From Candidatus Coatesiibacteriota bacterium (GTDB lineage: Bacteria > RBG-13-66-14 > B26-G2 > WVWN01): a stretch of DNA of 34,950 nt. Below, in pieces: positions 1 to 34,950 of this stretch (positions are counted from its first letter, which is position 1; every line of letters begins with the position of its first letter). Location: positions 2,250,909 to 2,285,858 of the forward strand of contig CP070633.1 in the NCBI GenBank assembly GCA_020356085.1, given 5' to 3'. The notes under the pieces were generated by a model. That model was not told the origin of the DNA. It worked only from the letters and a program-made list of their open reading frames with translations, and searched no databases. A program made the position numbers and the translations under genes.

Positions 1-123
1 TTTCAACCTTTCGAACGCCGCGTTTAACGAGACGAGGCTGTGGTCGATGTTGCGTAATTCCCGCAGGATGTCGAGATCGACGCTGATGTCGCGTTTGTTC
101 TCGTCGGCGTTTTCCGTAGGCAA
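1..123 (-). CDS. Small ORF of unknown function, truncated at the window edge
   Basis: The minus strand shows AAGGAGG about 8 nt before a TTG codon at 123, then 41 open codons to the window edge. The visible N-terminus begins MPTENADENKRDISVDLDIL and continues as a hydrophilic, probably helical or coiled-coil stretch with no signal peptide. It lies 45 nt downstream of the RNase G/E gene on the same strand and is probably the next gene of that operon. I do not recognise the family. The strong ribosome-binding site and uninterrupted frame support a real gene. The TTG start is inferred from the Shine-Dalgarno spacing. Confidence 0.55.
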   Translation of the reverse strand, partial: MPTENADENKRDISVDLDILRELRNIDHSLVSLNAAFERLK

Positions 124-168
124 AGCCGTTCCTCCTTATGGGGTTATGAGGTCGTCACGTAAAAAAGC

Positions 169-1701
169 CTATTGGTCGACGTATTTCCGTTCCGGGCGCT
201 GGGGATCGAGGATCTCGACGTCGTCCAGCGCCAAATCCTCCCTGGCTAGTACGGTCACTTCGGCTTCGTGTTCGAGTTCGAGGCGGTTGAGGCGCTCCGC
301 GTAAGATGTCTCCAGGAAATTTTTAACGCGGGGGTGCACGACGACCGTTATTTCCTCGCGGGGGCGCTCGCGGAGGCGCCGGGCGAGCTCCCGCTCGAGG
401 CGGGCGCCGAGTACGTCGAAGTCGAGGACGGTTCCCCGGCCGCGGCAATACGGGCACGTCCGGCTAAGCGAGGAGACCAGGCTGCCGCGCTGGCGCTGAC
501 GGGTCATTTCGACCATGCCGAGTTCCGAGAGCTCCAGAATCTTGGACCGAGCGCGGTCGCGGGCCATAAGCTCCCGCAGCGTCTCCAGCACCTGCTCCTT
601 ATTCGCCGGTATCGTCATGTCGATAAAGTCCAAGATGATGATGCCGCCGATGTTGCGTAGCCGAACCTGGCGGGCTATTTCCGCCGCCGCCTCCAAGTTC
701 GTCTTTAAAATGGTAGCTTCCTGATCCTCCCGGCCCAGGAACCGCCCGGTGTTAACGTCGATCGCGACTAACGCCTCCGCCTCGTCAATGACGATATACC
801 CGCCGCTCCGGAGCCAGATCCGCCGGCGGAACATCCGGTCGATCTCGGCCTCCAGCCCGTACGCGTCGAAAATAGGGAGGTCGTCCTCGTAGAGCCGGAC
901 GCGCGATACCAGCTCCGGCGCGTAGTTGCCCGCCAGCGTAGAAACCCGTTCGTAGGTCGCGAGAGAGTCGGAGATTAAAACGTCGACGTCGCCCGTAAAC
1001 TGGTCGCGGAGCACGCGCTCCAGAAGGTCTTTATCCTTATAGAGCAATGCGGGAGCCCGTTTGCGCTGGCTCTTAGCCTGGATCCGGTTCCAGGTGGCCA
1101 ATAAGTCTTCCATATCCCGGACGAGGAATTCGGGTTCCACGCCGCGGGCCGCCGTGCGGACGATAAACCCGTGGCCTTTCGGCTTGGCCTCTTCCACTAC
1201 TTGCCGCAGCCGCTCGCGCTCCTCCTCCTCTTCCAGGCGGGAGGAGAGGTTGACGCGGTCGACGAGAGGCGTCAGTACCAAGTACCGGCCCGGAATGGCG
1301 AGCGCCGTCGTTAGTTTGGAGCCCTTGTCGCGGATGGACTCCTTCGTAACTTGGACGACGACGCTTTGGCCCGGTTGGAGGATATCGGCGATCTGGCCCT
1401 GTGGGGAGGAGAAGTCGGCTTCCTGGGGCGCGCCGGATTCGGTCAGGAAATGCTCGTCGATGTCCTCGATGCCGGTAACGACGACGTCGGAGGCGTGGAG
1501 GAGGCCGCGCTTGTCGTGTCCGATGTCGACAAACGCCGAACCCAGGCCGGGGAGGACGTCCTCGACGCGGCCTTTGTAGATGTCGCCGGCGTAGTGTTCG
1601 GCGTCCTCGTGTTCGAGGTAGAGTTCCACAAGCCTGCCGTTTTCGACGACGGCGATTCGGACTTCGCCCAACGACGTGTCTACAATGATTTCTTTTTGCA
1701 T
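169..1701 (-). CDS. rng: Ribonuclease G/E
   Basis: This is a 510-residue endoribonuclease of the RNase E/G family, close in length to E. coli RNase G (489). Such enzymes cut single-stranded A/U-rich RNA in rRNA maturation and mRNA decay. The N-terminus reads MQKEIIVDTSLGEVRIAVVE and is followed by an S1-like segment with YKGRVEDVLPGLGSAFVDIG. The DNase I-like catalytic part carries the two metal-binding aspartate motifs, AIDVNTGRFLG and IILDFIDM. The dimer-bridging zinc motif CPYCRGRG follows. The frame is open a further 25 codons upstream, but family N-termini match the ATG at 1701. There is no long disordered C-terminal scaffold as in RNase E. It follows a TIGR03960-type radical SAM gene, a pairing seen in many bacteria. 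Confidence 0.93.
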   Translation of the reverse strand: MQKEIIVDTSLGEVRIAVVENGRLVELYLEHEDAEHYAGDIYKGRVEDVLPGLGSAFVDIGHDKRGLLHASDVVVTGIEDIDEHFLTESGAPQEADFSSPQGQIADILQPGQSVVVQVTKESIRDKGSKLTTALAIPGRYLVLTPLVDRVNLSSRLEEEEERERLRQVVEEAKPKGHGFIVRTAARGVEPEFLVRDMEDLLATWNRIQAKSQRKRAPALLYKDKDLLERVLRDQFTGDVDVLISDSLATYERVSTLAGNYAPELVSRVRLYEDDLPIFDAYGLEAEIDRMFRRRIWLRSGGYIVIDEAEALVAIDVNTGRFLGREDQEATILKTNLEAAAEIARQVRLRNIGGIIILDFIDMTIPANKEQVLETLRELMARDRARSKILELSELGMVEMTRQRQRGSLVSSLSRTCPYCRGRGTVLDFDVLGARLERELARRLRERPREEITVVVHPRVKNFLETSYAERLNRLELEHEAEVTVLAREDLALDDVEILDPQRPERKYVDQ

Positions 1702-1794
1702 CGCTTGTCTTCCGGAAAGTTCCGCGTGGTCGCCGACGCGTGCGATAATTATAGCAATATCGCGGCGGCGAGGCAAAGGAAAACCGCGCGCCCG

Positions 1795-4326
1795 CTAAGG
1801 TCCCGGCGGCGCCTCTCCCCGGTAGAGGCCGAGGCGCCGAACGTGCGCAGCCCGCGCCTCGGAGGCCGGTACGCCCGCCAACTCGCCGAGAAAATCGAAC
1901 AACGCTCCCCAAGCTTCTACCGGGAGTTCGAACGTGAGCTGGCCCTCCTCCGGTTCCCAGGAGGTGATCGTCATCGTCTTCGCGGTTTCGTCGCCCACGC
2001 GGATCGTCGCCGGCAGTTCCCGACCTGAGAGATAAGCGGTGACGTTCGCGGCTACCTCCGCCGTCTCCTTCTTGGCCGCGGCCGCCAGCGAGTTAAAAAC
2101 TGCGTCGTACCGGCCTCCCCGGACGGTCGTCTCCACCGCCGGCGCCGCCAGCGGCCGTTCCTCCGCGGCGGCGAATTCGAACGGCCCGGCGCGGTTTACT
2201 CGATTCAAGAAGTCTTGCGGCGCGAGCGGTTCGCATAAATAAGCTTCGCCGTATTCGGCAAGGCCCTCCACGCCGACGGGCAGAGCTGCCGCTAAGATTA
2301 CGCGCGGCTTCGGCGAGAACCCCCCGGACCACGCAAGCGGTATCTCCGCCCGGCAAAGCTGGGCCACGACGAGCCGACGGAGTTCCAGGTGCGACAGCCA
2401 CCGCCAACGGCCCGTTTTCGCGTACGTAAACTGGAGGCGCTGTCGCTTCGTCGTCAAAGGCGGTGGAGCCGCTTCCGCCGGCGGGGGGAAAGAGGCGGCC
2501 GGCGCCAGGGAGACGGTCCACTCGTCGTCGCACGCGCCGCAGCGGCGGCAGGACGCCGCGGCGCACGGCGGCGAAACGTCGCCGCGGAGCGCCGCCTCCC
2601 GTTCCGCGGCGAGGAATTCGTCCGTTACGCCGGCGTCGAGGTGGCCCCAGGGCAGCGGCCTCTCCGGGGGCAATTCCCGGCCGGCGTACGCCTCCATGTC
2701 CAGGCCGGCGACCTCGAATGCCTCGCGCCAGGCCGCCTCCTCGTACCGGTCGCGCCAGGCGTCGAAGGAGGCGCCGCGGCGGCGCGCCTCCGCGATCACC
2801 GGCCCGAGGCGGCGGTCGCCCCGCGCCAGGCAAGCCTCCAACACGCGCGAGCCGACTTCCCCCTCGACTTTGACGCGGCGGGGCGTAGCCTTTTTCGCGA
2901 GCGTCAGCCGGCGTCGCAGGACCTTCGGCGGCGCCAGGCCGGACCATTGAAACGGCGTGTGCGCCTGGGGGACGAACGGCGATATCGACGCCGAAAGGTT
3001 ACCCCACCGGCCCAGCCCCTCCCGCAACGCCCGCCGGCAGGCCGCGATAAGCTCGCCGATCGCCGAGGCGTCGTCGTCCGTCTCGGTAGGCAGGCCGACC
3101 ATGAAGTAGAGCTTAACGTTTTGGCAACCGGCGCGGCCTGCCGCCTCCACCGCCGCTACGACATCCGCGTTCGTAAACTCCTTGTTAATCACGCGCCGCA
3201 GGCGGTCCGTCCCCACCTCCGGCGCGAAAGTCTGCTGGCTCCGTTTCGGCCCGGCCAGGGCTTCCGAAACCGCGCCGCGGTACGACGAGATCCGCGCCGC
3301 CGGAAGCGAAAGTTTAACTTCCGGGCGGAGCCGCCGGCTCTGCGCAATTAACGGCTCGAGCGCGGAGTAGTCGCAGGCGTTGAGCGCCAGGAACGACATC
3401 TCGGTCGCGCCGGTCGCCCCCAGGCCGGCCTCCGCCTCCGCCCAACATAGTGCGGCGTCGCGTTCGCGCGCCGGCCGCGTTACCATGCCGGCCTGGCAGA
3501 AGCGGCACCCCCAGAGGCACCCCCGCATGACCTCCACGGCCAGGCGGTCGTGCGTCGGCGGGAGATTGGCGACCACGGCCGGCGGCCGGGGGAGGAGTTC
3601 GGCGGCCGTCAGGCGGCGCCGGGCCACGCGCGCCGGCGCGCCGGGCCGTGCCTCCATTCCCGCGAAGGAGGGACCTTCGTACTTCGGTTCGTACCAGGAG
3701 GGGAGGTAGATTCCCGGGAGAGAGCCGAGGCGGGCCAACGTCGCTTCCCGCGAGGCCCCCGCCGCGCGCGCCTCCCGTACGACCGCGGCGATCTCCACGA
3801 TTACCGCCTCCCCCTCCCCCAAGGCGACGGCGTCGAGGAACGCCGCCATCGGCTCCGGGTTGAACGTGGCCTGGGCGCCGGCCACCACGAGCGGGTCATC
3901 GGCGCCGCGATCGGAGGCGAGGAGGGGGACGCCGCCCAACTCCAACATCGTTAAGGCCGTGGAGAAGTTTAGGGGGGAAGGGAACGAGAAGCCGAGAACG
4001 TCCGCCTCGCGGAGGGGGAGTTCGCTCTCCAACGCGACGAGCGGTAGGTCTCGGCGTCTCAGCTCCTCCGCCATATCGGGCGCGGGCGCGAAACACCGCG
4101 CCGGCGCCACGCCGGGGGCCGCGCGCAACGCGGCGTAGAGATGGGAGAGGCCGGTGTAGCTCGTTCCGATCTCGTACACGTCGGGGAAGCAGAGAACGAA
4201 GCGGAGCTCGCCCGGGGCGGGGGGAGGCGCCGCGCCGGTCTCGCCGCCGACGTACCGGGCCGGTTTTTCGACTAGCGGTAATATGATTTCGTAACCGGGA
4301 TACATAGAAATGACGTTTTTTTCCAT
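1795..4326 (-). CDS. TIGR03960-type radical SAM protein fused to a DUF2344 domain
   Basis: This 843-residue protein joins two parts often encoded next to RNase G and ribosomal protein L21/L27 genes. Residues 1-250 form an N-terminal region of the B12-binding-like type (LPLVEKPARYVGGE near the start). The radical SAM core has C270-x3-C274-x2-C277 within MRGCLWGCRFCQAG and should bind a [4Fe-4S] cluster and SAM. A second cysteine group, CAAASCRRCGACDD, lies before the C-terminal DUF2344 domain (from about residue 630; LQFTYAKTGRWRWLSHLEL). The substrate is not known for this family; a role in RNA or ribosome modification is only an inference from neighbours. The ATG at 4326 overlaps a perfect TATAAT on the same strand, so translation might instead begin at Met8 (position 4305). 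It sits 93 nt upstream of rng. Confidence 0.88.
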   Translation of the reverse strand: MEKNVISMYPGYEIILPLVEKPARYVGGETGAAPPPAPGELRFVLCFPDVYEIGTSYTGLSHLYAALRAAPGVAPARCFAPAPDMAEELRRRDLPLVALESELPLREADVLGFSFPSPLNFSTALTMLELGGVPLLASDRGADDPLVVAGAQATFNPEPMAAFLDAVALGEGEAVIVEIAAVVREARAAGASREATLARLGSLPGIYLPSWYEPKYEGPSFAGMEARPGAPARVARRRLTAAELLPRPPAVVANLPPTHDRLAVEVMRGCLWGCRFCQAGMVTRPARERDAALCWAEAEAGLGATGATEMSFLALNACDYSALEPLIAQSRRLRPEVKLSLPAARISSYRGAVSEALAGPKRSQQTFAPEVGTDRLRRVINKEFTNADVVAAVEAAGRAGCQNVKLYFMVGLPTETDDDASAIGELIAACRRALREGLGRWGNLSASISPFVPQAHTPFQWSGLAPPKVLRRRLTLAKKATPRRVKVEGEVGSRVLEACLARGDRRLGPVIAEARRRGASFDAWRDRYEEAAWREAFEVAGLDMEAYAGRELPPERPLPWGHLDAGVTDEFLAAEREAALRGDVSPPCAAASCRRCGACDDEWTVSLAPAASFPPPAEAAPPPLTTKRQRLQFTYAKTGRWRWLSHLELRRLVVAQLCRAEIPLAWSGGFSPKPRVILAAALPVGVEGLAEYGEAYLCEPLAPQDFLNRVNRAGPFEFAAAEERPLAAPAVETTVRGGRYDAVFNSLAAAAKKETAEVAANVTAYLSGRELPATIRVGDETAKTMTITSWEPEEGQLTFELPVEAWGALFDFLGELAGVPASEARAAHVRRLGLYRGEAPPGP

Positions 4327-4353
4327 TATAGCATTGGATTCCGCGGAGGCCGC

Positions 4354-4382
4354 TTGAAATTAATAGGTTTTTAATATAAAAT
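4354..4382 (+). promoter_or_regulatory. Sigma70-like promoter of ppdK
   Basis: TTGAAA (4354-4359) and TAAAAT (4377-4382) are separated by 17 nt in an AT-rich gap that contrasts with the GC-rich surroundings. Start of transcription would be near 4389, giving a leader of about 47 nt before the ppdK ATG. Confidence 0.55.
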
Positions 4383-4435
4383 GAAAAGATTAATAACTAT
4401 CCGATGCGGGCCGCTTTAGGGGCCTGGAGGAATTT

Positions 4436-7150
4436 ATGGACACGAAGTACGTATACTTTTTCGGCGACGGCGCTACCGAAGGCACCGCCAAGATGCGGGA
4501 CCTGCTGGGGGGCAAGGGCGCCGGCCTGGCCGAAATGACGAACGTCGGCATCCCCGTCCCTCCCGGATTCACGATCACGACGGAGGCCTGCGTCTACTAT
4601 TATCAGAACGGCGATTTCCCGCCCGGGTTGGAGGAGGAGGTCGAAATCCATCTCGGCCGCGTCGAGCAGGCCTTGGAAAGGCGCTTTGGCGACGTCGACA
4701 CGCCGCTATTGTTATCGGTCCGCTCCGGCTCGCGGGTTTCGATGCCGGGGATGATGGATACGGTCCTCAACATCGGCCTCAACGACAAGACGGCCGCCGG
4801 GTTGGCGCGGGACATGGGCGACCCCCGGCCGGCCTACGATTCCTACCGGCGGTTCGTCCAGATGTACGGCGACGTCGTCCTGGGGTTGAAGCCGGAAACG
4901 GAGGACGACGTCGACCCGTTCGAGGAAATTATCGAACGGATGAAGAACGACCGGGGCGTCGCGCTCGACGTGGAACTTACGGCGGAGGACCTCCAGGCGT
5001 TGGTCAAACAGTTCAAGGCGGCGGTCAAGGAGCGGAAGGGGCGCGACTTCCCGGCCGAACCCCGGGAACAACTGTGGGGGGCCATCCGGTCCGTGTTCGC
5101 CTCTTGGGACAACCCGCGGGCTATAGCCTATCGCCAACTCAACAATATCCCCGACGAATGGGGAACCGCGGCTAACGTCCAATCAATGGTGTTCGGCAAC
5201 CTGGGCGACGACTCCGGCTCCGGCGTGGCGTTTACGCGTAACCCGGCCACCGGCGAGAAAGGCTTGTACGGGGAGTTCCTGGTCAACGCCCAGGGCGAGG
5301 ACGTCGTCGCCGGCATCCGGACGCCCTTACCGATTGCGGCGCTAGCGGAGGAGTGGCCCGACATTTACGGCGAGCTGGACGAGGCCGCCGTCAAGCTCGA
5401 GACGCACTTCCGCGACGTGCAGGACTTGGAGTTTACGGTCGAGCGCGGCCGCCTGTGGCTCTTGCAAACGCGCGCCGGTAAGCGTACGGCCCACGCCGCC
5501 CTCACGATCGCGATCGATATGGTGGAGGAGGGTCTGATGAACCGGGAGGAAGCCCTGCTTTCCATGGAGCCGGAGCAACTCAACCAGTTCCTCCGGCCCG
5601 TTTTCAATCCGGTTCAAAAGGAGGCGGCCGTCCGGGAGGGGAGGGTTATCGCGAAGGGGTTGAACGCGGGGCCGGGTGCGGCGGCCGGGAAGGTCGTCTT
5701 CAACGCCGCCGACGCGCTGGAGTTCGCGGAGCGCGGCGAGAAAGTCATCCTGGTGCGCGCGGAGACCTCGCCCGAGGACATCAAGGGTATGTCGGCCTCC
5801 CAAGGGATTTTAACCGAGCGGGGCGGCATGACCTCCCACGCGGCGCTCGTCGGCCGCCAGATGGGTAAGGTATGCGTCGTCGGCTGCAGCGACATCCACA
5901 TCGATTATAAGAAACGCCGGTTCGCGGCTCCCGGCGACGTCGTCGTCAAAGAGGGCGAGGAGATCTCCATCGACGGTACGACCGGCGAAGTCCTGTTGGG
6001 GGCGCTCGAAACTGAGCCCTCCGAGATCAAACGGGTCTTGCTGGACGAGACGCTCGCGCCGGAAGACTCGCCTCTCTACCGGAAATTCGCGGAGTTTATG
6101 TCCTGGGCCGACGAGAGGCGACGCCTCATGGTATGGACCAATGCCGACCAACCGGACCAAACGGCGGCGGCGGTGAAATTCGGCGCGCAGGGCATCGGCC
6201 TGTGCCGCACCGAACACATGTTCTTCGGCGGCGACCGCATTACCGCGATGCGGAAGATGATCCTGGCGCGCGACGAGGCCGGCCGGCGAGCGGCGTTGGA
6301 GGAGCTGCGGCCGATGCAGCAGGAGGACTTCGCCGGCATCTTCCGCGCGCTGGGAGGGCGGCCGGCGGTCATCCGGACGCTGGATCCCCCGCTCCACGAG
6401 TTCCTCCCCCACGAGCCCGCGCAGATCGAGAAACTGGCCGAGCAGATGGGCGTCCCGAAAAAGGAACTCGTCGCGAAGATCCGGACGCTCCGCGAGCAGA
6501 ACCCGATGTTGGGCCATCGCGGCTGCCGCCTCGGCATCGTCTATCCCGAAATAACGGAGATGCAAACCCGCGCCATCATCGGCGCCGCGGTCGACTGCCT
6601 CCGCGAGGGTCTGGAAGTCCGCCCCGAGATCATGATCCCCCTCGTGAGCCACGTCAACGAACTCTACAACCAGATCCTGGTCGTGCGGCGGGTCGCCGAA
6701 GAGATTATGGACGCGGAGGGCGTCACCATCCCCTACAAGGTGGGCACGATGATTGAGGTCCCGCGGTCCGCGCTAACCGCCGACGAGATCGCCCTCGTCG
6801 CCGACTTCTTCTCCTTCGGGACCAACGACCTGACGCAGACCACCTTCGGCTTCTCGCGCGACGACGCCCCCGTCTTCCTCCGCTATTACGTCGACCATAT
6901 GATCCTCAAGGACAACCCGTTCGAGACGGTAGACGTAAACGGCGTGGGATTGTTAATGGAGATCGCGGTGGAGAAGGGCCGCGTGGCCAACCCGCAGCTC
7001 GAGATCGGCATTTGCGGCGAGCACGGCGGCGATCCCGCAACCATCGCATACTGCCATCGCATCGGCCTCGACTACGTCTCCTGCTCGCCGTACCGCGTGC
7101 CGGTGGCGCGGCTGGCGGCGGCGCAGGCCGCGATTAAGGCCGCCGAGTAA
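4436..7150 (+). CDS. ppdK: Pyruvate, phosphate dikinase
   Basis: This 904-residue enzyme interconverts pyruvate + ATP + phosphate and PEP + AMP + pyrophosphate in the cytoplasm, serving gluconeogenesis or PPi-linked glycolysis. Its length fits the family (about 870-900). The N-terminal nucleotide-binding domain opens with a glycine-rich loop after LLGGKGAGLAEM. The central swivelling domain has the phosphohistidine signature ERGGMTSHAALVGR with His468. The C-terminal PEP/pyruvate barrel has the second PEP-utiliser signature SFGTNDLTQTTFGFSRDD and the catalytic cysteine in ICGEHGGDP (Cys860). GGAGG stands 6 nt before the ATG. It has its own promoter, is divergent from the radical SAM/rng operon, and is followed by a terminator, so it is probably monocistronic. 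Confidence 0.97.
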   Translation: MDTKYVYFFGDGATEGTAKMRDLLGGKGAGLAEMTNVGIPVPPGFTITTEACVYYYQNGDFPPGLEEEVEIHLGRVEQALERRFGDVDTPLLLSVRSGSRVSMPGMMDTVLNIGLNDKTAAGLARDMGDPRPAYDSYRRFVQMYGDVVLGLKPETEDDVDPFEEIIERMKNDRGVALDVELTAEDLQALVKQFKAAVKERKGRDFPAEPREQLWGAIRSVFASWDNPRAIAYRQLNNIPDEWGTAANVQSMVFGNLGDDSGSGVAFTRNPATGEKGLYGEFLVNAQGEDVVAGIRTPLPIAALAEEWPDIYGELDEAAVKLETHFRDVQDLEFTVERGRLWLLQTRAGKRTAHAALTIAIDMVEEGLMNREEALLSMEPEQLNQFLRPVFNPVQKEAAVREGRVIAKGLNAGPGAAAGKVVFNAADALEFAERGEKVILVRAETSPEDIKGMSASQGILTERGGMTSHAALVGRQMGKVCVVGCSDIHIDYKKRRFAAPGDVVVKEGEEISIDGTTGEVLLGALETEPSEIKRVLLDETLAPEDSPLYRKFAEFMSWADERRRLMVWTNADQPDQTAAAVKFGAQGIGLCRTEHMFFGGDRITAMRKMILARDEAGRRAALEELRPMQQEDFAGIFRALGGRPAVIRTLDPPLHEFLPHEPAQIEKLAEQMGVPKKELVAKIRTLREQNPMLGHRGCRLGIVYPEITEMQTRAIIGAAVDCLREGLEVRPEIMIPLVSHVNELYNQILVVRRVAEEIMDAEGVTIPYKVGTMIEVPRSALTADEIALVADFFSFGTNDLTQTTFGFSRDDAPVFLRYYVDHMILKDNPFETVDVNGVGLLMEIAVEKGRVANPQLEIGICGEHGGDPATIAYCHRIGLDYVSCSPYRVPVARLAAAQAAIKAAE

Positions 7151-7171
7151 GCACCCTCGCAGGAAGGTTCG

Positions 7172-7194
7172 GGCGCGCCGAAAAGCGCGCCTTT
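7172..7194 (+). terminator. Intrinsic terminator after ppdK
   Basis: GGCGCGC and GCGCGCC form a 7-bp all-GC stem with loop CGAAAA, followed by TTT and then A-rich sequence. It begins 21 nt after the ppdK stop codon. The short T-run makes it a moderate terminator. Confidence 0.6.
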
Positions 7195-7203
7195 AAAAAT
7201 CGT

Positions 7204-7232
7204 TTGTAATTGTAGTAGGACGCGCGTATATT
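7204..7232 (+). promoter_or_regulatory. Sigma70-like promoter of the TPR membrane-protein gene
   Basis: TTGTAA (7204-7209), a 17-nt spacer, then TATATT (7227-7232). Transcription would start near 7239, about 33 nt before the ATG. An A/T-rich alternative -10, TATAAA at 7254-7259, lacks a good -35. Confidence 0.45.
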
Positions 7233-7271
7233 TAACTCGGTTTAGGGGTATGATATAAAAAGAGGTACCTT

Positions 7272-8414
7272 ATGGAAAACCGAGTATATGTGATAATGCT
7301 TTTTATTTCGTTAGCGTTAACGCTAGCGTTTGGGGCTGGGGTTTTTGCGGCGGAGAAAGAGGTCCCGGCACCTACGCTCGAAGATAACAGCGATCCCGAC
7401 CGCGATATTAAAAACCTAGAACGCGAGGACGAGCGGCTTTGGGACGAGATAGCGGACGAGAGCCGCGATTTAGAAAAACGGCTAGACGGATTACACGCTA
7501 CAATAACCCATAATTTCACGGCCCTAAGTATAATTATAGCTATAATAACTATATTCTTAGTAGCGCTCACGACTTTTTTTGGTTTGAAACATGAGTTAGA
7601 CGTGAGGAAGTTGAGGGAAACTGTACGGGAAGAAATAAAGATATTTAAAGAAATTGAACTTGAAGCAAGACGTACGGTTAACGAAGCCAAGGATAACGCA
7701 AACCAGGCTAGAATATATAAAGACCAGGCGAAAAACGAATTAGCCGTAATTCGAAGAGAGAAGGAAGAAGAATTAGAAGCTGTGACAGAGGAGTTCCCCC
7801 CTATTTCGGAGGCGGAGCACAAAAAGGAATTAGTCGAAGAAATTTTAAAAAAATACCCGGATTTAAAAAGGAATGCTGGTTTCTTATACGACGCTGCGGT
7901 CAAAGGCGATGTTACCGACGAGAATACTTTATATAGTATATTCTCGAGCCTTTACTTCGGGGACGAGAAAAGCAAAGCTCTGGATATAATAAACATTTTA
8001 GTCCGGAGAAGACCTAACAACTCTTTATATCTTTCCGATAACGCGGTCGTCTTAGCAGAGTTCGGACGGTTTGACGAAGCAATAAAACACTACGACAGGG
8101 CTCTTGAACTTGAGCCGGATGACGGGACCACCTATGCTAATAAAAGTGTGGCGCTTACCAGTTTGGGGCGATACGAAGAAGCGATCGATGCTTGCGATAA
8201 AGCGATTAGCCTGAACGCCGATGACGCGCTCGCTTACTTCAACCGGGCTTGCGCGTACGCGCTTTTGGGTAAAAAGGACAAAATGCTTGCCGATTTAGGC
8301 AAAGCTATTGGCTTGGAAGAAGAGCGCCGTGAACATGCGAAAACCGACCCCGACTTCGACGCCTACCGTAACGACCCGGACTTCCGGCGTCTGCTGGGCG
8401 AGGACGGCGATTAA
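7272..8414 (+). CDS. TPR-repeat membrane protein with coiled coil
   Basis: This is a 380-residue protein of unknown function. Residues 1-27 look like a signal peptide or first membrane segment. Residues 84-104 form a clear transmembrane helix, followed by a charged coiled coil (about 110-180). Three TPR motifs lie at about 253-284, 287-318 and 321-352, for example [20 protein letters not shown]. The end ([19 protein letters not shown]) is typical of proteins closing with TPRs. The first 500 nt are strikingly AT-rich and use AAA, ATA and TTA codons that the neighbours avoid, which may point to recent acquisition. TPRs usually bind protein partners; the partner here is unknown. It stands between the ppdK terminator and the peptidyl-prolyl isomerase gene. 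Confidence 0.85.
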
Positions 8415-8427
8415 AATATAAACATCC

Positions 8428-8446
8428 GGGCCGGAGGCGCCGGCCC
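8428..8446 (+). other. GC-rich stem-loop just before the isomerase ribosome-binding site
   Basis: GGGCCGG, loop AGGCG, CCGGCCC form a 7-bp stem three bases before the GGAGG of the next gene. There is no T-run, so it is not a classical terminator. It could limit read-through from the TPR gene or shape the leader. Only the inverted repeat itself is directly visible. Confidence 0.3.
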
Positions 8447-8461
8447 CGCGGAGGTTACAAG

Positions 8462-10489
8462 TTGGTTACGACGATTAAAGGTATGCGCGAGGGCATGAAG
8501 CCCGTTATGTGGGCGGTGGCGGTGGCCTTCGTCGCCTCGCTGTTCTTCGTGGGCGCAACGACGCTCCGCAAGATTGTCCGCGGCGAGAGCCAGGGGCCGA
8601 TGGTGGTAGAGATTAACGGCAAGAAGATCGGCGCCAACGTTTTCGAGCCGGTCTTCTACCGCGAGGTCCGCCTCCGGTACCTGCAGCGGCAGCGGGAAAC
8701 GCAGCGGCCCATGACCGAGCAGGAGGAGCGCGAGCTCCGCATGATGGCCGCCGGCGCGGCGCTCAACCAGATAGTCCAAAAGGAGCTGATCCTGGCGGAG
8801 GCCGAGCGGATGGGCCTGCGCGTCGCCGACGAGGAGATTCGTTACCTCGTCGAGAACGACCCGGCGTTCCAGATCGACGGCCGCTTCGACGCCGGCGTCT
8901 ACGAGCGCTTCCTGGCCGAGCAGAAGGGAATGACGCCGGGCGAATACGAGGTTTGGCTGCGCGACGCCGTATTGATCAACCGCGTTTTCGGCATGGTGGC
9001 AGAGGGAGCGCGGCTCTCGCCGGAGGAGGTTAAAGGCCAGTACGAGCGGGATGGCGCACAAATACGCGTAGCGTACGCGTACCTCCCCGCGGCGCCGGAT
9101 CTCCAGACGGAGCCGACGAAAGAGGGGCTGAAATCCTACTACTCCTCGCACCTGGAGCGCTACCACCTCGGCCGGCGCGTGCGGCTCCGGTACGTGCTCT
9201 TCGACCTGGAGGCGCTGCGCGAGAAGACCGACGTCAGCGACGCCCAGGTCAAGGAGTACTACGAACAGCACAAGACGATCTACTTCGACGCCGGCGAAAT
9301 CCGGGTCCGCCACATCCTCTTCGCCGCACCTCCGGGCGAGTCGGAAGCCGGGTGGGAGGCGACGCGCCGTAAAGCCGAGGCCGTCGCCGCCCGGGCCCGG
9401 GCCGGGGAGGACTTCGCCGCCCTGGCCGAAGAATTTAGCGAGGACCCGGGCTCGGCCTCCCGGGGCGGCGACCTGGGCTTCTTCGGGCGCGGCCGGATGG
9501 ACCCCGACTTCGAAGCCGCCGCGTTCGCCTTGCCGGAGGGCGAGGTCAGCGACCCGGTCAAGACGATGTACGGCTACCACGTCCTTAAACGCGAGCCGGA
9601 TATCCCGCCGTTCGAGGAACAGGTGGAGGAGATCCGGGAGGCGTTGCTGGAGTCGGCGGCGGAAGACCAGGCCATGACGCTCGCGATGGAGCTCGCCGAG
9701 CGGGTAGGGGACGGCGGCGACCTGGCGGCGGAGGCCGCGGCCGCGGCGTTGGAGGTCGTGGAGCCCGCACCGTTCGAGGCGGACGGCGAGGTCGGCGACC
9801 TGGGCCTGCAGCGGCGACTCGCGGAGGAGGCGTTCACGCTGGACGTCGGCGAAGTCGGCTCGGCGCTGCCGGTGGCGAAGTTCGGCCCGGAGGGGAGCCG
9901 GGGCGGCGTGGAGCTCCGCGGATACCTGGTCTACCAGGTTACGGCGCGGCTCGAGCCGGGACCCGCCCCTTTCAGTGAGGTCGCGGAGGCGGTTAAGCGG
10001 GATTGGCGGCGCGAAACGGCGTTGGAGGGCGTCGCGGACGCCGCCGCGGAGTTTGCGCGGGCGGCCCGCGCGGGCGGCAACCTGGAGGCGGCGGCCGAGG
10101 ATTCCGGGTGGTCGTACGGCGAGACGCTGGCGTTCACGCGGCACCGGCCCGCGCCGGAGCTGGGGGGCGACTACGGCGTGGCCGCCGCGGCCTTCGACGC
10201 CGGCGCCGGCGAGACGGTGGGGCCGCTCCGCGGCCAGGCGGGGTACTACGTCCTTCGCGTGCTGGAGAAAACCCCCGCCGATCCGGCGCTGTTCGCCACG
10301 CGGGGCGACGAGTACCGCGCGCGCATTCTCCAGGCGAGGCGGCAACAAATCTTGGCCGAGTGGTACCGCGACCTCGTCTCGCGGGCCCGCATCAAGAATA
10401 ACCTCAGCCTGTACCTCGGGGCCCAGCCTCCGACCCCCGGCGAGCGCGAGGACGACTTCGACCTGCCCTTCAGCGCGCTTGGGTATTAA
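8462..10489 (+). CDS. SurA/PpiD-type peptidyl-prolyl cis-trans isomerase (parvulin)
   Basis: This 675-residue chaperone/isomerase probably helps fold envelope proteins on the periplasmic side. An N-terminal anchor (residues about 14-30, [20 protein letters not shown]) precedes a SurA_N-like helical chaperone region to about residue 200. The parvulin domain lies at about 275-375 and starts IRVRHILFA, with [20 protein letters not shown] and [10 protein letters not shown] second, weaker parvulin-like segment (about 550-605) contains [20 protein letters not shown]. The anchored layout favours PpiD over soluble SurA. The start is TTG, chosen because GGAGG lies 7 nt upstream and the anchor follows directly. 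The RNase HIII gene begins 4 nt after its stop, so the two are probably cotranscribed. Confidence 0.88.
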
Positions 10490-10493
10490 CGCG

Positions 10494-11147
10494 ATGGGGG
10501 CGCTGGAAGCCGGCCGCATCGGGACGGACGAGTCCGGGAAGGGCGACTACTTCGGGCCGCTGGTCGTGGCGGCGGTCTATGTCCGGGAGGCGGCCGAGGA
10601 AGAATTCTTGGCGGAGCTTAACGTCCGCGACTCGAAGCGGATCTCGGATCGCCGCGTCGTCGAATTGGCCGAGGTCCTCACGAGGCGGCTGCCGCACGCG
10701 CACGTCGCCATCGGCCCCGCCCGCTATAACGAGCTTTACGCCAGCGTGGGCAACTTGAACCGCCTTCTGGCGTGGGCGCACGCGCGCGCGCTCGAAAACG
10801 TTCTGGCGAAACATCCGGAGGCGGGGCGGGCCGTAACGGATAAGTTCGGTGACGACTCGTACGTCCGCCGCGCGCTCCTGAAACGTGGCCGCGAGATCGA
10901 GCTGGAACAGCGCGTCCGGGCGGAGGAGGACCGGGCGGTGGCCGCCGCTTCCGTCCTCGCGCGGGCGGAATTCCTTCGCCGGTTGGAACGGCTGTCGCGG
11001 CAAGCCGGATTTCCGCTGCCCAAAGGGGCCTCCGCCTCGGTGGAGGAGGCGGCGCGGCGGCTGATTGCGGAAAAGGGCCGGGAGGCGTTGCCGCAGTTCG
11101 CGAAGGTCCACTTTAAAACGACGAGCCGCCTCGGTGACGATTGCTGA
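10494..11147 (+). CDS. rnhC: Ribonuclease HIII-type enzyme lacking the usual N-terminal domain
   Basis: This 217-residue RNase H removes RNA paired to DNA (R-loops, primers). The HIII-type signature GTDESGKGDYFGPLVVAAV is at residues about 9-27 and carries the first Asp-Glu pair. RDSKRISD, VTDKFGDD and the EED segment preceding AAASVLARAEFL supply the remaining acidic site. Typical RNase HIII proteins are about 300 residues with an N-terminal TBP-like substrate-binding domain. Here the catalytic core begins almost at the start codon, so that domain is missing. The frame is open upstream, but that part lies under the isomerase gene and is Arg-rich shadow sequence. The ATG lies 4 nt after the upstream stop and has no clear Shine-Dalgarno, suggesting translational coupling. 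Confidence 0.85.
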   Translation: MGALEAGRIGTDESGKGDYFGPLVVAAVYVREAAEEEFLAELNVRDSKRISDRRVVELAEVLTRRLPHAHVAIGPARYNELYASVGNLNRLLAWAHARALENVLAKHPEAGRAVTDKFGDDSYVRRALLKRGREIELEQRVRAEEDRAVAAASVLARAEFLRRLERLSRQAGFPLPKGASASVEEAARRLIAEKGREALPQFAKVHFKTTSRLGDDC

Positions 11148-11166
11148 GGGCGGCAGGGGGTACGTT

Positions 11167-12108
11167 ATGAGGAGATCCCTCGCGTTGGGACTCGCGGCGG
11201 CCGTGTGGGTCGGCGCGGCGTGCTACGAACCGCCGCCGGAGGAACCGCCGCCGCCGATGTGGTACTGGCATAACGGCCCGACCGCCTCCGACCTCCACGA
11301 CCTGGCCTCCACCGCCCGGAACGACGTGTGGGCCGTGGGCATCGACGACAGCGGCCGCGGTACGGTCCTCCGCTTCCGGGCGTTCCAGTGGGATATCATC
11401 GCTCTCCCCTCCGCCGAGAACATCGGGCCGCTGTACGCCGTGGCCGCCGACGAGGCGAGCGGCGACGTCTGGGCCGCCGGCGGCGGCCAGTACTTCTTGT
11501 ATTGGAACGGGTCGCAGTGGCAGACGTGGCCGCACCCCGCCCGAGGCAAGGTGGTTTACGGCCTGGACCTGGTCGACAACCTTAACGGCTGGGCCGTGGG
11601 CGAGGGCGGCCTCCTGTTGCAACTCGACGGCGGCGCGTGGGCGGAGGTCGCCTCGCCGACCGCGGAAACGTTGCGCCGCGTCCACGTCCTGTCGGCGACG
11701 TCGGCCTGGGCTGTCGGCGACCGCGGCACGGTCCTGCGCTACGACGGCTCGGGCTGGCGGGAGGCAACGTTCTTACCGACCATAGACCTCCGCGACCTCT
11801 ACTTCTTCGGCGACGACGACGGGTGGGTCGTCGGCGCCGTTGCCTCGCTGTACCACTGGGACGGCTCGACCTTCACGAAGTTCCCCAGCCCGGACGTTAA
11901 TATCAATTATCAGTGTTGCACGTTCATCGGGCCGAACGCCGGTTTCGCCGGCGGCGACAAGGTCCGCGTCGTGAAGTACGTCGACGGCACGTGGAAGATC
12001 CAGCAGGATACGCCCAGCGGCCTGTGGGAGCTGTACGCGATGCACATGGTCTCGGATACGGAGGGGTGGGCCGTAGGCAACAACGGCGCGTTTCTGTGGT
12101 ATCGCTAA
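11167..12108 (+). CDS. Probable lipoprotein with a seven-bladed WAVG-type beta-propeller
   Basis: This is a 313-residue exported protein. The signal peptide ends in GAAC with Cys19 as likely lipidation site; the lipobox is imperfect because -3 is Gly. A proline-rich linker follows, then seven repeats of about 40 residues with a W-A-V-G core: DVWAVG, DVWAAGG, NGWAVGEGG, SAWAVGDRG, DGWVVGAV, AGFAGGDK and EGWAVGNNG. These resemble YCF48/BNR-like propeller blades. The function is unknown; such domains bind ligands or scaffold envelope complexes. The ATG at 11167 has GGGGG 6 nt upstream and gives the signal peptide. The longer in-frame start at 11065 lies inside rnhC and is rejected. It is 19 nt after rnhC and is the last gene of that operon. 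Confidence 0.8.
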   Translation: MRRSLALGLAAAVWVGAACYEPPPEEPPPPMWYWHNGPTASDLHDLASTARNDVWAVGIDDSGRGTVLRFRAFQWDIIALPSAENIGPLYAVAADEASGDVWAAGGGQYFLYWNGSQWQTWPHPARGKVVYGLDLVDNLNGWAVGEGGLLLQLDGGAWAEVASPTAETLRRVHVLSATSAWAVGDRGTVLRYDGSGWREATFLPTIDLRDLYFFGDDDGWVVGAVASLYHWDGSTFTKFPSPDVNINYQCCTFIGPNAGFAGGDKVRVVKYVDGTWKIQQDTPSGLWELYAMHMVSDTEGWAVGNNGAFLWYR

Positions 12109-12137
12109 CGCCTCCCTCCGATCGATAATATTATAAA

Positions 12138-12163
12138 GAAGCCGCCTCCGAGGAGGCGGCTTC
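12138..12163. terminator. Bidirectional terminator between convergent genes
   Basis: GAAGCCGCCTCC, GA, GGAGGCGGCTTC form a long near-perfect hairpin between two convergent genes. On the minus strand it is followed by TTTATAATATT, giving a T-rich tail. On the plus strand the tail is poor, so it serves best for the minus-strand radical SAM gene. Confidence 0.65.
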
Positions 12164-12211
12164 GTCGCGTTTAACGGAAAAGCGCTTTTATGCGGCCCAC
12201 CGACGCGGGCG

Positions 12212-13231
12212 CTAGGCGCGCGCGGCGTCGCGTTTCAGTCGGAACGAGAAATGGTCGCCGACGTTTTCGCGCAGCAAGCGCCAGAACCCCTTGTCCAGGT
12301 ACGAGCGGATCGCGACGTAGCACTGGTCGCAGGTGTTATTGGCCGTAAACTCCCGAACCAGCTCGCGCTGGTCGAGGTGCCTGTGGAACTGCATCGAGCA
12401 CGGCTGCAGGTAGCCGTCCGCGGTGACGACGAGGAAGCGCAGGCCCGCGGTGCAGTCGGGCGTGCCGCCGTTCTCGAAATATTTATAGGTGTCGTCGAGT
12501 GTGGTGCAAGAGTTGACGATGCGGCCTTGCGGGTCGTTCTCCTTGCGCGCGAGCACGCCGTCGAACTGCCGCCGCAACTCGGCCAGCTCCTCCGCCGCCG
12601 ATATCATGTACGACATGTCGCCGGTCCGGCGCGGCGAGTACGCGCTGAACGAGACGTTGACGCCCCACCTCTCGGCCAATTCGACGATATCGTTTACGCA
12701 CGTATAATTTTCGCGCGTGAGGGCGGTGTTGAGGACGACGTCGTCGTAGCCGAGCGCGGCCAGCCGGGGAAGGAGCTCGCCAAGGTGCGCGAAGAGCCCC
12801 GGGTGGCGGCGGAAGTCGTCGTGGCGTTCGTCCGGGAAATCGAGCGAGACCGAGAATTGGTCGACGCCGGCCGCGCGGAGCGCGAGGTATTTCTCCTCCG
12901 TCATCAGCGAGAAGTTGGAGACGAAGACGGTGTAGGGTAAGCCGCCGAAGCCCTGCGTCGCCTTCACGCAGTCCACGATATCTTCCCGCAGGAGCGGCTC
13001 GCCTCCCGAGATCTGGATCGCGCCCGGGTGCAGCACTTTCATCCAGCGGCGCATGTCGGCCGCGGTTATGCGGTTCGGCTCCTCCACCGGGCCGCCGTGA
13101 TCGCAGTGGCGGCAGCGGCACGTACAGGAGTTCGTCACCTCGAACGAGACGACGAGCGGTCGGCGCTCGAACCAGTTGGCCGCGCACCGGCCTATGACCA
13201 GACAGGATTCTACGAAAGGCGTACGTCTCAT
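12212..13231 (-). CDS. Radical SAM protein with SPASM-like C-terminus
   Basis: This 339-residue enzyme has the radical SAM motif C36-x3-C40-x2-C43 (SCTCRCRHCDHGG) early in the protein, and the glycine-rich SAM-binding segment ISGGEPLLRED. The C-terminal part has spaced cysteines: one in PDCTAGLRF, one in YLQPCSMQF and the pair NTCDQCY. This recalls the SPASM auxiliary cluster domain. It resembles the broad class that includes peptide-modifying and HpnH-like enzymes; the substrate cannot be read from sequence. No precursor peptide gene is visible next to it. The ATG at 13231 has GGAACGG about 10 nt upstream. It is a single-gene unit with its own promoter and the terminator at 12138-12163. Confidence 0.85.
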   Translation of the reverse strand: MRRTPFVESCLVIGRCAANWFERRPLVVSFEVTNSCTCRCRHCDHGGPVEEPNRITAADMRRWMKVLHPGAIQISGGEPLLREDIVDCVKATQGFGGLPYTVFVSNFSLMTEEKYLALRAAGVDQFSVSLDFPDERHDDFRRHPGLFAHLGELLPRLAALGYDDVVLNTALTRENYTCVNDIVELAERWGVNVSFSAYSPRRTGDMSYMISAAEELAELRRQFDGVLARKENDPQGRIVNSCTTLDDTYKYFENGGTPDCTAGLRFLVVTADGYLQPCSMQFHRHLDQRELVREFTANNTCDQCYVAIRSYLDKGFWRLLRENVGDHFSFRLKRDAARA

Positions 13232-13269
13232 ACCGATTTACCGTTCCGGGGGTGCAATAAGTTTACCTT

Positions 13270-13299
13270 ATTATAACAAAACCGGCGGCCTGAAATCAA
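13270..13299 (-). promoter_or_regulatory. Promoter of the SPASM-like radical SAM gene, embedded in the mreC terminator
   Basis: On the minus strand TTGATT (13299-13294) and a perfect TATAAT (13275-13270) are separated by 18 nt. Transcription would start near 13263, about 32 nt before the ATG. The -35 lies in the loop of the mreC terminator hairpin. Confidence 0.5.
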
Positions 13300-13306
13300 C
13301 CGCCGG
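13278..13306 (-). terminator. Intrinsic terminator of the mreC operon
   Basis: On the minus strand CCGGCGG, an 11-nt loop and CCGCCGG are followed by TTTTGTTAT. It lies about 30 nt after the mreC stop codon and ends the four-gene operon. Confidence 0.75.
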
Positions 13307-13336
13307 CTGGAGGTAGGAGAAAAGCCGTCCGCGCGT

Positions 13337-14107
13337 TTACTCAGCGGGCGGCTGCCATTTCACGACGAGGAGGTTCTCGAGTGCCGCCATATCCTCCGCC
13401 GGCGTGACCTCTACCTCCAGGAACATCGAGTCGAACGGCCGGTCGACGGCGCGGACGTACCCTACGATCAACCCGGGCGGGTAGAGACGGCTTGTTCCGG
13501 ACGTTACGATAAGGTCTCCCACTTTAAAATCGGCCGTGCGGGGAACGTACGCCAGGCGGCCCGGCCCCTCGGCGCCGGCATAGTACACGGCCAGCGTGCC
13601 GGTGGAGGCGTGGCGCACGGCGAGGCGGAGGCGCTCGGAGGTCAATAGCTCGACTTCGGAGGTCGTCGCCGCCGCGCGGACGACGCGGCCGACCAGCCCC
13701 CGGGTTCCGACGACCGGCATCCCCTCCGCGACGCCCTCCCGCCGACCCGCGCCAACGACCGCCGTCTCCAGCCAGGTCCGCGGCCGGCGCTCGAGAAGCG
13801 GCGCGTACGCCCACTCGTAGGGCATCTCCAGCCGGTAACCCAGGCCGAGGCGCAACGCCTCGTTCTCGCGCCGGTAACTTTCGGCCCGTCCCAAAGTCGC
13901 CGACCGCCGCGCGAGGCGCTCCGCTAACTCGGCGCGCCGCCGTTCGCCCTCCCGCAGCTCGGTAACGAGCGAGACCAGGTTATAGGCCGGCGTTTTGGCG
14001 CGGACCAACAGCGCCCGCGCCTGGAGGTGGCCGGTGACGTCCAGCGCGACCAGCGCCGAGGCGAGCCCGGCTAGAACGATTGTCGTGAGGAGGCGGGCGT
14101 TGAACAC
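13337..14107 (-). CDS. mreC: Rod shape-determining protein MreC
   Basis: This 256-residue protein is anchored in the inner membrane and scaffolds the elongasome in the periplasm. Residues about 7-24 form the single membrane helix. A coiled coil follows (about 45-85), and then the two beta domains, with the MreC-like segments GMPVVGTRGLVGRVV and GDLIVTSGTSRLYPPGLIVG. The start is GTG with AAGGAG upstream, 12 nt after the ispE stop. It is the last gene of a minus-strand operon. MreB is encoded more than 2 kb away and divergently, rather than directly upstream as in most genomes, and no mreD is visible. Confidence 0.93.
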   Translation of the reverse strand: MFNARLLTTIVLAGLASALVALDVTGHLQARALLVRAKTPAYNLVSLVTELREGERRRAELAERLARRSATLGRAESYRRENEALRLGLGYRLEMPYEWAYAPLLERRPRTWLETAVVGAGRREGVAEGMPVVGTRGLVGRVVRAAATTSEVELLTSERLRLAVRHASTGTLAVYYAGAEGPGRLAYVPRTADFKVGDLIVTSGTSRLYPPGLIVGYVRAVDRPFDSMFLEVEVTPAEDMAALENLLVVKWQPPAE

Positions 14108-14119
14108 TTTCCTCTCTCC

Positions 14120-14989
14120 TTAGCGGGTGGCCGTCAGCGCGACGCGGTACCCGCGGGCGGTTAAGGCCTCCTGCGCCTCTCGCGCCGTCCGCTCCTCGCC
14201 GCGCGGCGCGACGAACGTGCCTCCCGAGCCGCTCAGGCGCGCGTTCTCGTAGCCGAGTTCGGCCAGCGCCGCTTTGAGTTCCGCTAAAACCGGGAAGAGG
14301 CGGAGGGCCGGCGCCTCCAACGTATTAACGCCGGCCTCCCACCACGCCTCGGCCTCCTCCTCTAACCGCGCCAGCACCTCCCAGCAGGGGTCGGCGTTCG
14401 CGGCCAGGTCGGAGGGCTCAAGCGCTCGGTAAACCCGTGCCGTCGGGATGCCGCGGTCGGGGGAGGCTAGGAGGAGCTGGACCTCGCGCGGCCCGCGCAC
14501 GCGCGTTACGTACTCGCCGCGGCCCGAGGCGAACGCCCATCCCCCGGCCAAGAAGAACGGCACGTCGCTGCCGAGGCGGCGGGCCAGCCGCCACAGCTTA
14601 TCGTCGCCCAGCGGCCGGCCGAAGTGGCCATTTAGCGCGAGGAGCGTGGCGGCGGCGTCGCTGGAGCCGCCTCCCAGGCCCGCGCCGACGGCGACGTTTT
14701 TAACCAGATGGAGGTCGAGGCACGCCTCGACGCCCGCCGCCGCGAGAAACGCGAGCGCGGCCTGGCCGGCGAGATTCTTTTCGTCCGGCGGGCACCCCGG
14801 GCCGTCGCCGCGAACGGTGAGGCCGCGGCCGGCGTCGACCGTAATCGTTAACCGGTCGGCCAACGCGAGTGGCGCCATCACCGTCGCGACGTTGTGGTAC
14901 CCGTCGGGCCGCCGCCCCGTGACGACCAGGCAAACGTTCACCTTCGCCGGCGCCTCGACCTCCAGCGTCGTCTTAGTCAATTTCGTCAT
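14120..14989 (-). CDS. ispE: 4-diphosphocytidyl-2-C-methyl-D-erythritol kinase
   Basis: This 289-residue GHMP kinase phosphorylates the 2-hydroxyl of CDP-methylerythritol in the MEP isoprenoid pathway. Motif 1 appears as APAKVNVCLVVTGRRPDGYH, the ATP-binding loop as VGAGLGGGSSDAAATL, and motif 3 as ARLSGSGGTFV. The length is normal for the family. The start at 14989 (MTKLTKTTLEVEAPAKVN) is preferred over an in-frame ATG 27 codons upstream, which adds Arg/Pro-rich sequence inside the preceding gene. It overlaps that gene by 17 nt and mreC follows after 12 nt. Confidence 0.94.
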   Translation of the reverse strand: MTKLTKTTLEVEAPAKVNVCLVVTGRRPDGYHNVATVMAPLALADRLTITVDAGRGLTVRGDGPGCPPDEKNLAGQAALAFLAAAGVEACLDLHLVKNVAVGAGLGGGSSDAAATLLALNGHFGRPLGDDKLWRLARRLGSDVPFFLAGGWAFASGRGEYVTRVRGPREVQLLLASPDRGIPTARVYRALEPSDLAANADPCWEVLARLEEEAEAWWEAGVNTLEAPALRLFPVLAELKAALAELGYENARLSGSGGTFVAPRGEERTAREAQEALTARGYRVALTATR

Positions 14990-15824
14990 ACCGTTCGGCG
15001 GCCGGCGCCGGTTCGTATACGGCAGCGCCGGCGGGGGGCGTAGTCGAGAACGCCCCCTCCGGGAACGCAACGTCGAATTCCAGTTTGGTTATCCGGATTT
15101 CCGCGACGCGGTCTTCGGTTTTGAGTGTAACCGCGCGTGGCGCCGCCGGCCCCTCGCCAACGGCGGGAGTCCACTCGGCGTACGTAACGTCGACGACGGG
15201 CGCGTCGGCTTCGAATAGCCGGAGGTGGAGCGGGCGGCGCTCGCCGCCGGCAAATGCCGCCGACAGCGTAAGTTCTTGCACCCGCGACGACGTTTCCGCC
15301 CGGCGCCACACTATCTTCTCGCCTCCCGAATCGCCCGGCGTCGCCTCCACCTCCAACGCCGCCGCGGTACCGTCGACGAGATAAAGCGGCGGCTGGCCGA
15401 GAAGGCCGTCCACCAGCTCGTGCAGGTTATAATCAAACGCCGTGCCCAGTACGGCGGAGGGGTTCCACTCCTCCGCCGTCATCACCACCGCCGCGTTTTC
15501 ATGCGGGTAATAGGCCAGCATCTCCTCGCCGCGCGCGGTCAGGACGACGGCCGTGCCGTACAACGGCGCCGACACCTCGAGGCGGGTCCGGTCCGGCCGG
15601 AGGCGACCCCACGCCAACGTGAAGTTACTCTCCTCCTCGCCGTAAACCTTTACGGTCGCCGCGCCCCGAACCGCCGGCGTCTCCTCCCACCGCTCCTCGA
15701 ACGCGGCGAGGCGGGATAGGATATCCGTTGCGGGGGCGTCGTCCGTCGCGGCGATCGCGGAGGGAGCGCCCGCCGCCGCGGCACCCGCGGCGACCCTAAG
15801 GAGTATGGAGGCGGCGCGCAGCAC
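14973..15824 (-). CDS. LolA-like exported protein (outer-membrane lipoprotein-sorting fold)
   Basis: This 283-residue protein has a signal peptide (about residues 1-25, ending near SAIAATD). The rest is beta-rich: VRGAATVKVYGEEESNFTLAWGRL-type repeats followed by segments such as RTRLEVSAPLYGTAVVLTAR. This pattern suggests the LolA/LolB fold or the DUF4292 group, which handle lipoproteins or other lipids in the periplasm. The assignment is by general pattern and not by a diagnostic motif. The start is GTG at 15824, one base after the TAA of the upstream phosphoesterase gene, giving translational coupling. An earlier in-frame ATG at 15911 would lie within the upstream gene and delay the signal peptide. 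Confidence 0.65.
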   Translation of the reverse strand: MLRAASILLRVAAGAAAAGAPSAIAATDDAPATDILSRLAAFEERWEETPAVRGAATVKVYGEEESNFTLAWGRLRPDRTRLEVSAPLYGTAVVLTARGEEMLAYYPHENAAVVMTAEEWNPSAVLGTAFDYNLHELVDGLLGQPPLYLVDGTAAALEVEATPGDSGGEKIVWRRAETSSRVQELTLSAAFAGGERRPLHLRLFEADAPVVDVTYAEWTPAVGEGPAAPRAVTLKTEDRVAEIRITKLEFDVAFPEGAFSTTPPAGAAVYEPAPAAERYDEID

Positions 15825-15825
15825 G

Positions 15826-16311
15826 TTAGAGGTATTCGATGTCGACGTTGCCGACAGTAACTTCGACCAGCGCGAGCGAGGGCCGGCCCGTAACCCACCC
15901 GCCGAGCTCACCCGGGCAGATGACGAGCGACTCGCCGTGTTCGACGCGCACGTGGTGGTCGTGGCCGAACGCGATGAGGTCGTACCCGGTCGCGGTGGCG
16001 GCCTCCCGCGCGAGGCGGGGCTTGTGCGTGATTAGGATCGAGAGGCCCTCGAAGGTGAAGCGATACGGGTCGGAGTGAAGTTCGGCGAACGGCGCGAAGG
16101 CTTGTATGAGCGCGGCGCGGTCGCCGTCGTTGTTGCCGAAGACGCCGCGCAACGGCGCCCGGAGCTTCGCGAACGCGCGGGCCGTGAACGGCGCAACGTA
16201 GTCGCCGGCGTGCAGCACCAGGTGGGCGCCCCACTCGTTGATGACGTCGACGGCCCGCTCGATCATGCGGAGGTTGTCGTGCGAGTCAGCTACTACGGCC
16301 ACGCGATCCAT
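15826..16311 (-). CDS. YfcE/MJ0936-type metallophosphoesterase
   Basis: This 161-residue phosphodiesterase of the calcineurin-like superfamily is the family's normal length. The metal ligands appear in the expected order: D-x-H in VVADSHDN, GD in VLHAGDY, GNND in GVFGNNDGD, H in LITHKPR and GHDHH near residue 117. It probably hydrolyses phosphodiesters, but the natural substrate is not predictable. It is the first gene of the operon ending in mreC, has a near-consensus promoter and a very short leader of about 9 nt, with AAGG 6 nt before the ATG. Confidence 0.88.
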   Translation of the reverse strand: MDRVAVVADSHDNLRMIERAVDVINEWGAHLVLHAGDYVAPFTARAFAKLRAPLRGVFGNNDGDRAALIQAFAPFAELHSDPYRFTFEGLSILITHKPRLAREAATATGYDLIAFGHDHHVRVEHGESLVICPGELGGWVTGRPSLALVEVTVGNVDIEYL

Positions 16312-16326
16312 AAGCTACCTTGCAAT

Positions 16327-16355
16327 ATGATAATTCTCCGCGGCGCGTTAGTCAA
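16327..16355 (-). promoter_or_regulatory. Promoter of the phosphoesterase-lolA-like-ispE-mreC operon
   Basis: On the minus strand TTGACT (16355-16350), a 17-nt spacer and TATCAT (16332-16327). Start of transcription is expected near 16320, only about 9 nt before the ATG. Confidence 0.65.
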
Positions 16356-16395
16356 GGCCAGACCGCGCGGGCGGCGGCCGCGGGGGGAATTAAAC

Positions 16396-16424
16396 TTGCG
16401 ACGCTCCCCGCCGTGTGTTAGTAT
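16396..16424 (+). promoter_or_regulatory. Promoter of mreB
   Basis: TTGCGA (16396-16401), 17-nt spacer, TAGTAT (16419-16424). It is back-to-back with the operon promoter on the other strand, with 40 nt between the two -35 boxes. The leader would be about 24 nt. Confidence 0.55.
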
Positions 16425-16454
16425 CCGGCGCGTACGCCTACGCGGGAGGTAGCG

Positions 16455-17498
16455 TTGAACGCTTTCGCTCGGATCCAGCATTTCTTTACCTCCGTGACGC
16501 CCGACATCGCGATGGACCTCGGCACCGCGAACACGTTGGTGTACGTCCGCGGCCGGGGAATCGTGATCAACGAACCTTCCGTCGTCGCGCTCGATCGGGC
16601 GAAACGGGAGGTCATGGCGGTGGGCCACGCCGCCAAGGAGATGCTCGGTAAGACGCCGGACTCCATAAGGGCCATGCGCCCGATGAAGGACGGCGTTATC
16701 GCCGACTTCCGCCTGGCGGAGGAGATGATCAAACATTTTATCCGCGCGGCGCGCGGGAGGCGGGGCGTCTTCCGGCCGCGGGTGGCGATCTGCGTGCCGA
16801 CGGGGATTACCGACGTGGAACGGCGGGCCGTGCGCGACTCGGCGCTCCACGCGGGCGCGCGGGAGGTTATCCTGGTGGAGGAACCCATCGCTGCCTCCAT
16901 CGGCGTGGGCCTTCCCATCCACGAGCCGCGCGGGAGTATGGTCATCGACGTCGGCGGCGGGACGACGGAGGTCGCCGTCTTGGCGTTGGAGGGCATCGTG
17001 ACCAGTACCTCCATCCGCGTCGCCGGCGACGAAATCGACGAGGCGATAGATAATTATCTCAAGAAGGCGTACAGCTTACTGGTGGGCGAGCAGACGGCCG
17101 AGAATATTAAGAAGACGATATGTTCCGCGTACCCGCTCGAGCGGGAGGAGAATATGTCCGTCAAGGGCCGCGACTTGGTCGCCGGGATTCCCAAGACGCT
17201 GACGATTTCCTCCCGGGAGATGCGGGACGCGATCCGCGAGCCCGTAAGTCAAATTATCGGCGCCGTCCGCGATACGCTGGAGCGTACGCCTCCCGAACTT
17301 GCCTCCGACATCATCGACGAGGGCGTCGTGCTCGCCGGCGGCGGGTCGTTGCTTCGCGGCCTCGACCGGGCCCTCAATAAAGAGACCAATCTGACCATCC
17401 ATCTGGCCGAGAACCCACTAACCTGCATCGTGCTCGGAACCGGCAAGGTACTCGAAGATCCGAAAAAGTACGAAAAAGTCATTATCCGAGAAGTCTAA
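16455..17498 (+). CDS. mreB: Rod shape-determining protein MreB
   Basis: This 347-residue actin-like ATPase polymerises under the inner membrane and guides lateral wall synthesis. The N-terminal phosphate-1 motif MDLGTANTLVYVRGRG, the phosphate-2 region MVIDVGGGTTEVAVLAL and the adenosine motif VVLAGGGSLLRGLDR are all present. The length is typical. The start is TTG at 16455, with GGGAGG 5 nt upstream and the amphipathic leader MNAFARIQHFF. It is a single-gene unit between a promoter and a strong terminator; mreC lies in the divergent operon. Confidence 0.97.
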   Translation: MNAFARIQHFFTSVTPDIAMDLGTANTLVYVRGRGIVINEPSVVALDRAKREVMAVGHAAKEMLGKTPDSIRAMRPMKDGVIADFRLAEEMIKHFIRAARGRRGVFRPRVAICVPTGITDVERRAVRDSALHAGAREVILVEEPIAASIGVGLPIHEPRGSMVIDVGGGTTEVAVLALEGIVTSTSIRVAGDEIDEAIDNYLKKAYSLLVGEQTAENIKKTICSAYPLEREENMSVKGRDLVAGIPKTLTISSREMRDAIREPVSQIIGAVRDTLERTPPELASDIIDEGVVLAGGGSLLRGLDRALNKETNLTIHLAENPLTCIVLGTGKVLEDPKKYEKVIIREV

Positions 17499-17519
17499 CT
17501 CGTCCCGACCAACGACAAT

Positions 17520-17547
17520 AACCCGCCCGGGCCAGGGCGGGTTTTTT
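17520..17547. terminator. Strong terminator after mreB
   Basis: AACCCGCCC, loop GGGCCA, GGGCGGGTT, followed by six T in all. It lies 22 nt after the mreB stop and 18 nt before the end of the convergent response-regulator gene, so it may act in both directions; the plus-strand tail is clearly better. Confidence 0.85.
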
Positions 17548-17564
17548 ACGGGCGGCGGGCGGTA

Positions 17565-17930
17565 TTACGTTAGGACCTGGGCGATGCGTTCCAACAGCTC
17601 TTCTTTGCTGAACGGTTTGGTGACGAAATCCGTTGCGCCTTGTTGGAGCGCGAACATTTTATCGCGGATCTCGCCCTTGGCGGTGAGCAGGATCACCGGG
17701 ACCTCGGCCGTCTCGGGGTTCGACCGCAGCAGCCGGAGGACTTCCCACCCGTCGAGCATCGGCATCATGAGGTCCAACAGGATAAGGTCCGGACTGAAGG
17801 AATAGACCTTTTCGAGGCAATCGTCGCCGTTGGAAGAGGTCTCGACCTCGTATCCGGCCTGTTCTAGCGTGAACGAAACGACGAGCCGGATGCTCTCCTC
17901 GTCGTCCACTACGAGGATCTTTTTAGGCAC
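17565..17930 (-). CDS. Single-domain response regulator (CheY-like receiver)
   Basis: This 121-residue receiver domain has no output domain. All key residues are present: acidic pair D9-D10, phospho-acceptor D53 in LILLDLMMP, T83 in ILLTAKG and K105 in VTKPFS. It should be phosphorylated by a histidine kinase not encoded in this window. The start is GTG at 17930, with GGAGG 9 nt upstream. It overlaps the end of the EAL gene by 8 nt, so the two proteins are made together and may interact. A longer in-frame ATG at 18113 would add an Arg/Ser-rich stretch inside the EAL gene and is rejected. Confidence 0.88.
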   Translation of the reverse strand: MPKKILVVDDEESIRLVVSFTLEQAGYEVETSSNGDDCLEKVYSFSPDLILLDLMMPMLDGWEVLRLLRSNPETAEVPVILLTAKGEIRDKMFALQQGATDFVTKPFSKEELLERIAQVLT

Positions 17931-19332
17931 TGGTGCTAACCTCCCCGGGCTCCTCGCGCCGCACCTCCGGCCGCCGATACTCGAGCACGCGCGCGGGTTC
18001 GTGCGGGAAATGCTGCTCCAATGCGGGGGCCGGCTTCGGCCGGGCCAACAGGTACCCCTGGCCGAACTCGACGCCGGCCCGTTGCAACGTGTCGAGTTCG
18101 CCTTCCGTCTCAATCCCCTCCGCGATGACGCGGGCGTCGACGCGCCGCCCCAAATCCTGGACCGTCGCGAGTAGCTCCTGTTTGACGCGGTCGGTATCGA
18201 TGTCGCGCACCAGCGCCATGTCGAATTTGAGGAAGTCGGGTTTAAGGCGGGCGATGGTGTTGAGGCTGGCGTACCCAGCTCCGGCGTCGTCTACCGCGAC
18301 GCTAATGCCGTGATCGCGGAAGCGGTTGAGCGTGGCCTCGAAGAGGGACAGGTTTCCGATGGCGGAGCGTTCCGTGATTTCGAGGACGACGTGTTCCGGA
18401 GCCACGCCGCCGTTGCCGAAGAGGTGGAACAACGCGTCCTCCCGCGTCCCCAGCTCTTCGATCGTCTTTGGGTTGGTATTTATGAAAAGCTGCGCCTCGT
18501 TCAGCCAGCGGTGCGCTTGCGTGAGGGCGCGGCGCCGGCATACGCGGTCGAGCTGAGTCGACAAGTCGACTTCCTCCGCGAGCGCGAATAACATCTCGGC
18601 GCCCTCGATTCCGGTGCCCCCCGTCGCCGCGGACAGCGCCTCGAATCCGAAGACCGACAAATCCTCCAGCGAAAAAATCGGTTGGTAGAGGATGTCGACT
18701 TCCTCCCGGATAATTATCCGTTTGAGCATTTCTTTTTGGCGGAGGATATCGGTTTCGGCGGCGGCTAGGGCCGAGCGACGGGCTTCGTCGACGGCGGCCA
18801 GGATGAGGCGTTCCGGCCGGGAGAAGAGGTTGTGGATGATGCGGCCGGTAGCGGTGAGGAAGGTTATCTGTTGATGGCCGCGGAGGATGTCCATGTTGCG
18901 CTCGGAGGCGAGGTATTTAACGAGCTGGTTTTGGAGGGTCTCCAGCCGGTCCGGCGCTACCTCCTCCGGTCGGTCTTCGGCGGAGGGGGTAACGAAGACC
19001 AAGAATTCCGACGATTGGATGTCGCGGACGGCGACGACGTCGTTCGGCTTGAGGAACGTCCCGTGGAACTTGGCGAGCGCGGAACCGACGTCGGCGACGA
19101 ACTCGTCGTAGTACTGCCACCCGTAGAGAGCTTCCAGATCGTCAGCGCGGGGGATGGTGAGGTAGATTAGGCCGGCGGCGCCGCACTGTTCCAGGCCGGC
19201 GCGCACGTCGGCGATTTTCGCGGCCAGCGTGGGGAGCGAGCTTATCTTATCCGCCAACAACGACTGCAGGCGGAGCCACAGCGTGCGGCTGCTCGGCGGT
19301 TTTTCGGGCGCGCGTTCTTCGTTGGCGGCCAT
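17923..19332 (-). CDS. EAL-domain protein with degenerate GGDEF domain
   Basis: This 469-residue cytoplasmic protein relates to cyclic-di-GMP signalling. Residues about 50-170 resemble a GGDEF domain, but the active loop reads SSEF (107-110), so cyclase activity is not expected. The EAL domain (about 205-440) keeps most catalytic residues: E231-A-L, the Asn in LFINTNP, VLEITERS, VDDAGAGYASL, the Lys in FLKFDM, AEGIET and GQGYLLARP. The arginine normally following E-x-L in EALxR is replaced (EALSAATG), which may weaken substrate binding. It may be a weak phosphodiesterase or a c-di-GMP receptor. It has a near-consensus promoter and overlaps a response-regulator gene downstream. Confidence 0.87.
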   Translation of the reverse strand: MAANEERAPEKPPSSRTLWLRLQSLLADKISSLPTLAAKIADVRAGLEQCGAAGLIYLTIPRADDLEALYGWQYYDEFVADVGSALAKFHGTFLKPNDVVAVRDIQSSEFLVFVTPSAEDRPEEVAPDRLETLQNQLVKYLASERNMDILRGHQQITFLTATGRIIHNLFSRPERLILAAVDEARRSALAAAETDILRQKEMLKRIIIREEVDILYQPIFSLEDLSVFGFEALSAATGGTGIEGAEMLFALAEEVDLSTQLDRVCRRRALTQAHRWLNEAQLFINTNPKTIEELGTREDALFHLFGNGGVAPEHVVLEITERSAIGNLSLFEATLNRFRDHGISVAVDDAGAGYASLNTIARLKPDFLKFDMALVRDIDTDRVKQELLATVQDLGRRVDARVIAEGIETEGELDTLQRAGVEFGQGYLLARPKPAPALEQHFPHEPARVLEYRRPEVRREEPGEVSTSA

Positions 19333-19351
19333 AAGTTAAGGCCTATCTCAA

Positions 19352-19363
19352 GCTTACGTAAGC
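19352..19363. promoter_or_regulatory. 12-bp perfect palindrome at the EAL transcription start
   Basis: GCTTACGTAAGC is a perfect inverted repeat that lies at about +1 to +12 of the EAL operon transcript, between its -10 box and start codon. The position suits a repressor operator, but a chance palindrome cannot be excluded. Confidence 0.35.
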
Positions 19364-19370
19364 GGAAATT

Positions 19371-19399
19371 AATATACTAGCACCTCCCGGCGGTGTCAA
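19371..19399 (-). promoter_or_regulatory. Near-consensus promoter of the EAL/response-regulator operon
   Basis: On the minus strand a perfect TTGACA (19399-19394), 17-nt spacer and TATATT (19376-19371). Start expected near 19364, giving a leader of about 32 nt without an obvious Shine-Dalgarno. Confidence 0.7.
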
Positions 19400-19433
19400 C
19401 CCTAATCGCGGGGGCGGGTGCCCCGGATTTTAT

Positions 19434-19462
19434 TTGCTTTTACTTCCAGCGTTTATTATAAT
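19434..19462 (+). promoter_or_regulatory. Promoter of the GWxTD operon
   Basis: TTGCTT (19434-19439), 17-nt spacer and a perfect TATAAT (19457-19462). Divergent from the EAL promoter, with 34 nt between the two -35 boxes. The leader before the ATG at 19522 is about 53 nt. Confidence 0.6.
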
Positions 19463-19521
19463 TTATATTCGTTGTGTCACCCCTTTACCCCCAAAGCCAA
19501 CTCGGAAAGGTAGATAAAAAG

Positions 19522-20601
19522 ATGAGATATTTAAAGGGCCTAACGATATTGGCGGCGTTGGGTGTCGCCGCGGCGGGCGCGGCCGAAGTCAAAAAAGTGG
19601 CCATCTTCGACTTCGTACCCTACGGCGAGGCTACCGTGGAAAACGGCGTCGACGTCGCCGACAACCTCCGCCTGATGTTCCATAGCGCCGAAGGTTACGA
19701 GCTTGAGCGGTACCGCCGCATGGATAACGCCGTTTCGGCGGCGACGGACGCCGGCCTGGACCTGTCCGTAATGAACGACATCGTCCGCGTCGGCCAGGCG
19801 TTGGGTGACGACGTGGTGGTAACGGGATTCGTGAACTACGTCGACGGGAAATACTCCGTCCAGATCTGGATTAACGACATTCGGAAGAAGGAAGTGGCGG
19901 GTTCCGCCGACGCCGAAGGCCGCGACCTCCGGCAACTAACGGAGGATTTGATTGAAGGCTTAAGCGGCGCCGAAAACTTTGGCGTCCTCTTCCCGGACGA
20001 GTTGCGCGAGCTGCCCCGGCCCACTGAGAAGGAAACGCGTCGCGCGCTCACGCTCATCGCCTCCCAGGAGGAGCTGGCGCTGTTCGACCTCCTCTCGCCG
20101 CGCGGTAAGAGCCTGATGTTGGACAAGTTTTGGGTGCGGCGCGATCCCAACCCCGAGACGCCGGAGAACGAGTACGAGAAGGAGTTCTGGCGCCGCGTCG
20201 ATTACGTCCAAACCCATTTCACAAATCCCATCCGCGAGGGTCTGCAGACCGACCGTGGAAAAGTGTATATCGTTTACGGGACGCCGGACGAGATCGAGGA
20301 TTACTCAGCGGGCGTCGGCTCCCTCGCCGGGATGGAAAGTTCGACCTGGTCGACGAAGCCTTATTACGCGTGGAAGTATTACCGCGGCGGCCCGGGCGGA
20401 CGGAGGATGCTCTTCGTCTTCCTCGATGAAGTGGGCGACGGCGAATTTAATATCTTCGCCTCTACGGAGCCGGGGTTCGGCCGGCACATCGCCTCGTTCG
20501 CCGAATTCGATATGAACCGCCTGGCGATCGACGCGGAGGACGCCGGCGACACCTCCGAGACGACGTTTTGGGACGAGCCCGGCCGGTTCGACCGCCGGTA
20601 G
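19522..20601 (+). CDS. GWxTD-family exported protein with an LpoB/CsgG-like N-terminal domain
   Basis: This 359-residue protein has a signal peptide (MRYLKGLTILAALGVAAAGA). Residues about 20-150 (VKKVAIFDFVPYGE, later LGDDVVVTGFVNYVDGKY) resemble the LpoB/CsgG/TolB-N type alpha-beta domain of envelope proteins. The second half carries the GWxTD domain: LDKFWVRRDPNPETPENEYE, then REGLQTDRGKVYIVYGTPDE. The name-giving Trp is Leu here. GWxTD proteins are known mainly from Bacteroidetes/Chlorobi, Acidobacteria and candidate phyla, and their function is unsettled. The start at 19522 is chosen for the signal peptide; an in-frame ATG-led extension from 19474 has none. It is the first gene of a five-gene operon. 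Confidence 0.78.
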   Translation: MRYLKGLTILAALGVAAAGAAEVKKVAIFDFVPYGEATVENGVDVADNLRLMFHSAEGYELERYRRMDNAVSAATDAGLDLSVMNDIVRVGQALGDDVVVTGFVNYVDGKYSVQIWINDIRKKEVAGSADAEGRDLRQLTEDLIEGLSGAENFGVLFPDELRELPRPTEKETRRALTLIASQEELALFDLLSPRGKSLMLDKFWVRRDPNPETPENEYEKEFWRRVDYVQTHFTNPIREGLQTDRGKVYIVYGTPDEIEDYSAGVGSLAGMESSTWSTKPYYAWKYYRGGPGGRRMLFVFLDEVGDGEFNIFASTEPGFGRHIASFAEFDMNRLAIDAEDAGDTSETTFWDEPGRFDRR

Positions 20602-20651
20602 CGGAGAAGCGGGGATTACGCAATCGTAGTTGAAGCGGAGGTTAAGAACGG

Positions 20652-21299
20652 ATGAAGCTCTTTATCGACACTGCGAACTTGGACGCCATCCGCCGCGTTG
20701 CGGATTTGGGCCTGCTCGACGGCGTGACGACCAACCCCACGCTCGTCTCCCGGGAAAAGATGCCCGCCGACAAGCTATACGACGAGATCGCGAAAATTTG
20801 CGAGGGGCCGGTCAACGTCGAAGCCGTGAGCCAGGACGCCGACGGCATCGTCGAAGAGGCGCGCGCCTTCCACAAGCGGGCCCCCAACTTCGTAACCAAG
20901 ATCCCGTGTTTCGAGCCGGGGCTCAAGGCGGTTCGGCAGCTCGCCGAGGAGGGCATTCCTACCAACGTCACGCTGGTTTTCTCGCCCTCCCAAGGGCTGC
21001 TCATCGCGAAGGCGGGAGCGAAGTTCGTTAGTCCGTTCATCGGGCGCCTCGACGATATTAGCCACACGGGAATGGACCTCATCGAAGATCTCGTTATGAT
21101 CTACGAGAATTACGATTTCGATACCGAAGTCGTCGTTGCGAGCGTCCGGCATCCGCTGCACGTCTTGGAGGCGGCGCGGATCGGGGCGGATATCGTCACG
21201 ATCCCGCCAGACGTAATCGATAAGCTCCTTAAGCACCCTTTGACCGACATCGGCATGAAGAAGTTCCTCGACGATTACGCGAAGATCCCGAAGGGCTAG
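20652..21299 (+). CDS. Transaldolase / fructose-6-phosphate aldolase (TalC/FSA type)
   Basis: This 215-residue class I aldolase of the small transaldolase subfamily is the usual length for Tal[20 protein letters not shown] opens the barrel, [11 protein letters not shown] follows, and the Schiff-base lysine is K83 in [28 protein letters not shown] and [11 protein letters not shown] complete the signature. It transfers dihydroxyacetone units between sugar phosphates, or cleaves fructose-6-phosphate; sequence alone does not separate the two activities. GGAGG lies about 11 nt before the ATG. It is the second gene of the operon. Confidence 0.93.
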
Positions 21300-21332
21300 G
21301 GGCGCCTCTCGCGGCGGCCGGAAGGAGGGAAG

Positions 21333-22541
21333 ATGATCGAGTTCCGATTCAACTTCATAGATATCTTCCGCGCGCCGCGCCTCGCGCTGAGCGCCAAAAA
21401 GATTTGGACGCAGTTCCGCGCGCTGGCGCTGGGTCTAATCCTGTACAACCTCTTCGCGTACGCGGCGTTCGCCGTGTCGGGTGCCGACGTCTACCGCCTG
21501 TGGAGCACGTATTACCTTTTCCCGCCGGTGGCCGTGGCGTTGGCCTATCCGCTGACCTTGGCGGGGTACCTCCTCTGGGCCGCAGGTACGATAGCGTTTT
21601 TCGTCGTCGCCTTTTTGGGGATGACGGCCGTCGCGAAGATAACCATCGAACAACTCCGCGGTAACGATTTCTTATCGCGGAAAGAGGCGGGGCAATACGT
21701 ACGGCGGCATTGGCGGCCCGTCGTCTTCACGCCCCTCGCCCTCCTGGCTTCGCTCGCACTTCTCTTCGGCAGCGGCTTACTCGTCGGCCTGATCGGGAAG
21801 ATTCCGTGGGTCGGCGACGTCGCGGCCGGCCTCTCGTTCGTCCCCCTCTTCCTCGGCGGGCTCCTATTCCTCTTCTTAGCCCTCGTCTTCGCGGTCTCGT
21901 TTTGGCTCACGCCGGCCATCGTCGCCTCCACCGGCGACGATACGTTCGAAACGTCGTTCGAGCTGTTCTCAACGCTTTCGGGCCAACCGTGGCGGTTGAT
22001 CCTATACCAATTCCTTCTCCGGGTTCTAACGTTCTCGGGTGCGGCCGTGTTCGCGGCCTTCGCCGCGGCGGCGGTAAAGCTCGTATATATCGCCCTCTAC
22101 CTCCCGATGGGTTACAAATTCGCCGTCGCGTTCGAGGCGGCTTGGCGCGTAATGCCGAGCTTCTACCGTGGGGCGTATCCCGGTTTATGCCCGCCGTTGG
22201 TATGGGTCTCCGAATCGGGCGTCGCGGCCTGGTTGGCCCCGGCCGCCGGCGGGACCTTGCCCCTCCCGTGGCCGCAGGCGATCGCGGCGACGTTACTTTC
22301 GCTCGGGTTATTGGTCATTCTGGGGATCGTCGCGGCGTATAGCTTGAACGTCAACACCGTCGGCCAGACGATTATCTATACGATCCTGAGAAAGAGAAAG
22401 GACGACGAGTCGCTCCTGGAGATGTACGACGACGAGCTTGAGCAGGCGATGATTACGTTGGAACGCGAGCGCCAGGCCGCCCCTCCCGCTGCGGAGGGAG
22501 CCGCGGAGGCCGAGCCGGAGACAGATGAGGGCGGAAATTAA
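21333..22541 (+). CDS. Polytopic membrane protein of unknown function
   Basis: This 402-residue protein has about six hydrophobic helices, for example around residues 28-48, 63-78, 82-100, 132-160, 170-195 and 230-255, plus one near 325-345. A charged, Ala/Glu-rich C-terminal tail of about 45 residues ends the protein. No transporter or enzyme motif was recognised; the N-terminus (residues about 1-25) is amphipathic and cytoplasmic-looking. AAGGAGG precedes the ATG. It begins 33 nt after the transaldolase gene and overlaps ridA by 17 nt, so it belongs to that operon. Confidence 0.8.
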   Translation: MIEFRFNFIDIFRAPRLALSAKKIWTQFRALALGLILYNLFAYAAFAVSGADVYRLWSTYYLFPPVAVALAYPLTLAGYLLWAAGTIAFFVVAFLGMTAVAKITIEQLRGNDFLSRKEAGQYVRRHWRPVVFTPLALLASLALLFGSGLLVGLIGKIPWVGDVAAGLSFVPLFLGGLLFLFLALVFAVSFWLTPAIVASTGDDTFETSFELFSTLSGQPWRLILYQFLLRVLTFSGAAVFAAFAAAAVKLVYIALYLPMGYKFAVAFEAAWRVMPSFYRGAYPGLCPPLVWVSESGVAAWLAPAAGGTLPLPWPQAIAATLLSLGLLVILGIVAAYSLNVNTVGQTIIYTILRKRKDDESLLEMYDDELEQAMITLERERQAAPPAAEGAAEAEPETDEGGN

Positions 22542-22911
22542 AACCGAGGCGGCGCCGGCGGCTATAGGGCCGTACGCTCAGGCTATTCACGCCGGCGATT
22601 TCGTCTTTACCTCCGGCCAGATCGCCCTCGCGCCGGAGACCGGGGAACTCGTCGGAGACGACGCGGCCGCGCAGACGCGCCGCGTTATGGATAACCTGAC
22701 CGCCGTCCTGGCGGCCGCCGGAGCCTCCTGGGAGGACGTCGTTAAAACTGATATCTTCCTGGTCGACCTGGAGGATTTCGCCCCCGTTAACGACGTGTAC
22801 GCAACGTACGTCGGCTCGCCGCCTCCGGCCCGCGCCACGGTACAGGTGGCGGCGCTGCCCCGGGGGGCGCGGGTGGAAATCGCGGCCGTGGTTTATGTGG
22901 GGGGAAAGTAA
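22525..22911 (+). CDS. ridA: RidA family reactive-intermediate deaminase
   Basis: This 128-residue protein of the RidA/YjgF/UK114 family hydrolyses 2-aminoacrylate and related enamines/imines made by PLP enzymes, usually as a trimer. Family blocks are all present: AAPAAIGPYAQAIHAGDFVF, SGQIALAPETGELVG, WEDVVKTDIFLVDLEDFAPVN and PPARATVQVAALPRGARVEI, with R103 and E118 at the active-site positions. It overlaps the gene before it and the gene after it by 17 nt each, so all three are probably translationally coupled. Confidence 0.94.
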   Translation: MRAEIKTEAAPAAIGPYAQAIHAGDFVFTSGQIALAPETGELVGDDAAAQTRRVMDNLTAVLAAAGASWEDVVKTDIFLVDLEDFAPVNDVYATYVGSPPPARATVQVAALPRGARVEIAAVVYVGGK

Positions 22912-23866
22912 AATCCGCGCGGGCCTCGCGGCCGCCGCGGCTTGCCTCGCCGGGGCGGTTGGGCTGGTGGGGTGCGGCGAGGAAGCGGCCCCCGAACCCC
23001 GCTGGTTCTACATCACCACGCAAGAAAGCGAACTCCCCAGCAATAACGTTTACGGCGTGTACGTCGACGACCGCGGGTCGTGGTTCGCGACGGACCAAGG
23101 CCTAGCCTACAATAGCGGCGCCGAATGGGCGGTATACGGCTCGGCGGAGGGGATGCCGGCCGACGTCGTCTTCGGCGTGACCGTCTGTCCGAACGGCGAC
23201 GTGTGGGCGGCGACTATAGCGGGCGCGGCGCGCCTCCGCGGCGGGGCGATAACGGTTTTCACGACGGCCGAAGGCCTGCCGTCTAACCGCGTTTACGCCG
23301 TCGTTTACGACGGGGCGAAGGTGTGGTTCGCGACGGAGGGCGGGCTGGCCCGTTACGACGATCCCGGCTTTACAGTCGTAACGAGCGCCTCCGGGTTGCC
23401 GGGGGACGATTGTCGCGACCTCTACGCCCTAGGGCCTGACCGGTTGTGGGTCGCGTGTATCGGCGGGGCCGCGTTTTACGACGGCGGCCGCGTCCGGCGC
23501 TACACGGCCGCCGGCGCGGGTCTCCCCTCCGATAACGTGTACGCCGTCGCTGCGCGAGGGGAGGAGGCGTGGGTCGGCACCGACGCCGGCGTGTGCCGCC
23601 TTCGCGCCGGGCAAGTCGTCGCGACGTACAATGCCAGCAACTCGGGATTGCGTAACAACCTCCTCAACGACCTCGCCTACCGCGCGGGCGGCGAACTCTG
23701 GGCCGCGACGGCGGGCGGAGCCTCCCGTTGGCTCGGCGATGACTTCGAGACTTTCACGCGCGACGAAGGCCTGTTGACCGACTACATCCTCGCGGCGTGG
23801 GCCGACAAGTACGGCTACGTGTGGCTGGGGACGCTCGGCGGCGGCGTGAACCGCTACCGCGATTAA
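22895..23866 (+). CDS. Lipoprotein with seven-bladed regulator-propeller repeats
   Basis: This 323-residue lipoprotein has a signal peptide ending LVGC with lipidated Cys27. Seven repeats of about 40 residues follow, each starting near GLPSNNVY and containing a W-(F/V/A)-A-T-x-x-G-(L/A) core. This is the two-component regulator propeller (Reg_prop) pattern, usually the sensor part of hybrid kinases, but here a stand-alone lipoprotein. No kinase or transmembrane output is present, so it is probably an envelope binding or scaffold protein. The ATG overlaps the end of ridA by 17 nt. It is the last gene of the operon, 25 nt before a terminator. Confidence 0.85.
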   Translation: MWGESKIRAGLAAAAACLAGAVGLVGCGEEAAPEPRWFYITTQESELPSNNVYGVYVDDRGSWFATDQGLAYNSGAEWAVYGSAEGMPADVVFGVTVCPNGDVWAATIAGAARLRGGAITVFTTAEGLPSNRVYAVVYDGAKVWFATEGGLARYDDPGFTVVTSASGLPGDDCRDLYALGPDRLWVACIGGAAFYDGGRVRRYTAAGAGLPSDNVYAVAARGEEAWVGTDAGVCRLRAGQVVATYNASNSGLRNNLLNDLAYRAGGELWAATAGGASRWLGDDFETFTRDEGLLTDYILAAWADKYGYVWLGTLGGGVNRYRD

Positions 23867-23891
23867 CTAAAAGATGTTCGGGAGGTTGCGG

Positions 23892-23914
23892 CGGCTCCTG
23901 ACGGGGCCGTTTTT
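23892..23914 (+). terminator. Intrinsic terminator of the GWxTD-ridA operon
   Basis: CGGCTCC, tetraloop TGAC, GGGGCCG (7 bp with one G-U pair), followed by TTTTT. It reaches 2 nt into the 3' end of the convergent gene. Confidence 0.75.
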
Positions 23915-25151
23915 ATTTACGCCCCGCCAACTCAAGGCGGAGGCGGCGCGCCTGGGCGGCGCGTTCCGCGGGAGAGGGGGCGGCGTCGGCGAGGAAGTGA
24001 AGGACCGGGTGCGGTTCGGCGGCGCGGAGGTTGGCGGCCGCCTCCCGGTAGTAAAGCGTTATGGCGGCGATGGGCTTGCGCGTGAGCGTAATCGCCTCCG
24101 CGTCGGCGCGCAACCACAGTCGCCGGTTCCACCCGGCGAACGCCACCCCAGCGGCGGACCATATCGCGCATAGGACCGCAGCGTAAACCAGGAGGGGAGG
24201 CGGCGCCTTTGCCTCCGCGCCGCCCCGGCGGGCCACCAGCCGGGCCAGCGGTTCCGCCGCGATCAGCGAAGCCATAAACGTTATCAACGCGAGGGCGCCG
24301 GCGACGCTGGTGCGCCGCGCCTCCGCCCGAAGGATCGCCGCCGCGAGGAACACCTCCGCCTCGTAGCGGCCCAGCTCCTGGGCGCCGGCGGTTACGACCA
24401 GCGTCCGGCGCGTCGGGTGGGCCGTCGCGACGATGCGGCCGGTCGCTCCCGGCCGGTCGTCGATTGCGATTTTGTAGGGCGGGAGGCGATACTGGCTCGA
24501 CAGGTACTGGACCCGTTCCAATAGGAGCCCGGCCGTCGGCGACGTCGGCTCGCGCGCCGGCGGTAAGGGGAGGAACAGGATCCCAGCGACGGCGCCGACG
24601 ACCGCGGCGGACGTTATCGCGATCCACCAGGTCCGCGGCCATCGGGCCCGGGCGGCGCCGACCGAGAAGGTGAACGCGGCCGCCAACAACGCTAGCGCGC
24701 CGGGGCCGGCGAAAGTGGAAGTAGCCGGCGCAACGCCGGCCCGGGAGGCAAAGGCTACGCGGACTCCCGCTGCCGCAAGGAGCCACACGGCGACCACTAC
24801 TCCAACTACGGCCGAAGTTATCGCGAACCGGAGGAGGTCGTGGCCGCGGCCGAGGCGGTCGAGCCCTGCGCCGACGCCGTAATGCAGCGCCAATAAGGAG
24901 GCGACGATTAGGAGGGCGGCGGCCATCATCGAGAGCTGGCGCGCCGCGGTGTACCGGGCGGCGGCGGCGAAGCGCGGGTCGGACCGCGCTTCCTCCTCCG
25001 GGTGGGGGAGTTCGGGGCCGAGTTCGGACACCAGGCCGCGTTCGGGGAGGGGAGGCGCGGCCTCCGCCTCGGCCGCGGCGGTGACGCCCCCGAGGTAAAA
25101 AAGTAGTATCGCTGCGAGTACGGCTCGGACCATCGCCCTGAAGCATACCAT
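23913..25151 (-). CDS. Membrane protein resembling an M48 (Ste24-like) protease without zinc ligands
   Basis: This 412-residue protein starts with a signal-like segment and has about six membrane helices. The layout follows CaaX prenyl protease 1/M48: an N-terminal part with ARYTAARQLSMMAAALL, then NRRLWLRADAEAI and a closing helix NLRAAEPHPVLHFLADAAPS resembling the family's C-terminal block. At the place of HELGH (within EVFLAAAILRAEARR) the sequence reads ILRAE, and the third ligand Glu of E-x-x-A-D is Trp (WLRAD). So it is predicted to be proteolytically inactive. The family link is from pattern memory. No Shine-Dalgarno is visible for the ATG at 25151; Met7 at 25133 is an alternative. 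Confidence 0.65.
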   Translation of the reverse strand: MVCFRAMVRAVLAAILLFYLGGVTAAAEAEAAPPLPERGLVSELGPELPHPEEEARSDPRFAAAARYTAARQLSMMAAALLIVASLLALHYGVGAGLDRLGRGHDLLRFAITSAVVGVVVAVWLLAAAGVRVAFASRAGVAPATSTFAGPGALALLAAAFTFSVGAARARWPRTWWIAITSAAVVGAVAGILFLPLPPAREPTSPTAGLLLERVQYLSSQYRLPPYKIAIDDRPGATGRIVATAHPTRRTLVVTAGAQELGRYEAEVFLAAAILRAEARRTSVAGALALITFMASLIAAEPLARLVARRGGAEAKAPPPLLVYAAVLCAIWSAAGVAFAGWNRRLWLRADAEAITLTRKPIAAITLYYREAAANLRAAEPHPVLHFLADAAPSPAERAAQARRLRLELAGRK

Positions 25152-25154
25152 AAC

Positions 25155-25189
25155 GGCGGAGGCGGCGTCAAAGCGAAACGGCCTCCGCC
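25155..25189. other. Long inverted repeat before the M48-like gene
   Basis: GGCGGAGGC (25155-25163) and GCCTCCGCC (25181-25189) can form a 9-bp stem with a 17-nt loop. It lies 4 nt upstream of the minus-strand start codon and 12 nt before the csp -35 box. It could mask translation initiation of the membrane protein or insulate the divergent promoters. No T-run follows on either strand. Confidence 0.35.
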
Positions 25190-25200
25190 TTAAAAATAGC

Positions 25201-25228
25201 TTGACACGGGAGGGTATTTAATTAAAAT
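25201..25228 (+). promoter_or_regulatory. Promoter of the cold-shock gene
   Basis: Perfect TTGACA (25201-25206), 16-nt spacer, TAAAAT (25223-25228). Transcription would start near 25235, about 210 nt before the csp ATG. Confidence 0.65.
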
Positions 25229-25234
25229 GAAGTC

Positions 25235-25446
25235 GAAAAGGACCTCGTATCTTACGGAACGGAGGTGATAGCCGAGAATCTTGGTCTTCCTATGCGCGCA
25301 CGGCCCGGCTACTTCCACGGTTCCTTCGGCGGGGTCGGCTCATTCGCGGAGTAGGAGGGTTGGTGCAAGCAGGCGTAACCGGGCGCAGGTCGAGGCGCCC
25401 GCGGGCCGCACGGCGGCCGGGTAGTACCAGGTAGCGGCGTAGTCCC
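25235..25446 (+). promoter_or_regulatory. Long 5' leader of the cold-shock mRNA
   Basis: About 210 nt of GC-rich untranslated leader. It contains GGAGGTGAT (25261-25269), a 9-nt perfect match to the bacterial 16S anti-Shine-Dalgarno tail, far from the csp start. A 20-codon ORF (25292-25354, beginning MRARPGYFHGSF) lies in it. The csp ATG itself has no good Shine-Dalgarno. Long structured leaders acting as RNA thermosensors are known for E. coli cspA; a similar role here is inference. Confidence 0.4.
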
Positions 25447-25656
25447 ATGGCCGTGAAGGGTCGCGTTAAGTGGTTCAGCGACGCCAAGGGGTACGGGTTC
25501 ATCGAACGCGAAGACGGCGACGACGTCTTCGTCCACTACACCGCTCTCGAAGGTGAAGGCTTTCGGACCCTCGCCCAGGGTCAGGAGGTCGAGTTCGAGA
25601 TCGTAGAGGGCGAGAAAGGTCCGCAGGCCGCAAACGTTACGAAGGTGACGGAGTAA
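25447..25656 (+). CDS. Cold-shock protein, CspA family
   Basis: This 69-residue single-stranded nucleic-acid-binding protein is a complete cold-shock domain. RNP1 is KGYGFIER and RNP2 is VFVHYTAL; the N-terminus [17 protein letters not shown] is typical. It acts as an RNA chaperone or antiterminator in the cytoplasm. It is a single-gene unit with a strong promoter, a long leader and a strong terminator. The family is certain, but the regulation (cold-induced or constitutive) cannot be read from the protein. Confidence 0.96.
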
Positions 25657-25677
25657 CGGCGCAAACCGCGAAGAAAG

Positions 25678-25712
25678 CCCCGCCTCTCCTTGCGCAAGAG
25701 GCGGGGTTTTTT
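25678..25712 (+). terminator. Strong terminator after csp
   Basis: CCCCGCCTCT and AGAGGCGGGG form a 10-bp stem with a 9-nt loop, followed by six T. The stem resembles the terminator at 29032-29067. Confidence 0.85.
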
Positions 25713-25797
25713 GTAGGCGAGGGGGTACTTGGACCCCCGCCGATCTCCTGCTTATACCCCTCTCCGTTTACGTCCCTGTTCCGGCCGTAGACCCGAG

Positions 25798-26508
25798 TTA
25801 CCGCCACAACGCCTTGATTTTGCCGAAGGAAGCCGGACGCACGCCGATCAAGCTCTCCCAGCCGAGTTTGTAGACGTAGGCGCCGCCGACCCAGAGGTAG
25901 CCGCCGCCCCAGTCGCAACCCAGCGACGCCGGCACGGCTACCGTTTTGACCACCGACCCCGTCGTCGTTACCGCGTGTAAATACCCGTTCGTGGTGCAGA
26001 TTACGAAGTCGCCGTCGTACCCGGCGTCGTACATGTGAAATCCCACCGGGAAGGAGGCAACGACGCTGCCGGATAACGTCGTCTTGAAAACGTAATTCGG
26101 CATACCGCCGCACCAGAAGTAGGCACCATCGTACGCCAAGCCGCGGTCGAAAAACGGCCACTTGAAAGTATTGAGTAGCGTCCCGGTATGGGTCCAGGTA
26201 TGAATATGGTCGGGGGAGCCGTGCGCCGTGTACACGTACGAGGCGTCCGCAGCGAGCCCGGGTTCGCCGTGGACCGGGGCCTCGCGGTATCCGAAGGAGG
26301 CGACGACGCTCCCGGTGCCCGGATCTAAGCAAAAGACTGTTATGGGATTCGTGTGGTCGTCGTACAGGGACCACAAGTACCTCCCGTCCCAGCCCAAGCT
26401 GTGGCAAAACCCGCGGGGCGCGGGGAACGAGGCTAGGATCTCGCCGAACCGAGCCGCCGGCGCAGCCGAAGCCGCCGCGCAAATCGCGAGAAATACGTAC
26501 CTCCTCAC
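25798..26508 (-). CDS. Exported repeat protein, probably a beta-propeller
   Basis: This 236-residue exported protein has a signal peptide (VRRYVFLAICAAASAAPAA). The mature part has aromatic-rich repeats of about 40 residues with W/Y-D-G-x-Y/F-L/V cores: LGWDGRYLWSLYDD, LAYDGAYFWCGG, AGYDGDFVICTTNG and CDWGGGYLWVGG. Alternating with these are turns of the form TGSVVASF and TGTLLNTF. The pattern suggests five or six blades. The function is unknown. The GTG at 26508 is chosen because GGGAGG lies 6 nt upstream and the signal peptide follows; a frame extension to 26574 would overlap the promoter. It is a single-gene unit, convergent with csp. Confidence 0.75.
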   Translation of the reverse strand: MRRYVFLAICAAASAAPAARFGEILASFPAPRGFCHSLGWDGRYLWSLYDDHTNPITVFCLDPGTGSVVASFGYREAPVHGEPGLAADASYVYTAHGSPDHIHTWTHTGTLLNTFKWPFFDRGLAYDGAYFWCGGMPNYVFKTTLSGSVVASFPVGFHMYDAGYDGDFVICTTNGYLHAVTTTGSVVKTVAVPASLGCDWGGGYLWVGGAYVYKLGWESLIGVRPASFGKIKALWR

Positions 26509-26545
26509 TTTCGACCTCCCTTCGTCAATTACCAGACGGGGTAAT

Positions 26546-26574
26546 ATTATGGCTTCGCGCGGGCCCCGCGTCAA
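26546..26574 (-). promoter_or_regulatory. Promoter of the exported repeat-protein gene
   Basis: On the minus strand TTGACG (26574-26569), 17-nt spacer, CATAAT (26551-26546). Start near 26539, leader about 30 nt. Confidence 0.6.
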
Positions 26575-26629
26575 GGCCGAAACGGCCCGCCGTAAAACGT
26601 TCGCCGAGTGCGGCCCGGGAGCTTTGGCC

Positions 26630-26659
26630 TTGACGGCGCTTCGGCGGCAGGAGTATAAT
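26630..26659 (+). promoter_or_regulatory. Promoter of the methyltransferase-guanylyltransferase operon
   Basis: TTGACG (26630-26635), 18-nt spacer, perfect TATAAT (26654-26659). Start near 26666. This excludes the in-frame ATG at 26658 and supports the start at 26715. Confidence 0.65.
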
Positions 26660-26714
26660 GGCGAGCGTCGCGGCCGCTGGCGGCCGGAGGTTGAGCGGGG
26701 GCGAAGGAGCGGCC

Positions 26715-27455
26715 ATGCCCGAGTGGTTCGAGGACGAGGCTTACTGGGAGGTGCTGGAGCCGCGGCTCTTCACGCCGGCGCGGTGGGCCGCCGCGGCCGA
26801 GGAGGCCGACCAGATCGCGGCGTTGGTGGAAGTGCCGGCCGGCGGGGCGGTATTGGACTTGTGCTGCGGGCCGGGGCGCCACGCGTTGGCGTTCGCGCGT
26901 CGAGGCTTCCGCGTTACCGGCGTCGATCGCAAGCAGTCGTTTTTGGACGAGGCACGGCGGAGAGCGGAGGACGAGGGGTTAAACGTCGAATGGGTGTGCG
27001 CCGACATGAGGGAGTTCCTTCGCCTGGAGGCGTTCGACGCCGCGATCAATCTCTATACCTCTTTTGGATATTTCGAGGAGGCCGCCGACGACGAGAGGGT
27101 TACGTCGAACGTTTACCGGTCGCTACGGCCGGGGGGCGCGTTCGTACTCGATTTGATGGGGAAGGAAATCTTGGCGCGGGTCTTCCGGCCGCGGCGGTGG
27201 ACGCAGGAGGAAGACGTAATCGTTTTGGAGGAGGGGCGGATCCAAAAAGGGTGGACGTGGTTGGAAAATCGGTGGATCGTTATTAGGGACGGCGTCGTCC
27301 GCGAGTTTCCGGTGCGGCAGCGCCTCTATTCGGCCGCGGAGTTAATGGCGCTGCTGCGGGGGTGCGGATTCCGGGAGGCCTCGGCGTACGGCGACTTCGT
27401 CGGCCGGGTTTACGACGAAAACGCCTCCCGGTTGGTCGTCGCGGCGCGGAAGTAA
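26715..27455 (+). CDS. Class I SAM-dependent methyltransferase
   Basis: This is a 246-residue methyltransferase. Motif I is VLDLCCGPGRHALAFARRGF, the acidic motif II end is VTGVDRKQSFL, the motif around WVCADMREF contacts adenine, and INLYTSFGYF is the motif IV region. The C-terminal half (LRPGGAFVLDLMGKE onward) is the usual substrate lid. The substrate cannot be told; the next gene, 75 nt downstream, makes GDP-mannose, so a sugar or cell-surface acceptor is possible. AAGGAG lies 7 nt before the ATG. Confidence 0.88.
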   Translation: MPEWFEDEAYWEVLEPRLFTPARWAAAAEEADQIAALVEVPAGGAVLDLCCGPGRHALAFARRGFRVTGVDRKQSFLDEARRRAEDEGLNVEWVCADMREFLRLEAFDAAINLYTSFGYFEEAADDERVTSNVYRSLRPGGAFVLDLMGKEILARVFRPRRWTQEEDVIVLEEGRIQKGWTWLENRWIVIRDGVVREFPVRQRLYSAAELMALLRGCGFREASAYGDFVGRVYDENASRLVVAARK

Positions 27456-27530
27456 CTCGGCCGCACCGGCGAGTTGCGAGGCGCCGTTGAGCTTCGCGGC
27501 GTCTTTCAGTACGGCCCAGGGAGATACAGT

Positions 27531-28607
27531 ATGGCGGCGGAACGGGCGGCAATGATAATGGCCGGCGGCCGGGGGACGCGGCTGTGGCCGCTCTCGCGCC
27601 GCGACCGTCCTAAACAGGTCCTTCGCCTCGTTACCGACCGGACGTTGGTTGAAGACATGTACGCCCGCGTGGCGCCGCTCGTGCCGCCGTCGCGGGTTTT
27701 TGTTATCGCCGAGGAGGAAATCCTCTCCCGCGCGCGGCCGCTCCTGCCGCACCTCCCGCCCGAGAACTTCATTGCCGAACCGGCCGGCCGCGATACGTGG
27801 CCCTGTTGCCTGTGGGGGACGCACGTCATAGCCGGGCGGTTGGGGGAGGAGGTTACGGTGTGGGCGCTGGCGGCCGACCAGACCGCCCGGGACGAGGAGG
27901 CGTTTCGGGAGGCGCTGGCCGCGGGCGCCGCTCGCGCCGAGAACGGTGCCGTCGTTACGTTCGGCCTCCCGCCCACCCGCGCCGAAACGGGGTACGGTTA
28001 TCTGCGCGCGGGCGAGATCGTGGAGGCCGGGCCGCCGCGCGTGCGCCGCGGCCTCTCGTTCACTGAGAAACCCGACGCGGCGACGGCCCGCGCCTTCGTA
28101 GACTCGGGGAAGTACCTGTGGAACAGCGGCATGTTCGCCTGGCGCGCCGACCGGCTCTGGGAGGAGTGCGAGGCCCACTGCGCCGACGACCACGATACCT
28201 ATTGCGCGATGAGGGAGGCGTGGGCGGCGGGTGAGTCGGAAAAAGTCGCCGCCCTCTACGGCCGCCTTGCCCGTACCTCCGTCGACTACGCGCTGGTGGA
28301 AAAGCTGGCGGCGTTCGAGATCGTCGAGATGGATTGCGGGTGGGACGACATCGGCTCGTTCGAGAGCCTGGGGCGGGTGCTCGCGGCCGACGCGGCCGGT
28401 AACGTCGGCCGCGGAGACGTCCACTTCGTGGAGGCGAGGGAAAACGTCGTACTCGCGGACGGCGAGCGGCCGGTCGTCTTGATCGAAACGGAAGGGCTCG
28501 TCGTCGTCGACGCCGGCGACGTCGTGCTAATTTACCCGCAGGGCTGCAGCCAGGGGGTCCGGCGGGCGGTGGAACTGATGAGGGAAGAGAAAGCGGATTT
28601 GGTGTAA
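27531..28607 (+). CDS. manC: Mannose-1-phosphate guanylyltransferase
   Basis: This 358-residue nucleotidyltransferase forms GDP-mannose from GTP and mannose-1-phosphate for surface polysaccharides or glycans. The signature AGGRGTRLWPLSRRDRPKQ is at the N-terminus, with FTEKP, YLWNSGMFAWRAD and MDCGWDDIGSFES at the expected places. The short length shows it lacks the C-terminal isomerase domain of bifunctional ManC/AlgA proteins. The start at 27531 has GGGAG 7 nt upstream; an in-frame ATG at 27474 gives an unrelated extension. It is cotranscribed with the methyltransferase gene. Confidence 0.93.
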   Translation: MAAERAAMIMAGGRGTRLWPLSRRDRPKQVLRLVTDRTLVEDMYARVAPLVPPSRVFVIAEEEILSRARPLLPHLPPENFIAEPAGRDTWPCCLWGTHVIAGRLGEEVTVWALAADQTARDEEAFREALAAGAARAENGAVVTFGLPPTRAETGYGYLRAGEIVEAGPPRVRRGLSFTEKPDAATARAFVDSGKYLWNSGMFAWRADRLWEECEAHCADDHDTYCAMREAWAAGESEKVAALYGRLARTSVDYALVEKLAAFEIVEMDCGWDDIGSFESLGRVLAADAAGNVGRGDVHFVEARENVVLADGERPVVLIETEGLVVVDAGDVVLIYPQGCSQGVRRAVELMREEKADLV

Positions 28608-28661
28608 AGCGACGACGACCCGCGGCGCTAGGATAAATCGAACTCGGCGCCTACGGGCGCG

Positions 28662-28676
28662 ACAATTCTAAATTGT
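28662..28676. promoter_or_regulatory. Inverted repeat upstream of the small membrane protein
   Basis: ACAATT, CTA, AATTGT is a perfect 6+3+6 inverted repeat in an otherwise GC-rich gap, 33 nt before the next ATG. It could be an operator or part of a promoter; no convincing -35/-10 pair was found. Confidence 0.3.
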
Positions 28677-28709
28677 TAAAGTCCGTTACGACCGAATGAG
28701 GAGGCAATC

Positions 28710-28970
28710 ATGGCGCAAGACGGAAAAGAGGAGACCGTGACCCTGGTCGTTTCTCCTTTCGTCAAAATCGTCCTCGCGGTGATCGCGGTGGCCCTTTGTG
28801 TAATCGCGCTCCGCGGTCTCATCGCGCCGGAGCCCCTTTACGCGCAAGCGGGGTCGGGTACCATGGACGTCCACGTCAAATCGTTACCCAGCGATATCGA
28901 CGTAGTTGTGTCGCCCGAGTGGACCGCGTTTCCGGTCGAGGTCGAGGGGGCCGTTGAGATAACGGACTGA
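28710..28970 (+). CDS. Small single-pass membrane protein of unknown function
   Basis: This 86-residue protein has one membrane helix at about residues 17-38 (FVKIVLAVIAVALCVIALRG) and a short cytoplasmic N-terminus. The roughly 45-residue exported tail is rich in Val, Asp and Pro. I do not recognise the family. GAGGAGG precedes the ATG by 7 nt, so translation is likely. It is probably its own unit: manC ends 102 nt upstream and a terminator follows 61 nt downstream. Confidence 0.7.
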   Translation: MAQDGKEETVTLVVSPFVKIVLAVIAVALCVIALRGLIAPEPLYAQAGSGTMDVHVKSLPSDIDVVVSPEWTAFPVEVEGAVEITD

Positions 28971-29031
28971 TACAAAGTTGTTAGAGGTAACGGTATAAAC
29001 GACGCTTTTTAACGGCGCGGCGCGCGACGTG

Positions 29032-29067
29032 AGCCCCGCCTCTCCTCGCGGGAGGGACGGGGCTTTT
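29032..29067 (+). terminator. Intrinsic terminator after the small membrane protein
   Basis: AGCCCCG and CGGGGCT form the base of the stem and CTCC/GGAG the upper part, with loop TCGC, followed by TTTT. It separates the upstream unit from the leader-RNA region that follows. Confidence 0.75.
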
Positions 29068-29128
29068 GGGCGAGGGGGGAGGCGAATCGCCGACCCAGGC
29101 CGTTAACGGGAATCGCTTTAGATTAGTC

Positions 29129-29157
29129 TTGACTTACGCGACGGCGTTCGTAACAAT
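29129..29157 (+). promoter_or_regulatory. Promoter of leader RNA copy 1
   Basis: TTGACT (29129-29134), 17-nt spacer, AACAAT (29152-29157). The block TCTTGACTTA and the TTCGT before the -10 are shared with copy 2 at 33632-33656. Transcription would start near 29164. Confidence 0.6.
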
Positions 29158-29163
29158 AACGTC

Positions 29164-29327
29164 TAAAGGGTTATCGTAGGCTAGGTCCCGGGCTGTTTTC
29201 GGGAAGGGAGCGAACGTGCCCGGTAGGGGAGAAAACAGGGGAAGGGCAAACGGCTGCCGCCTCCGCGGCAACGGTTCGCACGATACTACCCGGGTTCGGC
29301 TAAAGGCCGGCCCGGGGGTTTTTTTAT
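29164..29327 (+). ncRNA. Structured leader RNA, copy 1, ending in an intrinsic terminator
   Basis: About 160 nt of non-coding sequence. The stem CCGGGC (29188-29193)/GCCCGG (29218-29223) encloses 24 nt with GGAAGGGAG. Then come AGAAAACA (29230-29237), GGGAAGGG (29239-29246), a hairpin TGCCGC-CTCC-GCGGCA (29255-29270), GGCAACGG and TACTACCC (29284-29291). The terminator CCCGGG (29289-29294)/CCCGGG (29311-29316) has an inner CGGC/GCCG helix and seven T (29319-29325). All blocks recur with the same spacing at 33692-33824. The next gene begins 76 nt after the T-run. Riboswitch or attenuator is the best inference; an independent small RNA is the alternative. I do not recognise the class. Confidence 0.7.
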
Positions 29328-29403
29328 TATGCGGAAATGGGAATGGGATATAGCCTATCTCGGGACTGTAAGCGTATTATCCTAATGGCCCGGGAGGTCC
29401 AAG

Positions 29404-31158
29404 ATGTCGGCTAAGTTCGCGCTGCGGACGTTCCGGAACGTCGTATTTCGGAACCGTCCGTACTTCGCCCATCTTACGGTCACCCACGGCGGCGACCGCC
29501 GCGGGTTCCGCGCCGCCCGGGGAGGCCGGCCCGAGGAATTGGACGCGGAGGGGATGAAACAGGTCGTCGACATCCTCGACCGGATGGGCGTGGCGGTGCT
29601 GAGCGTCGTGGGGGCCGAAGATCCGCTGTCGCGCCCCGACCTCCCGACGTTACTGACCTATGCCGCCCGTAAAGGTTTGTATACTCGAGTTACCTCTCCC
29701 GGCAAGGTGCCTCTCGAGCGATACGCCGAACTGCTCGATTCGGCGGTCGAGGAAATCGCTTTTTCCCTGGACGGCGTGCAGGGCAACGGCACGCCCTTCA
29801 GTCGCGTCCGGGCAGGGACGTTGGACAAGATCCGCTATCTGAACGATAATCTGCCGCCGGGGAAGCTGCTTACGCTGAAAATCGCCGTGGCCCAAGCCGG
29901 GTGCGAGCAAGTCGAAGACCTCGTCTCCTTCTGCGCGAGGGAATTTCCCAACGCGCTGGTCTGGCTGCAACCGGCACACGTAGGCTCCGACGAGGGGCCC
30001 GCGCCGACGGAGGCGAAAGCCGATCCGGATTATTGGCGGGAGAGCCGCTCACCCACGTTGCTTCATCTCGAATTCTACGAAGAGGAATTGGAAGGCCAGT
30101 ATCGCGCGGAGGTTTCACAATGGGGTTGCCGGGCGGGGCGTATGTTCTTCGCGGTCGAGCCCAACGGCGATTTCTGGCTTTGTAAAGCGCTTCCGCCGCG
30201 CGCCCCGCTTAACGTTCTGGAGGCCGATTTCAGGAAGAAGCTCAAGGAGGCCGATTTCAGCTACCGCCGCGAGTGCGCGGGGTGCAGCTATTCGGGTTAC
30301 GTAGTGACGCAAAAAGGGTTCGAGCCGCGCAACTGGGTCGATATGGCGGTTTTGTGGTGGTTTGCGAACACCCGGCCCGGGGACCGCTGCCGCCAAGTCG
30401 CCGTAAGACACGGCTGGCTCGCCGGCCTGTTAAGTTACTCCTTCGCCAAGACCGTGTCTTGGCCTCGGCGATGGGGCAAGAACGGCAACGGCCGGCCCGC
30501 GCGGGTGCCGGCCGCGCGGTACGACTCTGCCGTTTACCGTTGCGACATCCCGGGGGTGTGGGGAACCTCCGGCCGGCGGGAAAGGATCAATAATAAGCTC
30601 CGGGAGGAGTTGCGGCTTACGCTGGACGACGTCGTCCTGGACGTCGGCTGCTTCGACGGCGACTTGGTCTCGTACCTGCGGCCGTTTTGCAGGAGAACCG
30701 TCGGTATAGACGTCAACGCGGAAGTAATACGCGCCTCGGCGGTGGAAGGGCTGCACGTGATGGACGCCCGCAAGACCGACTTCCCCGACGGGTATTTCAC
30801 GAAGATCGTCTCGAGCCACACCGTCGAGCACGTCACGGACCTGCCGGCGCTCTTTCGCGAGATCGACCGCATTCTCCAGCCCGGCGGCGAGGTGGTACTC
30901 TACTATCCCTGCGAGCTGTGGCGGGGCATGGGGACGATGAGGAACGCGTGGTTCTTCTACCGCAACCCTCTTAAGGGTTACAAGATCCACGTCAACTGGC
31001 TCAGCCATCGGCGGATCGCCGAGCTGATACGGGGGACGGCGCTGGAGGTGTGCCGGAGGAGGTTCTACTTCGACCCGCAGCCGGGATACCTGACCGTGCT
31101 TAAGAAAAGGGAGCGCCGTAGCGGCCGCCTCGCCGGGCCGCATGAAGGCGTCAATTAA
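29404..31158 (+). CDS. Radical-SAM-like protein without cluster cysteines, fused to a SAM methyltransferase
   Basis: This is a 584-residue two-domain protein. Residues about 15-300 follow the radical SAM/SPASM layout (RNRPYFAHLTVTHGGDRRGF; IAFSLDGVQGNGT), but the C-x3-C-x2-C positions read G30, G34 and A37. SPASM-type cysteines remain at C242, C260, C291 and C294, the last two as ECAGCSY, so an auxiliary metal site may persist. Residues about 395-545 are a class I methyltransferase: VVLDVGCFDGDLVSYL, VGIDVNAEV, VSSHTVEHVTDLPALF and LQPGGEVVLYYP. It is first downstream of leader RNA copy 1, with GGGAGG 6 nt before the ATG. The barrel-protein gene begins 14 nt after its stop. The substrate is unknown. 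Confidence 0.8.
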   Translation: MSAKFALRTFRNVVFRNRPYFAHLTVTHGGDRRGFRAARGGRPEELDAEGMKQVVDILDRMGVAVLSVVGAEDPLSRPDLPTLLTYAARKGLYTRVTSPGKVPLERYAELLDSAVEEIAFSLDGVQGNGTPFSRVRAGTLDKIRYLNDNLPPGKLLTLKIAVAQAGCEQVEDLVSFCAREFPNALVWLQPAHVGSDEGPAPTEAKADPDYWRESRSPTLLHLEFYEEELEGQYRAEVSQWGCRAGRMFFAVEPNGDFWLCKALPPRAPLNVLEADFRKKLKEADFSYRRECAGCSYSGYVVTQKGFEPRNWVDMAVLWWFANTRPGDRCRQVAVRHGWLAGLLSYSFAKTVSWPRRWGKNGNGRPARVPAARYDSAVYRCDIPGVWGTSGRRERINNKLREELRLTLDDVVLDVGCFDGDLVSYLRPFCRRTVGIDVNAEVIRASAVEGLHVMDARKTDFPDGYFTKIVSSHTVEHVTDLPALFREIDRILQPGGEVVLYYPCELWRGMGTMRNAWFFYRNPLKGYKIHVNWLSHRRIAELIRGTALEVCRRRFYFDPQPGYLTVLKKRERRSGRLAGPHEGVN

Positions 31159-31172
31159 ATAGGCGGTTAGAG

Positions 31173-31856
31173 ATGAAAACGGTTTTTATTATAGCGATGG
31201 CAACGACGCTCGCGGCCTCAGCCGGGGCCGGAACGCTCCCCAACGCCGCCGACGAGCACGTTATGCGCTTCGGCCCCTTGGCCTCGGCCGTGTTCGAGGC
31301 AAATGTGTTTTATGAAGATCCTTACGTGCCTTGGGCTAGTCCGCGCGCGAAAAGCGAAACGCGCTGGGGCGGCGGCGTCGGCGTTTGGGGTCAGTACGAC
31401 CGTACCTGGATCGGCTGCGCAATGCGCTTCGGCGCCACCATGGGCGACTTCGGCGGGATGTCGACGGTTATAGATTGGGAGAACGAGTACTATATTTATT
31501 TACTAAAGCATAGGCTCCGCCCCTTTTTAATGCCCCTTTTCGGATTCGGCCACACCCAAAGCGAACGCGGCGGCGACCCGCGTTTACCCGTAGGTCTTTA
31601 CGTAGGCGCGCGGTGGGCCGGGGTGGATTCTCCACGTTATTTAACGGCTAGCGTCGGCGGTAAGTACGTTTTCTTAAGCGACGACGAGTGGGGCGGGTGG
31701 GTCGCGTTCCGGGGCCGGGGCTATTTCGGCCTTACTGATACGGTAGCCCTTTACGCGGGGATAGACTTCGGGAGGGGCTTCGTTAACGATTACTACGGAA
31801 GTGAATATGCGGTCTGGCGAGGGCGCTTCTACGTGGGGCCGTCGTGGGCGTTCTAG
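31173..31856 (+). CDS. Small putative outer-membrane barrel protein, copy 1
   Basis: This 227-residue exported protein has a signal peptide of about 20 residues (MKTVFIIAMATTLAASAGAG). The mature part is made of amphipathic strands rich in Tyr, Trp and Gly, and the last residue is Phe (VGPSWAF), which fits a BAM beta-signal. About eight to ten strands would fit. It is paralogous to 33870-34523: shared features include the N-terminal block (NAADEHVMRFGPL versus DALDKNVVRLGPL), the (W/F)WAQYD-type motif, (I/V)DWENEY-I/N-(Y/M)L and the Phe end. The function is unknown. It is cotranscribed with the enzyme-like gene before it and the lipoprotein after it. Confidence 0.72.
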   Translation: MKTVFIIAMATTLAASAGAGTLPNAADEHVMRFGPLASAVFEANVFYEDPYVPWASPRAKSETRWGGGVGVWGQYDRTWIGCAMRFGATMGDFGGMSTVIDWENEYYIYLLKHRLRPFLMPLFGFGHTQSERGGDPRLPVGLYVGARWAGVDSPRYLTASVGGKYVFLSDDEWGGWVAFRGRGYFGLTDTVALYAGIDFGRGFVNDYYGSEYAVWRGRFYVGPSWAF

Positions 31857-31910
31857 GCTACCGCTTTTTAGCTTTCACGCTCTCCAGGCAGTCCTCGAGG
31901 AGATAAGAAG

Positions 31911-33479
31911 ATGAAAATGCAAAAAAACCTAGTCCGCCTTATTTCCATATTGATAATCCCCATTTTCCTCGGCGCCTGCACCGGTTATAACCGCGTCGTT
32001 TTGCCCAAAGACGGAAAATTGCCGGTCCAAGAGAAGGCCGTCATCCTGCACCGGGGGTTCGATACGTTTTACCTTCACGACGTTAAGGTAACCAACGGCC
32101 AAATAGACGCGTTGGCGTATAAAGACCGGGCCGAGCCTCCCCGCAGTAAAGACCAGGAGCTGCATATTTATGCCCTCCCGGCGCTCGAGTTACCCGACCC
32201 GCTCCCCGCGCGGGCGTCGATACCGTTCGCGGCGATCGAGAGGGTTGAGGTGTACGACGTCAGCACCGGCAAGACGATTTTCTACACCGTATGCGTAGGC
32301 CTCGCGATCACGGTGGCGGCGATCGCCGTGGCGGCTGTTATCATCGCACTCCTTAAGACCTCGTGCCCTTTCATCTATACCTTCGACGGGGAGAGGTACG
32401 AGTTCGCCGGTGAGATCTTCAGCGGGACCGTTTATCCTCCTCTTGAGCGCCACGACTATTTACCCCTGCCGGCGTTGAAAGCCGTCGACGGCGCGTACCG
32501 CCTAAAACTGGCGAACGAGGTCCGCGAGGTCCAGCACACGAACCTAACCGAGCTACTGGTTATCGACCATCCCGTCGGCGCGGAGGTCTTGGTCGACAAA
32601 TACGGCGTTCCGCGCACGCTGATTGAACCGCAATCCCCCTCCAAGGCAGTGACGCTCGGAGGCGAGGACGTTCTCGCCGGCGTCGCCGTCGCGGATGACG
32701 CGTGCTATATGGGCGACGTGCCCGAGGACACGAAGGGCGACGTCGACGGCGTCGTACTGACCTTCGACCGGCCGCGGGAGGCCTCGGAAGCGAAATTGGT
32801 CGTTCAAGGTAGGAATACGTTCTGGTTGGATTATGTCTACGGTCAATTTTGCGAACTCTTCGGCGACCGTTATCACGAGTGGTACGAAGGGCAGAAAGAG
32901 GCCCGGGCGGAGAAAATCATCCAGTGGTCACTCGAGCAGGGGATCCTCCTGTCGGTATACGTCGAGGACGGCGGCGAGTGGCGGTTCGTCGACTACTATC
33001 ATATCGCCGGCCCCATGGCGGCCAAGCGGGACGTACTGTCATTTGCTCTCCCCGCCTCGGATAAGGGGAAGGTAAAGGTCAAGCTGGAGTTCGGGCCGAT
33101 GTTCCGGGAAATTGACTACGTCGCAATGGACTTCTCCACCGACTTGCCGGTGCAAATCCATAACGTTCTGCCGGCGAAAGCCTTCGACGAAACGGGCCGG
33201 GACGTGGCTCCCCTGCTACGAGCCGACGACGGCCTCTACTACGTGCAACCCGAAATCGGCGAGTACGCGGTTTTAACTTTCCCCGCCCCCGAGGCGGCGG
33301 AGGGGCGCGCCCGTACGACGATATTGCATACCAAAGGCCACTACGAGGTATTGAGGGACCCGCAGGGCAAACCGGACCTTGCACTACTTCATTCATTTGA
33401 AAAGGCCGGCCGGTTTATTGAATTCTCACAGGAACTATTCCTCCATTACTACGGGACGATGGTGAGTCGTGAGGGATAA
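31911..33479 (+). CDS. Lipoprotein with internal membrane segment and C-terminal beta-rich domain, copy 1
   Basis: This 522-residue lipoprotein has lipobox LGAC with Cys23. Residues about 25-115 are a beta-rich domain (YNRVVLPKDGKLPVQEKAV onward) shared with the gene at 34673. A long hydrophobic helix lies at about 122-146. Immediately after it comes a domain opening CPFIYTFDGERYEFAGE and continuing with ERHDYLPLPAL and LANEVREVQHTNLTEL. I recall similar CPFIY-type domains in envelope proteins of several phyla, but could not check. A lipid anchor plus an internal helix is unusual and may place it across or along a membrane. GGAG lies 9 nt before the ATG; the stop is followed after 75 nt by a terminator. 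Confidence 0.75.
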   Translation: MKMQKNLVRLISILIIPIFLGACTGYNRVVLPKDGKLPVQEKAVILHRGFDTFYLHDVKVTNGQIDALAYKDRAEPPRSKDQELHIYALPALELPDPLPARASIPFAAIERVEVYDVSTGKTIFYTVCVGLAITVAAIAVAAVIIALLKTSCPFIYTFDGERYEFAGEIFSGTVYPPLERHDYLPLPALKAVDGAYRLKLANEVREVQHTNLTELLVIDHPVGAEVLVDKYGVPRTLIEPQSPSKAVTLGGEDVLAGVAVADDACYMGDVPEDTKGDVDGVVLTFDRPREASEAKLVVQGRNTFWLDYVYGQFCELFGDRYHEWYEGQKEARAEKIIQWSLEQGILLSVYVEDGGEWRFVDYYHIAGPMAAKRDVLSFALPASDKGKVKVKLEFGPMFREIDYVAMDFSTDLPVQIHNVLPAKAFDETGRDVAPLLRADDGLYYVQPEIGEYAVLTFPAPEAAEGRARTTILHTKGHYEVLRDPQGKPDLALLHSFEKAGRFIEFSQELFLHYYGTMVSREG

Positions 33480-33554
33480 GAGGTCCCCTCTCTCGGCCGA
33501 GTGAAGGCGTTGTTTAAGTAGCGATATTCGCGGCAGGAAATACCCGGTAATAAA

Positions 33555-33580
33555 AAGGGCCCTCGCGGGCCCTTAATTTT
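33555..33580 (+). terminator. Terminator of cassette copy 1
   Basis: AAGGGCCC, loop TCGC, GGGCCCTT followed by AATTTT. The stem is perfect and the tail T-rich after two A. It isolates copy 2 from read-through of copy 1. Confidence 0.75.
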
Positions 33581-33633
33581 ATCGGACGAGGGGGGCGAAC
33601 CTGCGAGGGTAAAGGCAAAGGCTTATTTAGGTC

Positions 33634-33662
33634 TTGACTTATACGAGGCGGTTCGTGATACT
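33634..33662 (+). promoter_or_regulatory. Promoter of leader RNA copy 2
   Basis: TTGACT (33634-33639), 17-nt spacer, GATACT (33657-33662); start near 33669. No other promoter was seen between here and the ATG at 33870. Confidence 0.6.
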
Positions 33663-33668
33663 GAGCTC

Positions 33669-33826
33669 AAGGGACTATTGGAAGCTAAAATCCGGGCAAA
33701 GTTCAGGAAGGGAGAGAGCATGCCCGGCAAGCGAGAAAACAAGGGAAGGGCCGGCAGTTGCCGCTCCCCGGCAACGGATAGTACCGTACTACCCAGGTTT
33801 GGCTAAAGGCCGGCCTGGGGTTTTCC
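33669..33826 (+). ncRNA. Structured leader RNA, copy 2, ending in an intrinsic terminator
   Basis: The order of elements is as in copy 1: CCGGGC (33692-33697)/GCCCGG (33722-33727) around GGAAGGGAG, AGAAAACA (33734-33741), GGGAAGGG (33743-33750), hairpin GTTGCCG-CTCCC-CGGCAAC (33757-33775), and TACTACCC (33787-33794). The terminator CCCAGG (33792-33797)/CCTGGG (33814-33819) has GGCTAAAGGCCGG as upper part, then TTTT. Relative to copy 1 the terminator stem changes G to A on one side and C to T on the other, which keeps pairing. The barrel-protein ATG lies 46 nt after the T-run with no promoter between, so its expression should need read-through. This supports an attenuator or riboswitch over an independent small RNA. 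Confidence 0.72.
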
Positions 33827-33869
33827 TTTACCGAAACCGGCGCCGAAGCCTAGAGCGAAGGAGCGTGGG

Positions 33870-34523
33870 ATGAAGAAAGCAATCGTTTTAATTACGGCGT
33901 GTGCGCTAATTACGGCGGCGGCCGCGTGGGCCGCAAACATACCCGACGCGTTGGATAAGAACGTGGTGCGGCTCGGGCCGCTACTTACCGGCGCGTTCGA
34001 AAGGTCGTCGTACGAATGGTGGGACGAGCACGGGCCCCACGTGGAGAGGACTACTGCGGGCGGCGGCGGAGCCGCTTTCTGGGCTCAATACGACAGTTCG
34101 TGGTTCGGCGTCGAGGTCCGGCTCAGCGGCGTATACGTCGGTAACGGGTTTTCCGCGACGTACGTTAACTGGGAAAACGAATATAATATGTATCTTATTA
34201 AAGGGAAATTCCGCCCGTATATAACGCCCGCGGCGGGCCTGGGCTACTTAGAAAGGGGGGGGCGCGCGGAAATGCGCCCGGTCGCCGCTATCTATTTCGG
34301 GATCCGTTTAAACTCGGTTGTTTCGCCGTTCTACATGACTTTCGACGGCGGTTATAAGTACATAGATGACTGGTGGCACGGCATAATACGTAACCGCTAC
34401 TTCTTTAGCCTTACCGAGGCGGTCGCGCTCCGCGCCGGCGTTGAATTCGGCGCCGACCTCGACTACCGGGGGACCTCCCGGGTGGCCGCTCGCCTCGAAG
34501 CGGGCCCTTCGTTCAGCTTCTAG
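33870..34523 (+). CDS. Small putative outer-membrane barrel protein, copy 2
   Basis: This 217-residue paralogue of 31173-31856 has a signal peptide ending near AAAAWAANIP. Tyr/Trp-rich amphipathic strands follow, including FWAQYDSSWFGVEVRL, VNWENEYNMYLIKGKFRPYI and DGGYKYIDDWW, and the terminal Phe is in AGPSFSF. The chain end supports insertion by the BAM machinery. AAGGAG lies 7 nt before the ATG. It is the first gene downstream of leader RNA copy 2 and is followed after 149 nt by a lipoprotein gene. Adhesion, transport or structural roles are all possible. Confidence 0.72.
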   Translation: MKKAIVLITACALITAAAAWAANIPDALDKNVVRLGPLLTGAFERSSYEWWDEHGPHVERTTAGGGGAAFWAQYDSSWFGVEVRLSGVYVGNGFSATYVNWENEYNMYLIKGKFRPYITPAAGLGYLERGGRAEMRPVAAIYFGIRLNSVVSPFYMTFDGGYKYIDDWWHGIIRNRYFFSLTEAVALRAGVEFGADLDYRGTSRVAARLEAGPSFSF

Positions 34524-34567
34524 CCCGCCAAAGGCCGGGAAGGAGGGTTTTCGTTTTCGCGCTTGCA

Positions 34568-34596
34568 AACGCTTTGGTCTCGTAGGCCAAAGCGTT
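34568..34596 (+). other. Strong stem-loop between barrel and lipoprotein genes of copy 2
   Basis: AACGCTTTGG (34568-34577) and CCAAAGCGTT (34587-34596) form a perfect 10-bp stem with a 9-nt loop in the 149-nt gap. No T-run follows, so it is more likely an mRNA-stability or processing element than a terminator. The matching 54-nt gap in copy 1 has no counterpart. Confidence 0.45.
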
Positions 34597-34672
34597 CGCG
34601 CCCCCACTCTTCGGCGCCGGTCGTAGAAGGCGGGAACCGGGGGCGCCGGGGCTCAAACGAGGAGAAAAGAAG

Positions 34673-34950
34673 ATGACGAATAAAAAGAGCCTTATGCGCT
34701 TCATATCGTTATTGCTGGTGCCGTGTTTATTGATCGCGTGTGTCGCTCACAACCGCTTCCTTTTGCCGATAGACAAGAGGATACCCGTCGAAGAAAAAAT
34801 CGTGGTATTAAATTCGGGGACCGATGAGTTTTATCTTTACGGCGTCGAAATAACAAATAGCCATATGCGAGGTACGATACGTTCCCTCGACTCCGTCCCG
34901 TCTATTCCGAAGAGACTGAGGTTAAATATTTACGTCGACGGCACGGTTGT
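34673..34950 (+). CDS. Lipoprotein, copy 2, truncated at the window edge
   Basis: The visible 92 codons encode a signal peptide with lipobox LIAC and Cys23, the same position as in the copy 1 lipoprotein at 31911. The following segment is clearly paralogous: NRFLLPIDKRIPVEEKIVVL matches NRVVLPKDGKLPVQEKAVIL, and DEFYLYGVEITN matches DTFYLHDVKVTN. AGGAG lies 9 nt before the ATG. Whether the internal helix and CPFIY-type domain of copy 1 are present cannot be seen. Confidence 0.78.
   Translation, partial: MTNKKSLMRFISLLLVPCLLIACVAHNRFLLPIDKRIPVEEKIVVLNSGTDEFYLYGVEITNSHMRGTIRSLDSVPSIPKRLRLNIYVDGTV

Follow-up and report, generated by a model that had tools for sequence, protein, structure and literature searches.

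A multi-copy bacterial leader whose short reading frame runs into its terminator: a probable ribosome-mediated attenuator preceding mainly exported-protein genes

The DNA window analyzed here, a stretch of 34,950 nucleotides, contains two leaders of similar sequence (Table 1), and the question raised by this locus is what such a repeated element, ending in a terminator, does upstream of protein genes. A first-pass annotation had described the leaders as an unrecognized structured RNA and had explained them as either a new riboswitch or attenuator or a paired small-RNA family. Much of that description is borne out. The two copies align throughout, with the -35 box at one end and the T tract at the other (E=3.7e-26 in a within-genome BLAST search). 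Both proposed promoter-like sites were found, and an A-U pair in one terminator stem is replaced by G-C in the other, a compensatory difference. The annotation had also seen no promoter between the copy 2 terminator and the barrel-protein gene; we likewise found no promoter-like site in the terminator-to-gene interval of either window copy. Its statement that the leaders precede envelope-protein genes needs qualification, as both do lie near exported or envelope genes, but the first gene after copy 1 encodes a methyltransferase-domain protein, with barrel- and lipoprotein-like products only after it.

Table 1. Positions of leader elements and downstream genes in the window
Feature	Position	Strand	Remarks
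Copy 1 promoter-like site	29129..29157	+	TTGACT-17-AACAAT; position kept across the family
Copy 1 leader	29164-29327	+	
Copy 1 outer pairing P0, 5' strand	29168..29177	+	GGGTTATCGT; pairable with 29280-29291; read from sequence
Copy 1 hairpin P1	29188..29223	+	CCGGGC 29188-29193 / GCCCGG 29218-29223
Copy 1 leader ORF	29216..29353	+	from GTG, 45 aa
Copy 1 hairpin P2	29255..29270	+	TGCCGC/GCGGCA
Copy 1 P0, 3' strand	29280..29291	+	ACGATACTACCC; overlaps first bases of terminator; read from sequence
Copy 1 intrinsic terminator	29289..29326	+	CCCGGGTTCGGCTAAAGGCCGGCCCGGG plus T tract
First gene after copy 1	29404..31158	+	584 aa, methyltransferase domain (Methyltransf_23, E=4.9e-17)
Barrel-like exported protein	31173..31856	+	227 aa; without Pfam match; by eye like the product of 33870-34523
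Lipoprotein-like protein	31911..33479	+	522 aa; without Pfam match
Copy 2 promoter-like site	33634..33662	+	TTGACT-17-GATACT
Copy 2 leader	33669-33826	+	
Copy 2 hairpin P1	33692..33727	+	CCGGGC 33692-33697 / GCCCGG 33722-33727; SD-like AGGAAGGGAG in loop
Copy 2 leader ORF	33720..33806	+	ATG 33720 to TAA 33804-33806 in terminator loop; MPGKRENKGRAGSCRSPATDSTVLPRFG, then stop
Copy 2 hairpin P2	33758..33774	+	TTGCCG/CGGCAA; read from sequence
Copy 2 intrinsic terminator	33792..33824	+	CCCAGGTTTGGCTAAAGGCCGGCCTGGG plus T tract; leader stop codon in loop
Barrel-like exported protein directly 3' of copy 2	33870..34523	+	217 aa

The leaders are not simply a pair. A third copy was found elsewhere in the genome (E=3.4e-38), a level of similarity that is far above chance, and covariance models identified 12 confident copies in the source genome (E<1e-6), so that the window holds two of a dozen. 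Extended to related genomes, as the annotation had suggested, the models recovered 34 copies at E<1e-4 across four genomes, all within one genus of uncultured bacteria labeled Candidatus Zixiibacteriota, with 4-12 copies per genome. No true family member was found outside that genus: weak model matches in four other genomes (G018, G022, G004, and G008; E=0.001-0.007) were judged to be chance, weak out-of-genus matches (L025, L026, L086, and L087) showed no promoter or leader pattern, and pattern-scan matches on genome contigs from actinobacteria, alphaproteobacteria, and others resembled a terminator-like hairpin only and were likewise attributed to chance. Searches of viral contigs and of plasmid and phage sequences returned no match to the leader. 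The view that the RNA is unrecognized also stands, since the leaders had no Rfam match when the whole window was searched at the gathering threshold; 20 related copies gave nothing at E<0.1 except two neighboring tRNAs, and the sole match of copy 1 searched alone (E=3.5) was set aside as chance. Most copies in the family precede exported-type genes (beta-propeller, barrel-like, or lipoprotein), and a same-strand gene lies directly downstream in nearly all copies, and in every examined copy for which a gene could be called, mostly starting 16-87 nt and often just 16-26 nt after the terminator.

Each leader spans about 150 nt and comprises a promoter, hairpins, and a terminator. Folding of the two window leaders individually does not reveal unusual stability (minimum free energy z scores of -0.89 and -1.17), and covariation was therefore needed as evidence for structure. 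Across the family, 95% of the pairs in P1, P2, and the terminator are kept, 8 pairs are changed on both sides, and 0 of 500 shuffles were equally good on cells paired. As judged from the alignment, pairing in these three helices is maintained through compensatory changes, in agreement with the original description of a structured leader that is conserved and closes with a terminator, and the terminator is computed to be strong and to fold in every copy. When the 5' region was scanned without bias, no pairing in it had better support than the outer pairing P0, which is 77% paired and shows 6 both-sided changes. However, it is broken in many copies and covariation in its outer part does not exceed that of shuffles; support for P0 across the family thus appears moderate and weaker than for the other helices, and its upper part was not accepted as established.

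The positions conserved without being paired point to translation. Within the P1 loop they correspond to a Shine-Dalgarno (SD) box and an AUG (A63 in 21/22, U64 in 22/22, and G52 in 20/22 copies), with a mean SD:anti-SD energy of -8.3 kcal/mol and the AUG lying partly within the P1 stem; in copy 1, too, the P1 loop carries an SD-like purine box, and the start codon is located at the 3' strand of the hairpin. Three copies (L022, L033, and L042) have AUA at the homologous position, and for L020, L078, L088, and L091, which are diverged, the start codon was chosen by eye. Another ATG, farther upstream within the -10 region (MARKGE...), was rejected, as it would precede the transcription start predicted from the promoter position.

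Of 33 copies examined, 32 keep frame 0 open from this start as far as the terminator or its vicinity. Early stops, defined as those that precede the terminator by over 20 nt, occur in 1/33 copies in frame 0 and in 23/33 and 10/33 in the other two frames, counts that are not independent because the copies are related. The frame 0 stop falls inside the hairpin in 16 copies, where it lies in the loop (window copy 2 among them), just before the hairpin in 5, and beyond it in 11. Lengths among in-frame copies are 75, 84, or 87 nt. Neutral simulation on a tree of 22 copies gave P=0.003-0.05 for the absence of early stops, depending on the root sequence, so that significance for frame preservation is moderate. 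In L018, L031, and L040, the ORF stops before the hairpin and the loop UAA is absent, while in four fused copies (L039, L041, L042, and L091) the same frame stays open across the hairpin and the T tract and enters the downstream protein at its signal region. L090 is truncated to the promoter, the 5' part, and the purine box, directly followed by the gene start, and the box therefore acts as the SD of that gene. Copy 1 of the window carries a one-base shift relative to most copies, such that its ORF passes through the terminator rather than stopping in the loop and the loop TAA (29301-29303) is out of frame; the shift could be a genuine indel or could stem from misassembly. Taken at the level of sequence comparison, the leader thus appears to carry a short translated frame running into its terminator. 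Translation had been named by the annotation as grounds for refuting a structured RNA, but translation and structure are both supported here and can both hold.

These features are best accommodated by a ribosome-mediated transcription attenuator, in which the translating ribosome brings about antitermination, a reading to which we assign a probability of roughly 0.64. Transcription would start from a strong promoter about 10 nt 5' of the conserved region, and polymerase would produce the leader with its SD in the P1 loop and its start codon in the P1 3' strand, followed by an ORF of about 25-28 codons that contains P2 and whose stop is most often a UAA within the loop of the terminator. If no ribosome were close to the ORF end, the terminator would fold and transcription would halt. 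A ribosome occupying the stop codon or the codons just before it would instead cover the 5' arm of the terminator, allowing polymerase to proceed into the exported-protein gene. In computed folding, only 0-3 of 10-13 terminator pairs are left when a ribosome footprint is blocked at either the stop or the CUA codon, whereas with the ribosome at codon 8 all terminator pairs remain. Translation itself would count and the peptide would not, while P1, and possibly P0, may tune how efficiently the leader is translated. We infer both the regulation and its direction; regulated read-through, as the annotation expected, remains the logic of this scheme.

In the trp, his, and ilv attenuators, the position of the ribosome on a leader ORF decides whether a terminator folds. 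The present leaders similarly pair a leader ORF with a terminator proposed to depend on the ribosome. In contrast, a check of their peptides for an amino-acid-specific codon run, as a classical attenuator would carry for the amino acid of its operon, found none, the downstream genes encode mostly exported proteins rather than biosynthetic enzymes, nor is any competing antiterminator established in them. As a multi-copy family the leaders are new, and their proposed class of mechanism is already known from Streptococcus gallolyticus pil1. There, as in pil3, a leader ORF is followed by a stem-loop terminator ahead of an operon for surface proteins; stops within or near the hairpin give high expression through ribosome-induced destabilization, and mutation of the start codon or SD gives low expression (PMC3894217). 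Unlike the present leaders, in which no such repeats were seen, pil1 is switched by GCAGA repeat number, a form of phase variation (PMC3894217), and the present leaders differ in their conserved P1 and P2, a start codon within P1, and 4-12 copies per genome. The ilvB-II and other uORF motifs, with ORF lengths divisible by three, were likewise described as conserved structured RNAs before being recognized as leader-ORF attenuators, but a genome has a single ilvB-II, and its ORF abounds in codons for branched-chain amino acids (PMC10272879, PMC8632094). In a study of Escherichia coli EF-P, a closely trailing ribosome stopped terminator hairpins from forming, a general coupling inside genes as opposed to a dedicated, repeated element (PMC5021804).

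Could the RNA instead act without its reading frame? On the riboswitch reading, P0, P1, and P2 would meet in a three-way junction, a small molecule would bind there and set the state of the terminator, and the frame would be incidental. The rank of P0 in the unbiased scan, its overlap with the first terminator bases, the empty Rfam search, and a multi-copy pattern before exported genes reminiscent of some second-messenger riboswitches would all fit. However, no match to a known class emerged, P0 is inconstant as described above, L088 lacks the CCGGGC 5' strand of P1, and stops in the loop, in-frame fusions, and the preserved frame would go unexplained. As the conserved loop bases coincide with the SD and AUG and the frame reaches or nears the terminator in nearly all copies, the riboswitch is not the preferred reading and we consider it unlikely. 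Still less probable is a structured leader answering to an RNA-binding protein, or a constitutive attenuator without any signal that merely lowers expression; a terminator folded in every copy and a start codon hidden by P1, which would suit a protein or antisense regulator, speak for it, but no regulator was identified and neither version alone explains a frame reaching the terminator.

Two readings would detach the element from the gene downstream. A stand-alone small protein gene would have its own promoter, SD, ORF, and terminator, and peptide ends MPG... and ...LPRFG do recur among copies. Yet the peptide is scarcely constrained (pN/pS 0.86; differences of 0.261/0.266/0.296 by codon position), so that a conserved peptide product was rejected and translation finds no proof at the protein level, some copies are frameshifted, and the short gaps to the downstream gene often leave no room for a promoter, with none seen in the window intervals; we regard this as very improbable. 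A trans-acting small RNA would match the discrete promoter-to-terminator unit, but nearly all copies sit directly ahead of a same-strand gene, and covariation and frame pattern together favor a cis element; given also a family far larger than a pair and genes starting so close to the terminator, the small-RNA proposal is regarded as the most improbable of the explanations considered. A hybrid is easier to entertain, if still unlikely: a P0/P1/P2 domain could sense a molecule or protein and gate the leader start codon, with the ribosome antiterminating a genus-wide exported-protein regulon, and the cassette spreading between genes and fusing in frame, which would turn the terminator into signal-peptide coding sequence. 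The ribosome-mediated attenuator itself agrees with the promoter, the SD-bearing ORF, the intrinsic terminator, and the same-strand downstream gene, with an ORF end within, near, or beyond the terminator, and with the predicted loss of the terminator under a last-codon footprint.

Descriptions of attenuators with a leader ORF usually concern a single one for each operon, in antibiotic resistance or the biosynthesis of amino acids. The family described here would add the case of one attenuator element that an uncultured lineage carries in 4-12 copies per genome, mainly before exported-protein genes. Its natural variants, with a stop in the loop, a stop just before the hairpin, read-through, in-frame fusion, or truncation to a ribosome site, may serve as a ready mutational series on how ribosome position controls termination. 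For the discovery of RNA motifs, the family also suggests caution, as covarying helices together with an empty Rfam search are compatible with a translated leader.

The two structured leaders that the first-pass annotation placed in the window were both found as described, with an alignment that runs from the -35 box as far as the T tract, a compensatory difference between their terminator stems, and promoters with no other promoter-like sites nearby. They belong to a larger family and do not form a pair. In the genome that contains the window (2.34 Mb, single contig, 78% complete), BLAST picked up seven copies, and the first covariance model, built on those seven, recovered 12 there at E<1e-6; the search of related genomes that had been proposed as a check gave additional copies in three congeneric genomes, labelled Candidatus Zixiibacteriota. 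A second covariance model, built on 22 copies, raised the count to 34 at E<1e-4 (12, 4, 8, and 10 per genome). With the first model no convincing copy appeared in 94 other genomes, ten other genomes of the phylum gave just two weak matches to the leader model, and a pattern scan of public genomes met the family in two records only, both labelled Candidatus Zixiibacteriota. Neither window copy matched Rfam, nor did any of twenty further copies, and literature searches on Zixibacteria yielded nothing on a riboswitch, noncoding RNA, or NHL repeat. The leader family is new. Many of its promoters (e.g., those of leader copies L009 and L038) carry a GC-rich GGCTCGC or GGCTCTG after the -10 box, which in sequence may resemble promoters sensitive to the stringent response.

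Structure was assessed on an alignment of 22 copies with shuffles as control. Hairpins P1 and P2 and the terminator together show 95% standard pairs, with both sides changed in eight pairs, and none of the shuffles matched their paired cells. Among pairings of the 5' region not dominated by gap columns, the best was the outer one, P0 (columns 24-28 of the alignment with 123-127), with 77% of cells paired and 6 of 500 shuffles reaching its covariation score; its outer extension, overlapping the first terminator bases, was not above shuffles. Translation had been named as a refutation of structure, yet the leader appears translated and the structure holds too. Apart from the leaders, a perfect GGGCCC stem-loop with a T-rich stretch behind it forms a bidirectional terminator for the gene preceding copy 2.

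Within the P1 loop, a purine box and the AU of an AUG (A63 in 21 of 22 copies, U64 in all 22) are conserved without structural reason; G65, the next base, falls in the P1 stem. The purine box pairs with the anti-Shine-Dalgarno sequence at a mean energy of -8.3 kcal/mol. The frame that starts here stops within the terminator hairpin in 16 copies, copy 2 included, giving ORFs of 75, 84, or 87 nt; where it stops ahead of the hairpin (copies L018, L031, and L040), the loop UAA is absent. Among 33 copies there is 1 early stop in this frame, against 23 and 10 in the other two. In a simulation that used the tree for the 22 copies in the alignment, zero early stops had a probability of 0.003-0.05 that depends on the root sequence, and the simulation as sole test of frame preservation is therefore moderate. 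The pN/pS of the frame is 0.86, and its amino acid sequence is under no clear constraint. The frame ends with ATA CTA CCC AGG TTC GGC TAA, a stretch whose codons are seldom used by genes of the window (CTA is 5% of Leu, AGG 5% of Arg) but whose bases the terminator also fixes.

In copies L039, L041, L042, and L091, no stop interrupts the frame across the hairpin and T tract, and it runs on into the downstream protein, where it codes for a signal-peptide-like region that in three of them has a lipobox-like end, LLSC. In L090, nothing of the leader follows the purine box and the gene start comes directly next. These fusions and L090 are hard to explain without leader translation. The leader 3' parts of L041 and L042 lie behind fragments of a papain-like peptidase and a cysteine desulfurase, respectively; these junctions, upstream of P1, reflect either recombination or chimeric contigs. 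The frame of copy 1 has a GTG start and a one-base shift, bypasses the loop UAA, and ends past the terminator. This shift may be genuine or an indel error, which the low completeness of the single-contig genome would suit; under the attenuator model, the frame would still reach the terminator.

Most copies precede genes for exported-type products, which start with a signal-peptide-like stretch (by eye) and comprise NHL beta-propellers, a PD40 propeller, barrel-like proteins, and lipoproteins. Copy 1, however, heads a methyltransferase-domain gene first, then barrel-like and lipoprotein-like genes, and a MutL-like gene lies downstream of L013. The window's genome (G000) holds a large expansion of NHL beta-propellers, many in tandem arrays, several of which the leader heads. 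Many exported proteins of the genus share a C-terminal motif of the type P-[TA]-S-[LFVW]-G-[RK]-[VI]-K-A-[LV]-[FWY]-R (examples, VVPASLGKVKALFR and VRPASFGKIKALWR), which looks like a sorting tag and was matched by none of the NCBIfam models.

Coordinates of the leaders and associated features
Feature	Position	Strand
Leader copy 1	window 29164-29327	
End of copy 1 frame	window 29353	
GGGCCC stem-loop	window 33555-33574	
Leader copy 2	window 33669-33826	
Copy 2 frame	window 33720-33806	
NHL array, G000	C1:1275257-1279401	
NHL array, G000	C1:605648-608385	
C-terminal motif carrier	window 25798-26574	-
C-terminal motif carriers, proteins after leader copies L008, L022, L032, and L088		

The riboswitch proposed by the first-pass annotation ranks below a translated attenuator and is the less likely of the two. 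In free-RNA folding, the terminator forms with 10-13 pairs in 17 of 17 copies tested. When a ribosome-sized block is introduced into the folding computation, 0 terminator pairs remain with the block at the stop codon and 0-3 at the CUA codon, and all are kept at codon 8; a ribosome on the stop or CUA codon would prevent the terminator hairpin. This computed result agrees with the model shown genetically for pil1 of Streptococcus gallolyticus, where transcription rises when the leader peptide stops inside the hairpin or close to it and falls when the start signal is lost (PMC3894217). The course from structured RNA candidate to leader ORF resembles that of ilvB-II, initially a structured RNA candidate and later identified as a leader ORF (PMC10272879), and related uORF candidates have been described (PMC8632094). 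With translated attenuation, read-through may report brisk initiation, slow elongation at the frame end, or some other factor that controls P1.
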